Part shown: one piece after another, positions 1 through 64,000 of the stretch
How the letters are laid out: every line of letters begins with the position of its first letter
Numbering within the stretch: the first letter of the stretch is position 1
Assembly (NCBI GenBank): GCA_019694435.1
Contig: JAIBBZ010000002.1
Coordinates: forward strand, 186,001-250,000
DNA: 64,000 nucleotides
Direction of reading: 5' to 3'
DNA from: Pirellulales bacterium
GTDB taxonomy: Bacteria > Planctomycetota > Planctomycetia > Pirellulales > JAEUIK01
Made by a program: the position numbers and the translations under genes
The notes under the pieces: generated by a model
What the model saw: only the letters and a program-made list of their open reading frames with translations
The model's database searches: none
What the model was told of the DNA's origin: nothing

Positions 1-452
<452 letters not shown>

Positions 453-627
453 GATCGCGGTTCCGGCCGCGGTGCCCCCCGACGGGACATTGCACGGATG
501 CTGCGGCGGTTCGTCTCGTCCCTCAACAACAACGCCGTCTCGAGGCGGGGGGCCTCGAAGACGGCGCAGATTTGATCCGTTCGACGCGAACAAGTCCACG
601 GGGCGCTACCAGGCCCACTGAACACTC

Positions 628-664
628 CCAAGCAAAGTGGGCACCCTACCAAGCAAAGTGGGCA
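628..664. repeat. 21-bp-period tandem duplication at the rpsG 3' end
   Basis: The 16-nt string CCAAGCAAAGTGGGCA occurs at 628-643 and again at 649-664. The right copy lies within the last codons of rpsG, the left copy is just past its stop codon. It duplicates the end of the coding sequence into the spacer before fusA. Confidence 0.9.
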
Positions 665-1116
665 AACGCCTTGTTGGCGTCGGCCATGCGATGCACGTTT
701 TCGCGCTTGGTGAACGCCGTGCCTTCGCGGTTGTAGGCCGAGATCAATTCGTCGGCCAGCTTGAGGTAGGTGGCGCGGCCCTTCTTTTCGCGTACCGCGG
801 CAAGGATCCAGCGAATCGCCAGCGACAACTGCCGGTTGCCGCGCACCTGCATCGGCACCTGGTAGGCCGCACCGCCGATTCGCTTCGAACGCACCTCGAC
901 CTCGGGCTTGACGTTTTCGATCGCCTGCGTGAAGACGTCGATTTCGCTCTCGTTGGGCAACCGCTGGCGAATCACGTCCATCGCATCGTAGACCACCTGC
1001 AGCGCCGTCTGCTTCTGCCCGTCGTACATCAGGCAGTTGACGAATTTCGACACAAGCTTCGACCCGTACTTCGGATCGGGAGCAAGTGTCGATTGGCTGG
1101 CAGTGATGCGTCCCAT
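646..1116 (-). CDS. rpsG: 30S ribosomal protein S7 (uS7)
   Basis: uS7 nucleates assembly of the 30S head and contacts E-site tRNA and mRNA. The 156-residue product has the normal length and the family signatures MGRI at the start, DPKYGS near residue 15, the [10 protein letters not shown] loop and the ALRW-like IRWILAA segment, and ends in KAFAHFAW. It lies between rpsL and fusA as in the str operon. The final codons are copied downstream as a short tandem duplication. Confidence 0.97.
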
Positions 1117-1242
1117 GGCTGGCAGTTCCTGAGGGGGCCCGTCGTGCGGGGGCTATGAATCTTGATGCGGTGATTGAACGTGGGGGGCGGCGCCTGGGGT
1201 CGGCTGCGCCGAGCACGGCTTGCGCAGGGTTGTCCTGGGCGG

Positions 1243-1611
1243 TTAGCTCTTCTTGGCGCCGTACATGCTGCGCGATTGCTTGCGGCCCTGCACGCCGAGC
1301 GTATCGAGCGTGCCGCGGATGATGTGGTACCGCACGCCCGGCAGGTCACGTACGCGGCCGCCGCGGACGAGCACGATCGAGTGTTCCTGCAGGTTGTGCC
1401 CTTCGCCCGGAATGTAGACCGTGACTTCTTTGCTGTTCGACAGCCGCACGCGGGCCACCTTCCGCAGCGCGGAGTTCGGCTTCTTGGGCGTCATCGTCTT
1501 GACCTGGAGGCAGACGCCGCGCTTTTGCGGACACTTGTCCAACACGGGCGACTTGCTGAACTTCCGAGGCGGACGGCGCGGACGCTTGATCAATTGGTTG
1601 ATCGTGGGCAT
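1243..1611 (-). CDS. rpsL: 30S ribosomal protein S12 (uS12)
   Basis: uS12 sits at the decoding centre and controls accuracy. The 122-aa protein begins [20 protein letters not shown] and contains the conserved [15 protein letters not shown] loop and the [13 protein letters not shown] loop. The lysine of the KKPNSALRK loop, the site of classical streptomycin-resistance changes, is present, so the sequence looks like the sensitive type. It is first in the rpsL-rpsG-fusA unit, behind the promoter at 1739-1766. Confidence 0.97.
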
Positions 1612-1738
1612 GTCAGGCTTTCGACGGGTGCGGTTTCGGCAGCAGGCTGGTGTGTTTCGTTTGCAGCGGGCAGCGCGGACCGTGGCAACGTGCTTACCAC
1701 CTCCGGCGAGCTATTGGCCCCACCCGCGCGAATTACTG

Positions 1739-1766
1739 AGTCTACCGCCTCGCCGAATCGGGTCAA
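1739..1766 (-). promoter_or_regulatory. Sigma-70-type promoter for rpsL-rpsG-fusA
   Basis: On the minus strand the sequence reads TTGACC (1766-1761), a 16-bp spacer, then TAGACT (1744-1739). It lies about 130 bp upstream of rpsL and downstream of the rpoC terminator, so it would restart transcription for the str genes. Identified by eye only. Confidence 0.6.
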
Positions 1767-1816
1767 GGCGGAGAAAACTCCGGAGAATCGTGCGAGTTTC
1801 TGGCCAGGGGGCGAGC

Positions 1817-1849
1817 AAAAACCCCGCCGAGCGATGCCGCACGGCGGGG
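1817..1849 (-). terminator. Intrinsic terminator after rpoC
   Basis: An 8-bp GC stem (CCCCGCCG at 1822-1829 pairing with CGGCGGGG at 1842-1849) is followed on the minus strand by five T residues (1821-1817). It lies about 50 bp beyond the rpoC stop and should end the rpoBC transcript. Confidence 0.85.
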
Positions 1850-1897
1850 TATTGCTAGCAGTTTCACGGTCACGCACGGCGCCACAGACTGCCGGTG

Positions 1898-6271
<4,374 letters not shown>

Positions 6272-6365
6272 GAATGGTGCTCCTTATCGTGGATCGGGTG
6301 TAGCGGCATGAGTAAGTGTGCAGGGCGTACGGCAGGCTGCGGAGGACGGCAACCGAACGGCGGCG

Positions 6366-9300
6366 CTAGATGTGCCGCTTCTCCAGTTGCATGTTCAAGG
6401 CCAGCCCGCGGATCTCGTTGGTCAACACGTCGAAGCTGGCGGGCGTTCCGGCTTCGAGGGTGTTTTCGCCCTTGACCATCGACTCGTAAATCTTGGTGCG
6501 GCCTTCGACGTCGTCGCTCTTGACGGTGAGCAGTTCCTGGAGGATGTACGCGGCGCCGTAGGCCTCGAGCGCCCAGACTTCCATTTCCCCGAACCGCTGG
6601 CCGCCGAACCGCGCCTTGCCGCCGAGGGGTTGCTGCGTGATCAACGAGTAGGGGCCCGTCGAACGCGCGTGCACCTTGTCGTCGACCAGGTGGTGCAGCT
6701 TGAGCATGTAGATGAAGCCGACCGTGGTTTCCTGCTCGAGCGGGTCGCCGGTGCGGCCGTCGTACAACTGGGCCTTGCCGTGGCGCGGCAGCCCGGCCGC
6801 TTCGAGGCAATTGCGGATTTCGTCTTCCGAGGCCCCGTCGAACACCGGGGTGATGGCCTGGAAGCCCAACAGCGCGCCGGCCCAGCCCAGGTGGGTTTCG
6901 AGAATCTGGCCCACGTTCATACGGCTGGGCACGCCCAACGGGTTGAGCAGGATTTGCACCGGCGTGCCATCGGCCAGGAACGGCATGTCCTCGACCGGCA
7001 GGATCTTGGCCACGACACCCTTGTTTCCGTGGCGGCCGGCCATTTTGTCGCCGACCGAGATCACGCGCTTCGTGGCGATGTAGACCTTGACCATCTGCAA
7101 CACGCCGCTGCGCAGCTCGTCGCCGCGCTTCATCGAGTTGAGCCGCCGATCGCGCTCGTCGATGGCCACTTCGATGGCTGGCCAGCTGGTCTTGTAGATC
7201 CGTTCGATGTCGGCCTTGCGCTGCGGCGAGCGGACGTCGAACTGCTCGATGCGGAAGTTCTGTGCCTGCTCGACCACGAATTTCGGATCCTGGTCGACCA
7301 GCCGGTTGCCTTCATCGTCCTTGATCTGCTTTTCCAGCACGGCTTCGATCTGCTCGACCATCACCTTGAACAGCCCGGCGACCTGCTGGTTACCTTCGTG
7401 CTCGATGTCCTTGAGCTCCTTCTCGAACTTGCGGCGTTCGTCTTCCGAGAGGCTCATCCGCCGCGAGAATTTCTGCGTGTGAATCACGATCCCTTCGATG
7501 CCCGAGGGCACTTCGAGCGAGTCGTTCTTCACGTCTTCGCCGGCGCGGCCGAAGATTGCGTGCAGCAGCTTTTCTTCCGGCGTGAGCTCGGTCTTCGACT
7601 TGGGCGAGACCTTGCCGACGAGGATGTCGCCGGGCCGGACGTAGGTGCCGATCCGCACGATGCCGCCTTCGTCGAGATTGCGCAGGGCACGCTCGCTGAC
7701 GTTGGGGATGTCGCGCGTGAACTCCTCGCGGCCGAGCTTCGTCTCGCGAATCTCGATGTCGAACTCCTCGATGTGGATCGAGGTGTAGGTGTCGTTCTGC
7801 ACCAGCTCTTCGCTGATGATGATCGCGTCCTCGAAGTTGAAGCCGTCCCAGGCCATGAAGCCCACGAGCACGTTGCGGCCCAGGGCCAGCTCGCCCAGGA
7901 AGGTCGCGGCACCGTCTGCCAGCACGTCGCCCTTTTCGACCTTCTGACCGACCTTGACGATCGGCTTCTGGTTCTGACAGGTCCGCTCGTTGAGGCCGAC
8001 GAACTTGCGGAGCTTGAACACTTCTTCTCCGCTCGAAGTGCTCAACACGATCCGCTCGGCGTCGACGTGGGTGATCGTGCCCTTGCGCGGGGCACGGACT
8101 AACATGCCCGAATTTCGGGCCACGTCGCGTTCCATGCCGGTCGCCACCAGCGGCGGTTCGGCCACCAGCAGCGGCACGGCCTGCCGCTGCATGTTCGAGC
8201 CCATGAGCGCGCGGTTGGCGTCGTCATGTTCCAGGAACGGAATCAGGCCCGCCGAGACGCCCACCATCTGGCTAGGCGAGACGTCCATGTACTCGATGTC
8301 TTCGACCGGCACCAACTGGAAGTCGGCACGGTACCGAGCCACGATCGTATCGCCTTGCAGGCGGTCGTGTTCGACCACCGCGTCGGCCGGCGCGACGTAA
8401 GCCTCGCTCTCCTGGTCGGCCCGCAGCCACACGACTTCGCTGGTGACCTTGCCCTTGTTGACCTTGATGTACGGCGTGACCAGGAAGCCGTATTCATCGA
8501 CCCCGGCGTAGATCGCCAGGCTTGAGATCAGGCCGATGTTCGTACCTTCCGGCGTCTCGATCGGGCAGATCCGGCCGTAGTGCGAGATATGCACGTCGCG
8601 CACCTCGAAGCCGGCACGCTTGCGGTTCAAGCCGCCGGGGCCGAGGGCCGAGAGCCGCCGTTCGTGCGTGAGCATCGACAACGGATTGGTCTGGTCGACC
8701 ACTTGCGAGAGCTCGCCGCGGCCAAAGAAATACTCGATCGCGGCCGAGACGCTCTTGACGTTGATCAGGCTCCGCGGCGTCATGTCGGTGACGTCCTTCA
8801 AGCTCATTCGCTCCTGCACGGTGCGGCGCAGCTTGAGGAAGCCCTTGCGCAATTCGTCGGCGGCCAGTTCGTCGATCGTTCGCAGACGGCGGTTGCCCAG
8901 GTGGTCGATGTCGTCGACCTCGAACGCCTCGTCCTTGGCCCGCAGCCCCAATAGGTACTTGATTGCCGCGATCAGGTCCTCGGCTCGCAGCGTCATCACG
9001 TCTTCGCTGATGTTCAGGCCCAGCTTGCGGTTGATCCGGAAGCGGCCCACGCGGCCCAGGCGATAGCGGTTCGTGTCGAAGAATTTCTCGAAGAACAGGG
9101 CCCGCGCCTTGTCCAGGTTGGGCGGGTTGCCGGGACGCAGCCGTTGATAGATCTTCAGCAGCGCCTCTTCGTGGCTGGCCGTGTTGTCTTCTTCCAGGCT
9201 GGCCAGGATCAATGGGTCCTTGATCTCGCTCGACACCTCGACGCTCGTCAGGCCCGAGGTGCAGATCAGCTCGGCGGCGTTCTTGGTGATCTTGTTGCCG

Positions 9301-10085
9301 GCCTCGACGATAATCTCGCCGGCGTTCTGGCTCGATGCGGGGTAGACCACGTCGTCGACGGCATACTTGCCTTCGATCTTCGACACGCTGCGGCCATCGA
9401 CGATCTTTTCGGTCGTCGAGTTGAAGAAGGCCCGCAACAGGTCGGCGTTGTGGCTGAGCTTCGGGTCCATCGCCCGCAGCAGCGTCATGGCCGAGAACTT
9501 GCCGCTCTGGTCGATGCGCACGCTGAGGGTGTCGCGCTTGGTAACGTTCAGTTCGATCCAGCTGCCGCGCTCGGGAATGATGCGGCAGCTATGCATCTTC
9601 TGCTCGCCGCCTTCGGTCTCGCTGACGAAGTCGACGCCCGGGCTGCGGTGCAACTGGCTGACGACGACGCGTTCGGCGCCGTTGATGATGAACTCACCAC
9701 CGCCGAGCATGATCGGCATGTCGCCCAGGTAGACCGCTTCGTCGTGCGGCTGGTCTTTGGTGAGCCGCAACATGATCTTGAACGGCCGGCCGTAGGTGAG
9801 CCGCAACTGCCGGCATTCGTCCGGCTCGTAGCGCGGCTTGCCCAGCTCGTAGCCGAGGTATTCCAGCCGCAGCGTCTTGTCGTAGCTCTCGATCGGGAAG
9901 ATTTCTTTGAGGACCGATTCGATCCCCTGGTCCTTGCGCTTCTCGAGCGGCACGTCCAGTTGGAGAAACGCCTCGTAGCTCCGAGTTTGGATCTCGGTCA
10001 GGTCCGCGATGGCGTGCGCATCGGGGCGGCGGCCAAAACGGCGAACTTCCTTCGGGCGGACGCGGCGTTCAGCAGGGCAAGGCAT
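6366..10085 (-). CDS. rpoB: DNA-directed RNA polymerase beta subunit
   Basis: Second catalytic subunit of RNA polymerase, 1239 aa, about 100 residues shorter than E. coli, as in many phyla that lack the lineage-specific insertions. The rifampicin pocket reads [20 protein letters not shown]. The equivalents of E. coli D516, H526 and S531 are D464, H474 and S479, so the pocket looks rifampicin-sensitive by sequence. The C-terminal segments GRHGNKGVV and [20 protein letters not shown] are present. AGGAG lies about 10 nt before the chosen ATG. A 645-bp spacer separates it from rplL. Confidence 0.98.
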
Positions 10086-10730
10086 AGCGCAAGTGCTCCT
10101 GGTACCAGGGCGAATTCAGTTGCGGGCAAATTCAGTTGCAGGCGGGTTCAAGGGTCCAACGCGACCAGCCGCGGCGTCGCGCTGACGACGCGACGGCGGC
10201 CCGATCGGCAGCGGGCGCGGCCCCTCGCCAGCGAGGAGCCGGGTTCATGCTCAACCAAGCACGGAACAGGACGGCGTCGGGCCGGCGGGCGACCGGAGAT
10301 GCAGCTTCCACGGCGCAAGGCCGACGGGCATCGCGACGGGCGGATGCAAGGGGCGAGAAGCGCGCAGCGCGACACGCGGAGGACAACACACGTGCGTGTC
10401 GACCCAAGTTCAAGCTCAATCTCTGTCTCCCCCCTTGCGAGCCAGGGCCAATCGACCCGGACGCGCGCCTCGACCGTGAGGTGTTTGGGGTGCCAAGTTG
10501 ACGAACCACGAAGCCAGTCGTTCCGAGCGGCTGCCTTGCCCACTTTCCGGGCGCCCGCCGTCAGGAGGCCGCCTGCCGTCAGCAGGCGCACACCGTCGGG
10601 CGGACGCGTCTCGAACTCTGCTGTAGGCCGGTTGCCCTTTTTCAACTATCTGCCGCAGGTCAAGTGCACCCGGCGACGGTGGAAAACGGGCGGCCATCCC
10701 CGGTTCGAGACGGTCGCGAGCAAACAACGG
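10086..10730. other. Spacer between rplL and rpoB, no gene seen
   Basis: No credible coding frame is visible in these 645 bp. The spacer contains the 16-bp tandem repeat at 10108-10139 and a small hairpin (GCCTGC at 10571-10576 with GCAGGC at 10582-10587). In other bacteria the rplL-rpoB spacer contains an attenuator or processing site. No T-tract terminator is visible here. Confidence 0.6.
10108..10139. repeat. 16-bp tandem repeat upstream of rpoB
   Basis: GGGCGAATTCAGTTGC (10108-10123) is directly followed by GGGCAAATTCAGTTGC (10124-10139), with one mismatch. It lies 20-50 bp upstream of the rpoB start, inside the expected leader. Confidence 0.9.
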
Positions 10731-11159
10731 CTATTTCAGCGAGACAGTTGCACCGGCCTCGGTGAGTTCCTTCTTGATCTTCTCGGCGTCTTCCTTCGAG
10801 ACACCTTCCTTGACCTTGCTGGGGGCACCTTCGACCAGATCCTTGGCTTCCTTCAAGCCCAGGCCGGTGATGGCGCGGACGACCTTGATCACGCCCAGCT
10901 TGTTGGCGCCGAAGTTCTCGAGCACGACGTCGAACTCGGTCTTCTCGGCAGCCGGGGCAGCACCGCCGCCGGCGCCGCCATCGCTGGGGGCCATCATCAT
11001 GACGCCGCCGCCAGCGGCCGCCTTGATGCCATGGACCTCGTCGAGGTAGTCGCTCAGTTCTTTTGCCTGCTTGAGCGTCAGGCCGACGATCTGTTCGCCG
11101 AGCGTCTTGATGTCGCTGTTGAATTCGCGGGTTGCGGTGTCGGTGGCCATCGGATCCAA
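10731..11159 (-). CDS. rplL: 50S ribosomal protein L7/L12 (bL12)
   Basis: Stalk protein that recruits translational GTPases. The 142-aa product has the N-terminal dimerisation helices ([20 protein letters not shown]), an Ala/Gly/Met-rich hinge (about residues 48-70) and the C-terminal domain with [17 protein letters not shown] and [15 protein letters not shown]. Two in-frame ATGs exist (M1 and M4). AAGGA lies about 9 nt before the first, which is preferred. It is slightly longer than the usual 120-130 aa. It follows rplJ by 178 bp. Confidence 0.97.
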
Positions 11160-11302
11160 ACTGTCCTTTCTCGAAGGGTGCTCAGGGCAGGCTTGCCACC
11201 GACGACTCCGCGAGTCGTGGCGGCTCCCGCCGTTGGGGTCAGGGGTTTATCGGGCTCGCAGCCGGGCGTTGGCCGGCCATCGTTGATTCAGGGGGGCTCG
11301 TT

Positions 11303-11344
11303 CTCAGGACGGTGCTGACTCAGGACACGGTTCTGGCTCAGGAC
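11303..11344. repeat. Triplicated CTCAGGAC motif at the rplJ 3' end
   Basis: CTCAGGAC occurs at 11303-11310, 11319-11326 and 11337-11344, with related flanks (GGTGCTGA and ACGGTTCTGG). The right-hand copy spans the rplJ stop codon (11338-11340), so the end of the gene has been copied twice into the spacer. Confidence 0.85.
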
Positions 11345-11910
11345 TCTGCGGCCGGCGCTGCTTCCTCGGCGGCCGGGGCATCGCCACCGGCGTCGTCGCC
11401 CTCGGCGCGGCTCTTGATCTGGCTGGCCAAGGCGCCGCCTGGGCCGGACAGTTGCGCGGCGAGCGTCGATCCTGGGCCGAGAATCTGTCCGACCAGGATG
11501 CACAGCTGTTCGTGGCGCGAAGGCCATTTGCTGACCTTCTCGACGTCGCCGGCCGCCAGGCGGGAGCCATCCATCACGCCGCCGCGGGCCTCGAACGGGG
11601 CGTTGGCCTTGTCGCCGGCGGCACGGGCGATTTCCTTGCACAGCGAGACGATGTCTTCCGAACCCCAGGCAATGGCCGTCGAGCCGGCCGCGCCTTCGAA
11701 CGCCGGCGCCAGCACGGTGCCTTCGGTCGCCAGCCGGGCCAGGCTGTTCTTCACCACCAAGACGTTGATTTTCTTGTCACGCAGCTCTTTGCGGAGGCGG
11801 TAATTGTTGTTGGCCGTCATGCCCGCCAGGCTGACCAGCACCAGGTCATTCACGCCATCAAGACGCTGCTTGAGGTCGTTGACGATCAGTTCTTTGACAT
11901 GTCGGCTCAT
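11338..11910 (-). CDS. rplJ: 50S ribosomal protein L10 (uL10)
   Basis: uL10 anchors the L12 dimers to the 23S rRNA GTPase centre. The 190-aa protein carries the family core VSLAGMTANNNYRLRKELRD and VVKNSLARLA, followed by the GTP-like fold segment and a C-terminal helix that binds L12. The last about 25 residues are Ala/Glu-rich (AEGDDAGGDAPAAEEAAPAAES), an extension that is probably disordered. It lies between rplA (55 bp upstream) and rplL, and its 3' end is copied in the triple CTCAGGAC repeat. Confidence 0.96.
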   Translation of the reverse strand: MSRHVKELIVNDLKQRLDGVNDLVLVSLAGMTANNNYRLRKELRDKKINVLVVKNSLARLATEGTVLAPAFEGAAGSTAIAWGSEDIVSLCKEIARAAGDKANAPFEARGGVMDGSRLAAGDVEKVSKWPSRHEQLCILVGQILGPGSTLAAQLSGPGGALASQIKSRAEGDDAGGDAPAAEEAAPAAES

Positions 11911-11965
11911 AACGCGACTCGATTCGCGGCCCGAAGGCCAGTGGGATAAATACGGTTAATCTTGC

Positions 11966-12646
11966 TTAGGCGGCAACCGTCAGCCCGGGGCTCATCGTGG
12001 CGCTGATCGTGATGCTCTTCACGTAGTGCCCCTTGGCGGCGGCCGGACGGATATGGTTGATGTGGTTGATGAACGCTTCGATGTTCTCGGTGAGCTTCGC
12101 GACGTCGAAGCTCAGTTTGCCGACCACGGCATGCACCACGCCGCCGGCGTCGTTGCGGAACTCCACCTTACCGGCCTTGTATTCCTTGATTGTCTTGGCC
12201 ACGTCGGGCGTCACCGTGCCGGCACGCGGCGAGGGCATCAGCCCGCGCGGACCCAGCACTTTTCCCAACGGACCAACCAGGCCCATCATGTCGGGCGTGG
12301 CGATGCAGACGTCGAACTCGGTCCAGCCGTCCTTGATCTTCTTGGCCAAATCTTCGGCGCCGACCTCATTGGCGCCGGCCGCCTTGGCTTGCTCGGCCAG
12401 GTCGCCCTTGGCGAACACGACGACGCGGAGCGACTTGCCGATGCCGTTGGGCAACACGATCGAGCCGCGGACGAGCTGATCGGCCTGCTTGGCATCGACG
12501 CCCAGCCGCATCGCGATCTCGACTGACTGATCGAACTTCGTGGTATTGAATTGCTTGAGGATCGCGACCGCCTCACCCAGGGCATAGGCCTTCTTGGGAT
12601 CGAACTTGGCGGACATGGCCCGGTAGCGCTTGGTTTGCTTCGGCAT
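11966..12646 (-). CDS. rplA: 50S ribosomal protein L1 (uL1)
   Basis: uL1 forms the mobile L1 stalk at the E site and in many bacteria represses its own operon. The 226-aa product contains [43 protein letters not shown] (the RNA-binding signature, about residues 124-146) and [12 protein letters not shown]. It has the normal length. No strong Shine-Dalgarno sequence is visible before the ATG at 12646, and a perfect 15-bp tandem duplication lies just upstream, which may have displaced the original one. Confidence 0.97.
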
Positions 12647-12662
12647 GATGATTCGTGGCGGT

Positions 12663-12692
12663 TGTGGGATGCTCGACTGTGGGATGCTCGAC
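12663..12692. repeat. Perfect 15-bp tandem duplication, rplK-rplA spacer
   Basis: TGTGGGATGCTCGAC occurs at 12663-12677 and immediately again at 12678-12692 with no mismatch. It fills much of the 64-bp spacer upstream of rplA. Confidence 0.95.
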
Positions 12693-12710
12693 GGGGAATT
12701 CGTGGACGGC

Positions 12711-13136
12711 TTACTTCTCGACGACCAAGCCCATGCTGCGGGCCGTACCTTCGATCATCCGCTTGGCGTGCTCGAGGTCGCGAGCGTTCAAATCGGCGGA
12801 CTTCTGCTTGCAGATGTCCTCGATTTGCGCCTGCGTGACCTTGCCAACTTTTTCCTTGTTGGGAACACCGGAACCCTTGGCCAGACCGGCGGCCTGCTTC
12901 AACAGGGCCGCGGCCGGCGGGCTCTTGCAGACGAAATCGAAGCTGCGGTCGTTGTAGACGTTCACGACGACCGGGATGGGCATGCCGCGGGCCTCTTTCG
13001 TGCGATCGTTGAACTGCTGCACGAACTGGCCGAGGTTGATGCCGTGTCGGCCCAACGACGTACCGACGGGGGGCGCCGGCGTGGCCGTGCCGCCGGGGCA
13101 TTGAAATTTGACCGTTGCTACGAGTTGCTTCGCCAT
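12711..13136 (-). CDS. rplK: 50S ribosomal protein L11 (uL11)
   Basis: uL11 binds the GTPase-associated centre of 23S rRNA. The 141-aa protein has the expected length, the proline-rich N-terminal hinge ([19 protein letters not shown], about residues 21-39) and a C-terminal RNA-binding domain ending in [20 protein letters not shown]. It lies 89 bp downstream of nusG and is followed by rplA. Confidence 0.97.
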
Positions 13137-13225
13137 GGGGCCGCCGTTGCGGGACTAGTGTTTCAGTTGTTCGGTAAAGGTGTGCCTGGCGAGGCCGCCG
13201 GCCGGGGACGCTTCCAGCGCCTCGA

Positions 13226-14056
13226 CTACAGCGCCTCGACTTGCCAATATTCGAGCTCGACGGGCGTCGAGCGCCCGAAGATGTTGATCATCACCGTCAC
13301 GCGGCCGTTCGACTGGTCGATCGTTTCGACGTCGCCTTCGAAGTTCTCGAAGGTGCCTTCGTTGATCTTGACCCGGTCGCCCGTCTTGAAGTTGATCTTC
13401 AGCCGCGGCTGTTCTTCCGTCTTTTCCTCGGCCTTGGCGACGATCTTGGCGACCTCGCTCGTCGGCATCGGCGTCGGTTTGCCGCCCGAGCCGGTGAAGT
13501 CGCCGATGCCCGGCACCTCACGGACCAGGAACCAGGTTTCTTCGGTCAACGCCATGTTGACGACGATGTAGCCCGGGTAGAGCTTGCGTCGCACCACGCG
13601 GCGTTTGCCGTTTTTCAGCTCGGTGACCTTCTCCGAGGGGACAATAATGTCCCCGAAGTAAGCGTCGAGCCCGGCGATCGAGACCTTGCGCTGCAGGGCG
13701 TCGCGGATCGAATCCTCGCGATTGCTCTGCACCTTGAGGATGTACCAGTTCTTCTCCAGGCTGTCGGCCGGAGGCATCGACGAATCGACGCTCTCTTCCA
13801 GGGGGCGGACATCGTCGCGCTCGTCTTCGTAGGCGCCTTGCGGCCGGCTGACCCAGCTGCTTTCGTCGTCGCCCGGTTCTGGTGCGGCTTCGGGCGGATT
13901 GGTTGCAGCGTCGTGCGTCGACGACGATTCCGCAGCCGACGCATCACCCGCCGAGCCCGACGACCCCGCTGGTTCGGCGTGCGCGAACCCCGAGCCATCG
14001 GCCCCGGGGCCATCGCCTGGCGGTACTGCCAACGAGTTGTCCTGCTCGTCGATCAC
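13226..14056 (-). CDS. nusG: Transcription termination/antitermination protein NusG, extended N-terminus
   Basis: NusG binds RNA polymerase and links it to the ribosome or Rho. The conserved part is an NGN domain (NWYILKVQSNREDS from about residue 103, with the KLYPGYIVV and REVPGIGDFTG segments) and a C-terminal KOW domain (GDRVKINEGTFENFEGDVE). The first about 100 residues are an acidic, Ser/Ala/Glu/Asp-rich, probably disordered extension absent from the about 180-aa E. coli protein. The start is GTG at 14056, with AAGGA about 10 nt before it; no later start is equally supported. It lies between secE and rplK. Confidence 0.95.
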   Translation of the reverse strand: MIDEQDNSLAVPPGDGPGADGSGFAHAEPAGSSGSAGDASAAESSSTHDAATNPPEAAPEPGDDESSWVSRPQGAYEDERDDVRPLEESVDSSMPPADSLEKNWYILKVQSNREDSIRDALQRKVSIAGLDAYFGDIIVPSEKVTELKNGKRRVVRRKLYPGYIVVNMALTEETWFLVREVPGIGDFTGSGGKPTPMPTSEVAKIVAKAEEKTEEQPRLKINFKTGDRVKINEGTFENFEGDVETIDQSNGRVTVMINIFGRSTPVELEYWQVEAL

Positions 14057-14126
14057 GGACCCGTTTTCCTTCGTCCTCGGCCCTGGCTGGGGTCACCGTG
14101 TTTCGGTGCCTGCCGCCGGGCAACTA

Positions 14127-14564
14127 CTAACCCATTACTCCGAGCGCATGCAAAAACGCTCTCCACACCGTGTCGTACAGGAACAGCAAGAGCGACATCG
14201 CGACGATCGTGAAGATCACGACCAGCGCGCTGCGGAACATGCCGCCCCGGGTTGGCCAGGTGACCTTGCTCAACTCGGCTTCCACGGCGATGAGGAAGTC
14301 GGCGAACTGCGGCACGTTGACCAGGCGATAACACAGCCAGCCGGCAGCCAGCAACACGGCGAACGGCAAGCCGAAACGCCACATGGCGGGCCACGAGACC
14401 AGATAGTTGCTTAGTGAGTAGCATCCCAAACATACGCCCGCCGCCAGACCGCCAAAAGTGGCCTGACGTACCAGTTTGCCTTGCGATCGCTTGTACAGTC
14501 CCGACTGGAAGATTTCGCGCGTGAACATCCCCCAGGTCGACGTCTTTTCTTGCGCCATACCCAT
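14127..14564 (-). CDS. secE: Preprotein translocase subunit SecE
   Basis: Essential clamp of the SecYEG channel. The 145-aa protein has three predicted membrane segments (about residues 38-57, 66-83 and 117-136), as in E. coli rather than the one-helix form. It carries the conserved cytoplasmic motif VEAELSKVTWPTRGG before the last helix. Two starts are possible, ATG at 14564 and ATG at 14558 (MGMAQEK or MAQEK); the spacing from GAAGGGG favours the first. The start region is partly duplicated upstream, giving a decoy ATG at 14592. Confidence 0.95.
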   Translation of the reverse strand: MGMAQEKTSTWGMFTREIFQSGLYKRSQGKLVRQATFGGLAAGVCLGCYSLSNYLVSWPAMWRFGLPFAVLLAAGWLCYRLVNVPQFADFLIAVEAELSKVTWPTRGGMFRSALVVIFTIVAMSLLLFLYDTVWRAFLHALGVMG

Positions 14565-14609
14565 CTCTCAGGACCCCTTCTGTTTGGGCCATCCCGACCT
14601 CTCAGGGCC
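14553..14609. repeat. Imperfect duplication of the secE start region
   Basis: Segments 14553-14574 and 14588-14609 match at about 18 of 22 positions with a period of 35 bp. Each contains, on the minus strand, an ATGGC(G/C)CAA start-like sequence preceded by CTGAGAG. The upstream copy encodes MAQTEG in a frame that does not lead into SecE. Confidence 0.75.
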
Positions 14610-14805
14610 TCTGCGCGCCTCGACCCGCCGCTTCGTGCGACGCTCCTGCCGGGCGGCGATTGTGTCCTTGTTGTCCGGCGGTTGCCGGCGACTGGTTCGT
14701 GCCTCGCTGTACTCTGCTGCCTGCTGACGCTTTCCTGCTTGCTGCCCGTCACCGCGGTGTTGCGGACCGAATTGTTCCCGACTGCCCTGACTACTCCCGA
14801 CGGTG

Positions 14806-14833
14806 CTGCCCTTTGCCGGGCTGCCCTTTGCCT
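14806..14833. repeat. 13-bp direct repeat, secE/tRNA-Trp spacer
   Basis: GCTGCCCTTTGCC at 14806-14818 and 14821-14833, with a period of 15 bp. No gene lies in the surrounding 363-bp spacer (14565-14927). In particular no rpmG (L33) frame is seen here, although many bacteria have it at this place. Confidence 0.85.
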
Positions 14834-14903
14834 CGCACTACGGTTTACCGATTTACCGGCGGCTTCATCCCGGGCCGGGCCTGACGCCGGGCCTCCATTC
14901 CAT

Positions 14904-14931
14904 TCGTTGTATGGCCCACTCGTTGTATGGC
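14904..14931. repeat. Duplicated 3' end of tRNA-Trp
   Basis: TCGTTGTATGGC occurs at 14904-14915 and 14920-14931. The right copy includes the encoded CCA and discriminator base of tRNA-Trp, so the left copy is a duplicate of the tRNA end and its flank. Confidence 0.85.
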
Positions 14932-15003
14932 AGGGGCGGCGGGACTCGAACTCGCAACCGCTGGTTTTGGAGACCAGTGCTCTACCAATTGAGCTACACC
15001 CCT
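14928..15003 (-). tRNA. tRNA-Trp (anticodon CCA)
   Basis: The minus-strand sequence folds as a cloverleaf: acceptor AGGGGTG paired with CGCCCCT (one G-U), D arm GTAGCTCAATTGGTAGAGC, anticodon arm CTGGT-CTCCAAA-ACCAG giving anticodon CCA, and TPsiC arm with GTTCGAA. The CCA end is encoded (14930-14928). It lies between tuf and secE, the position it has in many bacteria. Confidence 0.97.
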
Positions 15004-15240
15004 AACGAACTCCTCCCGGGCTACAGGCACCGTGCTCCGCGGGTCGCTTGCCCCGCGACGCCCCGCAATCGTTATTTGGCCGGATCACCCGGTTTGGCGA
15101 GGCCTAGAGACGCAGTCGGTCGCGCGGGCTGCGTGTACTGAGCCCGGCGACCGTCCGTGCGCCCGAGTCCTCCTTGGCAGACGGTCCCCGGCGAGCCGTG
15201 GCCGCCGGAGTCGTCGCCTGAACTAATCTTGTTGCTACGC

Positions 15241-16440
<1,200 letters not shown>

Positions 16441-16582
16441 TTCTCGAAATTCTCCGTAGTCGTTGCGTTTAGTGGTGTTTTGGAATCAGTTTGCTGCGAT
16501 GAATGAACGCGTGTGTGCGAGGACGCGATCGTCGGCGGGAGTGATCAGTTGCGATGCGTCCTGGAAAACCTGTCGCGGGAAA

Positions 16583-16655
<73 letters not shown>

Positions 16656-16838
16656 CGGTGGATGGTGCGAGGGGTCACAGGCGTTGCCGCCTCCGGTTCG
16701 TTCCGCTGCGTTGTCAATTGCTTGCCCGGTTCGCTTGATTCAGTGCTCGTCGCCGTCTTGTGGGTTTGTTCGTGCGCGGTGTCTTTCGTGCGCCGCTTGC
16801 GGTTTGGTCGTCGTGTGGATTCTGTTGTGCCTGTTCCA

Positions 16839-16909
16839 AGCGGGTGAAGGGAATCGAACCCTCGTCTTTAGCTTGGAAGGCTATTGCTCTACCATTGAGC
16901 TACACCCGC
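16839..16909 (-). tRNA. tRNA-Gly (anticodon TCC)
   Basis: Cloverleaf on the minus strand: acceptor GCGGGTG paired with CACCCGC, D arm GTAGCTCAATGGTAGAGC, loop CTTCCAA giving anticodon TCC, and T arm AGGGTTCGATTCCCT. The outer pair of the anticodon stem is an A-A mismatch. CCA is not encoded. It corresponds in position and anticodon to E. coli glyT. Confidence 0.95.
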
Positions 16910-17409
16910 GTTGCGCAGTCCTCGTTCCGCCATCGGCCGTTCTGCGCAGGGTGCGCCATCCTGCGCTGGCAGGCCATTCTGCGCCGGCAGGATTCTGCGC
17001 GGGCAGGATGGTTTGCCGCCGGCAACCCGGCGTGTCCGCTCCCTGGGCGGGCGCGTCACGATTGCCGAATCGTGTCATCGCCGACGTGTCATCGCCGAAT
17101 CGTGTCTCTGTCTTTGGCCCCCTCCGGGCTCATTGCCTCCTAGGTCGAGGTGCCTCCAAGGCTGATTCCGCCGCTCCAGGCGAAATCGTGATTGTGCACT
17201 TTTGTTCGCCGTTCGACAACGGGCTCCCTCAGAATTCGCCGGACGCGCGAATCGGCACGCGGCGCAGGGCCTTCCGGCAAGTCTCGGCGAGCAAGGCAGG
17301 GTGCTGCAGGCTCGTGCTTCGGTCGGTGTGCTTACTCGGGATACGCTGCCCCGAATTTATGCCGTTGCGGCTCAAATTCGAGATGGCCATGGGCCCGAGA
17401 AACCGGGAT
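16910..17409. other. 500-bp spacer between tRNA-Gly and tRNA-Tyr
   Basis: Unusually long for two tRNAs of one transcript. It contains no convincing gene. Its left part (about 16930-17010) is made of diverged repeats of a TTCTGCGCCGGCAGG-like unit, and 17071-17098 is a perfect tandem repeat. Confidence 0.7.
17071..17098. repeat. Perfect 14-bp tandem duplication between tRNA genes
   Basis: CGTGTCATCGCCGA at 17071-17084 is directly repeated at 17085-17098, followed by a third partial copy (CGTGTC at about 17101). Confidence 0.95.
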
Positions 17410-17491
17410 TGGGGGGTACAGGATTCGAACCTGTGAAGGCATAGCCATCAGATTTACAGTCTGACCCCTTTGACCGCTCGGGAAACCCCCC
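17410..17491 (-). tRNA. tRNA-Tyr (anticodon GTA)
   Basis: Class II cloverleaf on the minus strand: acceptor GGGGGGT paired with ACCCCCC, anticodon arm CAGA-CTGTAAA-TCTG giving GTA, long variable arm typical of bacterial tRNA-Tyr, T arm ACAGGTTCGAATCCTGT. CCA is not encoded. Equivalent of E. coli tyrU. Confidence 0.97.
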
Positions 17492-17609
17492 GGAGATCGG
17501 CACCGGCCGAGGCTGTGTTCGTGTGTTTCGGGCTCCTCTGCGCGGTCCGCTGCTACTGGCGGTCCCGCACTCTGTGGCGTAACTGGGCTCGATCCGCAGG
17601 TGCATCACG

Positions 17610-17682
17610 AGCTAGCGGAGGGACTTGAACCCACAACCTGCTGATTACAAATCAGCTGCTCTGCCAGTTGAGCTACGCTAGC
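17610..17682 (-). tRNA. tRNA-Thr (anticodon TGT)
   Basis: Cloverleaf on the minus strand: acceptor GCTAGCG paired with CGCTAGC, D arm GTAGCTCAACTGGCAGAGC, anticodon arm GCTGA-TTTGTAA-TCAGC giving TGT, T arm GTGGGTTCAAGTCCCTC. First tRNA of the cluster and the equivalent of E. coli thrU. Confidence 0.97.
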
Positions 17683-17711
17683 CAGCTGCGCGAACCGTCG
17701 AAAATTCAAAG

Positions 17712-17739
17712 AGTATATCTACGTTGCCTTTCTGTTCAA
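17712..17739 (-). promoter_or_regulatory. Promoter of the tRNA-tuf cluster
   Basis: On the minus strand TTGAAC (17739-17734), a 16-bp spacer and TATACT (17717-17712). The expected start point is about 23 nt before the first tRNA. The local sequence is AT-rich against a GC-rich background. This is one of the best sigma-70-type promoters in the window. Confidence 0.75.
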
Positions 17740-17878
17740 TGGGGATGCGGTCAAGAACCGGGCCTCCTAGATTGCCTGGCTCGCCCCACATGACGAGCCC
17801 TGCGAAGACTTGCCGGCTGTAGCGGTTCGAGGCGGCGCCCCACCCCGAGGGAGCAGCTCGCAAGCCTCAAAGTCCGCG

Positions 17879-17919
17879 ACCCACGTCCCCCGTCTCCCTA
17901 AAAGAGACGAGGCGTGGGT
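17879..17919. repeat. Long inverted repeat between sigma gene and tRNA cluster
   Basis: ACCCACG (17879-17885) pairs with CGTGGGT (17913-17919), and inside it CGTCTC (17891-17896) pairs with GAGACG (17904-17909). It is a strong hairpin downstream of the sigma-factor gene. Neither side has a T tract, so it may be a Rho-type or processing structure rather than an intrinsic terminator. Confidence 0.6.
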
Positions 17920-17981
17920 CGGTGGGGTTCAGGGTGCAGCGACTGGTTCGGAGTGCCGGCGGCGAGCTCGCGTGGAGCCGA

Positions 17982-19655
17982 TCAGTCGGGCACTTCGATC
18001 TTTTCTTCGACGGCCGCCTGCCGCAGCTTGCTCAGGGCACGGGCCTCGATCTGCCGCACGCGCTCTTTCGTGACCCCCATTTCGGCGCCGACTTCCTTGA
18101 GCGTCAACGGTTCGCTGCGGTGGTCGAGGCCGAAGCGACTGATGATGATCTTGGCTTCGCGCTCGTCGAGCCGCTCGAGAATCCGCCCAACCTGCGCTTC
18201 GCGCTGCGATTGGGCCGATTCCTGTTCGATTTCGTCGCTGCGGTCGTCCGGCGTCGCCGTGAACATCTCGTCCAAGCTGGTCCGGAAGCGATCGCGCTGC
18301 TTGTGCTCGTCGGGAATCGTGCGGGCAAAGTTCTTCATGATGGCCCACGTGGCATACGTGCTGAACTTGTTCCCGCGGGCATAGTCGAATTTCTCGACCG
18401 CGCGGATCAGCGACATGTTGCCGTCGCTGACCAGCTCGAAGAAGTTGTCGCTCTGGCCAACGTGTCGCTTGGCGATCGACACCACCAGCCGCAGGTTCGC
18501 CCGGGTGACCTGGTTCTTGACCGCCACGGCCTCTTCGTAGAGCCGTTCGATCTCGTCCATGACCACACTGCGGGCACGCGTCGGATCGAGCGCGTCGCGC
18601 AGTTTACGGGCGCGGTATTTAAGGTAGTTCATCTTGCGGAACAAGTAGGCCTCTTGCTCGCGCGTCAAGAGCGGCACCTCGTACAGGCTCGCCAGGTAAG
18701 GCGGCAAGCCTGCCGGCGGGCGAACGCGGCGCGAACCGCCCTCGGGACCCGACGGCATCGACGCGCCGAGAATGGCCTTTTCCGCTTGCGGCGTGCGGAA
18801 CAACGGGTTGTCGATGTAATCCATCGGCAGCGCCAGCAGCCGCCGCGCCCGCATCTCGTTGATCACGCGGTAGATGCTGGTCTTGTTGCGGCAGAACTGG
18901 CGGGCGAGCACGTCGACCGAATCGCCGCGGCGATATTGCTGGTAGATCCGGGCCTTGGCCGAATCGTTCAGCGGTCCGGTGGTTTCCGGGAAGACGGCCG
19001 TCGCGGGGTGTTGCTCGTCGTAGTTCTTGATCGTGTAGCGGATCGTCTCGACGCTACGGCCCAGCCGCTCGGCGACGCGGCGCGCGACTTCGGCCGGGCA
19101 AGCGCCGGCCTGCGCCAGCCGCCGGGCCCGATCGATGATCGTGTCGCGCTCTTCCTCGGAGAGCTGGCTGAAGCGGGCGCCGCGCTGCACGCGTTCGGCA
19201 TTCTTGTCGACGAATTGCTTCACCGAGCTTTGCAGGAAGCCGACACGCTTACGGCCGCCGTCGAACATGAACCGCCGGCTGACAAGGCCTTGCTGCCGCC
19301 AGCGCGAAACGGTCTTCGTCGAGACGTTGAACAGCTTGCTCAACTCTTCGACCGTCAGCACCTTTTCGCCGACGGCGTCGGCGCGCAACTCGGCCGCGTC
19401 CGACAAGTCCTCGATCAACAGCAACAAGTCGTGCCGCGCCTCGTCGCCGGTAATCCGCAGATGCGGATACGACTCGGGCCGAAAGCCGGTGATCTTGTGG
19501 CAGATGTCGCCGTAACTGTAGTCGGCGCGGGGATTGATCTCGGTCAGCAACCGCTCGGCGCGGTTGACCTGTTCGATCTTTTTTTCGCGGGGCGCAAAAC
19601 GAACTTGTTGGTCGCGAAATTCGCGGAGACCCGGGTTGCGATAATCAGCGTGCAT
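17982..19655 (-). CDS. Sigma-70-family sigma factor with extra N-terminal helix-turn-helix modules
   Basis: Directs RNA polymerase to promoters. The start ATG at 19655 is set by AGAGG 8 nt upstream; the frame remains open 130 codons further up but without family features. The 557-aa product has an excisionase/MerR-like HTH (LTVEELSKLFNVSTKTVSRW, residues 100-119), a second HTH-like block (about 171-212, CPAEVARRVAERLGRSVETI) and a third (about 231-272, SVDVLARQFCRNKTSIYRVI). Region 1.2/2 follows (319-447, with LRLVVSIAKRHVG and KFSTYATWAIMKNFAR), then a short linker instead of region 3, and region 4 (515-547, TLKEVGAEMGVTKERVRQIE). Region 2.4 differs from the E. coli housekeeping sigma: W434, Q437 and T440 correspond to A438, K441 and A444. 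It is therefore more likely an alternative sigma factor than RpoD. Domain limits are by eye. Confidence 0.85.
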   Translation of the reverse strand: MHADYRNPGLREFRDQQVRFAPREKKIEQVNRAERLLTEINPRADYSYGDICHKITGFRPESYPHLRITGDEARHDLLLLIEDLSDAAELRADAVGEKVLTVEELSKLFNVSTKTVSRWRQQGLVSRRFMFDGGRKRVGFLQSSVKQFVDKNAERVQRGARFSQLSEEERDTIIDRARRLAQAGACPAEVARRVAERLGRSVETIRYTIKNYDEQHPATAVFPETTGPLNDSAKARIYQQYRRGDSVDVLARQFCRNKTSIYRVINEMRARRLLALPMDYIDNPLFRTPQAEKAILGASMPSGPEGGSRRVRPPAGLPPYLASLYEVPLLTREQEAYLFRKMNYLKYRARKLRDALDPTRARSVVMDEIERLYEEAVAVKNQVTRANLRLVVSIAKRHVGQSDNFFELVSDGNMSLIRAVEKFDYARGNKFSTYATWAIMKNFARTIPDEHKQRDRFRTSLDEMFTATPDDRSDEIEQESAQSQREAQVGRILERLDEREAKIIISRFGLDHRSEPLTLKEVGAEMGVTKERVRQIEARALSKLRQAAVEEKIEVPD

Positions 19656-20171
19656 GTTGGTTACCTCTTCCGGCGGTACCAGGCGACGGTTCCTCGCGTC
19701 CTTACGCGGCGCCCAGACGGTCATCCGTTTCGCAGGCAAGGATCGTGCCAGCCGTTTTGGGCACGATCCGCCTCCGGCGGCCGTCGCGCACTCGGGCCCC
19801 GTGGCCCGAGGCAATCTGACGCAGCTTTTGTTGCCGCCGGCAGACAAAAACCACGACACGCTTACTACGTAACCAAGTGTCTCCTTGCTCGCTGGAAGTT
19901 CGCTCGATTTTGACGATTTTTTCGGTCTCGGCTCGCAGCCTGGAAACCGTCTGAATGCATCATCGTAAATGTAGGCTATTTCGGCATTTACTGCCAATGA
20001 ATTACGCTTAGCTAGCGACTTATTTGGGCGCCAAACAGACCGCATCAATGGGGTCTGCCCGGAATGGGGGGGAGGTGTACCCGCAGAATCGGCTCAACCG
20101 TCGCGACCCTCCGGGTCGATCCAAGACCTGATTCGCCGCATTGCGGCGCAGGTCAGCCCCGGAGTTGGACG
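19656..20171. other. Divergent regulatory spacer upstream of the sigma gene
   Basis: 516 bp between two divergent genes. The right half is AT-rich by local standards. It contains the inverted repeat at 19965-19991 and a possible minus-strand promoter TTGGCA - 18 bp - TACATT reaching into that repeat. No gene is seen. Confidence 0.5.
19965..19991. promoter_or_regulatory. Inverted repeat GTAAATG-N13-CATTTAC, possible operator
   Basis: Perfect 7-bp arms at 19965-19971 and 19985-19991. The repeat lies in the AT-rich region upstream of the sigma gene and overlaps its possible promoter. An autoregulatory site for the HTH modules of that sigma factor is one possibility, not shown by the sequence. 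Confidence 0.45.
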
Positions 20172-21548
20172 ATGCCTCGATCCACGATTGCGATTGCCTT
20201 GATTCTTCTGGCGACTGCTGGGTTTGCAGGCATCGGCGTGGCCGCCGACCCGGCGACCCTCTATGACCTGCGCAGCGGTTACTCCCCTGGCGACGCCCAG
20301 AAGGTCGAACTGCTGCTCGAGGCCAAAGGCGACCTGCTCTTGCGCGAAGACCATGCGATCAAGAAGCACACGCTGGCCGTTGGCGGCCGGATGGCCTACG
20401 AGGAACGCCTGATCGATTTGGGCGACGACACCCTCGCCGGTCGCAAGGGGCTGCGCAATTACTCGCAGGCCCAAGCGACGATCGAAATCGACGGCCACCG
20501 CATGCAGCCCGAATTGACCGGTGAACGCCGTCTGATCGGCGTCGAGCGCCAGTTGGACGGGACGTTGTTCTACTGCCCGACGACACTTTTGACCCGTGAC
20601 GATCTCGACCTGCTCGAAGTGCCGGGCAACAGCCTGATGGTCGAGGGTTTGCTGCCCAACGGCAAGGTGGCCATCGGCGACTCCTGGCCGGTGACCGAGC
20701 AGGTCCTGGCCGCGCTGCTCGATCTGGACGCAGTCAGTACCCACGAGGTCAAAGGCACCCTCAGCAAAGTCGAAGGCACCAAGGCCAAGGTCGACATCGC
20801 CGGCACGGTGAGCGGCGCGGTGGCCGGAGTGGCCACGGAAGTCGAAGTGAAGGCCAAGGCGGTATTCGATCTCGAATCGGCGCGGTTGACCTGGGTGGCC
20901 TTGCTGACCAAGGAAAAACGCTCGATCGGCCACGTCGGCCCAGGCCTGGAACTCACGGCACGGTTGCAGATGAAAGTCGTGCCGGCGGAGCAGCCGGAAC
21001 TGCTGGCCGACGAGGTGTTGGAGCAACTGCCCGAGGCGCCGGCGCCGGAGTTGCTGCAACTCGAATTCCGCTCGGACAGCGGCTACGCATTCGCCTACGA
21101 TCGGCGCTGGCACGTGATCAGCCAGTCGCCCGAGTCGGCCATCTTCCGGCTCGTGGACCGGGGTGACATGGTGGCGCAAGCCAATGTTTCGCTGGTTACG
21201 GCCACGGCCGATCGTCCCACGTCACTCGAGTCGTTCCGGGCCCAGGTCGAGCAGTCGCTCGGCAAGTCGATCGAGCAGATCGTCGAGGCGTCCGAAGGGA
21301 AAACCAGTTCGGAATTGACGATCAACAAAGTCGTGGCCCAAGGCAAAGTCGACGGTTTGGCCGTCGAATGGCACTACTACCTGGTGACCGGTCCCAACGG
21401 TCGCCAGGTGGTGTTCGCCTTTACGATGGAGGCCGACGCCGTAGCTCGACTGGGCGAACTCGACGCCCAGATGGCGAGCAGTATCGAGTTCGCCAAGCAG
21501 GGCGAGCCGACGGCCGCCGACCCGAGCAACGCCAAGGCGCGCGGCTAG
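20172..21548 (+). CDS. Secreted protein of unknown function
   Basis: The 458-aa product begins with a signal peptide (MPRSTIAIALILLATAGFAG, cleavage probably after GVAA near residue 25). I do not recognise a named family. The middle is a beta-rich region with repeated charged segments. The last about 150 residues (from LEFRSDSGYAFAYDRRWHVI) resemble the general layout of PsbP/DUF1795-like domains, a weak fold-level guess. The ATG at 20172 has GGAG 7 nt upstream, better than longer alternatives. Probably exported to the periplasm or surface. The DUF3891 gene starts 53 bp after it on the same strand. Confidence 0.75.
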   Translation: MPRSTIAIALILLATAGFAGIGVAADPATLYDLRSGYSPGDAQKVELLLEAKGDLLLREDHAIKKHTLAVGGRMAYEERLIDLGDDTLAGRKGLRNYSQAQATIEIDGHRMQPELTGERRLIGVERQLDGTLFYCPTTLLTRDDLDLLEVPGNSLMVEGLLPNGKVAIGDSWPVTEQVLAALLDLDAVSTHEVKGTLSKVEGTKAKVDIAGTVSGAVAGVATEVEVKAKAVFDLESARLTWVALLTKEKRSIGHVGPGLELTARLQMKVVPAEQPELLADEVLEQLPEAPAPELLQLEFRSDSGYAFAYDRRWHVISQSPESAIFRLVDRGDMVAQANVSLVTATADRPTSLESFRAQVEQSLGKSIEQIVEASEGKTSSELTINKVVAQGKVDGLAVEWHYYLVTGPNGRQVVFAFTMEADAVARLGELDAQMASSIEFAKQGEPTAADPSNAKARG

Positions 21549-21601
21549 CGGCGCGTGCGGTCGTGCGGGGGTGGCTACAATGCGGGCGAGGAGATGTCCG
21601 C

Positions 21602-22366
21602 ATGATTCGCCGAGAAGTCCCCGACGCCGAAGACGGTCCGAGTTGGCTGCTGCTTTCCCAGGTCGATCACGCGGCCCTGGCGGCCGACCTGGCCGAATCG
21701 TGGCTGGGCGGCGGCGTGCAGCCTTTGGCACCGCGCGATGCCGTGCTCTACGCGGTCGATCATCATGACGACGGCTGGATCGAGTGGGAACAGCAGCCGC
21801 AGGTCGATCCCGACTCGGGCAAGCCGGTCGACTTTCTCGAGATGCCCGAGGCCCAGTATCTCGAAATCTGGAGCCGTTCCGTCGAGCTGGCTGCCCAGCA
21901 CGGGCCCTTGCCCGCCTGGCTCGTCGCAGGGCATTTTTCGTTGCTGGCCGAGATGGGCGCGACACAGCGCAGCGAAGCGACGCTCAGCACGGCCTGGCGC
22001 TCGGAGCTGGAATCGAGGCGCCACGCCTGGCTCGACGAATGGGTCCGCGCCGAGACCGGTGCCACGCCGGCCATCGCCGCGCGAGGGCTCGCTCAACTGC
22101 GAATGTTCGACTTTTTGAGCCTGTGGTTCTGCTGCGCGCCGCGTCACGAACCGCTGAGCTTCCCCACGCCCGATGGACCCGTCATCGAGTGGAACCCGCT
22201 CGCCGCGGGGTTGGTGACGGTATCCCCCTGGCCGTTCGACGTGCCGGAAATTGACCTGGCGATCAGCGGCCGGCAGGTGCCGCAGCGTCATTACCGCGAT
22301 GCGGCCGACCTGGCCCGGGCCGATTCGCGCCGGCAATGGCTGTCCTGGGAATTGAGGCCGGCCTGA
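21602..22366 (+). CDS. DUF3891 family protein
   Basis: 254 aa, cytoplasmic by sequence (no signal or membrane helix). Family features are the N-terminal SWLLLSQVDHAALAADLAESW and the HHDDGW motif (near residues 50-55) with clustered His/Asp. These resemble a metal-dependent HD-type centre, but the function of the family is unknown. The start is ATG at 21602 with GAGGAG 8 nt upstream. Confidence 0.85.
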   Translation: MIRREVPDAEDGPSWLLLSQVDHAALAADLAESWLGGGVQPLAPRDAVLYAVDHHDDGWIEWEQQPQVDPDSGKPVDFLEMPEAQYLEIWSRSVELAAQHGPLPAWLVAGHFSLLAEMGATQRSEATLSTAWRSELESRRHAWLDEWVRAETGATPAIAARGLAQLRMFDFLSLWFCCAPRHEPLSFPTPDGPVIEWNPLAAGLVTVSPWPFDVPEIDLAISGRQVPQRHYRDAADLARADSRRQWLSWELRPA

Positions 22367-22545
22367 CAAATCGGATTCGACCGTCTGTGCGGATCGTAGG
22401 AAGCCCGGCCGGGCCGATTCGCAGGTGGGTTCGTTGTCTACGGTCCTTGGGGCACGTATCCTGAAAAAAGGCCGCCGCGAACCGCCGGCTGCCAAGTTTT
22501 GGGCCAAGGCCGCTTTGCGGCGCGTGCCCGCTCCGAGTGATCCCG

Positions 22546-23352
22546 ATGAGCCGAACCCACGCGCCCCGCTGCCTGCCCCTCGTAGCCTTTGGGCTGGCCC
22601 TCTTGGCGGCTTTGCCGAGCGACACCGCCGGTGCGGCCGACGTCGACGCGGCGGCCGAGGGCTATCGCAAACTCGCCCCGGGGGTGCTGACCACCATTGC
22701 CCCGCAGCGGCAGCACGAAGAGACGTTCAGCCGTCACGACGTGGTCGAGCTGCTGAAGGTCAACCCCGACTACAAGTGGGCCAAGGACGTACGTTTCGAA
22801 CATCAGATCGGCGACCTGGAGTTCAGCTTCAAGCCAGTGCGGTTTGTCGAAGTGGATCTACCTCGCCGCGACGGCACCCAGACCACCAAGCTGGTTTGGT
22901 ACCTGGTTTACCGGGTGCGCAACTTGAACCCGCAGCCGGTCCGCTTCGTGCCGCGGTTCGTATTGGAAAGCGTCGATCAGAAGAAGCAGTACGCCGATCG
23001 CGTCATTCCGGCTGCGCTGGAAGTGATCCGTCGCCGCGAAGACCCGCGCCGGCCGTTGCTCGATTCGACCCGTATCATCGGCGAGATTTCGCCGAGCACG
23101 GATCAAGAGGACCACAGCGTCTGGGGCGTGGCCACCTGGTCCGACGTCGATCCGCGGACCGATCAGTTCCGGGTTTACGTTGCAGGGCTGAGCACCGCCT
23201 ACCGCTGGGAGGATACGGACCAGGGACGCACCTTCACCCACAAGACGCTGCAGCTCAATTTCTGGCGTCCGAGCGACGAGTTGCACGAACACGAGGCCGA
23301 GATTCGCCTTGGTCTGCCTGGCGACGTTGACTACCGCTGGGTCTACCGGTAA
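22546..23352 (+). CDS. Secreted protein of unknown function
   Basis: 268 aa with an N-terminal signal peptide ([20 protein letters not shown], cut near residue 30). The body is a beta-rich domain with [21 protein letters not shown] and [20 protein letters not shown]; no catalytic motif is recognised. An in-frame GTG at 22537 would add three residues; the ATG at 22546 is preferred because no Shine-Dalgarno sequence fits the GTG. rpmA follows 112 bp downstream. Confidence 0.75.
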
Positions 23353-23464
23353 AAAATGGGGCTCAGCCGATCTTCACCCGGGCTGCCGGGGGGCGGCCGT
23401 TTGGTTCCGTCTGGCCGTCCGTTACCCCCCCAGGCCGTGTTTCTTACAGACCGAGGCTCCCGCG

Positions 23465-23722
23465 ATGGCACATAAGAAGGGTCAAGGCTCCAGCCGCAAC
23501 GGACGTGATTCGAACGGCCAGCGCCGGGGCGTCAAGCGTTACGGCGGCGAGCGGGTTTCGTCGGGACATATCCTCATCCGCCAGGTGGGAAACAAGTTCC
23601 ATCCGGGCCGCGGCGTCGGCCAGGGTTCGGACTTTACGCTGTATGCGTTGGTCGATGGCGTGGTGGAGTTCGATCGCGGCGGTCGCCGCGTGAACATCGT
23701 TTCCGAGGAATCGGCGAACTAG
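23465..23722 (+). CDS. rpmA: 50S ribosomal protein L27 (bL27)
   Basis: bL27 reaches into the peptidyl-transferase centre with its N-terminal tail. The 85-aa product begins [20 protein letters not shown] and contains [20 protein letters not shown] and [17 protein letters not shown], a full-length match to the family. There is no N-terminal extension of the Firmicutes type. Upstream in-frame codons exist but the family start is unambiguous. The usual partner rplU is not found upstream; obgE follows 157 bp downstream, as in other bacteria. Confidence 0.97.
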
Positions 23723-23743
23723 CTTCGCCGGCTGCCGCGGCCG

Positions 23744-23791
23744 CATTGCCTGCCGTACCGGACGCGTCATTGCCTGCCGTGCCGGGAGCGT
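23744..23791. repeat. 24-bp imperfect tandem duplication, rpmA-obgE spacer
   Basis: Segments 23744-23767 and 23768-23791 match at about 21 of 24 positions; both start CATTGCCTGCCGT. They lie 21 bp after the rpmA stop. Confidence 0.9.
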
Positions 23792-23879
23792 CGCCGTCGG
23801 ACTGGCGGCCCGGTATTCTTTTAGATGTCCTCGTGCGATCCGCGCGGGGTCCGCAGTTCTCCGGGCGATGGTGGCGGCG

Positions 23880-24971
23880 ATGTTTGTTGACCGTGTGAAA
23901 ATCTTTGCCCAGGGTGGTCGCGGCGGAAACGGCTGCCTGAGCTTTCGTCGCGAGAAATACATTCCGCGCGGCGGACCGAACGGCGGCGACGGCGGCGACG
24001 GCGGCAGTGTTATCTTGCAAGCCGTCGAAGGCGTCGACAGTCTCAATGCCCTCTCGCAGCGGCGCCACTGGAATGCCACCGACGGCCAAAGCGGCCAGGG
24101 CGACAACTGTCACGGCCGCTACGGCCAGGACCTCACGATCCAAGTGCCCCCCGGCACCGTGGTGCGCGACGCCGATTCGCAACTGCTCATCAAAGACCTG
24201 CTACGGCCCGGCGAAACCGTCGTGATTGCCCGCGGCGGCCGTGGCGGCAAAGGCAACACGCATTTCAAGTCGGCCACGAACCGCGCCCCGCGACAAACGA
24301 CGCCGGGCGAAGAAGGTGAGACGCGCACGCTCGTGCTCGAGCTGAAGGTGATCGCCGACGTCGGTTTGATCGGCAAGCCGAACGCCGGCAAGAGCACGCT
24401 CCTGAGCCGGCTGTCGCGGGCCCGGCCCGAAATCGCGGCCTATCCGTTCACGACCAAGTATCCGAACCTGGGCATCGTGCAGCTCGACGCCGACCGTTCG
24501 TGCGTCCTGGCCGACATTCCCGGGCTGATCGAAGGGGCCCATGCCGGCGTGGGATTGGGCCATGAATTCTTGCGCCACGTGGAACGGGCCGGCATCCTGG
24601 TGCACCTGGTCGAGCCGCTGCCGGCCGATGAAACCGATCCGTTGGAAAACTACCGCACGGTTCGCGCGGAACTCGAGCTTTACGACTCCCGGCTGAGTCG
24701 GCGGCCGGAGATTCTGGTGGTTACCAAGTGCGAACTGCCCGGCGCCGAGCAATTGCACCAGCAATTGGCCGAGTTGACCGGGCGCGAGGTGTTGTTGCTG
24801 TCGGCCGTCACCGGCACAGGGCTCGATCGGCTACGCCAGGAGATTGCTCGGCAACTCGACGTCGAGCGCGCCGCTGACAGCGAGCCGCCCGAACCCGCGC
24901 ACGACGCCGGCGGCCCGCCTGGTGCGGGTGCGTCGCTCGCTCCCCCGCCACCCACGGAAACCATCGTGTGA
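23880..24971 (+). CDS. obgE: Obg family GTPase (ribosome assembly)
   Basis: Obg proteins bind the 50S precursor and couple ribosome assembly to GTP levels. From the ATG at 23880 the product is 363 aa. It has a glycine-rich Obg fold (residues 1-158, with GGRGGNGCLSFRREKYIPRG and GGDGGDGGSV), then a G domain with GLIGKPNAGKST, the YPFTTKYPNLG switch I, DIPGLIEGAH (G3) and TKCE (G4, replacing NKxD). The Pro/Ala-rich tail after about residue 325 replaces any OCT domain. An ATG at 23868 would add four residues; no Shine-Dalgarno sequence decides between them. The stop overlaps the coaX GTG start by 4 bp. Confidence 0.95.
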   Translation: MFVDRVKIFAQGGRGGNGCLSFRREKYIPRGGPNGGDGGDGGSVILQAVEGVDSLNALSQRRHWNATDGQSGQGDNCHGRYGQDLTIQVPPGTVVRDADSQLLIKDLLRPGETVVIARGGRGGKGNTHFKSATNRAPRQTTPGEEGETRTLVLELKVIADVGLIGKPNAGKSTLLSRLSRARPEIAAYPFTTKYPNLGIVQLDADRSCVLADIPGLIEGAHAGVGLGHEFLRHVERAGILVHLVEPLPADETDPLENYRTVRAELELYDSRLSRRPEILVVTKCELPGAEQLHQQLAELTGREVLLLSAVTGTGLDRLRQEIARQLDVERAADSEPPEPAHDAGGPPGAGASLAPPPPTETIV

Positions 24972-25777
24972 GCGCCCAGCAGACTGTGCCCAAGGAGTCT
25001 GTGCCGCTGGTGGCCGTCGACGTCGGCAACAGCCGGATGAAGTTCGGTATTTTCGAGGCGTGTACCCCTGCGGCGGGCCGTCTGCCCGAGCCCGTGCGGA
25101 CGCTCGAAGTGGCGTCGCTCGACGAGCCGCTCGAAGGGCTCGCGTCGTGGTTGGCGCCGTACGATCCGCAACAGTTGTCGTGGTGGATCGCCACGGTCAA
25201 CCTGATCGCTTCGACGCGGTTGATCGCCTGGCTTCGCGATCACGACGCGTCGGGCCAACTGACGATGCTCGCCGCCGGAGATCTCGATCTGCCGGTACGG
25301 CTTGATCGACCCGACATGGTGGGCATCGATCGCCTGTTGGCCAGCGTCGCCGCGCGGCAACTGACCGAACGGCGCCGCCCGGCCGTGGTCGTGAGCCTGG
25401 GCTCGGCGATCACCGTCAACATGGTTTCTGCCGATGGTGCGTTTTGCGGCGGCGCGATTCTGCCGGGCATCGGCATGTCGGCCCGGGCGCTGCACGAATT
25501 CACCGACCTGCTCCCCAAGCTCGACATGCAAGAACTGAAAGACGCGCCCAGCGCCCTCGGCCAGACCACGGTCGATGCCATGCGATCGGGTCTCTACTGG
25601 GGCGCAATCGGGGCGGTCAAGGAACTGGTCAACCAATTAGCGGCCGGCGCGGGCCAGGCCCCGCTCGTCGTGCTCACCGGAGGAGCGGCGCCGTCGGTTG
25701 CCTCGCAAATCGCGGCCGATGCCGTCCACGCACCCAACCTGGTGCTCTCGGGCATCGCCTTGACCGCAGGGCGCTAG
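24968..25777 (+). CDS. coaX: Type III pantothenate kinase-like protein
   Basis: CoaX phosphorylates pantothenate, the first step of coenzyme A synthesis. The 269-aa product has the ASKHA-type N-terminal motif VDVGNSRMKFGIF (Asp18), the GIDRLLA motif (about 119-125) and the GGAILPGIGMSARAL region (about 161-175). The second phosphate motif, usually DxGTAxTxD, reads SLGSAITVN here, so the Asp usually regarded as catalytic is Ser143 and the later Asp is Asn151. The start is GTG, overlapping the obgE stop as GTGA, which suggests translational coupling. The fold assignment is good, the activity uncertain. Confidence 0.85.
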   Translation: MSAQQTVPKESVPLVAVDVGNSRMKFGIFEACTPAAGRLPEPVRTLEVASLDEPLEGLASWLAPYDPQQLSWWIATVNLIASTRLIAWLRDHDASGQLTMLAAGDLDLPVRLDRPDMVGIDRLLASVAARQLTERRRPAVVVSLGSAITVNMVSADGAFCGGAILPGIGMSARALHEFTDLLPKLDMQELKDAPSALGQTTVDAMRSGLYWGAIGAVKELVNQLAAGAGQAPLVVLTGGAAPSVASQIAADAVHAPNLVLSGIALTAGR

Positions 25778-25781
25778 GCCC

Positions 25782-26942
25782 ATGCTCGCCGCCGGCGAAT
25801 CGCAGGAGACGGTCGCGGCGCTGCTCACCCCCGCTGCACGCGGAGCCCTGGCGACGGTCGCCATCGCGGGTCCTGCTGCGGTGCGCCTGGTCAGAGGCCA
25901 GACGCGGACGATGGGCGGCGCCCCTTGCCCGACGCTCGAATTGGGCCGGATTTTCTACGTCCGCTGGACGCTTGCAGCGCCGCACGTGCCGGGTGCGCTC
26001 GCAGAGGAAGTCGTCGTCAGCCAGATTAGCCGAGACCGGGTCGAGGTCCATTGCCACGGCGGGCCCGTCGTCGCCCGGGCCATCTTGCAGTCGCTGGTCG
26101 AAGGCGGCGCGCGAGCGATCGACTGGCAGGCTTGGGTCGCTCGCGATGCGCGGGATCGCATCGCCGCCGAGGCGCTTTTGGCGTTGGCCGCATGTCGTAC
26201 CGCGCGCACGGCAGCTATTCTGCTCGATCAATACCACGGTGCGCTTGCCCGAGAAATCGAACAGGTTGTTGCCGCGATCGAGGGTGGAGATTGCCGCGCG
26301 GCACAAGCGCAAGTCGCAGAGTTGCTGGCGCGGGCGGCATTCGGCAGGCGGTTGGTCGACGGTTGGCGCGTCGTCCTGGCCGGCCCGCCCAACGCTGGCA
26401 AGAGCAGCTTGCTCAACGCGTTGGTCGGGTTCGATCGGGCGATCGTCTTTGACCAGCCCGGCACCACGCGCGATGCGGTCACTGCGCACATCGCCTGGGA
26501 CGGCTGGCCGATCGAGCTGGTCGACACGGCTGGCCTGCGCTCGACGTCCGACCCGATCGAGGCCGCGGGTGTGGCCCGTGCCGCGGACGAATTGGCGCGT
26601 GCCGACCTGGTCGTCTGGCTTTGGGACAGCACCGCTGGGTCGCCGCCGCCCGCTCCGGCGGTTTCGGTCCCCCTGCTCACCGTTGCCAACAAGATCGATC
26701 TCTTGTCCGGCAATCAAATCGTGCCCGCTGGCACTTTGGCAGTCAGCGCGCAAACGGGCCAGGGGCTCGATCGTCTGGGCCGCGCCCTGGTCGAACGGCT
26801 GGTCGGCGCGTCGCCCTACGAGCGAGCGGGGATTCCATTTACCGAGCGCCAGCAGGCAGGGCTGCAAGCGGCGCTCGACCGGCTGGCCGAGAATCAGCCG
26901 CAGGCCGCACGCCTGGACTTGCGCGATGTGGTTGGTTGCTAG
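25782..26942 (+). CDS. Truncated, divergent MnmE/TrmE-like GTPase
   Basis: MnmE with MnmG modifies the wobble uridine of some tRNAs. The 386-aa product is about 65 residues shorter than usual. It keeps the CHGG motif of the N-terminal folate-binding domain, then a complete G domain: GPPNAGKSSLLNAL, TTRDAV, DTAGLR, NKID and SAQTG. It lacks the usual GEFTxRAFxNGK segment after the CHGG region, and it ends in LRDVVGC, before the C-terminal FCIGK motif whose cysteine is needed for tRNA modification. Start ATG at 25782, 4 bp after coaX. It may be a GTPase with a changed role or a degenerating gene. Confidence 0.8.
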   Translation: MLAAGESQETVAALLTPAARGALATVAIAGPAAVRLVRGQTRTMGGAPCPTLELGRIFYVRWTLAAPHVPGALAEEVVVSQISRDRVEVHCHGGPVVARAILQSLVEGGARAIDWQAWVARDARDRIAAEALLALAACRTARTAAILLDQYHGALAREIEQVVAAIEGGDCRAAQAQVAELLARAAFGRRLVDGWRVVLAGPPNAGKSSLLNALVGFDRAIVFDQPGTTRDAVTAHIAWDGWPIELVDTAGLRSTSDPIEAAGVARAADELARADLVVWLWDSTAGSPPPAPAVSVPLLTVANKIDLLSGNQIVPAGTLAVSAQTGQGLDRLGRALVERLVGASPYERAGIPFTERQQAGLQAALDRLAENQPQAARLDLRDVVGC

Positions 26943-27139
26943 CAGTTCCAGCCGGCCACGCGCGAACGATCTCGTCTGGACGCGCGCACTTGAACGTGCC
27001 TAAACTACGCCGCTTTTCCGAAATGACTGCGCGGTATGCGGCCGGGCCCATGGATGGTGCACCCGCCTATCGTCTCACTTGAGATATCGACCGGGACGCG
27101 CGCGAGCTGCGTCCCCCGCTCGTTCAGGAGGAACTTGCG

Positions 27140-29323
27140 ATGCGCGGCGTTGCCCTCAGCCAATCTGGCCTCTTCGCGTCGCGCTTGCTCTGGCTGTTGC
27201 TGGCGCTGTCGTTGGTGTTGTTCTCGCCGCGTTGGGCCGGCGGCCAAACGCCCGCCGAGGATGATGCGGCGGTCGCCGAAGATGATGCGAGCGATCCCCT
27301 CGATGCGCCGCTGCTGGGCGACGACGAACTGCTCGAAGAACCGCCGGCCGATGCCGAGGAGCCAACGGCCGACGACGAACCGACTTTGGCCGATCCCGAG
27401 CCGACATCTGCCGACGCCGAAGCCGAACCGGAAATGGCCGATGAAACGCCGGCCGACGAAGAAGGCCTGGCGGAAGACGCTGCCAGCGATGCCCTGCCCG
27501 ACGACGCGCCGCCGGCGCTTGGCAGCCCCTTGCCGGCGCGCGGTGCCAAGACTTCTCGCTCGGGCGAGTCGGCCGACGACGCCTCCGGCGACGAAGCGGA
27601 TCCGATGCAATCCGGCAGCTCGGAGGCGGTCGAGCGCGTCCAGGTCGAGGTGGCCGAATTCAATGGGTTACGGCCGGGCGAGTCGTTCGTGGCCGACGTG
27701 GAGAAACTCTGGGGTCGTCCCAAGAATGTCGAGCGCCAAAGCGACGGCGAAGAGCAATGGAACTACGAAATCGAACCGTTCCCGAGCGTGGTCATCACGA
27801 TCTTCGAGCGGCGGGTCGAAGCCATCGTCATCAACCTGGCAGAGCCCTTTCCGGCCGACGAAGTCGAGCGCCAGTTGGGGCTGACCGACGTCGTGCCCGC
27901 GCTGGTACGCGATGAATTGGGCGATCCGCTCGGCCAGGCCTATCCCGAGCGCGGCGTGCTGCTCAGCTTTGACGGCGACGCGGATACGCCTCGCGTGGTT
28001 CAGGTGATTCTCGAGCCGGTGGCTCCCGAACTGTTCGCGGCCCGGGCCGAGGATCGGCTCGAACTCGAACCGAGCGCGGCACTCGACGACCTCGACCAGG
28101 CCCTGAAGCTCGATCCGAGACAGGCCAAGGCGCTGCGGCTGCGAGCCCGGGTGCTGGCCGACGCCGGTCGTTGGACCGAGTGTCTCGAGGCCGCGCAAGC
28201 CGCGTCGCAACGCGAGCCTCAGGAACCTTTCGCGCATCTACTGCTGGGCCTGGCCCATGCCCACCTGGGCGACAATCCGACGGCCGTGAAGCAGACCAAG
28301 ATCGCCGTCAAGCTCGCCGGTCAGGCGCCGGAGATACGAGCCCGGGCGTTTGCCCAGTTGGGCGACTTGCAGGCCGCGGCGACCGAGAAGAATTTTCAAC
28401 AGGCGATCGACTACCATCTGCAAGCCATCAAGGCGGCCGAGCCGCTGTTGACGCATGAGCGCCAGGCGGCGCGCGACGAGGCGCTGCGGGCCTTGATCGA
28501 CGGGCATCTGGGCGCCGCCTACGACGTGGCCTGGGGCAACTGGCAGCGCAAGTCCAATGTGGCCACGATGTGGCTCGATCGCGCGATGGCCTACGTCGAG
28601 GCCAGCGAACTAACCGAGGCCCAGGCACTCGAATTTCAACTCCACATCGCCCGCGCCGCACTGTCGGCCATCGTCGGGTTGCAGCAAGACGCACAGGTTG
28701 GCAATTGGACCAGCCAGGCCACGACGGCCGCCAAGCATCTGCTGGCCGGCTCGCGCGACCCGATCTTCAACCAGCGCGTGCAATGGCAGCTCGGGCGGGC
28801 GCTTTACGACAGTCTGCAAATTGCCCAGATGCGCGGCGAGCAGGAAGCCGCTCTGGAATTCGGCCAATTGGCCGTCAAACACATGGAAGCCGCGCTGGCC
28901 GACCGCGAGCCCGAGGCAACGCAGGATTACTTGCTGGGGCGGCTGTATTTTCGCCTCGGCTCGATCTATGCCGTACATGTCCAGGACCATCTCACGGCCG
29001 TCGAGTGGTACGACAAGGCCTTGCCGCGGTTGACGGGCACGCTTCCGCCCGGCGCAGCGGTCGATTTGGGCCGACACGGCGAGGCCATGGTCAGCATGGC
29101 CGTCTCGCTCTGGGAGGTCGGTCGGGCCGACGACGCGCTGAAGTACACCCTACAGGGCGCCGAACTGATGGAGCAGGCGGTCGGCTCGGGCGAGCTCAAC
29201 GCGTCGGCGCTCGCAGTGCCCTATGGCAATCTGGCCAATATGCACACGCAGTTGGGCGATCGAGCCAACGCGCGCAAATATGAAAAGTTGGCCCGCGACC
29301 CGCGCCGCGCCGCGCGCGAGTGA
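27140..29323 (+). CDS. Exported protein with acidic low-complexity region and TPR repeats
   Basis: 727 aa. The ATG at 27140 has an ideal AGGAGG 8 nt upstream. A signal peptide (residues about 14-36, LLWLLLALSLVLFSPRWAGG) leads to about 130 residues very rich in Asp, Glu, Ala and Pro, probably disordered. A conserved domain follows (about 170-300, NGLRPGESFVADVEKLWGRP), then helical repeats of TPR type (about 305-720; examples ALDDLDQALKLDPRQAKALR and AVEWYDKALPRL). A periplasmic scaffold role is likely, but no specific function can be read from the sequence. Confidence 0.85.
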   Translation: MRGVALSQSGLFASRLLWLLLALSLVLFSPRWAGGQTPAEDDAAVAEDDASDPLDAPLLGDDELLEEPPADAEEPTADDEPTLADPEPTSADAEAEPEMADETPADEEGLAEDAASDALPDDAPPALGSPLPARGAKTSRSGESADDASGDEADPMQSGSSEAVERVQVEVAEFNGLRPGESFVADVEKLWGRPKNVERQSDGEEQWNYEIEPFPSVVITIFERRVEAIVINLAEPFPADEVERQLGLTDVVPALVRDELGDPLGQAYPERGVLLSFDGDADTPRVVQVILEPVAPELFAARAEDRLELEPSAALDDLDQALKLDPRQAKALRLRARVLADAGRWTECLEAAQAASQREPQEPFAHLLLGLAHAHLGDNPTAVKQTKIAVKLAGQAPEIRARAFAQLGDLQAAATEKNFQQAIDYHLQAIKAAEPLLTHERQAARDEALRALIDGHLGAAYDVAWGNWQRKSNVATMWLDRAMAYVEASELTEAQALEFQLHIARAALSAIVGLQQDAQVGNWTSQATTAAKHLLAGSRDPIFNQRVQWQLGRALYDSLQIAQMRGEQEAALEFGQLAVKHMEAALADREPEATQDYLLGRLYFRLGSIYAVHVQDHLTAVEWYDKALPRLTGTLPPGAAVDLGRHGEAMVSMAVSLWEVGRADDALKYTLQGAELMEQAVGSGELNASALAVPYGNLANMHTQLGDRANARKYEKLARDPRRAARE

Positions 29324-29449
29324 TGACCGCCTGGCCCATCGGGCTGGTCGCCGCACATGGCCCAGGGGCCGCGGCGTGAGCTGTGACCGCGCGCGAGGCT
29401 GCCGCATCGAAGGCGGCATCGTCCCCGTTCGCAGGAGCCCCGCGACGCC

Positions 29450-30955
29450 ATGTTCGAAGTTCTTCCGCGCGACGCGCACAACGCCACGCTGCTGGCCCAT
29501 GCACATCCGTCCGACTGGCAGAATCCCCGCACCGCGGGGACTTATAACCTGGTCGCCGTCGGCGGTGGGACCGCGGGCATCATCTCGGCGCTCGGTGCGG
29601 CGGGGCTCGGCGGCCGCGCCGCCCTGGTCGAAAAACACCTGCTCGGCGGCGATTGTCTCAACTACGGCTGCGTGCCCAGCAAGGCCCTGATTCGCGCGGC
29701 GCGGGCCTTTTACGACGCCCAGCAGCTCGACGAATTCGGCACGCGCGCCGCCCCGCCGACGATCGACTTTGCAGCCGTCATGGAGCGCATGCGCCGCCTG
29801 CGGGCTGGCATCAGCCATCACGACTCGGCCCAACGGTTCGCCGGCCTGGGAGTCGACGTCCATCTCGGCGCGGCGCGGTTCACGGGTCCCGATCGTTTGG
29901 AGGTTGGCGGTCAGACGCTGCGTTTTACGCGCGCCGTCGTTGCCACCGGAGCGCGGGCCGCTGTGCCGGCGATTCCCGGGTTGGTGGCCACGGGCTATCT
30001 GACCAACGAAACCGTCTTCTCACTGGTTGAGCTGCCGCGGCGCCTGATTGTCGTGGGCGCAGGACCGATCGGCTGCGAGTTGGCCCAGGCGTTTCGCCGC
30101 TTCGGCAGCGAGGTGTCGCTTGTGCAACGTGCACCGACGATCCTGCATCGCGAAGATCCGGCGGCGGCGCAGGTGGTGCTCGACCAGTTGCGACGCGAGG
30201 GCATTCAGGTCTATCTCGGCGCCGAGACGCTCGAAGCTCGACGATCGGGCGACGATAGGCTGTTGAAGATTCGCGCGGGAGCGGAGACGCACGAACTCGT
30301 AGCCGATGCGATTCTCGTCGGCGCCGGCCGGCAGGCGAACGTCGAAGACCTCGGTCTCGAGGCCGCCGGCGTACAGTTCGACGCACGCGGCGTGCAGATC
30401 GATGATTTTCTGCGCACGACCAATCCGCGGATCTACGCCGCCGGCGACGTGGCAGGCAGCTACCAATTCACGCATGCCGCCGACGCGATGGCCCGCGCCT
30501 GTCTGCGCAACGCGCTGTTCTTCGGGCGCGCCCGGCTGAGCGCGCTGGTCGTACCGCGATGCACCTACACCGATCCCGAGGTGGCGCACGTCGGTCTGAC
30601 TCCGCGCGAAGCGGCCGAGCGAAACCTGGCGATCGACAGTTACCGAGCCGACCTGGCGAGCGTCGATCGCGCGATTCTCGACGGCGACACACGCGGCTTT
30701 GCCGTCGTGCACACCCGGCGCGGCAGAGGCCAGGTGGTCGGGGCCACGATCGTCGCGCGGCATGCCGGCGAGATGATCGGCGAGGTCAGTTTGCTGATGA
30801 CCAAGAGCCTCTCGCTGGCCGCGTTGAGCGAAACGATCCACTGCTATCCCACGCAGGTCGAAGTGCTCAAACGGATCGCCGACAGCTACCAGCGGACGCG
30901 CCTGACGCCGCGCGTCGCGGGGCTGTTTCGGCGTTGGCTGGCCTGGCAACGGTGA
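29450..30955 (+). CDS. FAD-dependent pyridine nucleotide-disulfide oxidoreductase (mercuric reductase-like)
   Basis: 501 aa, class I flavoprotein disulfide reductase fold. FAD-binding VAVGGGTAGIISAL (residues 35-48), redox-active pair in GGDCLNYGCVPSK (Cys69 and Cys74), NAD(P)-binding VVGAGPIGCELAQ, a second FAD motif with YAAGDVAG, and a C-terminal dimerisation domain with HCYPTQ. The C-terminal Cys pair that binds mercury in true MerA is absent (it ends FRRWLAWQR). It may therefore reduce another disulfide or quinone; the substrate is unknown. Proteins of this subtype are common without mer operons. Confidence 0.88.
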   Translation: MFEVLPRDAHNATLLAHAHPSDWQNPRTAGTYNLVAVGGGTAGIISALGAAGLGGRAALVEKHLLGGDCLNYGCVPSKALIRAARAFYDAQQLDEFGTRAAPPTIDFAAVMERMRRLRAGISHHDSAQRFAGLGVDVHLGAARFTGPDRLEVGGQTLRFTRAVVATGARAAVPAIPGLVATGYLTNETVFSLVELPRRLIVVGAGPIGCELAQAFRRFGSEVSLVQRAPTILHREDPAAAQVVLDQLRREGIQVYLGAETLEARRSGDDRLLKIRAGAETHELVADAILVGAGRQANVEDLGLEAAGVQFDARGVQIDDFLRTTNPRIYAAGDVAGSYQFTHAADAMARACLRNALFFGRARLSALVVPRCTYTDPEVAHVGLTPREAAERNLAIDSYRADLASVDRAILDGDTRGFAVVHTRRGRGQVVGATIVARHAGEMIGEVSLLMTKSLSLAALSETIHCYPTQVEVLKRIADSYQRTRLTPRVAGLFRRWLAWQR

Positions 30956-31049
30956 ACGCTGCCCTGCTGCCCGGTGCTCGGCCGACGCGTTATGCTAAAG
31001 TTACCTGGGGCAGACCCTTGGAATTCGAGCACACCGGACGCAACGCGAA

Positions 31050-32894
31050 GTGGCTCTGCGCACCGAAGATTTCGACCTGCTGGCCGATGTCGAGGCCCTG
31101 TTGGGCGACGTGCGGCGCTGGAGCGAACATCTGCCCGATTGGCCCGCGTCGCGGGCCTGTGAGATTCTCACGCAGCGTCTAGCGCAACGGGCCGATCACC
31201 TGCGAGTGCGTTTGGAAGCCCCGCTGATCGTGGCGACGCTCGGCGGCACCGGCACCGGCAAGAGCACGCTGGTCAATGCCCTGGTTGGCGAGGAGGTGAC
31301 CGTCGCCGGCCGGCAGCGACCCACGACGCGGCGCCCGATGTTCATCTGCCAGCCGCGCGTGACTCCCGAGATGGTCGGCATCGATCCTCAGGCCGTCGAG
31401 GTCGTGCAGCGCGACGTTCCGGCCCTGCGCGACCTGGTGCTCGTCGACTGCCCCGACCCGGACACGAGCGAAACCGCGGGCGACGAACAGCTCGCGGCCA
31501 CGAATCTCGGACGGCTGCGAGCGCTGTTGCCGCATTGCGACGTGCTGCTCGTGACCGCGACGCAGCAGAAGTATCGCAGTGCCCGGGTGCTCGACGAGCT
31601 GGCCACGGCCGCCGCCGGCGCAAAGTTGGTGTTCGTCCAGACTCATGCCGACACGGAAAGCGACATTCGCGAAGATTGGCGCGGCGTGCTGGGCGAGCAT
31701 TACGAGGTGGGGGCCATGTTTCTGGTCGACTCGCCGCAGGCCCTGGCCGACGCCCGCGCGGGGCTCGCCCCCCGGGGCGAATTCGGTCGCCTGGTCGAAT
31801 TGTTGCAAGGTTCCCTGGCGCGTTCGGCGGCGAAACGCATTCGGCGGTCGAACCTGCTCGAGCTGATCGACGAGACACTGGCGGCCTGCGCGCAGCGCTG
31901 GGATGCGGGCCTGCCCCCGGTCGTGCAACTCGAAGCGGCACTGGCCGAGCAGCGCGCGCAGCTCAACGCGCGATTGGTCGAACAGACCCGTGACGAGCTG
32001 CTGGCCAATCGCCGGCTCTGGGAAGATCGTCTCTTGACCGAGGTGGCCGGCCGCTGGGGTTTCAGCCCGTTCGCCGTCGTGCTGCGCGGCTATCAGGGGA
32101 TTGGACAATTGATCGGCGGCGCGGCGCTGTGGCGCGTGCGAACTCCGGTGCAAATGGCGCTCTGGGGAGCCGCAACCGGCTGGCGCACCTGGCAGCGCGA
32201 TCGCCGCCGGCGCTATGCCGAGGCCGGGACCGACCGGGCCGTGGCGCTTGCCTGGGACGACGCGCAGTTGCGCACGGCGGCCATCATTGTCGACGGCTAC
32301 GCCACCGAGGCCGGCGGGCCGCGCGTCGCCACGGCGCCGGCCGCGCTGCAGGCCGAGGCCGCCATGGCTGGCAACGCCTTTGTGCAATCCACCGCCACGC
32401 AGCTGCAGACGCTCATCAGCCGGCTGGCCGAGGGGCACGCCCGTTGGACCGTGCGTGGGATCTACGAACTGCTGCTGGCCGCGATGGTCGTCCTGATCTT
32501 GTTTCGCGCGGGCAAAAACTTCTTCTACGACTCTTGGCTGGCCACCGAGCCCAGCCCGGTGCTGGGCAGCGATTTCTTCCTGCACGCCGGCTTCTGGCTG
32601 CTGGTTTGGTGCGGTGTGCTGCTGGCGATGTTCACGGGCCGGCTGCGGCGAGGTTTGCAGCGCGAGATTTTGGGTGTCTGCGAAAGCTGGCGGACCGGCA
32701 ACTCGGGCGCGATGCTGTTTGCCCGGGTCGAAGACCATTGCCGGCAGTTGCACCGCTCGCGGCGCGAACTCGAACAGCTCCAGGCGCGCACGACCCTGCT
32801 GACCGCGCACCTGGCCGATCCCGATGCCCGCCTCGGCGGCAAGCGGACGACGGCCTCGCTCGCCGGGCCCGCGACGTCGGAAGTGAACAGTTGA
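31050..32894 (+). CDS. Membrane-anchored GTPase of the dynamin/Era-like type
   Basis: 614 aa from a GTG start at 31050; the start has no strong Shine-Dalgarno sequence and is less certain. P-loop TLGGTGTGKSTLVNAL (about residues 63-78), threonines of a switch I in RPTTRRP, and VDCPDPDT in place of DxxG. A possible G4 is VQTHADTE. A long helical region follows, then two hydrophobic membrane segments (about 470-488 and 508-530) and a C-terminal coiled coil (RRELEQLQARTTLL). This layout fits bacterial dynamin-like or YfjP-type membrane GTPases. Cellular role unknown; the downstream monooxygenase may be co-transcribed (13 bp gap). Confidence 0.75.
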   Translation: MALRTEDFDLLADVEALLGDVRRWSEHLPDWPASRACEILTQRLAQRADHLRVRLEAPLIVATLGGTGTGKSTLVNALVGEEVTVAGRQRPTTRRPMFICQPRVTPEMVGIDPQAVEVVQRDVPALRDLVLVDCPDPDTSETAGDEQLAATNLGRLRALLPHCDVLLVTATQQKYRSARVLDELATAAAGAKLVFVQTHADTESDIREDWRGVLGEHYEVGAMFLVDSPQALADARAGLAPRGEFGRLVELLQGSLARSAAKRIRRSNLLELIDETLAACAQRWDAGLPPVVQLEAALAEQRAQLNARLVEQTRDELLANRRLWEDRLLTEVAGRWGFSPFAVVLRGYQGIGQLIGGAALWRVRTPVQMALWGAATGWRTWQRDRRRRYAEAGTDRAVALAWDDAQLRTAAIIVDGYATEAGGPRVATAPAALQAEAAMAGNAFVQSTATQLQTLISRLAEGHARWTVRGIYELLLAAMVVLILFRAGKNFFYDSWLATEPSPVLGSDFFLHAGFWLLVWCGVLLAMFTGRLRRGLQREILGVCESWRTGNSGAMLFARVEDHCRQLHRSRRELEQLQARTTLLTAHLADPDARLGGKRTTASLAGPATSEVNS

Positions 32895-32907
32895 TGGAAC
32901 GCCCACG

Positions 32908-34092
32908 TTGAGCGCCGCGTCGAGTGCACCACATCGCGAATCGCTGCCGGTCATCCTGGTCGGCGCGGGCATCGGCGGGCTGACGGCGGCGATTGCCCTG
33001 CATCGTGCCGGCATCGCCTGCCAGGTGGTCGAAAAGGTACCGCAGATTCGTCCCCTGGGTGCCGGGTTGGCGCTGCAGATCAATGCCCTGCGCGCCCTGG
33101 CGCGACTCGAGCTGGCTGAGCCCGTGCGTCTGGCCAGCGGTCTCTTGCAACAGGCAACGATTCGCACGGCGCGGGGTCGAGTGTTGCAGGCCCAGGATTT
33201 TGCCGCGATCGGGGCCCGCTATGGCCAGGCATCGGTGGCGATTCACCGCGCGCGGCTGCACCAAGTGCTGCTCGACGCCGCCCGAGACGTGCCGATTGAA
33301 ACCGGAGTCAATTGCCTGCGGTTCGACGACTGCGACCATGGCGTCGTGCTGCAGCGCGCCGAAGGTCCGCCGCTGATGGGGGCCGCGCTCATCGGCGCCG
33401 ACGGTTTGCGCTCGTTCGTGCGGCAACAGCTTTGGGGTGAAGAGCCGCTGCGCTACTCCGGCTACACCAGTTGGCGCGGGATTTGCGCCAACGCGGAGTT
33501 GGTGACGCCGGGCGAGGCCAATGAATCGTGGGGACCGGGGCGGCGGTTTGGGTACGTGCCGATTGGCGACAACCAGGTCTACTGGTTTGCCACGCAGACT
33601 TGTCCCCCGCACCAGCGCGACTCGGCCGACATCGTCGGCGATTTGCAGCGGCTCTTCGGCGATTGGCATCGGCCGATCCCCGGCATCTTGGCGCAATCGT
33701 CGCCGGATCAGATCTTGCGGACCGACATTTTCGATCGGCCGCCACGCACACCCTGGGGGCGTGGGCGCGTGACGCTGCTGGGCGACGCGGCTCATCCGAT
33801 GACGCCGAACCTGGGCCAGGGTGCCTGCCAGGCGATCGAGGACGCCGTCGCCCTGGCCGACGCCGCCGTGCGGCACCGCGGCGATTGGCCCGCCGCACTC
33901 CGAGACTACGAGCAGCGGCGGGGGGCCCGCACGGCCAGAATCGTCAAGGCCTCGTGGCAGTTCGGCCGGCTGGCCCAGGGCGACACCCCTTCTGCTCGGT
34001 TTTTCCGCGATCGCGTGGTCCCGCTCCTGGCGCCGTTGATGACCGGCCGGCAGTTGCGGTGGCTATTCGATGGGGACGAACAACCGTCTTGA
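32908..34092 (+). CDS. FAD-dependent monooxygenase (PHBH family)
   Basis: 394 aa. N-terminal dinucleotide-binding motif VGAGIGGLTAAIALHRAG (from residue 18), the DG motif in LIGADGLRSFVR, and the GD motif LLGDAAHPMTPNLGQGACQAIED (about 290-312). These are the three signatures of group A flavin monooxygenases such as zeaxanthin epoxidase-like and FAD-dependent urate hydroxylase-like enzymes. The substrate cannot be told. The only usable start is TTG at 32908; an in-frame stop lies a few codons before it. Confidence 0.85.
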   Translation: MSAASSAPHRESLPVILVGAGIGGLTAAIALHRAGIACQVVEKVPQIRPLGAGLALQINALRALARLELAEPVRLASGLLQQATIRTARGRVLQAQDFAAIGARYGQASVAIHRARLHQVLLDAARDVPIETGVNCLRFDDCDHGVVLQRAEGPPLMGAALIGADGLRSFVRQQLWGEEPLRYSGYTSWRGICANAELVTPGEANESWGPGRRFGYVPIGDNQVYWFATQTCPPHQRDSADIVGDLQRLFGDWHRPIPGILAQSSPDQILRTDIFDRPPRTPWGRGRVTLLGDAAHPMTPNLGQGACQAIEDAVALADAAVRHRGDWPAALRDYEQRRGARTARIVKASWQFGRLAQGDTPSARFFRDRVVPLLAPLMTGRQLRWLFDGDEQPS

Positions 34093-34173
34093 ACGGCTGG
34101 GTTCTCTCCCCGGTGGAACTTCCGATAAAATCTCCGGCGGCTCGGTGCGCCGCACTCTAGCCCGTTCGGCGGG

Positions 34174-35589
34174 TTGGGGTGGCTTTGCACCCTGAAATGT
34201 GCTGAGCTAGGAAACCGTCGTTCGCTTGAGGAATCCCCGACCATTTCGTCCATTGTCTGGGAACTGCTGATCATCCTGTCGCTCATTCTGGCGAACGGGT
34301 TCTTTTCCGGTGCCGAGTTGGCCATCATCTCCGCCCGCCGCGGCCAGCTGCGGCAACGCGCCGACGAAGGGCATCGCGCCGCGCGCCTGGCGTTGTCCTT
34401 GGCCGAGAACCCCAACCGGTTTTTGCCCACCGTGCAGGTCGGCATCACGCTCGTCGGCACGTTGACGGGCGTCTTTGGCGGTGCCCGCGTGGCCGGTTAC
34501 CTGGCCAGCTGGCTGCGGCAGTCGAATTCGCCGTGGATTGTCCATTACGCCGAGCCGCTGTCTTTCGGCGTGGTGGTGATTGCGCTGACGTACTTCACCG
34601 TGCTGCTGGGAGAGTTGGTACCAAAGCGCCTCGCGCTGCGTCAGGCCAATCTCTTGGCGCCCTTGGTGGCGGTGCCGATGGACCTGCTGGCGCGCGTCGG
34701 GCGGCCCGCCGTCTGGCTGCTGGGGTTTTCGACCGACGTGGTCCTGCGGCTCATCGGGATGCACCAGCATGCCGAGCCGGAGGTCAGCGTCGAGGATATC
34801 GAGCATTTGATTCAGACCGGCACTGCCGGCGGGGTGCTCGAGCAGGCCGAGCAAAGCGTGGCCATGGAGGCCCTGCGCCTGGGCGAACGCACGGTCCGCG
34901 ACATCATGCGACCGCGGATCGAAATCGACGGGCTCGACGTGAACACGCCGTCGGAAGAAGTGCTGGGCTCCGTGGCGATGGCCGGCTATTCGCGGCTGCC
35001 GGTCTACGAGGGGAGCCTCGACCAGATCATCGGCTTCGTCCATATTAAGGACATCCTGCGCCACGCCTATCTCGAGGTGCCGATCAATCTGCGCCGCGCG
35101 GCGCACCCGGTGCTATTTGTGCCGGAGACGCTGCCGGCCGACCGGCTGTTGATGTTGTTCAAAGAGCATCGCACGCACCTGGCCATCGTGCTCGACGAGT
35201 TTGGCGGCTGCGAGGGAATGGTGACGCTCGAAGATGTGCTCGAGGAACTGATCGGCGAGATTCACGACGAGCACCATCCCGACCTGGACCAACAATTGGT
35301 CCGCCGCGACGACGGCTCCTGGCTTGTCGACGGGACGTACAACATCGAAGACCTGCTGGAGCGCTTGAGCCTCGACGCCGAACTCCCCTCGCCGCGCAGT
35401 TTCTCTACCCTGGCGGGCCTGGTGCTCGACTTGCTGGAACGGATCCCCAAAGTGGGCGATCGCTGTACCTGGCAAGGCGTCGAACTCGAAGTGGTCGACA
35501 TGGATGGGCCCCGCATCGATCGCGTCTTGCTCACCCCGCCGGCCGGATCGGAAGGCGCATCATCCGCCGACCAGCCTGCGGCCAGCTGA
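34174..35589 (+). CDS. CNNM/CorC-type membrane protein (DUF21 - CBS pair - CorC_HlyC domain)
   Basis: Often annotated hemolysin-like; relatives affect Mg/Co transport. 471 aa if started at TTG 34174. The DUF21 domain has several membrane helices (from LLIILSLILANGFFSGAELA to about residue 190). Two CBS motifs follow (around VRDIMRPRIEIDGLDV and HLAIVLDEFGGCEGMVTLED) and a C-terminal CorC/HlyC domain (DGTYNIEDLLERL to VELEVVDMDG). The codons before the first helix look non-conserved. GAGGA at 34228-34232 sits 10 nt before an in-frame ATT at 34243, a possible rare start. Confidence 0.88.
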   Translation: MGWLCTLKCAELGNRRSLEESPTISSIVWELLIILSLILANGFFSGAELAIISARRGQLRQRADEGHRAARLALSLAENPNRFLPTVQVGITLVGTLTGVFGGARVAGYLASWLRQSNSPWIVHYAEPLSFGVVVIALTYFTVLLGELVPKRLALRQANLLAPLVAVPMDLLARVGRPAVWLLGFSTDVVLRLIGMHQHAEPEVSVEDIEHLIQTGTAGGVLEQAEQSVAMEALRLGERTVRDIMRPRIEIDGLDVNTPSEEVLGSVAMAGYSRLPVYEGSLDQIIGFVHIKDILRHAYLEVPINLRRAAHPVLFVPETLPADRLLMLFKEHRTHLAIVLDEFGGCEGMVTLEDVLEELIGEIHDEHHPDLDQQLVRRDDGSWLVDGTYNIEDLLERLSLDAELPSPRSFSTLAGLVLDLLERIPKVGDRCTWQGVELEVVDMDGPRIDRVLLTPPAGSEGASSADQPAAS

Positions 35590-35697
35590 AAGGGCTGCGA
35601 AGTACCTTCTCATCGCTGCAATAGGTGCCGCCGAATTTCTGCGGCGATCGTGCAGCGCGGGTCTGTGCCTTGAGATGCAGCGCCGCAAGAACGAAGC

Positions 35698-35726
35698 GAG
35701 GCGCGCCGGCTATGCGGGCGCGCCTC
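35698..35726. terminator. Hairpin between convergent genes
   Basis: A perfect 10-bp stem, GAGGCGCGCC (35698-35707) with GGCGCGCCTC (35717-35726), and a 9-nt loop, located between the CNNM-type gene and the convergent Hsp20 genes. The following plus-strand sequence TGCCTTTCGG gives only a weak T tract, so the terminator role is a suggestion. Confidence 0.45.
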
Positions 35727-35767
35727 TGCCTTTCGGCTGGCTTCGTATCGATTGGACTGTTGCGCGA

Positions 35768-36238
35768 TCAGCCTGCGTTGATTTGCACTTTCACGGCCTG
35801 AGGTGACTGCTTCTTTTTCAATCGCACGGTTAGCACGCCGTGCTGGTAATCGGCCGTCACGTCCTGGGAGTCGACTCCGCTGGGCAGGCCGATCGTGCGG
35901 CGAAAACGCCCCGCGCGGGTTTCGACGTGGTGAAAGTACTTGTCCGATTTCTCGGTGAGCTGTTCCTGCTTCTCGCCGGCAATAGTCAGTGACTCGCCGG
36001 TCGCGGTGATTTCGAGTTGCTGCGGATCGATGCCGGGCACCTCGACGCGAACGGTGACTTCGTCGTCGCTTTCCATCACGTCGAGCGGTGGAAAGGCCAT
36101 GCCAAACGTGCCGAGTGCGTTTTCGAGCGGGTTGCGGACCAGCGAGGCGAACATACGGTCCATTTCTTTCCCCAGGTCGCCCAAGGGTGAAATGTCGCCG
36201 CCCGAGGTGAACTTATTGCGCCAAGGAATCAGTGTCAT
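35768..36238 (-). CDS. Small heat-shock protein Hsp20 (third of three)
   Basis: ATP-independent holdase with an alpha-crystallin domain. 156 aa from the ATG at 36238, which has a GGAG 9 nt upstream; a longer frame exists but lacks a site. Alpha-crystallin domain about residues 45-140, with VRVEVPGIDPQQLEITATGE, FRRTIGLPSGVDSQDVTADY and GVLTVRLKKK. The C-terminal tail is PQAVKVQINAG; the usual IXI anchoring motif is VQI. Last gene of the trio, 93 bp after the second. Confidence 0.93.
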   Translation of the reverse strand: MTLIPWRNKFTSGGDISPLGDLGKEMDRMFASLVRNPLENALGTFGMAFPPLDVMESDDEVTVRVEVPGIDPQQLEITATGESLTIAGEKQEQLTEKSDKYFHHVETRAGRFRRTIGLPSGVDSQDVTADYQHGVLTVRLKKKQSPQAVKVQINAG

Positions 36239-36331
36239 GATGGAAAACTCCCCCTCCTGAAACGATCGACCGCGGGCCGCGCGTCGCCATGTGGCCACGG
36301 CGGCCCCAGTGCCGGTTGCCTAAGGTACGGA

Positions 36332-36730
36332 CTAGGCCGACTGCACGGCGATCTTGCGCGGCTTGGCAGCTTCGACCTTCGGCAAGGTGAGCGTCAACAC
36401 GCCCGCCGCATAGGTGGCCGCGATGCGACTGCCGTCGATCTCTTCGCTGACACGAAAGCTGCGGTAGAAATCGCCCACGCCAAATTCCTCGGCCAGGAAG
36501 TTCACGCCTTCCTGCCGGGGTTGGACCTTACCGTGGATCGTCAGCTCGCCGTTTTCGAAGTGGATGTCGATATCTTCCGTGCGCACGCCGGGCATGTCGG
36601 CCACGACTTGCAACTGGTGCGGCATCTCGACGATATCGACAAACGGCCGGTAGCAACGCCCGCTGCGCGTGCGTTCGCTCGACTCGACCTGCTCGCCATG
36701 CTGCTGTGGGGCAACCACATGAGGCGTCAT
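36332..36730 (-). CDS. Small heat-shock protein Hsp20 (second of three)
   Basis: 132 aa. The start ATG at 36730 is fixed by AGGAG 8 nt upstream. The alpha-crystallin domain (about residues 30-120) includes VVADMPGVRTEDIDIHFENG, FYRSFRVSEEIDGSRIAATY and GVLTLTLPKVEAAKPRKIAV. The C-terminal IAV is the IXI-like anchor. The N-terminal arm is short and polar. It differs clearly from its two neighbours, so the trio could form mixed oligomers; that is inference. Confidence 0.93.
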   Translation of the reverse strand: MTPHVVAPQQHGEQVESSERTRSGRCYRPFVDIVEMPHQLQVVADMPGVRTEDIDIHFENGELTIHGKVQPRQEGVNFLAEEFGVGDFYRSFRVSEEIDGSRIAATYAAGVLTLTLPKVEAAKPRKIAVQSA

Positions 36731-36791
36731 GATTCGTTCTCCTATGTTTGGTTGTTCGCGCCGAGGGCGATAGTCTGCATCGCCCCGCGCG

Positions 36792-37253
36792 TCAGTTGCT
36801 CGATACCTGAATCTTGCGCGGCCGGGCCGCCTCGGCCTTGGGTAGCACGATCGATAGCACGCCGTCCTTGAGCGTCGCCTCGACGCGGTTCGCATCGACG
36901 TCGATCGGTAACCGCACCACGCGACTGAAGGTTCCGGCGCCGCGTTCGCGCCGATGCACCTTGGAGCCCTCCGGCTCGCGAATGGTCCGCGCACCGCGAA
37001 GCGACAGCTCGTTACCGACGACCGAGACCTCGAGGTCACCCGGCTCGACACCCGGCAACTCGGCTTCGGCCCGCAGCTCGTGTTCGGTTTCCCAGAGATT
37101 GAGGGCCGGGAACGCGCGCGTCCCCGTCAGCGCCGCGGCTCCTGCCTGGGGCCAGTTCGCGACGTTGCCCATCACATCGCCCATCAACCGGTCCATTTCA
37201 TCGCGCCACTGCGACAGGGCCGGCATCCGATAATTCACTCGACGCAGCACCAT
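36792..37253 (-). CDS. Small heat-shock protein Hsp20 (first of three)
   Basis: 153 aa, ATG at 37253 with GGAGGAG 5-6 nt upstream. N-terminal arm MVLRRVNYRMPALSQWRDEM with an amphipathic helix, then an alpha-crystallin domain with LRAEAELPGVEPGDLEVSVV, FSRVVRLPIDVDANRVEATL and GVLSIVLPKAEAARPRKIQV (IQV anchor). First gene of the operon, 61 bp before the second. It is the gene nearest the sigma-54-type promoter at 37359-37374. Confidence 0.94.
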   Translation of the reverse strand: MVLRRVNYRMPALSQWRDEMDRLMGDVMGNVANWPQAGAAALTGTRAFPALNLWETEHELRAEAELPGVEPGDLEVSVVGNELSLRGARTIREPEGSKVHRRERGAGTFSRVVRLPIDVDANRVEATLKDGVLSIVLPKAEAARPRKIQVSSN

Positions 37254-37358
37254 GACGACTCCTCCCTCAGCTCATTCGTGCCCCGCAGCGAGCGCTTGGC
37301 GGTCGAACGACCGCTGGAGAAACGCCCTGCTCTGGGGGCCGTGTGCCAAGGCCAAATC

Positions 37359-37374
37359 GCAAAGGCTGTGCCAA
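37359..37374 (-). promoter_or_regulatory. Sigma-54 (RpoN) type promoter of the Hsp20 trio
   Basis: The minus strand reads TTGGCACAGCCTTTGC: TGGCAC at -24, TTGC at -12, with exactly 10 bp between the invariant GG (37372-37371) and GC (37360-37359). The predicted start is about 95 nt before the first hsp20 gene. Only the base after TGGCAC (A for G) and the base after TTGC (G) depart from the usual consensus. Confidence 0.75.
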
Positions 37375-37460
37375 AGCGACGAGCGAAGGATGCGATCCGT
37401 AACTGCTTATAAGATAATTGCTTGCGTCTCTTGGTGCAGACGAGGTCGGCGAGTCGTTCT

Positions 37461-37512
37461 TGCCATTTTGGCAGGCGTGTTTCATGCACTTGGGACAGGT
37501 GTCAATTTGGCA
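37461..37512. promoter_or_regulatory. Two related palindromes, candidate enhancer-binding sites
   Basis: TGCCATTTTGGCA (37461-37473) is a perfect 5-3-5 palindrome, and TGTCAATTTGGCA (37500-37512) differs from it at two positions. They lie about 90 and 130 bp upstream of the -24 element, the usual place for sites of sigma-54 activator proteins. The activator is not encoded in the window. Confidence 0.55.
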
Positions 37513-37690
37513 GTCCGGGAACCCTCTGCGGGCTGCGCTTCGGTCGTCGCCGTAGCGCGGTATCGCCGTCTTGCGCTTCGCAAGAGAGACGCCCACGGCG
37601 ATTGGCTTCGAGCCGACAGGGCCGTCGGGCGGTCACTAACCTTCCACGAGATAAACGTTTACAGTGCGCGACCCTGCGGTTGGCGACGTG

Positions 37691-37719
37691 TTGTTGGGCA
37701 TCGGGGGTGCCAGTATACT
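37691..37719 (+). promoter_or_regulatory. Sigma-70-type promoter of the fabZ-fabG-acp cluster
   Basis: TTGTTG (37691-37696), 17-bp spacer, TATACT (37714-37719). The start would fall about 65 bp upstream of the first fabZ ATG at 37790. The spacer contains the small inverted repeat GGCA/TGCC. Confidence 0.65.
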
Positions 37720-37789
37720 TCGGCGTCCTGAGCCGTCTGCGAACGAGTCGTCCAGCCGAAGCGCTCACTCTCGCCACGAATTTTGAACC

Positions 37790-38278
37790 ATGCGCTTTAC
37801 GCTGATTGACCGGGTCATCGAGTTACAGCCAGGCAGCCGCATCAAAGCGGTCAAGAACCTGTCGATGGCCGAGGAGTACCTCGCGGACCACTTTCCCGGT
37901 TTTCCGGTCATGCCTGGGGTGATGATGCTCGAGGCACTCACCCAGGCCAGTGCGTGGCTGATTCGCGCAAGCGAAGACTTTGCCCACAGCGTCGTCGAGC
38001 TGAAAGAGGCGCGGAACGTCAAGTACGGCAATTTCGTCGAGCCGGGGCAAGTGCTCACCGTTTCGGCGGAGATCACTGACATGGCTCCCGGCGAGACGCG
38101 TTTAAAAGCCGAGGGGAGCGTGGGCGAGATCAAGACGGTCTCGGCGCGGCTGGTACTGCGGCGCTACAACCTCGCCGACAGCGACCCCGAAAAAGCCGTG
38201 GCCGACGTGGTGGTGAAACAAAAGCTGCGCGAGTTGTTCGCGTTGCTCTGGAAAGACGCCGCGGCCGCAGCCTCTTGA
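37790..38278 (+). CDS. FabZ-like 3-hydroxyacyl-ACP dehydratase
   Basis: Removes water from 3-hydroxyacyl-ACP. The 162-aa hot-dog-fold protein carries the active-site helix DHFPGFPVMPGVMMLEALTQ with catalytic His34 and Glu48 (FabZ-type, Glu rather than Asp). A substrate channel segment is ARNVKYGNFVEPGQVLTVSAEI. It is about 20 residues longer than typical FabZ at the C-terminus. First gene of a five-gene acyl-chain cluster behind its own promoter. Confidence 0.9.
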   Translation: MRFTLIDRVIELQPGSRIKAVKNLSMAEEYLADHFPGFPVMPGVMMLEALTQASAWLIRASEDFAHSVVELKEARNVKYGNFVEPGQVLTVSAEITDMAPGETRLKAEGSVGEIKTVSARLVLRRYNLADSDPEKAVADVVVKQKLRELFALLWKDAAAAAS

Positions 38279-38315
38279 GGCGCGTCGCGTCGTGAACCGG
38301 CATTGGCGTTGAAGC

Positions 38316-39077
38316 ATGTCCGTGGTACCCGACCTCCAAGGCAAGACGGCGATTGTGACCGGCGGCAGCCGGGGAATCGGCCGCGCCTGCGCCGTGGCTT
38401 TGGCCCGGGCCGGATGCCAGGTAGCGATCGTCTATCACAGCAATTCTGCCGCGGCCGAATCGTTCGTCGCCGAACTGCGAGAGGGCGGCCATGCGGTTGA
38501 GGCCCATCAGGCCGACGTCCGCGACGCGCAGCGCGCTCAAACCTTGGTCGACCAATTGGCCGAGCAGTGGAATCGGCTCGACATCCTCGTCAATTCGGCC
38601 GGCGTCATTCGCGACGGCCTGTTTGCCGCGATGACCGACGAGCAATGGCACGACGTGATCGCGACCAATCTGCACGGAACCTACAACTATTGCCACGCGG
38701 CGGTCCGGCCCATGCTGGCCAACCGCTCGGGCAGCATCGTCAACCTGTCCAGCGTGGCCAGCGAATTCGGCAACCGCGGCCAGGTGAACTATGCGGCCAG
38801 CAAGGGCGCGATCGACGGGATGACGCGCTGCCTGGCCAAGGAAGTCGCCGCCCGCAAGGTGCGTGTGAATGCCGTCGCGCCGGGCATGATCGAGACCGAA
38901 ATGAGCGAAGCGGTGCGCAACCTGGCGCCCGACCTGGTCAAGCAAGCGATTCCGCTGCGCCGGGTGGGCCGGCCGGAAGAAGTCGCCGCGCTGGTCGCGT
39001 TTCTGGCCAGTGACGCGGCCAGCTACATCACCGGCCAGGTCATCCGCATCGACGGGGGGCTCAGCCTGGGTCACTAG
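38316..39077 (+). CDS. fabG: FabG-like 3-oxoacyl-ACP reductase
   Basis: NADPH-dependent reduction of 3-oxoacyl-ACP. 253 aa, classical SDR: cofactor motif [11 protein letters not shown] (residues 14-24), NSAG (93-96), and the catalytic Ser145/Ser146 region with Tyr159 and Lys163 (NYAASKGA). The C-terminal [11 protein letters not shown] is typical of FabG. It lies 37 bp after the dehydratase gene and is probably co-transcribed with it. Confidence 0.92.
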
Positions 39078-39259
39078 CCGCGGCCGCGCGACGGGCGGCT
39101 TGCGCCCTGTCGTCCTCCGCGAATCCCCGAACTGTAACAACGCGAGGCGGATTCACGCCCAACAAGACATCCACGCCGACGAGATTCCCAGCGGTGCAGC
39201 GACCGCGGGCGGCGGCGTGAACGATTCATTCCCCCCAACTTTGAGGAGACTTACGAGCC

Positions 39260-39643
39260 ATGCCCACCACCGAAGAAATTTATGACAAGGTCAAGACGGC
39301 CCTGGTCGACGCCCTGGGGGTCGACGAAGACGAAGTCACGCCCGACGCGACATTGACGGGCGACTTGGGCGCCGAGAGCATCGATTTTCTCGACATCGTG
39401 TTCCGGCTCGAAAAGGCCTTCGGCATCAAGATTCCGCGCGGCGAACTGTTTCCCGAGAACATCCTGACCGACGCGCAATATGTCAAAGACGGCAAGTTTA
39501 CCGAGGCGGGTCTCGACGAGCTGCGCAAGCGGATGCCGTTTGCCAACCTGACCGAGTTTGCCAAGGACCCGCGCCGCGACGCGTTTCAGAACCTGTTCAC
39601 GGTCGAGACGATCTGCAAGTACCTGGCGACGAAAGTCGGTTAA
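39260..39643 (+). CDS. Acyl carrier protein, extended form
   Basis: Carries acyl chains on 4'-phosphopantetheine. The N-terminal 80 residues are a normal ACP, with the attachment serine Ser40 in LGAESIDFLDIVFRLEKAFG. The protein continues about 45 residues beyond the usual end (RKRMPFANLTEFAKDPRRDA and on), giving 127 aa. GAGGAG precedes the ATG by about 11 nt. It is flanked by fabG and a second dehydratase gene, so it is probably dedicated to this cluster rather than the housekeeping ACP. Confidence 0.9.
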   Translation: MPTTEEIYDKVKTALVDALGVDEDEVTPDATLTGDLGAESIDFLDIVFRLEKAFGIKIPRGELFPENILTDAQYVKDGKFTEAGLDELRKRMPFANLTEFAKDPRRDAFQNLFTVETICKYLATKVG

Positions 39644-39716
39644 CGCGGCTGGCCAGCGCCCCGGCCCCCTGGGGCGATGATTGTGAAGACCGGCCCGCCG
39701 GCAAGTTGAGCGAACC

Positions 39717-40250
39717 ATGCGTTGGATCTGGATCGACAAGTTCATCGAGTTCGAGAGCGGCCGTCGCGCCAAGGCGATCAAGAATCTGTCCTTGGCCGAG
39801 GAGCACTTGCACGACCACTTTCCCGGATTTCCGGTGATGCCCAACACCTTGATCATCGAGGGGTTGGCTCAAACCGGCGGCATTCTCGTCGGCGAGCACA
39901 GCCAGTTCGAGGAGAAAGTGATCCTGGCCAAGGTGCCTAAGGCCGTGTTCCACTTTGCCGCGGTGCCGGGCGACACGCTGATCTACGAGGCCACGATCGA
40001 GGACATCAAAGAGGACGGGGCGATCGTGTCGTGCACGAGCCACGTGGGCGAGCGGTTGCAGGGCGAGGTCGAAATCGTCTTCGCCCACCTCGACGACAGC
40101 CAGCGATTGCGAAACCTGTTCGAGCCGAAGAACTTTGTCTTTACCATGAAGCTGCTGGGTGTGTTCGACGTCGGGGGAGCGGCCGGTGCCGAGCCGCCGG
40201 CCTGGAGCAAGCTCAAGACGCAGATCGATCCGGGCACGGGCTCGCTGTGA
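39717..40250 (+). CDS. Second FabZ-like dehydratase
   Basis: 177 aa, hot-dog fold, with HFPGFPVMPNTLIIEGLAQT; catalytic His34 and Glu48 occupy the same positions as in the first dehydratase, and the N-terminal 40 residues of the two proteins are clearly similar (MRWIWIDKFIEFESG against MRFTLIDRVIELQPG). The two probably arose by duplication and diverged. The different residues lining the active-site helix suggest a different chain length or a FabA-like isomerase role, which the sequence cannot settle. Confidence 0.9.
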   Translation: MRWIWIDKFIEFESGRRAKAIKNLSLAEEHLHDHFPGFPVMPNTLIIEGLAQTGGILVGEHSQFEEKVILAKVPKAVFHFAAVPGDTLIYEATIEDIKEDGAIVSCTSHVGERLQGEVEIVFAHLDDSQRLRNLFEPKNFVFTMKLLGVFDVGGAAGAEPPAWSKLKTQIDPGTGSL

Positions 40251-40302
40251 GCGGCCCGGATCGCGCAGAACCTTACGCGAGTCGTGCAGGGAGAAGTTGA
40301 CC

Positions 40303-41589
40303 ATGCGGCGTCGCGTCGTCATCACGGGAATGGGTTGCCTGACGCCCGTCGGCAACGACGTCGAGTCGATGTGGAAGGCCGTGCTCGCCGGGCAGTCGGG
40401 CGTCGGACCGACCACGCTGTTCGACGCGAGCAACTTTCCCACGCGGATTTCGGCCGAGGTCAAGAACTGGGACATCGGCCAGGCGGGCGAAGACCCGGCG
40501 CTGTGGCAAAGCCACGGCCGGCACACGCAGTTTGCCGTCGGGGCGGCCAGGCAAGCCGTGCGCGACGCCGGGCTCGAAGACGGCAAGTTCGACCCGTTGC
40601 GGTTCGGCATCTATCTCGGCAGCGGAGAAGGGCAGCAAAATTTCGATCATTTCTCGCAGATGATGGTCGCTGCGCTGCGTGACGACGGTTCGCTCGACGT
40701 GGCGGCCTTCACCCGTAAGGGCCTCGAAATTCTCGATCCGACGGCCGAACTCGAACAAGAACCGAACATGGCGGCCGCGCATCTGGCCGGGCTGTTCAAT
40801 GCCCAGGGGCCCAATGCCAACTGTCTAACGGCCTGCTCGGCCAGCGCTCAGGCCCTGGGCGAGGCGGCCGAGATGATCCGCCGCGGCGACGTCGATCTGA
40901 TGCTCTCCGGCGGCACGCACAGCATGATTCACCCCTTCGGCGTGACGGGCTTCAACCTGCTCACGGCCTTGAGCACCAGCAACGACCAGCCAACCAAGGC
41001 CTCGCGCCCGTTCGACCTGCACCGCGACGGCTTCGTGCTGGGCGAAGGCGCCGCGATGCTGATCCTGGAAGAGTACGAACACGCCCGCCGGCGCGGCGCC
41101 AAGATCCACGGCGAGCTGCGCGGCTACGGTTCGACGGCCGATGCCTACCGGATCACGGATATTCATCCCGAAGGACGCGGCGCGGCGGCCTGCATTCAGA
41201 TGGCCCTGGCCGACGCCGGGCTGAATGTCACGGACCTGCATTACATCAACGCCCACGGGACCAGCACCACCGTCAACGACAAGACCGAGACGATGGCGAT
41301 CAAGCGGGCCCTCGGCGAGCACGCCTACAAGGTGCCCGTCTCGAGCACCAAGAGCATGATGGGGCACCTGATCGCGGCCGGCGGTGCGACCGAGTTGATC
41401 ATCTGCCTGCTGGCCATTCGCGATAACGTGCTACCGCCGACGATCAACTACGAAACGCCCGACCCGAACTGCGATCTCGACTACGTACCTAATCAGGCCC
41501 GGCCGGGGCGCTGTGATTACGCCGCCAGCAACAGCTTTGGTTTCGGCGGGCAGAACATCACGCTCATTGCCGGGCGTTTCGCGGCCTGA
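40303..41589 (+). CDS. Beta-ketoacyl-ACP synthase (KAS I/II type)
   Basis: Condenses malonyl-ACP with an acyl-ACP. 428 aa from the ATG at 40303 (GGAG 9 nt upstream; the longer frame overlaps the preceding gene without a site). Catalytic triad Cys178 (LTACSASAQ), His318 (NAHGTST) and His355 (MMGHLIAAGG). The N-terminus MRRRVVITGMGCLTPVGN is typical of FabF. It is a sequence-divergent member and last in the fabZ-fabG-acp-fabZ order. No fabD or fabH is nearby. Confidence 0.92.
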   Translation: MRRRVVITGMGCLTPVGNDVESMWKAVLAGQSGVGPTTLFDASNFPTRISAEVKNWDIGQAGEDPALWQSHGRHTQFAVGAARQAVRDAGLEDGKFDPLRFGIYLGSGEGQQNFDHFSQMMVAALRDDGSLDVAAFTRKGLEILDPTAELEQEPNMAAAHLAGLFNAQGPNANCLTACSASAQALGEAAEMIRRGDVDLMLSGGTHSMIHPFGVTGFNLLTALSTSNDQPTKASRPFDLHRDGFVLGEGAAMLILEEYEHARRRGAKIHGELRGYGSTADAYRITDIHPEGRGAAACIQMALADAGLNVTDLHYINAHGTSTTVNDKTETMAIKRALGEHAYKVPVSSTKSMMGHLIAAGGATELIICLLAIRDNVLPPTINYETPDPNCDLDYVPNQARPGRCDYAASNSFGFGGQNITLIAGRFAA

Positions 41590-42119
41590 GGCGGTGGGCG
41601 CAAGCGAGCGTGCCGGTGCCGTCGCGGGCCGGTCGCCCGCGCTACGGCGGCCGATACGCATGCCGTGTTGCGCCTACTCGACGAGTTCGTCGGTTCCGAC
41701 GATTTCCAAATCGACTACCATGCCGCAGAGCGGTGGTAGCGATGCAAGCGTGGAGCTGCTGCTCGCGGGGGCCTGCGGCCTGTCGCTGATCTTGGCGGCA
41801 GGGCTGCAGCCGGTGGCCGAGACGGCCGCGATCGATGTCCAGAGAACGATGCTCACTTCCCACAGCGCGCGTTTCATCGTCAAGACTCCTTGTCGGTGCG
41901 CGGCCGCAGGGTTGCTGGCGCCGCCGCATTAACTGCCGAAGCGCAGTGGCGGGCGAAATGTTGCTAGCGGGACGCCCAAATTCTCGCGGACGACTGTGGC
42001 GAGTTTCGGTGGTGGAGGGCCCAATCCGGCGTTTACGGCAAGGCCGCACCGCGAGTAAGGTGTCGCAGCCCCCTGAAGGTTTACCGTTCCGGCAAAGGTT
42101 TCCCAATTCGTCGATCCTC
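41590..42119. other. Spacer after the KAS gene holding one small antisense gene
   Basis: 530 bp before the next plus-strand gene. The only supported gene is the small lipoprotein on the minus strand (41674-41877). No clear terminator was found after the KAS gene. Confidence 0.5.
41674..41877 (-). CDS. Small lipoprotein, unknown function
   Basis: 67 aa from the ATG at 41877, which has AAGGAG 8 nt upstream. The N-terminus MKRALWEVSIVLWTSIAAVS is a signal peptide ending in a lipobox ATGC, so the mature protein would be lipid-anchored and only about 45 residues long (SPAAKISDRPQAPASSSSTL, then LPPLCGMVVDLEIVGTDELV). It resembles other tiny planctomycete lipoproteins only in layout. The ribosome-binding site plus lipobox make it more than a chance frame. 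Confidence 0.6.
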   Translation of the reverse strand: MKRALWEVSIVLWTSIAAVSATGCSPAAKISDRPQAPASSSSTLASLPPLCGMVVDLEIVGTDELVE

Positions 42120-42749
42120 ATGCGGCGCTATCTGGTTCGCGGCATCCTGGTGTTGATGGTGGTCTTTGCCGCCGGCGGCGGGCTCTGGGCCGTGGGCCAG
42201 CGCGACGTACTCGATGCCCAGTTGCGCTGCTATCACCTGGCCCGGGCCGAGAGCTTTGCCGAGGCCCAGCAGCAAATCGCTTGGTTCGAGGCCCCGCCCC
42301 TGCCCGAGCGGAAGCTGCGCGTACTGGTGACGCGGTGGGGGACGGGCAACGAGCAGTTCGACCGTTACCTGGCCGATCATGTGGCCGATGCCGCCAGCAC
42401 CGAGGCCCTGCGCCAGGCGTTTTCGCTGGAATTTGCCTGGCGACCCGAACAGTTGGAGCGCTGGGCCCACTATTGGCGCTACCGCGCGTCGCTCGAACCG
42501 GACGAGGCCGTCGAATCGGTTCTGAGCTACCTCGAAACCATGGCCGCGGCCGACCCACCGCGCTGGATCACCTGGCGCGACGTGCTCGACGTGCAGGCCG
42601 TATGGCAATTGGCCGGCCATCCCGAATTGGCCACGCGGCTCACGCCGGAAAACTATCGGCAGAGGTGTGCCCGTTGGATCGAATTGGGCCGTCCGCGTCC
42701 GGAGCGATTGACGCGGCCCGATCGGCCGCTGCCCGGCGAATCGGGCTGA
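42120..42749 (+). CDS. Membrane-anchored protein of unknown function
   Basis: 209 aa from the ATG at 42120. An N-terminal hydrophobic segment (YLVRGILVLMVVFAAGGGLW) acts as signal anchor. The rest is hydrophilic and helical, rich in Trp, Arg and Glu (for example LERWAHYWRYRASLEPDEAV), of tetratricopeptide-like character but without clear repeats. No family recognised. The frame is open upstream, but this ATG starts at the hydrophobic segment. A strong hairpin follows 45 bp downstream. Confidence 0.65.
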   Translation: MRRYLVRGILVLMVVFAAGGGLWAVGQRDVLDAQLRCYHLARAESFAEAQQQIAWFEAPPLPERKLRVLVTRWGTGNEQFDRYLADHVADAASTEALRQAFSLEFAWRPEQLERWAHYWRYRASLEPDEAVESVLSYLETMAAADPPRWITWRDVLDVQAVWQLAGHPELATRLTPENYRQRCARWIELGRPRPERLTRPDRPLPGESG

Positions 42750-42783
42750 AGGGCCAGGCCGTTGCGTCGGCCCAGCGCCGCGA

Positions 42784-42833
42784 GGAAAAAATGAACGGCC
42801 GGTGCAAACCCCATGGGGCATGCACCGGCCGTT
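42784..42833 (-). terminator. Intrinsic terminator of the Cys/Gly-rich lipoprotein gene
   Basis: A 13-bp perfect stem, AACGGCCGGTGCA (42794-42806) with TGCACCGGCCGTT (42821-42833), is followed on the minus strand by CATTTTTTCC. It lies between convergent genes and may stop both. Confidence 0.85.
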
Positions 42834-42902
42834 TCCACACTCCCCCCAATGGTCGCTCGTTCGGGACTTCCCCCAGCGACCCAGTCAGATTTGTCTCACG
42901 GC

Positions 42903-43307
42903 TTAGGGGCCGATGCTGCGCGGGCGCTGAGCGAGGAAATCGCGCGGGCCGCGGTTGGTGTAATAGGGATAGGTGACGCCGGCCGAGGGCGGGCCCTGGG
43001 CGTAGCCATACTCGGGGCCGTTGGCCATCATCCGCGGGCCATGCTGAGCATAGCCGCAGGTAGCACAGCCGCCGCCGCCACCGCCGCCTCCGTAGTAGCC
43101 GCCGCCGCCGCCGCAACCACCGTCGCAGCCGCAGCCGTCGTCACACGAGTAGCCTTCGTCGTAGCAGCCGCCGCATCCACCACCGCAGCCACCGCAGCCG
43201 CCGCATCCCCAGCAGCCGCCACCGCAGAAGATGGCGTCGAGGAGGCAGCATCCGGTGCTGCTCGAGACCACGGCCATGAGAAAGGCCGCTAGAATCGCGC
43301 GCTTCAT
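42903..43307 (-). CDS. Cysteine/glycine-rich lipoprotein
   Basis: 134 aa. The N-terminus MKRAILAAFLMAVVSSSTGC is a lipoprotein signal with lipobox STGC, and AAGGA lies about 9 nt before the ATG. The next about 70 residues consist almost only of Cys and Gly in CGG, GGC and CGC units, with some Tyr and Asp (about 20 Cys). The end is Pro/Tyr/Arg-rich. The coding skew gives a long simple-sequence tract of GCC/CGC triplets. Likely a cell-surface protein rich in disulfides or metal thiolates; no family recognised. An intrinsic terminator follows. Confidence 0.75.
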   Translation of the reverse strand: MKRAILAAFLMAVVSSSTGCCLLDAIFCGGGCWGCGGCGGCGGGCGGCYDEGYSCDDGCGCDGGCGGGGGYYGGGGGGGGCATCGYAQHGPRMMANGPEYGYAQGPPSAGVTYPYYTNRGPRDFLAQRPRSIGP

Positions 43308-43609
43308 GCCTGTTGTTCCTTGTCGCTTGGGGTCAGCCTACCGCCGCAGTTTCTCGCACCCCCCTGATCCTCGACGAGCGAGGATGTCACGCGATTGCCT
43401 GGGTGGAGAGCCGCCCGTCGCGTTGGCCAAAGGCACACGCGAATTTCCTGTCTCGGGCGATTGCCGTCGCGGTCTACTGGGTTCTATCGGCCGCGCTTCT
43501 GGCAGAATCCAAAAAATCGTTACGGCCGGAACGACCAGGAAATGCGGCACAGCAGGCCAACGCCGCTGCGGCCGCCCGCCGGACGCCAGCAAGTTGCCGC
43601 TGGCGGCCG

Positions 43610-44701
43610 CTACGATCCGCTGGCGACCCGGCCGACGGGGTATTTCTCGCCGGCCAGCAACATGGTGAAGCCCGCGACCCGGCCGGAGTCCTTGATTTCG
43701 AAGATCAACTTCGCGGCGGTCCAGCGGAGCGCAAACTCGGTCGGCGAGAGCGGCACGAGGTCGATCACCTGGCCGGTCTTCATGTGTAGTTGCAGCAGGC
43801 CGTCGACCAGCTCGATGCGGCCGAACTCGCCCAAGAGCGTCTTGTAGTCACCGACGAACTTGCCGAGCTCGTCGCGCGAAAGCTCGACGACGTGGCGATC
43901 TTGCAGCGGCGGCGGCGCCGGGCCGGTCTCGTCCAACTCGCGCAGCCAGATATTGCGATACAGCACCGGGTTGCCATGGTCTTGCAGCCCCAGCGGCAGC
44001 CGATCGTCGTGCTTCGTATAGGGGCCATTCTGCAGCCATGACGTCGGTCCCCAGATTTCGACGTTGTCCTGAACCAGGATGCCGTTGTGCACGACGGTGA
44101 TCCGCGCGGGCCGTCGGACAGTGCCGTCTTCGTCGAACCGCGGCCGGCGGAAGACGATGTCGTAGCTTTGCCATTCGCCCGGCGGACGGCAGGCGTTGAC
44201 CAGCGGCGGGTATTGACCGTAGATCGCGCCGGCCTGACCATCGGCGTAGGTGATATTCTCGTAGGAATCGAGCACCTGCACTTCGTACAGTCCCATGAGA
44301 AAGACGCCGCTGTTGCCGCGGCCTTGGCTTTGCCCTTTGACGACGGCCGGCGCGGCCCATTCGACGTGCAACTGCACGTCGCCGAACTTGTCGGCCGTGT
44401 AGACGTAGCCGCTCATGGGCACCGACTCCATCGCGCCGTCACGTACCTTCCACTTGGCCGGGTTGCCTTCGGCGTCGCGCCATTTCGACAGGTCGCTGCC
44501 GTCGAAGAGCACCACGGCATCCTCGGGCGCGGCCAAGGGCAGGTTCGATGTGCCGGGGCGCACGACGGGCGGCCGCGGCCGCTCCATGTCATGCGCCAAC
44601 CAGCGGACCGGCGCCGGATCGGCCGCCACGGCGGCGAACCCGGTTGCGGCCAGGAACGACCAGACACCGACGACTGCCGGCTGCAAAATTCCGCGCGACA
44701 T
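43610..44701 (-). CDS. Secreted DUF1080 (3-keto-disaccharide hydrolase-like) protein
   Basis: 363 aa with a signal peptide (residues 1-27, cut after FAAVAA). The DUF1080 jelly-roll domain starts at about residue 57 with DAVVLFDGSDLSKWRDAEGN and includes FGDVQLHVEWAAP, GNSGVFLMGLYEVQVLDSY and EWQSYDIVFRRPRF. A C-terminal lipocalin-like segment (GKFVGDYKTLLGEFGRIELV to the end) resembles DUF3471. The family acts on glycans outside the cell and is heavily expanded in Planctomycetota. Start ATG at 44701, with GGCGGAG 7 nt upstream; a GTG two codons earlier is also possible. Confidence 0.9.
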   Translation of the reverse strand: MSRGILQPAVVGVWSFLAATGFAAVAADPAPVRWLAHDMERPRPPVVRPGTSNLPLAAPEDAVVLFDGSDLSKWRDAEGNPAKWKVRDGAMESVPMSGYVYTADKFGDVQLHVEWAAPAVVKGQSQGRGNSGVFLMGLYEVQVLDSYENITYADGQAGAIYGQYPPLVNACRPPGEWQSYDIVFRRPRFDEDGTVRRPARITVVHNGILVQDNVEIWGPTSWLQNGPYTKHDDRLPLGLQDHGNPVLYRNIWLRELDETGPAPPPLQDRHVVELSRDELGKFVGDYKTLLGEFGRIELVDGLLQLHMKTGQVIDLVPLSPTEFALRWTAAKLIFEIKDSGRVAGFTMLLAGEKYPVGRVASGS

Positions 44702-45302
44702 GGACACGCTCCGCCTTCAAGGGACTCTCGACCGTGGACGCAGGCGACAGGGCTGCGGCCCGCGGCGGCTCAATCGTAAGTTGGCGGTCGGCGCGTCTCA
44801 AATCGCCGGACGGCAATTTGCCCTGCGCGGGTTGTAGCGTTCGTGTCGCTCGCGCCTGGCGCGGGCCGCGTTCGACGGGCGGGAATAGTCGAGGCCGCCG
44901 CGGCGGAATAGCCGCTCGTCAGCGCGGAATTCGCGCCGCGGGAAATCGGTTTGACCATCGATTTGACGGGCAATAGACTCGATAATGCTAGTTGGCCTGA
45001 TGCCCTTTTTTGGGGGGCGTTCTTCTCGGCCGGCTTGCCCGCCGCACTCGACCCGGAACCGGTGCGATGGGCCAGACGAAGAGTGCAGCGTCGGGCGGAT
45101 GTCCGCCTGCGGCCAGGCGAGCCGAGCGAACACGGCTTTCGCGGACCGCCGGGGGCATCGCGATGACGCTGCCGAAAGGTTCCCCCGAGCAACGGCTCAC
45201 CGTACAACACCGAATTGCCGCTTCGATCGCCTGCGGTAGGCAAGGCCGCAGCTCCGACAACCGCCGCGAACCAACTCCTGTCGCGCCAGAAAGGCTCTTT
45301 CG
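44702..45302. other. 600-bp divergent spacer upstream of exbB
   Basis: No gene is seen. It contains the possible exbB promoter at 44951-44979 on the plus strand. The GC-rich right half shows no recognisable structured RNA. Confidence 0.5.
44951..44979 (+). promoter_or_regulatory. Possible promoter of the exbB-exbD operon
   Basis: TTGACC (44951-44956), 17-bp spacer, TAGACT (44974-44979), the same hexamers as the rpsL promoter. It would leave a leader of about 315 nt before exbB. Confidence 0.5.
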
Positions 45303-46133
45303 ATGAACGCGTCCGATCGTCCGCGGGCCACGCTGGGCCGCCGCGTCCTGATGCTCCTGTCGGTGGCCGTAGCCATCGTGCTGTTTTCCGCCGCCACGAG
45401 CTGGGCTCAAGAAGCCGCCGCCGGCGGCGAGGCGAACGCCGCCCAAACCGAGAGCCTGTTGATGTGGATCGCTCGCTGCTCGGGGGTGATTGGCCTGTTC
45501 ATCCTGGTCCTGTCGATCTACTTCCTGGCCACGGTGATCCAGTTGTTCATCGAGATTCGCGAGAGCGAAGTGTCGCCCAAGGAATTGGTAGAAAACTGCG
45601 AGCAGTTGATCGGCCAGAAGAACTTCAAGCAGGCCTTGCAGACGGCGCGCGAAGACGACTCGCCCTTGGGTCAGCTGATCTCGGCCGGGATGAGCGAGTT
45701 GCAGCATGGGCTGGGCGAGGCCCGCGAAGCGATGGACCGCACCAGCGAGTCGATCACGACGCAGATGGAAAAGCGCATCAGCATTCTAGCGGTGTTGGGG
45801 ACACTGGGCCCGATGATCGGCCTGCTGGGAACGCTCAAGGGCATGATCGCCAGCTTCAGCGTCATTGCCCGGAGCGACCAGCAGATGAAGCCGGCCGAGG
45901 TCGCCGGCGGTATCTCTGAGGCGCTGCTGCTGACCTTCGAGGGCGTGGCGCTGAGCGTGCCGTCGATCTACTTCTTCGCGTTCTTCAAGAACCGGATCGC
46001 GGCGCTGACCGTCAACACGGCGCTGATCGCCGACGACCTGGTGCGCAAGGTCTATCATGCCTCCCGTGGGTCGCGCTCAACCGCGGCCGCAGCACCGGCT
46101 GCAGCGCCGGCCGCGGCACCCGCCGGGTCTTGA
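45303..46133 (+). CDS. exbB: MotA/TolQ/ExbB proton channel protein
   Basis: Forms the proton channel that powers TonB- or Tol-type transport with ExbD. 276 aa with a cleavable signal peptide before the first helix (residues 15-36), unlike E. coli ExbB. Three further membrane helices: about 53-76, 158-180 and 208-232, with the conserved LGTLGPMIGLLGTLKGMIASF. The C-terminus is a short Ala/Pro-rich tail. AAAGG lies 8 nt before the ATG, inside a small GAAAG-GCT-CTTTC hairpin that could mask it. First gene of a four-gene operon with two exbD genes. Confidence 0.93.
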   Translation: MNASDRPRATLGRRVLMLLSVAVAIVLFSAATSWAQEAAAGGEANAAQTESLLMWIARCSGVIGLFILVLSIYFLATVIQLFIEIRESEVSPKELVENCEQLIGQKNFKQALQTAREDDSPLGQLISAGMSELQHGLGEAREAMDRTSESITTQMEKRISILAVLGTLGPMIGLLGTLKGMIASFSVIARSDQQMKPAEVAGGISEALLLTFEGVALSVPSIYFFAFFKNRIAALTVNTALIADDLVRKVYHASRGSRSTAAAAPAAAPAAAPAGS

Positions 46134-46185
46134 GCCGCCCGTGCCAGCGTGTGGCCACGCGCCGCGCTAATCAGGAGCTTCCACC

Positions 46186-46638
46186 ATGTCGCAAAGTGCC
46201 GAGGGTGAACCAAATCTGGTTCCGATTCTCGACATGGTGTTCCAGTTGGTGACGTTCTTCATCCTGGTGATGAACTTCAAGGCGGCAGTCGTCGACCTCA
46301 AACTGCAATTGCCGGTGTTGGGGGCGGCCTCGCCGATCGAAACGCCGGCGACCGACGTGCTGGTACTGAACGTCGATCCCGAGGGGAAAGTGACCTCCTA
46401 CGGCCAGCCGCAAGATCTCGAAAAATTCGTCAACGTCGAAGCCCAAGTCGCGTTGTCGAAAGCGCAGGTGCGCAATCCCGACCTCAAGTTCGGCGACGAG
46501 CTGCCCACGATCGTCGTGATCCGCGCCGACCAGGCGACGCCGTTCCGCGTGCTCAACCGCGTGGTCACCGTGTGCCGCGAGGTCGGTTTGCGCAACGTGC
46601 AGTTCCGCTACACGACCAATCCGGGACAAGGGAGCTAA
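46186..46638 (+). CDS. exbD: ExbD/TolR family protein (first)
   Basis: 150 aa. One N-terminal membrane helix (about residues 11-30, LVPILDMVFQLVTFFILVMN) with the proton-carrying Asp16 in it, then a periplasmic domain ending in GLRNVQFRYTTNP, where ExbD usually binds its partner. AGGAG precedes the ATG. It lies 52 bp after exbB. Confidence 0.92.
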   Translation: MSQSAEGEPNLVPILDMVFQLVTFFILVMNFKAAVVDLKLQLPVLGAASPIETPATDVLVLNVDPEGKVTSYGQPQDLEKFVNVEAQVALSKAQVRNPDLKFGDELPTIVVIRADQATPFRVLNRVVTVCREVGLRNVQFRYTTNPGQGS

Positions 46639-46642
46639 GCCG

Positions 46643-47158
46643 ATGGCTCGCAGCCACCGTTTTCGGCGACGTCACCGGACGCCCGACGATGTCCAGATGA
46701 ACCTGGCCGCCATGCTCGACATGGCGTTCCAACTGCTGGCTTTCTTGATTCTCACGTTCCGTCCGTCAGCCACGGAAAGTGCGATCGGATTGCGGCTACC
46801 GGCCGAATTGCCCGTGACCAAGGGGGCGGCCGCTTCGATGGAGATCGTCCCGGAAGTCGTGATCGAAGAGCCGGAAACCGAAACCCTGAGCATTCAGGTG
46901 CATTCGACCGTCGATGGCAAGCTCGAGTCGGTCACTTTCGGTCAGGGGGTAACCGTTTCGAACCTCGATCAATTGCGCACTGAGTTGCAAGCGTTGTTCG
47001 GCGGGGCCAGCTCGTTCGGGCAGGTGTTTCTCAATATCGAGCCCAGCTTGCACTACCAATACGTCGTGCAACTGATCGACGTCTGCGCCGGGATCAAGCT
47101 GCCCAACGGCGAAAATCTCACGCAAATCGGCTTTGGTGAATTGGCAGGCGACCAATGA
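46643..47158 (+). CDS. exbD: ExbD/TolR family protein (second)
   Basis: 171 aa. The N-terminus is very basic (MARSHRFRRRHRTP), then a helix with the conserved Asp in NLAAMLDMAFQLLAFLIL. The periplasmic part is longer than in the first ExbD. It starts 4 bp after the first exbD and overlaps the next gene by 4 bp (ATGA), so the three are translated together. Two different ExbD proteins suggest a heteromeric or Gliding/Tol-like motor rather than plain TonB. Confidence 0.9.
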   Translation: MARSHRFRRRHRTPDDVQMNLAAMLDMAFQLLAFLILTFRPSATESAIGLRLPAELPVTKGAAASMEIVPEVVIEEPETETLSIQVHSTVDGKLESVTFGQGVTVSNLDQLRTELQALFGGASSFGQVFLNIEPSLHYQYVVQLIDVCAGIKLPNGENLTQIGFGELAGDQ

Positions 47159-48114
47159 CCACGCGGCGCGGCGGCGCGATGCTCGTGGGGGTCCTGTGGG
47201 CCCTGTCCGCGCGAGTCGTTCCGCTGGCGGCCCAAGACGAACCGCCTGCGGCGCCGGCCGCCGCAGAATCGTCGCCGTCGGGCCCGCTGGCCATAACCCC
47301 CGAACCCCCGCAGCAGAGCGAGCCGAGCGAGGCGGCCGAATCGGCCAATCCCGCGGTCCCGGGTTCGGCGGCCGAGATCGGAGCCTTCGAGCACGAGCTC
47401 GAGGTGGTCACCGACGGCTCGCTCTCGACGCGGGCCGTCGAGATGCCCGCCTACTGGGCGCTGCTCGGACTGGTGAAGGACATTCCGGCCGAGGAACTGG
47501 AGAAGAGCGCCCGGGAAGTCTCGTTTCACGACTTGATGACGACGCCGGCCAAGTTTCGCGGCGAACTGGTCACCGTCGAACTGACGGTGCGGCGGGTCGT
47601 GAGCTACGACCTGCCCGAAGGCAACCCGTTGGGTCTGTCGAAGGTCTACGAAGTTTGGGGCTGGCCCACGACCAACGAGGGTTGGCTCTATGTCGCCGTG
47701 CTCACGGAACTGCCCGAGCGCATGCCGTCGGAAAAGGACGTCGAGATCTATGTCCGGCTCACGGGCCGGTTCTTCAAGCTGCAGGGATACCAACCCGGCG
47801 GTGCCGAGCCGAATGCGCGACCGCTGCGGGCCCCGCTGATCCTCGGCAAGTTGCGGCTGGTGCAGCGGCCCGCGCCGCCGTCGAAAGCCGCGGAGTGGTA
47901 TTTCGGCCTGCAATTGCTGCTGGTCGGATTGATGGCGATCGGTGCCGTGCGGCTGCTGATTCTGTTGCGAGTGCGTTTGGCCCGACAGTCGCGGACCGAG
48001 CGGTTTACCCTGGCCGATCGCGGCGCGGGCGAAGCCCACGAATCGCCCCAGCGCGACACCGAAACCGACGGCGGGGCCTTCGATTGGATCGACGAAGTGC
48101 CGAAGCAGCCGTAG
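47155..48114 (+). CDS. Exported membrane-anchored protein of the exbB operon
   Basis: 319 aa. Signal peptide (residues 1-26), then about 55 residues of Pro/Ala/Glu low complexity, a soluble domain (about 80-235, with EVSFHDLMTTPAKFRGELVT and VEIYVRLTGRFFKLQGYQ) and a C-terminal membrane helix (about 250-272) followed by a charged cytoplasmic tail. The domain looks like a small beta-barrel of OB type, a guess. The start overlaps the second exbD by ATGA. It may couple the ExbB-ExbD motor to a periplasmic partner; no TonB-like motif is seen. Confidence 0.8.
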   Translation: MTTRRGGAMLVGVLWALSARVVPLAAQDEPPAAPAAAESSPSGPLAITPEPPQQSEPSEAAESANPAVPGSAAEIGAFEHELEVVTDGSLSTRAVEMPAYWALLGLVKDIPAEELEKSAREVSFHDLMTTPAKFRGELVTVELTVRRVVSYDLPEGNPLGLSKVYEVWGWPTTNEGWLYVAVLTELPERMPSEKDVEIYVRLTGRFFKLQGYQPGGAEPNARPLRAPLILGKLRLVQRPAPPSKAAEWYFGLQLLLVGLMAIGAVRLLILLRVRLARQSRTERFTLADRGAGEAHESPQRDTETDGGAFDWIDEVPKQP

Positions 48115-48166
48115 CGGGCCCCTTGATCCATGCAGGACCGGCGCGGCAACGTGCAGGCACCGGCCC

Positions 48167-48589
48167 TTAGCCGATCAACTTACCCATGCTGATCCGGTCT
48201 TCCACGGCATAGCCGAGCTTCCGGTACATCTCGACGACGGCCGCATTCGACGCCATGACCTGGAGATTGATCTTCGGACACCCCTGGTTCTTCAGGGCCA
48301 ACTCGGCGTGGTCCATGAGCGCCGTTCCAATTCCGTGCCGGCGCAGCGCCGGATCAACCGCCAGAGAGTAGATCCAGCCCCGATGGCCGTCGTAGCCGGC
48401 CATGACGGTGCCCACAATACGGTTGTCGACGAGTGCGACCCAAAACAACTCTCGTTGCGTCGCCAATTTGTTGCGAATGATGGTGAGCGGATCATTGTGG
48501 GCAGCCGAGTAATTGAACACTTGCGTCCAGAAGGCAACGACCATCGCTTGGTCGTCCTCTTCGAAGCGCCGGATCTGATAGGGTTCCAT
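48167..48589 (-). CDS. GNAT acetyltransferase, YpeA type
   Basis: 140 aa. GNAT fold with the acetyl-CoA loop VDPALRRHGIGTALMDHAE (about residues 77-95) and the sequence GTVMAGYDGHRGWIYSL, close to that of E. coli YpeA. GGAGGT lies 5 nt before the ATG. It is convergent with the exbB operon. Substrate unknown. Confidence 0.92.
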   Translation of the reverse strand: MEPYQIRRFEEDDQAMVVAFWTQVFNYSAAHNDPLTIIRNKLATQRELFWVALVDNRIVGTVMAGYDGHRGWIYSLAVDPALRRHGIGTALMDHAELALKNQGCPKINLQVMASNAAVVEMYRKLGYAVEDRISMGKLIG

Positions 48590-48962
48590 GGGTTACCTCC
48601 GCGAGGAGTACGCGTGTGTCGAACCGGCTGCACCCGACGGATTGCTGCAAGGTTCTGACGCTCGTCGTGAGGCTGGTCAAGCTTGCACGAGCTCTGGAGC
48701 GTCACCCCCCTTGCGTCGTAGAAGATGGCTGGTTTCCGCGGGGAACTCGCGGCGATCGTCCCAAGCCGCGCCGGATCGCCGGCAGGTTTGCAGCCCCGGC
48801 CCCGGCCTCGGTAGGATAAGGGGCTCTCTCCCGGCCTGCGACGATTTGTGCCGCGGTCCCCGGGAGTTCGGCCTGCGACAATCGCCCTTCAGCACGCGGT
48901 GCGACCGCGACGCGCGCCCGGCCGCAGAAGGGTTCCTCGAAATGCACGAAGGAGTACTCGAC
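48590..48962. other. Divergent spacer GNAT / beta-helix gene
   Basis: 373 bp without a supported gene. It must hold promoters in both directions; no hexamer pair stood out. Confidence 0.4.
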
Positions 48963-50258
48963 ATGCGTCTGATTCGTGGCTCGGCTTGGACCCTGTTGGC
49001 AGCGGTGGCGTTGGTGGGCTGTGCCGACAATTCGGGCAGCATGGCCACCAATGGCAACGGTAACGGCAATGGCAACGGCCACAGCGAACCCAAGGGCAAG
49101 GTGACGGTCGTCTCGCCCGGTCCCGAGGCCTACGACCAGGCGCAGACCGCCCTGATCGAGGCGAAGCCGGGCGACGTGATCGAGTTTACTGAGGGGCGTT
49201 TCGACCTGAACAATGCCCTGTCCTGCACGGTCGATGGCGTCACGATCCGCGGAGCCGGCAAGGACAAGACGGTGCTCAACTTCGCCACGATGGGCGCCGG
49301 CACCGGCAGCGCCGGCATCTATGCGGCCAAGGTCAAGAACTTCGTGGTCCAGGACCTGGCCGTCGAAGACACCGCGAAAGACGCCATCAAGACCGAAAGC
49401 TGCGAGCACACGATCTACCGCAACGTGCGGGTCGAGTGGACGAAGGGCCCCAACCCTGAGAACGGCGCCTATGGGCTGTACCCCGTGCTGAGCAAGGACG
49501 TGCTGATCGAGGGTTGTTTCGTTCGCGGCGCCTCGGACGCTGGCGTGTACGTCGGCCAATCGGAGAACGTGATCATCCGCCGCAACGAGGCCCGGGAAAA
49601 CGTGGCCGGCATCGAGATCGAAAACACCGTCGGTGCCGACGTCTACGAGAACGTTTCGACCGGCAACACCGGCGGGCTGTTGATCTTCTCGCTGCCCGAA
49701 CTGCCCAAGAAGAATGGCAGCAACTGCCGCGCGTTCAAGAACAAGATTGTCGACAACAACCATCCGAACTTCGGCAAGGAAGGCAACATTGTCGCGACGA
49801 TTCCGGCGGGCTCGGGCGTGATCATCATGGCCAACAAGAACGTGCACCTGTACGACAACGAGATCGGCGGCAACAAGACGATCAATTGCTCGGTGATCAG
49901 CTACCTATTCACCGATCGCTCGTACAAAGACGAGCAGTACAACCCCTACGTCGAGGGTGTGTACATCCACGGCAATGTGTTCGCCGGCGGCGGCGACAAT
50001 CCGGAAGGCCCGGTGGCCACGGTGTTCAAAGAGCTGATGGACACCCTGAAGCTGCAGACGGTGCCGGACGTGGTCTACGACGGCATGGTCAACGAAAAGA
50101 CGGCCAAAGACGGCGTCGCCCCGCCCGAACTCGGCGTGTACGTGGTCGACAACAAGGACGCGGACATGGTGAACCTGTCCAAGATGAGCCTGGAGGCCAA
50201 GGAGTTCGCAGGCCAGTTGCCGGAACTTTCCCCGATTGCGATCACCGGGGTCGAATAG
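48963..50258 (+). CDS. Parallel beta-helix lipoprotein (partner of diheme cytochrome)
   Basis: 431 aa from the ATG at 48963, with AAGGAG 8 nt upstream. Lipoprotein signal with lipobox LVGC (Cys19), then an Asn/Gly linker (NGNGNGNGNG). The rest is a right-handed parallel beta-helix, with repeated turns such as GVTIRGAGKDKTVLNF, NFVVQDLAVEDTAKDAI, DVLIEGCFVRGASDAGVY, NVIIRRNEARENVAGIEI and ADVYENVSTGNTGGLLIF. Proteins of this type are recurrently encoded next to a cytochrome of the SO2930/HNE_0200 family, as here. Function unknown. Confidence 0.88.
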   Translation: MRLIRGSAWTLLAAVALVGCADNSGSMATNGNGNGNGNGHSEPKGKVTVVSPGPEAYDQAQTALIEAKPGDVIEFTEGRFDLNNALSCTVDGVTIRGAGKDKTVLNFATMGAGTGSAGIYAAKVKNFVVQDLAVEDTAKDAIKTESCEHTIYRNVRVEWTKGPNPENGAYGLYPVLSKDVLIEGCFVRGASDAGVYVGQSENVIIRRNEARENVAGIEIENTVGADVYENVSTGNTGGLLIFSLPELPKKNGSNCRAFKNKIVDNNHPNFGKEGNIVATIPAGSGVIIMANKNVHLYDNEIGGNKTINCSVISYLFTDRSYKDEQYNPYVEGVYIHGNVFAGGGDNPEGPVATVFKELMDTLKLQTVPDVVYDGMVNEKTAKDGVAPPELGVYVVDNKDADMVNLSKMSLEAKEFAGQLPELSPIAITGVE

Positions 50259-50304
50259 TTTCGCGTGAAAGCCCCCGGGCAGGGCACCGCAGAGGTGAAG
50301 ATCG

Positions 50305-51474
50305 ATGCGTAGTGGGAATCGTCCGGCGCTGCCGCGCCGCATCGCGCGCGCGGCAGTCGCTGGGATGGTGCGTAGGCTGGGTTGGGCGCTGGTCGCAGGC
50401 GGCCTCGTTGTGCCGGGGCTGCTTGGCTGCGCGCGGCCCGAAAAGCCCTTGGCCGAGGCCCCGCCCAGCGCGCCGGCCGAGCCCCCCAAGCAGCTTTCGG
50501 CATTCAGTTTGTTCGTGGGCGATCCGGTCGAGCAGGTGCCCGCCGAGGGCGTGATTCCCTACGAGCTCAACTCGCCGCTGTTTACCGACTACGCGCTGAA
50601 GTTTCGCTTCGTCAAGCTGCCCCCGGGCACGAAGGCGAAGTACGACGAGAAGGACGTCTTCAACTTTCCCGTCGGCACGGTCATCGCCAAGACGTTTGCC
50701 TATCCGGCCGATATGCGCGAGCCGAAGAAGAACGTCCGCCTGATCGAGACGCGCGTGCTGTGGCATCGTGAAGACGGCTGGGTCGGGCTGCCGTACCTGT
50801 GGAACGCCGACCAGAAAGACGCCACGCTCAAAGTCGCGGGCCGGCTGCTCGATATGTCGTGGGTCCACTACGACGGTCAGGAGATCAAGACCGGCTACCT
50901 GGTGCCGAACGCGAATCAGTGCAAGGGCTGCCACACCGAAAGCGGCCCGGCGCTGGCTCCCATCGGCCCCAAAGCGCGGCACCTGAACCGCGACCAGGCG
51001 TATCCCGACGGCACGACCGAGAACCAGTTGGTGCACTGGGCGAAGGCTGGTGTGCTCGAAGGCGCCCCGGCCGATTGCGAGCAGGCACCGCGGCTGCCCA
51101 AGTGGGACGTCGCCGAGACCGGCTCGATCGAACAACGGGCGCGCGCTTATCTCGACATCAACTGCGCCCATTGCCACAACCGCCAAGGCCCGGCCAAGGC
51201 CTCGGGCCTGTACCTGAGCATCTTCGAAACCGAGCCGTCGGTGCTCGGCGTCATGAAGACGCCGGTCGCCGCCGGGCGCGGCAGCGGTGACATGAAGTTC
51301 GACGTGGTACCGGGGCATCCCGACGCTTCGATCATGCTCTACCGGATGCAATCGACGCATGCCGGCATTATGATGCCCGAGTTGGGTAAGCGGCTCGTGC
51401 ACCAAGAGGGCGTTGCGTTGATCCGTGAATGGGTCGAACAGATGGCGCCCAAGAGCGCCGCCGTCGCCCGCTGA
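50305..51474 (+). CDS. SO2930-type diheme c-type cytochrome lipoprotein
   Basis: 389 aa with a lipoprotein signal (LVVPGLLGC, Cys42). Two heme-binding motifs, CKGCH (from residue 206) and CAHCH (from residue 287), in a region conserved in this family; the N-terminal half is a separate domain starting at LSAFSLFVGDPVEQVPAEGV. C-terminal methionines (MLYRMQSTHAGIMMPELG) could serve as axial heme ligands. It is encoded 46 bp after the beta-helix gene, the pair known from other phyla. Probably an outer-membrane or periplasmic electron carrier. Confidence 0.9.
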   Translation: MRSGNRPALPRRIARAAVAGMVRRLGWALVAGGLVVPGLLGCARPEKPLAEAPPSAPAEPPKQLSAFSLFVGDPVEQVPAEGVIPYELNSPLFTDYALKFRFVKLPPGTKAKYDEKDVFNFPVGTVIAKTFAYPADMREPKKNVRLIETRVLWHREDGWVGLPYLWNADQKDATLKVAGRLLDMSWVHYDGQEIKTGYLVPNANQCKGCHTESGPALAPIGPKARHLNRDQAYPDGTTENQLVHWAKAGVLEGAPADCEQAPRLPKWDVAETGSIEQRARAYLDINCAHCHNRQGPAKASGLYLSIFETEPSVLGVMKTPVAAGRGSGDMKFDVVPGHPDASIMLYRMQSTHAGIMMPELGKRLVHQEGVALIREWVEQMAPKSAAVAR

Positions 51475-51559
51475 GACCGCCAACGCGGGGCGCGCTTCCG
51501 GATACGGACCGCCCGACGCTGTTCGCCAAGGCCGCCAAACGCCGCTGGTGCAGGGCCCG

Positions 51560-52444
51560 ATGGTCGCGACGATCGAATACATCGAGCAGACGATCGCCAA
51601 CTACGAGGCGGCGACGCAGGCCAATCAAGACACGCCCTGCCGCGAGGGCAATGTCATCGTCATCACGCCCGAGGCGGCCGACGACGTGCTGATCACGGCC
51701 GACCTGCATGGGCACCGCCGCAACTTCAACGCGATCAAGAAGATTGCAGCGCTCGATCAGCACCCGCGTCGGCATCTGGTGTTGCAAGAGGTTTGTCACG
51801 GCGGGCCCACGTACCCGTCGAACGGCGGCTGCATGTCGCACGGCATGCTCGAAGACGTGGCCCGGCTGAAGGTGCAATATCCCGACCGGGTGCATTTCAT
51901 TCTGTCGAACCACGAGCTGGCCGAGGCGACCGACTATCCCATTCTCAAGTCGAACAAGATGCTCAATCTGATGTTCCGACTGGGGATGCAGGAGGTGTAC
52001 GGGCCGGCAATCGAAAAGGTGCGCAAGGCCCTGGCGGCCTTCATTCGGAGTTGCCCGCTGGCGGTGCGGTTGCCGGGCGACGTGTTTATCTGTCATAGCC
52101 TGCCCGAGCGATGCGACACCCGGGGCTTCGACACGGGCGTGTTTTCGCGGCCGCTGGCGGGGGTCGATTTCCAGGAGCACCAGGCCGTGTTCCAGATGGT
52201 TTGGGGGCGCGATTACCGCGTGGCGAATGCCGAGGCGTTTGCCAAGCTGGTCAAGGCGAAAATCCTGATTCATGGCCACGAACCCTGTCCCGAGGGATTT
52301 CAGGTTCCCAACGGCGTGCAGATCATCCTCGACAGTTGCACCGATCGCGGGCGCTACTTGCTGTTGCGAACCGATGAGTCGCTGACGCACGAGCAACTCG
52401 TGGCGCGGATCGCTCCGCTGCATCCGCCGGCGTCCGGGAGCTAG
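51560..52444 (+). CDS. Metallophosphoesterase (PPP-like calcineurin fold)
   Basis: 294 aa from the ATG at 51560. The metal-binding motifs are partly altered: ITADLHGHRRNF (Asp48, His50), the second motif reads VLQEVCHGG instead of GDxxDRG, the third is SNHE (Asn117, His118), and the later His motif is IHGHE. Despite the changed second motif, enough metal ligands remain for a phosphatase fold. Cytoplasmic. Substrate unknown. Confidence 0.8.
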   Translation: MVATIEYIEQTIANYEAATQANQDTPCREGNVIVITPEAADDVLITADLHGHRRNFNAIKKIAALDQHPRRHLVLQEVCHGGPTYPSNGGCMSHGMLEDVARLKVQYPDRVHFILSNHELAEATDYPILKSNKMLNLMFRLGMQEVYGPAIEKVRKALAAFIRSCPLAVRLPGDVFICHSLPERCDTRGFDTGVFSRPLAGVDFQEHQAVFQMVWGRDYRVANAEAFAKLVKAKILIHGHEPCPEGFQVPNGVQIILDSCTDRGRYLLLRTDESLTHEQLVARIAPLHPPASGS

Positions 52445-52495
52445 ACACCGGTGCGGCTGCACCGGGGCGCAGCCTGATCGCGGAAGGATATTTCT

Positions 52496-52747
52496 GTGGC
52501 GAGCGACCCGACCGATCCTCCGCCGCGGTGGCGCTTGCAGTTTGGCCTGGGCACGCTGCTGTTGGTGATGCTGCTGGTGGGGGTCGCCGCGGCGGCCTTG
52601 GGCGGCCTGTTGCGCGCCACGGCCAGCCGCGCCGCGGAACCACTGCTGACGTTCGTGCTGCTGACCATTGCGGCGCCGCTGGCGCTGTTGATGGTGATCA
52701 GCCTGTTGCACACGTTGACGGCCGTCTGGCGCCGCCGCAAACGCTGA
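52496..52747 (+). CDS. Small two-helix membrane protein
   Basis: 83 aa, GTG start with GGAAGGA 7 nt upstream. Two hydrophobic helices (about residues 17-40 and 48-74), with RWRLQFGLGTLLLVMLLVGV, a pattern found in many short planctomycete proteins, and a basic tail. Function unknown. It is convergent with the DnaJ-like gene, with an 8-bp gap. Confidence 0.7.
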   Translation: MASDPTDPPPRWRLQFGLGTLLLVMLLVGVAAAALGGLLRATASRAAEPLLTFVLLTIAAPLALLMVISLLHTLTAVWRRRKR

Positions 52748-52755
52748 CGGTGCCG

Positions 52756-53139
52756 CTACTCTGCTTCGGCTCGTTCGCGGAGGATGCTCTGGGCCTGTTC
52801 GAAGTGGGCCTGCAACAGCATGAATTTGCGCTGGTCACCGCCACGGTCGGGATGGAGCTGCTTGACGCGATTGCGATACGCCTTGAGCAGGTCGGCCTCG
52901 GTGCAGGGCTGCGACAGGCCGAACACCTTCAGGCATCGCGGAGTCTCCTGTTGCATCCAGGCGGGTAGTGCCGGGTTGAATTGCATGACCACCATCAAGG
53001 CCCGTTTGAGCGAGCGGAGATAGGCGCGGAAGTCGACGACCATGAAGACGTAGCCGCCGACGACCAGCGCGCCAATGAGCGACGCGAGGAAGACGACGGC
53101 CGTCAGCTCGGTCGAATTGGGCCAGTCCTTCAAGGTCAT
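52756..53139 (-). CDS. Membrane-anchored DnaJ-domain protein
   Basis: 127 aa from ATG 53139. One membrane helix (about residues 12-34, AVVFLASLIGALVVGGYVFM) and a C-terminal J-domain with the HPDRGGD motif (the HPD tripeptide that activates Hsp70). The J-domain is short and ends at ILRERAEAE. The start is uncertain: AGAGG sits directly against the ATG, and a GTG at 53193 is also open. It probably recruits DnaK to the membrane. Confidence 0.7.
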   Translation of the reverse strand: MTLKDWPNSTELTAVVFLASLIGALVVGGYVFMVVDFRAYLRSLKRALMVVMQFNPALPAWMQQETPRCLKVFGLSQPCTEADLLKAYRNRVKQLHPDRGGDQRKFMLLQAHFEQAQSILRERAEAE

Positions 53140-53204
53140 CCTCTGCGTAACGCCGATGCTCGCCGCCCTGCCCCTCGAACCCACCCACGGCACTCGCGAC
53201 TAGA

Positions 53205-53927
53205 TTACCGGCGCGGCGGACGGTTGCCCAATTGGATCACGCCCGATCCCACGCAGGCGCCTGCGGCCGATGCCAGATAGGCGCAGAATTCGCCGACTTC
53301 TTCGGCCGTAATCCACTCGGGCCGGGCATGCGCCGCGCGGGCGCGGGTGTGGATATAACCGAACATGACCTGGTTGATCCGCACGCAGGTGTCTTTCATT
53401 TCTTCCATCAAGACCCGGGCCAACATCAACTGGCCGGCGCTGTTGACGGAGACGACACCGTATTGGGCGATCGGCATCACGGCTGAGAGGCCACCTAGCA
53501 GCGTGTAGCTGGACCCCTGCCGGCCGGCTAGGACGGGCAGCCAGGTTCGGGCCGCCACAAAATGCGGCGAGAGGTTGCTGTCCCAGTAATTGCGCCAGGT
53601 TTCGAAGGGCACGTCGACCAATTTGAGCCGTTCGTCCCAGGTGCCGCCGAGCGACGCGACCACGGCATCGAGTCGGCCGACGCGACTGAGCACCTCGTCG
53701 CGAACGCGCACGGCGTCCGCCGGATCGCCGACGTTGCCGACCACAGTCATCAGCCGCGGGCTCGCGGCATCGTCGCCGAGATATTCGCTCAGCCGATCGA
53801 GGGCCACCTGGGTACGCGAGGGGACGACGACCGTGGCCCCGGCTCGCAAGAAGACGCGCACGATGGCTTCGCCGACGCTTCCCGTTCCCCCGGCGATCAG
53901 GCAATGGACTCCATCGAGATTGGACAT
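53205..53927 (-). CDS. SDR-fold protein without the usual YxxxK pair
   Basis: 240 aa from the ATG at 53927 (MSNLDGVHCLIAGGTGSVGE). The cofactor motif GGTGSVGEA and the segment VVASLGGTWDERL support a Rossmann-fold short-chain dehydrogenase. Where a Ser-Tyr-xxx-Lys set is expected the sequence is LSAVMPIAQYGVVSVNSAGQ, with Ser where Lys should be. The enzyme is probably altered or non-catalytic. It lies 59 bp after the DUF502 gene. Confidence 0.75.
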   Translation of the reverse strand: MSNLDGVHCLIAGGTGSVGEAIVRVFLRAGATVVVPSRTQVALDRLSEYLGDDAASPRLMTVVGNVGDPADAVRVRDEVLSRVGRLDAVVASLGGTWDERLKLVDVPFETWRNYWDSNLSPHFVAARTWLPVLAGRQGSSYTLLGGLSAVMPIAQYGVVSVNSAGQLMLARVLMEEMKDTCVRINQVMFGYIHTRARAAHARPEWITAEEVGEFCAYLASAAGACVGSGVIQLGNRPPRR

Positions 53928-53986
53928 GGGTCGAATCGCAGGGTGAGAGCAATGCAGGCCGGTCGACCGGCTCGTACGCGGCCATT

Positions 53987-54709
53987 TTAATCGTTGGTTC
54001 GTCCCAGAGCTTGCCCCTTGTCGAGGGAGGTTTCGGCCGCCATGACGTGCCCCTGCGGGACGACGTTTGGCGTGCGGACTCCCAGCGAGAGGTAGATCTG
54101 CATCATCTCGTCGGCCGACATGTCGAGCGGGCGGACCTGGCTGGCCGGCACGAACATCACCCAGCCAGTCATGGGGATCGGGGATGTCGGCACATAGACA
54201 GCGCGAAATTCGCGATCTCCGAAGCGAAACACCGAAGGCGACGCGAGCAGACAGACAAACCCCGGGCCGGTGGCGCTGTCGAGCGTGCAGAACACCACGT
54301 TCATGCCGGCCAGTTCGGCCGGCTGCTCGCTGCGATTCAGCAAGGCGACGATCTGCGACACGGTGCCGTAGATCGGCTTCACGACAGGAATGTTGCCGAT
54401 CACGGCATCGATGGCTGCCTGAATGCGATTTCGCGCACGCGTCTTCACCAGCACGCCCAACAGCCAAATTCCCGCAAAGGTGGCGAGCAGGCCAATGATC
54501 CAGGCCGTGGCGTCGTCGCCGACGAACTGCAAACCGACGCGGCGCATCGCCTGGCCCAGCGTGCTGCTGGGACCGAGCACCGACTGCAATTGTTCGACGA
54601 GCCAGGCCAGGATCGCGAGCGTGACGATGATCGGCAAGATGACGAACAGGCCCGACAGGAATGTCGAGACGATGCCTTGGCGAAGGATCCAGTTCAGCGC
54701 CGCGCGCAT
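53987..54709 (-). CDS. DUF502 membrane protein
   Basis: 240 aa from ATG 54709, with GGAGG 7 nt upstream. Two N-terminal membrane helices (about residues 13-36 and 66-86) and the conserved IPVVKPIYGTVSQIVALLNR. The second half is a soluble domain (VFCTLDSATGPGFVCLLASP, FRAVYVPTSPIPMTGWVMFV) typical of the family. Function unknown. Longer frames to 55246 are not supported. Divergent from padR. Confidence 0.88.
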   Translation of the reverse strand: MRAALNWILRQGIVSTFLSGLFVILPIIVTLAILAWLVEQLQSVLGPSSTLGQAMRRVGLQFVGDDATAWIIGLLATFAGIWLLGVLVKTRARNRIQAAIDAVIGNIPVVKPIYGTVSQIVALLNRSEQPAELAGMNVVFCTLDSATGPGFVCLLASPSVFRFGDREFRAVYVPTSPIPMTGWVMFVPASQVRPLDMSADEMMQIYLSLGVRTPNVVPQGHVMAAETSLDKGQALGRTND

Positions 54710-54861
54710 GACCGCGCCTCCCACTCTTCCGGTGAACAGCGATCGACACCCAACCGCTAGCTGGCACCAGCCTAACAAGTCGGTCCACGGGAGCAGCAGC
54801 CCGGCTGCGCGTGGGGCCCTATCGGTGTGGCCGGGCGAAAAACAGGCCGAAAAAACTGCGG

Positions 54862-54890
54862 TTGGAATACATCGAACTCCGAGGTATATA
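54862..54890 (+). promoter_or_regulatory. Promoter of padR giving a leaderless or near-leaderless mRNA
   Basis: TTGGAA (54862-54867), 17-bp spacer, TATATA (54885-54890). The expected start point is at or within two bases of the ATG at 54899, and no Shine-Dalgarno sequence fits. Confidence 0.6.
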
Positions 54891-54898
54891 TCACCGCC

Positions 54899-55261
54899 AT
54901 GACGAAGACGCGTTCCAACCCCGACTTTCTCAACGGTGTGCCCGAGTTGTTGATCCTGCGGCTGCTCTGCGAGCGGCCCATGTACGGCTACGAGCTGGTG
55001 CAGGCGATTCGCTCGGCGACGGACGATCGATTGTCGTTTGGCGAGGGCTGCGTCTATCCCATCTTGCACCGGCTCGAGGCCGAGGGATCGCTCGTGGCCA
55101 AGCGCGAAAAAGCCGGTGGTCGGAGTCGTGTGGTGTATCGAGTGACCAAGGAAGGTCAGGGTCGGCTGGCGCGCGCGATCGATCAGTGGAAGCTGGTCGT
55201 CGACGCAGTCGGCCGCGTGCTCACAGGAGGAGCCGCATATGTCCAAGCCGCACTGGCTTAG
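54899..55261 (+). CDS. PadR family transcriptional regulator
   Basis: 120 aa winged-helix repressor. The N-terminal domain has NPDFLNGVPELLILRLLCER, PMYGYELVQAI, then the wing with GEGCVYPILHRLEAEGSLVA and RVVYRVTKEGQGRL. PadR proteins often control a neighbouring membrane-transport gene and themselves. Start ATG at 54899. It overlaps the next gene by 23 bp. Confidence 0.93.
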   Translation: MTKTRSNPDFLNGVPELLILRLLCERPMYGYELVQAIRSATDDRLSFGEGCVYPILHRLEAEGSLVAKREKAGGRSRVVYRVTKEGQGRLARAIDQWKLVVDAVGRVLTGGAAYVQAALA

Positions 55262-55976
55262 TTCGCTCTCGAAGGATCTCGTACGTCAAGGCTTGCCGCC
55301 GGCCTATGCGCGGCGCGTGGCCGGCGAGCTGCGCGATCATCGCGCCGATCTGTTGCGGCGTCACAGCCTTTCGGCCGCCACGAGCGCCGACGCGCTCGCA
55401 TCGGCCGAACGCGAGCTCGGCTCACCCGAGGAATTGACCGCGCGCATCTTGCACGAGTATCGAGCCCGACATTTCGCCGGGCGCCATCCGCGGCTGACGT
55501 TCCTCGTCGCTCCGGTGCCCTTGGTGCTGGCGATTGCCGCGGTGGAAGTGGTGACCCTGGCGCTGATGCTGCAAGGGCTGTCCTTGTGGCCGGGCGACCA
55601 GGTGCTCGGCGAGCTGTTCAACAGCGGCGGGCTGCTGAGCATGGGAGCGATCGTCGCCGGCTCGGCCCTGCTATGCATGACGCCGCCGTTGATTGTCGCC
55701 TGGCTCTTGTGCCGGTGGGCCAACTCGGCCCGGGTCTCGCGCCGGTTGTTGTTCGGCGGGCTGGCGCTGACGGCGCTGGTTGCGGCCCTGATTCAGACTT
55801 ACTTTGGACCGGGCGGCAATGGGCCAGACGGGATCGGCTGGCAACTGCAGTTCGGCTTCTCGCTCAGCGAGGCGACTCTCTGGCGGCACCTGGCCCAATT
55901 GTTGTTGCCGCTGTCGCTAGCCGCGCTCTATCTGCGGTTGACCGCTGGCCCCGGTCGCACGCAATTGGCCGGCTAG
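55239..55976 (+). CDS. Membrane protein paired with PadR
   Basis: 245 aa. Cytoplasmic helical N-terminus (about residues 1-80, with LGSPEELTARILHEYRARHF), followed by about four to five membrane helices (87-111, 129-150, 163-183, 210-231). This layout is seen in proteins encoded beside PadR regulators. AGGAGG lies 8 nt before the ATG, which lies inside padR. Its TAG stop overlaps the stop of the convergent gene as CTAG. Confidence 0.8.
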   Translation: MSKPHWLSSLSKDLVRQGLPPAYARRVAGELRDHRADLLRRHSLSAATSADALASAERELGSPEELTARILHEYRARHFAGRHPRLTFLVAPVPLVLAIAAVEVVTLALMLQGLSLWPGDQVLGELFNSGGLLSMGAIVAGSALLCMTPPLIVAWLLCRWANSARVSRRLLFGGLALTALVAALIQTYFGPGGNGPDGIGWQLQFGFSLSEATLWRHLAQLLLPLSLAALYLRLTAGPGRTQLAG

Positions 55977-57799
55977 TCGCCGTCTGTGTCGTTCGAATCA
56001 TCCGCGCTGCTGGGTCCAGCGGTCGCGCTGGGCCCAGTTGCGGCAGCGGGTGCCGCGTCGAAGAAGCCGATCATCATTTCTTCCCAGGTCTGCTCACCGA
56101 AGGTGACCAGCGCCGTGGGATCGGGATTCGCCGGGTTGTCGGCCGAATTGTCGTAGCGCGCCGTGCATTGGAGCTTGGTGCCTTTGGGCAGCAGCTTGGG
56201 CTCCGCGAGCACGTAAGTGTTCTGCCAGTTGAAATCGTAGGCCGGCACGTCGAGCAGGATCTCCTCGGTGCCGTCGGGATACTTGGCCGTGTAGCGGAAC
56301 GCCTTGCCGCGCAGGTGCATGTGCGGGAACAGCGAGATCAACAGCGTATCTCTGCGGAACCGCTTGTAGGCCGAGACCTCGTGGTCCGGCGCACCGGGCG
56401 GGATGTTCAAGAACGGATTGATGCCCGCCATCGTCTGCACTTCGCGAGTGACTTTCGCGGCATCGGTAAACACCAGGCCGACTTCGCTCAGATCTTCCTG
56501 CGGAGTGCCGTTGGGAGTGTAGTGCATCTGGAAGACGAGCTTCGAGCCGGCCGGGATCCGCTTGGCCTGCCCGGGCTCGAGAATCAGCGGACGTGCACCG
56601 GGCGCTGCGGCGCACAAGAAACCCGAGAACCCGCCACCGTGCCCTTGGCCACCTTCGCCGGGCTGGCGGACGAAGATGATGATGTGGTGCACGATCGAGC
56701 GGTTGCCGGGCCGGGCCTCGGCCTGCACGACCCATTTGTCCTCGGTAAAGCCGGGATCGACGACAAAGTGGCGATAGCCGACGACGCCCTCGGCCGGAAT
56801 GTCGCTGGGATAGTCGGCCATCTTGAACACGGCGTCGGGCGTGTCGATCTGCCAGCCGGCCGTGAATTGCTTGGCTTCGGGCAGTTCGGCCGGGTCGCCT
56901 TCGGGTGCACCGTGCGCTACCCATTCGTCGATCGTGCGAATTTCCTCCGGTGTCAGTCGGGCATCGTTCGCGAACTTGCCATAGGCGGGATTGGCGTGCC
57001 AGGGTGGCATCCGTCCGTCGTGGATCACTTCGCGGATCGTCTCGGCCCAGCCGGCCACTTCGGCGTACGACTGCAAGGCAAACGGCGCGATCTCGCCGGG
57101 CCGGTGGCACGCCACGCAGCGCTCCTGCAGGATTCGAGCCACCTGGCTCGAATAGGTCACTTCGCTGCCGGGTAAGACCTCGCGCACTCGGCCGATGCGG
57201 CAGCCCGGCGCCGGCGTTTCGGCGACGGTCACGTCGCGGTCGGCCAGCAAGTCGTCGATCGCAGCCGCTAGATCGGTGCGCGTCGCCGTTTCGCGTTGGT
57301 AGCCGATGCCGTATTGATCATCGATTCGTCCCCAGTAGCGCACCTTGCGATCGCCGTCGAGCAAGAACACCTCGGGCGTGCGCACTGCGCCAAACTGGTC
57401 GGCCACGACGTTGCCGACGTCCTTGAGCATGGGAAAATCGACCCTGGCCGCCTTGGCCAGTTGGGCGATCTCCGTGACGCCGTCCTGACGGTTGGCGTCG
57501 ATGCCGACGAAGGCCACGCCCTGCGAGCGATACTTCTCGGCCAATTGCTGCAGACGGGGTGCGTAGAGCTTGGCCAGCGGGCACTCCGTACCCAGGAAGG
57601 CGACGACGACCAGTTTCTGGTCCGACAATTCCGCCAGCCGGAACGGCTTACCGCGATAGTCCTGCAACGCGAAGTCGGTAATCGAGCGCCCCAGCGGGCT
57701 CGGCAGGGCTTCGTCGGCCGCAACCGGCCGCGTGCCAGACAACAGCATCAAGGACGCCAAGCAAAAGAGCCTCGGCACGAGGCCTCGGGTAGCACGCAT
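55973..57799 (-). CDS. Peroxiredoxin-like / cytochrome c / copper monooxygenase-like fusion, secreted
   Basis: 608 aa from the ATG at 57799 with a signal peptide (residues about 10-28). Three parts. First a thioredoxin/AhpC-TSA-type domain (about 38-170, FALQDYRGKPFRLAELSDQK; the CxxC is FLGTECPLAK, one Cys only). Second a cytochrome c domain with heme motif CVACH (Cys228) and surrounding RPGEIAPFALQSY. Third a PHM-type domain (about 340-590) with the copper-ligand pair His371-His372 in HHIIIF and FPHMHLRG. The family occurs in Planctomycetota and relatives; reaction unknown. Confidence 0.85.
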   Translation of the reverse strand: MRATRGLVPRLFCLASLMLLSGTRPVAADEALPSPLGRSITDFALQDYRGKPFRLAELSDQKLVVVAFLGTECPLAKLYAPRLQQLAEKYRSQGVAFVGIDANRQDGVTEIAQLAKAARVDFPMLKDVGNVVADQFGAVRTPEVFLLDGDRKVRYWGRIDDQYGIGYQRETATRTDLAAAIDDLLADRDVTVAETPAPGCRIGRVREVLPGSEVTYSSQVARILQERCVACHRPGEIAPFALQSYAEVAGWAETIREVIHDGRMPPWHANPAYGKFANDARLTPEEIRTIDEWVAHGAPEGDPAELPEAKQFTAGWQIDTPDAVFKMADYPSDIPAEGVVGYRHFVVDPGFTEDKWVVQAEARPGNRSIVHHIIIFVRQPGEGGQGHGGGFSGFLCAAAPGARPLILEPGQAKRIPAGSKLVFQMHYTPNGTPQEDLSEVGLVFTDAAKVTREVQTMAGINPFLNIPPGAPDHEVSAYKRFRRDTLLISLFPHMHLRGKAFRYTAKYPDGTEEILLDVPAYDFNWQNTYVLAEPKLLPKGTKLQCTARYDNSADNPANPDPTALVTFGEQTWEEMMIGFFDAAPAAATGPSATAGPSSADDSNDTDGD

Positions 57800-58168
57800 C
57801 AACAGGGTTCCTACGGGAGGGCTGGATGGCGGACGGAAGATAATCGGCGGGATGGACTGGAAGCTGGGCCGGCGGCACCGTATGGCGCCGTCGGTCTCCA
57901 CAGAGGCTACCGCCAGCCCATGGCTAGGGTTTCAGACCGCCCCCGATTTGTCCAGTTGGATTAGGCCGGGCAGAATTGAATCCGCAATCGTTCGCCGGGG
58001 GGGTGCAAGCAATTCGAGCACTCGAGGGGCGGCGAATACTATGGACCAGCCCGCGGCGGCGGCCGCGAGCAATTGCCGCGTTTTCTGCCAGCTTCTATAC
58101 TTCCGGACCCTCGCCCGCCCGATTTTTGGCGGCCCCGCGGGTGTTCGACTCCTGCCGTAGCCTTCCTG
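57800..58168. other. Divergent spacer with the ROK promoter
   Basis: 369 bp between divergent genes. It contains the ROK promoter at 58073-58101; otherwise nothing was recognised. Confidence 0.45.
58073..58101 (+). promoter_or_regulatory. Promoter of the ROK - lepA - lepB genes
   Basis: TTGCCG (58073-58078), 17-bp spacer, TATACT (58096-58101), about 68 bp before the ROK gene start. Confidence 0.6.
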
Positions 58169-59206
58169 ATGTCTCAATCCCGGCAATTCATCTCGCGCCA
58201 ACAGGCTCAAGGGCCGTTTTTTGCCGGCGTCGATCTGGGGGGTACGAACATCAAGGTCGGGGTGGTCGACGACCAAGGTCGGCCGATGAGCTGGCTTTCG
58301 CTGCCGACGGAAACGCAAAAGGGGCCTGAGGATGGGGCGCGGCGCATGGCCGAGGCGGTCAAGGCCGCGGCCCGGCAAGCTGGCCTGGAGCCGGGCGAAC
58401 TGACCCGCGTCGGGCTCGGGTCGCCGGGGACGATGGACGTACCTGCCGGAATGCTCCTGCAGCCCCACAATCTGCCCGGCTGGTTCGAGTTTCCAATTCG
58501 CGATCGGTTGAGCGCCCATTGCGGCCTGCCGGTCAGCTTTGTGAACGATGCGAATGCCGCCGCCTACGGCGAATTCTGGGTGGGCTCGGGCCGCGAGTTT
58601 CACAGCATGGTGCTGTTCACGCTGGGAACCGGCGTCGGTTGCGGCGTGATTGTGGGCGACCTGTTGCTCGACGGCGAGAACAGCCACGGCGCCGAGTGCG
58701 GCCACATCATCGTCAATCATCATGAGGACGCGCGGCTGTGTCCTTGCGGACAGCCCGGCCACTTGGAAGCCTACGCGAGCGCCACGGCCTTGATCCGCCG
58801 CGCGGAAGAGTCGCTCAAGACGCGTCGCGACAGCAGCCTGCACGCGGCGTTGCAAAGCGGCGACGAGCTGAGTCCGTTGTTGGTGGCGCGCGAAGCCGAA
58901 CGGGGCGACGAACTCGCGCGCGAGCTGGTACTCGATACGGCCCGCTACTTGGGGGTGGGCATTGTGACGCTCATGCACACGATCGATCCCAACGGCGTGG
59001 TCCTGGGCGGCGCGATGACCTTTGGCGGTCACGAAAACCCCCTGGGCCGCGAATTCCTGGCGCGTGTGATGACCGAAGTCCAGCGGCGGGCCTTCCCGGT
59101 TTTGGCCTCACGGATCAAGATTGATTATGCGACGCTGGGGGGCGACGCCGGATATATCGGCGCCGCTGGCGTAGCAAGGCTGCATGCCCAGCGGGCGCCT
59201 GGCTAG
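58169..59206 (+). CDS. ROK family sugar kinase (glucokinase-like)
   Basis: 345 aa from ATG 58169. N-terminal phosphate motif VDLGGTNIKVGVVD (residues 21-34), FVNDANAAAYGEFWVGSG with the catalytic-type Asp, LGTGVGCGVIV, and the ROK zinc region ECGHIIVN followed by CPCGQPGHLEAYAS, in which the usual last Cys is His. It probably phosphorylates glucose or a related hexose or amino sugar. The start lacks a clear Shine-Dalgarno sequence. lepA follows 81 bp downstream. Confidence 0.9.
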   Translation: MSQSRQFISRQQAQGPFFAGVDLGGTNIKVGVVDDQGRPMSWLSLPTETQKGPEDGARRMAEAVKAAARQAGLEPGELTRVGLGSPGTMDVPAGMLLQPHNLPGWFEFPIRDRLSAHCGLPVSFVNDANAAAYGEFWVGSGREFHSMVLFTLGTGVGCGVIVGDLLLDGENSHGAECGHIIVNHHEDARLCPCGQPGHLEAYASATALIRRAEESLKTRRDSSLHAALQSGDELSPLLVAREAERGDELARELVLDTARYLGVGIVTLMHTIDPNGVVLGGAMTFGGHENPLGREFLARVMTEVQRRAFPVLASRIKIDYATLGGDAGYIGAAGVARLHAQRAPG

Positions 59207-59287
59207 CTGTTTGCGGTGCGACATCGCACGGCGACCGGCGCCGCGCCACGGAGCTCTCACTCGACGGAAGGCCGCCCGCGGCCGCCT

Positions 59288-61090
59288 ATGGACGGAAAAT
59301 ACATCCGCAACTTTTCGATCATCGCTCACGTCGATCACGGCAAGAGCACGCTCGCCGACCGGCTGTTGGAGTACACCGGTACGGTCGAGAAACGCGAGCT
59401 GCGCGACCAGTTGCTCGACGATCTGCAACTGGAACGCGACCGGGGGATCACGATCAAGGCCCGGGCCGTGGCGATGCGCTACAAGCACCAGGGGCAGCAA
59501 TACGAGCTGAACCTGATCGACACGCCTGGTCACGTCGACTTCCACTACGAGGTTTCGCGCAGCCTGGCCTGTTGCGAAGGGGCCATTTTGCTGGTCGACG
59601 CGGCCCAAGGAGTCGAGGCCCAGACCGTGGCCAACGCGTTTGCCGCGATGGAGGGCAACCTCGACATCGTTACGGCCCTGAACAAGATCGACATGAAGAA
59701 CGCCCGCATCGACGAGGTGCTGGTGGAGATGGAGACGAGCCTGGGCATCGACCCGACGACCGTGCTCCGTTGCAGCGGCAAGGCGGGCCTGGGCATCGAA
59801 GAATTGCTCACGGCGGTCATCGAGCAGATTCGGCCGCCCGCGGGCGATCCGGAAGCCGCGCTGCAGGCGATGGTCTTTGACTCGCACTACGATGATTATC
59901 GCGGTGCGATCATCTACGTGCGAATCATGAACGGCACGGTCCGCAAGGGCCAGAAGATCCGCTTGATCAAGGGCGCGAAGACCCACGAGGTGCTCGAGCT
60001 GGGGCAGTTCGTCCCGCAGCGCAAGCCGTGCGATTCGCTGCACGCTGGGCAAGTGGCTTACCTGATCTGCAATATCAAGTCGCTCAGCGACGTGCACATT
60101 GGCGACACGGTCACGGTGCCCGGCGAACTGGCCGCGGCGGCGCTGCCCGGCTATCGCCCGCCCAAGCGGATGGTGTATTGCGGGCTGTATCCCTCGGAGG
60201 GCGAGAGCTTCGAGGAGCTGCGCGAGGCGCTCAACAAGCTGTCGATCAACGATCCGAGTTTCGAGTTCGAGCCGGAGACGAGCGACGCTTTGGGCTTTGG
60301 GTTCCGCTGCGGCTTTTTGGGCATGCTGCACATGGAGATCATCCAGCAGCGGCTCGAGCGCGAGATGAATCTCGACCTGGTGCAGACGGCGCCGAACGTC
60401 ACCTACGAGATCCTCACGCGCAGCGGCGAAACGCTGCAGATCTACAATCCGCAAAAGGTGCCCGAGGCGGGCCTGGTCGAGGAATTCCGGCAGCCGATCG
60501 TGCGCGTGAATTTCATCCTGCCGGTCGACTCGATCGGGCCGGTGATGCAGCTGTGCAACGACCGCCGGGGCGTGTACGTGCGGACCGAATACTTGTCGCC
60601 GACCCGGGCCATGCTCGTCTTCGACTTGCCACTGGCCGAGGTGATCTACGACATGCACGACAAGCTGAAGAGCTGCACCCACGGCTACGGCACGATGGAC
60701 TACGACCTGCTGGGGTACCAGGCGGCCGAGCTGGTGCGGCTGGATATCCTCGTGGGCGGCAACCGGGTCGATGCTTTGAGCATCATCTGCCACCGCGACG
60801 ACGCGGAACGCCGCGGCCGGGCCGTGGTCAAGAAGCTCAAGTCGGAGATCGAACGGCACATGTTCGAAATCGCCCTGCAAGCGGCCATCGGCACCCGCGT
60901 GATCGCCCGCGAGACGATCTCGGCCATCCGCAAGAACGTGACCGCCAAGTGCTACGGCGGCGATATCACGCGGAAACGGAAATTGTGGGCCAAGCAGCGC
61001 GAAGGTAAAAAGCGGATGAAGGCCATCGGCAACGTGGATATCCCGCAGAAGGCCTTCATGGCCGTGCTCGATTCGGGCTCCGAACGCTAA
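59288..61090 (+). CDS. lepA: Elongation factor 4 (back-translocase)
   Basis: 600 aa, usual length. GTPase core SIIAHVDHGKSTLADRLLEY, switch with [17 protein letters not shown]; then the LepA C-terminal domain ending GKKRMKAIGNVDIPQKAFMA. ATG 59288 is chosen because the preceding in-frame codons (from 59216) lack similarity. lepA precedes a signal peptidase gene, the lepA-lepB order found in E. coli. Confidence 0.97.
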   Translation: MDGKYIRNFSIIAHVDHGKSTLADRLLEYTGTVEKRELRDQLLDDLQLERDRGITIKARAVAMRYKHQGQQYELNLIDTPGHVDFHYEVSRSLACCEGAILLVDAAQGVEAQTVANAFAAMEGNLDIVTALNKIDMKNARIDEVLVEMETSLGIDPTTVLRCSGKAGLGIEELLTAVIEQIRPPAGDPEAALQAMVFDSHYDDYRGAIIYVRIMNGTVRKGQKIRLIKGAKTHEVLELGQFVPQRKPCDSLHAGQVAYLICNIKSLSDVHIGDTVTVPGELAAAALPGYRPPKRMVYCGLYPSEGESFEELREALNKLSINDPSFEFEPETSDALGFGFRCGFLGMLHMEIIQQRLEREMNLDLVQTAPNVTYEILTRSGETLQIYNPQKVPEAGLVEEFRQPIVRVNFILPVDSIGPVMQLCNDRRGVYVRTEYLSPTRAMLVFDLPLAEVIYDMHDKLKSCTHGYGTMDYDLLGYQAAELVRLDILVGGNRVDALSIICHRDDAERRGRAVVKKLKSEIERHMFEIALQAAIGTRVIARETISAIRKNVTAKCYGGDITRKRKLWAKQREGKKRMKAIGNVDIPQKAFMAVLDSGSER

Positions 61091-61120
61091 ACCGGCGCCC
61101 GCCTGGGATGCGTCGCAGGC

Positions 61121-62530
61121 ATGCAGTCTTTTTGGACCGAAACGCCGCCGCAGCGTCAGGGCCCTTTGCGGCTGACGGTCGAGTTCTTGGTTTGCCTGGT
61201 GATCGCGGTGCAGTTCTACCGCACCTGGTTCGTCGAGGGCTTCATCGTGCCCAGCGGCTCGATGGCCGACACGCTGCGGGGTAACCACCGCGCGGCGGTG
61301 TGCCACGAATGCGGCTGCCGATTTGTCAGCGGCACCGACGTCCTGCCTTTGCCCGAGACGGCCGTCTGCCCGAATTGCGGCAACCCGTTTGTCGAGCTGG
61401 CCACGCTGCCCGACACGGCGGGCGACCGGTTGCTCGTACAGAAGACGGCGTTCACGCAGCGTCCGCCGCACCGCTACGAAGTCGTGGCGTTTCGTTGCCC
61501 CGACGTGGCGCACAAGGTCTACGTCAAGCGCGTCGTCGGCCTGCCTGGTGAAGCGGTCGAGATTCGCGCTGGCGACGTGTACATCAACGGCCAGTTGCAG
61601 CGCAAATCGCTCGAGGAATGTCGGCGCCTGGCGGTGCTCGTGTATGACGATCGTCATCGACCGCGTCACGAACCGGCGCTGCCGGCACGGTGGCTGGGCG
61701 ATACGACCGATTCGCAATGGCGGGTCACGCCGACGGGCTACGTCCTGGCCGCCCCCAGCGAGCAACGCGACGCGCGCACCGAGATCGAGTGGCTTACTTA
61801 TCGCCACTGGCGGCGCGTGCGCGGCTGGCCCGACCAAACCGAAGAATCGCCGGTCAATGACGACTCGGGCTACAACCAGAGCCTCTCGCGGTTGTTGAAC
61901 TATTGCAGCGACTTGGGCTTGCGGTGCCGGGTGACGTGTCGCGGCGGCGGAGAGCTGTGGTTTTCGCTGACCGACGGCCGGGAACAGTTCCGCCTGCGCA
62001 TCGACCGGCGCCGCGGTCGCATCGAGCTATGGCAGAACGGGCACCTGGCCAGCGAAGCGGCCCTCGACGCCGCGTTGTTTCATCAACCGGCACAGCTCGA
62101 ATTGATGTTGTTCGACCGCCAGGTGCTCGTGGCCGTCGACAATCGACTGCTCTTGCCCCCGTTCCATTACGAGTCGTCGCCCGCGCCGCTGCAGCCGACC
62201 AGCCGGCCGTTGGCCATCGGGGCGCGCGAATTGAAGGTCGCGGTGGACGACCTGGTGATCGTGCGCGACGTGTTCTATACGCAGCCTTTGGCGCCGGTGA
62301 AGCCCTGGGGCGTCGGCGAGGCATACCGTCTGGCTGCCGACGAGTATTTCATGCTGGGCGACAACAGCCCGCTCTCGGACGACAGCCGGATGTGGACGAC
62401 GGGACCCGGTGTGCGGGCTGAATTGCTCGTGGGCAAGCCGTTTGTGGTGCATATGCCCAGCCAGGCGGTCGAGCTGGGCCGGTTGCGGCTGCAATTCCCG
62501 AGTCCCGCGCAGGTTCGCTATATTCGCTAA
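61121..62530 (+). CDS. lepB: Signal peptidase I with zinc-ribbon and long internal insertions (first copy)
   Basis: Cleaves signal peptides of exported proteins. 469 aa against about 180-320 in typical relatives. N-terminal membrane anchor (about residues 17-37), catalytic Ser47 in PSGSMADTL, catalytic Lys136 in YVKRVVGLPG. Between them lies a four-Cys zinc ribbon (CHEC at 61-64, CPNC at 83-86). A further insertion of about 250 residues (about 160-410, beta-rich, lectin-like in character) separates the lysine box from the last family box GDNSPLSDDSRMW. It follows lepA by 30 bp and is probably co-transcribed. Confidence 0.92.
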   Translation: MQSFWTETPPQRQGPLRLTVEFLVCLVIAVQFYRTWFVEGFIVPSGSMADTLRGNHRAAVCHECGCRFVSGTDVLPLPETAVCPNCGNPFVELATLPDTAGDRLLVQKTAFTQRPPHRYEVVAFRCPDVAHKVYVKRVVGLPGEAVEIRAGDVYINGQLQRKSLEECRRLAVLVYDDRHRPRHEPALPARWLGDTTDSQWRVTPTGYVLAAPSEQRDARTEIEWLTYRHWRRVRGWPDQTEESPVNDDSGYNQSLSRLLNYCSDLGLRCRVTCRGGGELWFSLTDGREQFRLRIDRRRGRIELWQNGHLASEAALDAALFHQPAQLELMLFDRQVLVAVDNRLLLPPFHYESSPAPLQPTSRPLAIGARELKVAVDDLVIVRDVFYTQPLAPVKPWGVGEAYRLAADEYFMLGDNSPLSDDSRMWTTGPGVRAELLVGKPFVVHMPSQAVELGRLRLQFPSPAQVRYIR

Positions 62531-62542
62531 AGGAGGGTTGGA

Positions 62543-62587
62543 ATGACGGCGATATTTCGGGCCACGTGGCCGCGGAAGGCTGGATGA
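62543..62587 (+). CDS. 14-codon leader frame overlapping the second signal peptidase gene
   Basis: Encodes MTAIFRATWPRKAG. Its start has an unusually good AAAGGAGGGT about 4 nt upstream, better than that of the following gene. Its TGA (62585-62587) overlaps the ATG of the signal peptidase (62584-62586) as ATGA, so translation of the leader could control the downstream start. It is too short to be assigned as a protein with a function. Confidence 0.55.
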   Translation: MTAIFRATWPRKAG

Positions 62588-64000
62588 GCGTACCGCAGAG
62601 CGAAACGACCGAGCCTGATTCGGCCCTCCTGCCGGCGGAAGCTCCTGTGGTCTCGCCGCCGGCGATCGACGGCACGCGCGAGACGATCGAGTCGATCGTC
62701 GTCGCGTTCTTGCTGGCGTTCTTGTTTCGCACGTTCATCGCCGAGGCCTACGTCATCCCCACCGGGTCGATGGCGCCCACGCTTTTGGGCCGGCACAAGG
62801 ATTTGCTCTGCCCCGAGTGCGGCTACCGCTACCAGGTCAACGCGAGCGAGGAAGTCGATCCGCGCAGCGGCTATACGTATCCTCCGAGCGATAAAAAGAC
62901 GGTCGTGGCCGGGATCTGTCCGTTGTGCCGGTTTCGGACCCGGATGGTCGATCTCGAACCGCCGGCGAAAGACGAGCCGTCCTACAAGGGCGACCGGATT
63001 CTCGTGGCCAAGGGCGTGCCATTGAACCGGCAGCCTCAGCGCTGGGATGTGATCGTGTTCAAGTATCCCGGCGAAGCCGAGATGAACTACATCAAGCGGC
63101 TCGCCGGCTTGCCGGGCGAGACGGTGCGCATCGAGCGCGGCGATCTGCTGGTGCGCACGCCGGAAGGAGAAAAATTTGAGTTGGCGCGCAAACCACCCGC
63201 CAAGATGCGCGCCTTGTTGCAGATCGTGCACAACAACGATTACCCGCCGAGCTGGATTCGCGAGCGCGGTTGGCCCGACCGCTGGCAGTCGGCACCCGCC
63301 GCGGCCTGGCACCGCTCGGCCGACGGGCGCAGCTTCGATTGTGCTGCGGCCGACTCGGCCACGCTCGAGTATCGGCATCTCGTGCCGACGCAGCGCGATT
63401 GGGACCGGTTCGAAGAGGGGCCCTTGCCGGCCGACTACCCGTTCAAGCCGCAGTTGATTGCCGACGCGTGCGCTTACAACTCGGGCGCAATTGCCGCCGA
63501 TCCCGGCGAAGTGCCCCTGCAATCGCTGGGCGTCCATTGGGTCGGCGATCTGGCGGTCGAACTCGAGTTGCGCTCGACCGAGACCCCGGTCGAGGCGAGC
63601 CGCGTCGAACTGGCCCTGGTTCGCGCCGGGCGGCGGTTCACCTGCCGGCTCGACCTGTCGGCCCAACGTGCCGAATTGGGGATCGACGGCCTCGACGGGT
63701 TTCATCCTGCGGCCAAGATCGACTTGCCCCCGGGCAGCGCGCGGCAGTTGTTGTTGGCTCACGTCGATCGCCAGTTGCTGCTGTGGATCGACGGGCAGCT
63801 GGTCGAGTTCGACGCAGCGACGACGTACGACGATTTGGGCGATCGAAGGCCGACCGCCGAGGACCTGGTGCCGGTACGGATTGTCGCCGAGCGGGCCGCG
63901 GTCGACGTCCGGCATCTGCGCGTGCTGCGCGATGTCTACTACATCGCCTCACGATTCAATTCCGATCCGATCAACGACTACCTCGACCCCTCGGACGTGT
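62584..64000 (+). CDS. lepB: Signal peptidase I with insertions (second copy, incomplete at window end)
   Basis: At least 472 codons, running off the window. A Pro/Ala/Glu-rich N-terminal arm (residues 1-32), a membrane helix (about 35-56), catalytic Ser62 in PTGSMAPTL, zinc ribbon CPEC (76-79) and CPLC (112-115), catalytic Lys171 in YIKRLAGLPG. A large insertion follows, with a lectin-like beta segment (about 315-455). The C-terminal GDN..S box is not yet reached. The ATG at 62584 lies 53 bp after the first copy and overlaps the leader frame. The two copies share architecture but are clearly diverged. Confidence 0.92.
   Translation, partial: MSVPQSETTEPDSALLPAEAPVVSPPAIDGTRETIESIVVAFLLAFLFRTFIAEAYVIPTGSMAPTLLGRHKDLLCPECGYRYQVNASEEVDPRSGYTYPPSDKKTVVAGICPLCRFRTRMVDLEPPAKDEPSYKGDRILVAKGVPLNRQPQRWDVIVFKYPGEAEMNYIKRLAGLPGETVRIERGDLLVRTPEGEKFELARKPPAKMRALLQIVHNNDYPPSWIRERGWPDRWQSAPAAAWHRSADGRSFDCAAADSATLEYRHLVPTQRDWDRFEEGPLPADYPFKPQLIADACAYNSGAIAADPGEVPLQSLGVHWVGDLAVELELRSTETPVEASRVELALVRAGRRFTCRLDLSAQRAELGIDGLDGFHPAAKIDLPPGSARQLLLAHVDRQLLLWIDGQLVEFDAATTYDDLGDRRPTAEDLVPVRIVAERAAVDVRHLRVLRDVYYIASRFNSDPINDYLDPSDV

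Follow-up and report, generated by a model that had tools for sequence, protein, structure and literature searches.

The hsp20 genes and their upstream region

The window analysed here is a 64-kb stretch of DNA from a Pirellulales bacterium. It contains three tandem genes on the minus strand that the earlier note had described as an Hsp20 trio, and this description was correct, as all three open reading frames 3' of the putative promoter were positive for the HSP20 domain (Pfam PF00011). The features of the locus are as follows:

35768..36238, minus strand: hsp20 gene 3, 156 aa from the ATG at 36238 (PF00011, E=6.5e-21)
36332..36730, minus strand: hsp20 gene 2, 132 aa from the ATG at 36730 (PF00011, E=8.5e-21)
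36792..37253, minus strand: hsp20 gene 1, 153 aa, first after the promoter (PF00011, E=1.1e-21)
37359..37374, minus strand: sigma-54 -24/-12 promoter element TTGGCACAGCCTTTGC, a match to the consensus, kept in relatives
37461..37473, no strand assigned: proximal upstream activator site (putative enhancer) TGCCATTTTGGCA, a palindrome, kept in relatives
37500..37512, no strand assigned: distal upstream activator site (putative) TGTCAATTTGGCA, 39 bp from the proximal site

The ATG of hsp20 gene 1 is preceded by a GGAGG ribosome site. Upstream of the trio, on the opposite strand, there is a FabA/FabZ-like gene, and a compact fatty-acid-synthesis-like cluster adjoins the trio at 37790-41589, with two FabA/FabZ-like genes and genes for a short-chain dehydrogenase (FabG-like), an acyl-carrier-protein-like and a ketosynthase-like protein.

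The element TTGGCACAGCCTTTGC matches the sigma-54 consensus YTGGCACR-N4-TTGCW with GG-N10-GC exactly, and the 10-bp spacing between GG and GC on the minus strand (37374-37359) was confirmed. Transcription of the trio from this promoter would start near 37348. The two palindromes, which had been placed approximately 90 and 130 bp upstream and 39 bp apart, were found to lie 86 bp (TGCCATTTTGGCA) and 125 bp (TGTCAATTTGGCA) from the -24 element, with their starts indeed separated by 39 bp.

The 64-kb window has three occurrences of the palindrome TGYCAN3TGRCA and only two exact matches to the sigma-54 consensus. The other exact TGGCAC-N5-TTGC match, TGGCACGATCCTTGC at 19736-19750 on the minus strand, has no palindrome nearby. 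When up to two mismatches were allowed, the sigma-54 consensus alone was not enriched in the window (78 matches versus 74 expected). Because sigma-54-like matches by themselves are no commoner than chance, the whole case rests on conservation; it is the combination of palindrome and promoter, and its conservation, that exceeds chance.

Conservation of the element and its target genes

We searched the upstream DNA of hsp20 clusters in relatives from the same order for a palindrome that keeps at least 9 of its 10 defined bases and, at a distance of 60-140 bp downstream, a strong -24/-12 match. The earlier note had made its proposal dependent on conservation, and the combination was found upstream of hsp20 pairs or trios in 30 of 34 genomes and in 15 of 15 families, compared with 1 positive among 3,400 shuffled sequences (dinucleotide-based, approximate first-order resamples). 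Single hsp20 genes of G008, G016 and G026 also carry palindrome and promoter; those of G006, G012 and G013, and the fourth hsp20 gene of the own genome, were without them in this test.

Base preferences at positions that the search had left free were examined in about 247 sites. The base preceding TGGCAC was T in 57%, the base following it was a purine in 88%, and the base following TTGC was A or T in 73%. The palindrome itself was extended to C-TGCCA-N3-TGGCA-G, with 70% C and 44% G at the flanks. These preferences agree with what a real promoter and a real protein-binding site would be expected to show. Together, conservation and the consensus-like free bases support the proposed reading of the locus as a putative sigma-54 promoter with two candidate activator sites for the hsp20 trio. 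The scope of that proposal was right for hsp20 but too narrow, as the element marks a wider putative chaperone regulon that includes groEL, dnaK-clpB and grpE.

In the own genome the pattern of palindrome and promoter was found at two loci, in front of the hsp20 trio and upstream of groEL (L092, on its minus strand). The main dnaK (L328) is also preceded by palindromes and a sigma-54 element, which were missed by the strict pattern, as the -24 starts with CGG and the gap is 108, and were recovered through the HSP70 loci. A blind scan of the order was positive in 86 of 197 genomes, and the reversed-pattern control gave no matches in either the 197 order genomes or 294 genomes of the phylum. Among the 105 sites read in the order, 75 precede groEL (some via groES), 14 (12+2) hsp20 and 9 dnaK, such that at least 98 were at chaperone genes; the remaining 7 had no assigned target. 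All eight genomes with readable DNA upstream of the main dnaK had palindrome and promoter there, often as two palindromes 40 bp apart and about 108 bp before the sigma-54 element, and second palindrome copies near 40 bp recur at other sites too. Palindromes were found at none of 19 loci of other HSP70-family genes. At the dnaK loci read in the order clpB follows dnaK, so ClpB is probably encoded in the same transcript.

Strict sites were identified in 42 of 294 genomes sampled across the phylum, and 25 of the 29 loci read precede groEL, dnaK, clpB or hsp20 (L216 was judged by eye); these sites are not phylogenetically independent. The phylum counts are lower bounds because the strict pattern is insensitive and overlooks the sites at dnaK even within the own order. 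A relaxed version of the element was common at dnaK loci of further families, and no convincing element was found at the dnaK genes of G205, G331, G360, G410 and G441. In anammox-type genomes dnaK comes after grpE, and the element may stand before grpE in these (G467).

The element extends through Planctomycetota and sporadically beyond. In a scan of 84,980 species, some of them present in more than one collection, 51 of the 80 loci listed were planctomycete and 29 were not, and a chaperone gene was downstream in 47 of the 51 and 7 of the 29, respectively, among the matches listed (the assignment of a Pontibacter hsp20 is weak). The listed matches include groEL of Blastopirellula marina and Rhodopirellula maiorica and dnaK of Kuenenia stuttgartiensis. 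Also among them are five loci at which dnaK or groEL is preceded by palindrome and promoter (L353, L354, L366, L380 and L410), from Poribacteria, Bacteroidia, Puniceicoccales, Verrucomicrobia and Lentisphaerae, suggesting that the element's origin is older than the phylum.

The gaps between palindrome and promoter cluster at about 77, 88 and 98 bp, with a period of 10.4 bp. This helical phasing (R=0.37) was reached by none of 2,000 jittered sets. As phasing of this kind is a requirement of activation via a DNA loop, we took it as a sign of the mechanism. In one genome, G253, clpB and a groEL-groES-groEL-dnaJ-grpE cluster each have a sigma-54 promoter; the two promoters are opposed, and the DNA between them (L304, 9576-9866) contains three palindromes, a possible shared bidirectional enhancer.

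Heat-shock regulators and known systems

In bacteria, groE and dnaK are commonly controlled through palindromes of the CIRCE/HrcA kind. In the relatives of the Pirellulales genome HrcA (PF01628) was found in 0 of 58, and in 7 of 14 control genomes. RpoH was above the cut-off of TIGR02392 in none of the 58 relatives and in 2 control genomes, this being a proteobacterial model that a divergent functional equivalent could escape. Sigma-54 (PF04552) was identified in the own genome (E=2.2e-64) and in 56 of 58 relatives.

The control of the heat-shock response in planctomycetes has so far been unsettled. The small heat-shock gene ibpB of E. coli has a sigma-54 promoter that is added to sigma-32 control, whereas here no sigma-32 was detected. 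Closer at hand, Studholme and Dixon reportedly predicted sigma-54 promoters and sigma-54 activators (EBPs) in silico in Pirellula sp. strain 1 in 2004. This strain is a close relative, and the list may already include chaperone promoters.

A 2025 survey (PMC12316311), in its accessible part, describes predicted sigma-54 promoters as enriched at chaperone genes in Planctomycetota (Planctomycetia) and Bacteroidota. The enriched classes given there are GroEL, GroES, IbpA/Hsp20, GrpE, DnaJ, DnaK and ATP-dependent proteases, and EBP specificity is stated not to be available for all of the organisms. The sigma factor and the gene classes are thus the same as in this study; unlike here, neither a common enhancer motif nor phasing nor an activator is assigned in that part of the survey. 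In Chlamydia trachomatis, another PVC bacterium, hrcA-grpE-dnaK is preceded by tandem sigma-54 and sigma-66 promoters, and the sigma-54 of this species is served by the two-component EBP pair AtoS-AtoC (PMC8762339). The likeness lies in the sigma-54 promoter before the dnaK operon and the two-component pair. In contrast to the regulon described here, which also covers groEL and hsp20 and for which no HrcA was found, Chlamydia has kept HrcA as well as a housekeeping promoter in tandem, and rpoN is lowered on heat shock. Heat shock of Rhodopirellula baltica induces Hsp20, GroEL, DnaK, ClpB and GrpE with the rpoN transcript unchanged; no expected sigma factor genes were seen in that response, and the cascade was concluded to differ (PMC2754498). 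Because of these earlier reports, the prediction that sigma-54 controls chaperone genes is not a new one. The open literature searched yielded no report of the shared palindromic enhancer or its phasing, of a unified set of targets or of a candidate two-component activator.

The candidate activator and the proposed switch

Sixteen full sigma-54 activator domains were found in the own genome. In a reciprocal-best test against six distant small genomes, one EBP was the sole one of the 16 with reciprocal best full-length matches in 5 of the 6, and its orthologue in the sixth (G467) was found by a later search. This regulator (G000:C3:329951-331357) consists of a receiver, an AAA+ domain and a Fis-type HTH, with PF00072, PF00158 (Sigma54_activat) and PF02954 (HTH_8) all above the Pfam cut-off. 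Its gene lies apart from the hsp20 trio. A histidine kinase gene (HisKA/HATPase) is directly upstream, in the order pnp-kinase-activator-mutL. The kinase is beside the regulator in relatives also, usually as pnp, kinase, regulator, with mutL added in this taxonomic order; the pair strikingly often adjoins pnp (L301, L302, L305, L307, L309, L315-L317).

The regulator gene is immediately 5' of dnaK in seven genomes (G212, G231, G239, G254, G259, G262 and G357), and the palindrome mostly lies between the two genes. In G207 and G350 the regulator gene is at most about 3 kb from dnaK, and the adjacency was seen in at least seven families. All dnaK-adjacent and pnp-linked regulators that were sequenced here formed one group in a quick tree (support 99), which also took in a further G479 paralogue, and the recognition helix G-ERTLYRK is nearly invariant among the orthologues. 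Since the regulator gene adjoins dnaK in at least seven families, the activator is likely to be one phylum-wide histidine kinase/NtrC-like regulator pair. Presence or absence of an activator was not discriminating, as an EBP match at 1e-60 was found in 294 of 294 phylum genomes; the element-bearing genomes G329, G322, G310 and G197 had only weaker matches. A search for autoregulation identified palindromes near the EBP's own gene at 0 of 16 EBP loci.

The arrangement resembles that of NtrC/NtrB in having a receiver, Sigma54_activat and HTH_8 in one protein, a HisKA/HATPase kinase beside it and paired palindromes upstream of a -24/-12 element. The NtrC site is longer than, and unlike, the 13-bp TGCCA-N3-TGGCA palindrome, and the predicted targets here are general chaperones.

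We consider it highly probable that the hsp20 trio belongs to a sigma-54 chaperone regulon of planctomycetes with an NtrC-like two-component activator. In the proposed mechanism, RNA polymerase with sigma-54 would be held closed at the -24/-12 element. The candidate regulator, presumably switched by phosphorylation, would bind the TGYCA-N3-TGRCA palindromes, loop the DNA in a manner dependent on the face of the helix and open the promoter through ATP hydrolysis. The signal may be heat or misfolded protein. The same switch would control groES/groEL and dnaK-clpB, and in other genomes grpE/dnaJ too. A broader reading, which we favor with some reserve, is that one sigma-54 two-component master regulator governs the cytoplasmic heat-shock response of Planctomycetota (DnaK-ClpB, GroES-GroEL, Hsp20 and GrpE/DnaJ) in place of sigma-32/HrcA, and that it is ancestral to its relatives in Verrucomicrobia, Lentisphaerae, Poribacteria and perhaps Bacteroidota. 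With such a switch, the capacity for folding would be set by a phosphorelay and by a promoter that needs ATP and depends strictly on its activator, in contrast to control by sigma-factor stability or a temperature-sensitive repressor. What the analysis offers for direct testing is one specified pair of regulator and kinase, a site of 13 bp and a small set of predicted targets.

An alternative that we regard as rather improbable is that regulon and enhancer are real and the activator is another EBP, or several paralogues each serving its own target. The own genome has fifteen further EBPs, the binding specificity of an HTH is not readable from sequence here, and a different EBP gene, L006, is convergent after dnaK-clpB (L468, G000:C69, 4191-5778), and another EBP gene follows dnaK-clpB in G271. 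However, the G271 neighbor differs in type (its best match is L014), and no such EBP is downstream of dnaK-clpB in G001, G005, G019, G037 and G006. L006 was rejected as the activator, its arrangement not being kept in the relatives read. By contrast, it is the pnp/mutL-linked regulator that has dnaK directly after it in at least seven families, and it alone has full-length reciprocal best matches throughout.

Another reading, which we hold to be very unlikely, takes the palindromes as binding sites for a classical repressor or some other factor, with transcription from a promoter of the sigma-70 type and the -24/-12 match as incidental. The widespread CIRCE/HrcA arrangement at groE and dnaK gives this idea its precedent; however, the palindrome is unlike CIRCE, HrcA was not found in the relatives searched, the sites are placed 74-100 bp before the -24, in phase with the helix, and do not overlap the promoter, and the free bases at the flanks agree with the sigma-54 consensus. 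That the resemblance arose by chance in GC-rich intergenic DNA would fit the lack of enrichment of the sigma-54 consensus in the window and can be practically dismissed, given the empty reversed-pattern controls, the single positive shuffle and targets that are almost all chaperone genes.

A point that may count against the candidate is its sigma-54 contact loop, which reads GAFTDA in the own regulator and in that of G022, and GAFTGA or GSFTGA in most orthologues. Some Pirellulales regulators (L269, L270 and L278) have GAFTDA or GSFTDA in place of GAFTGA.
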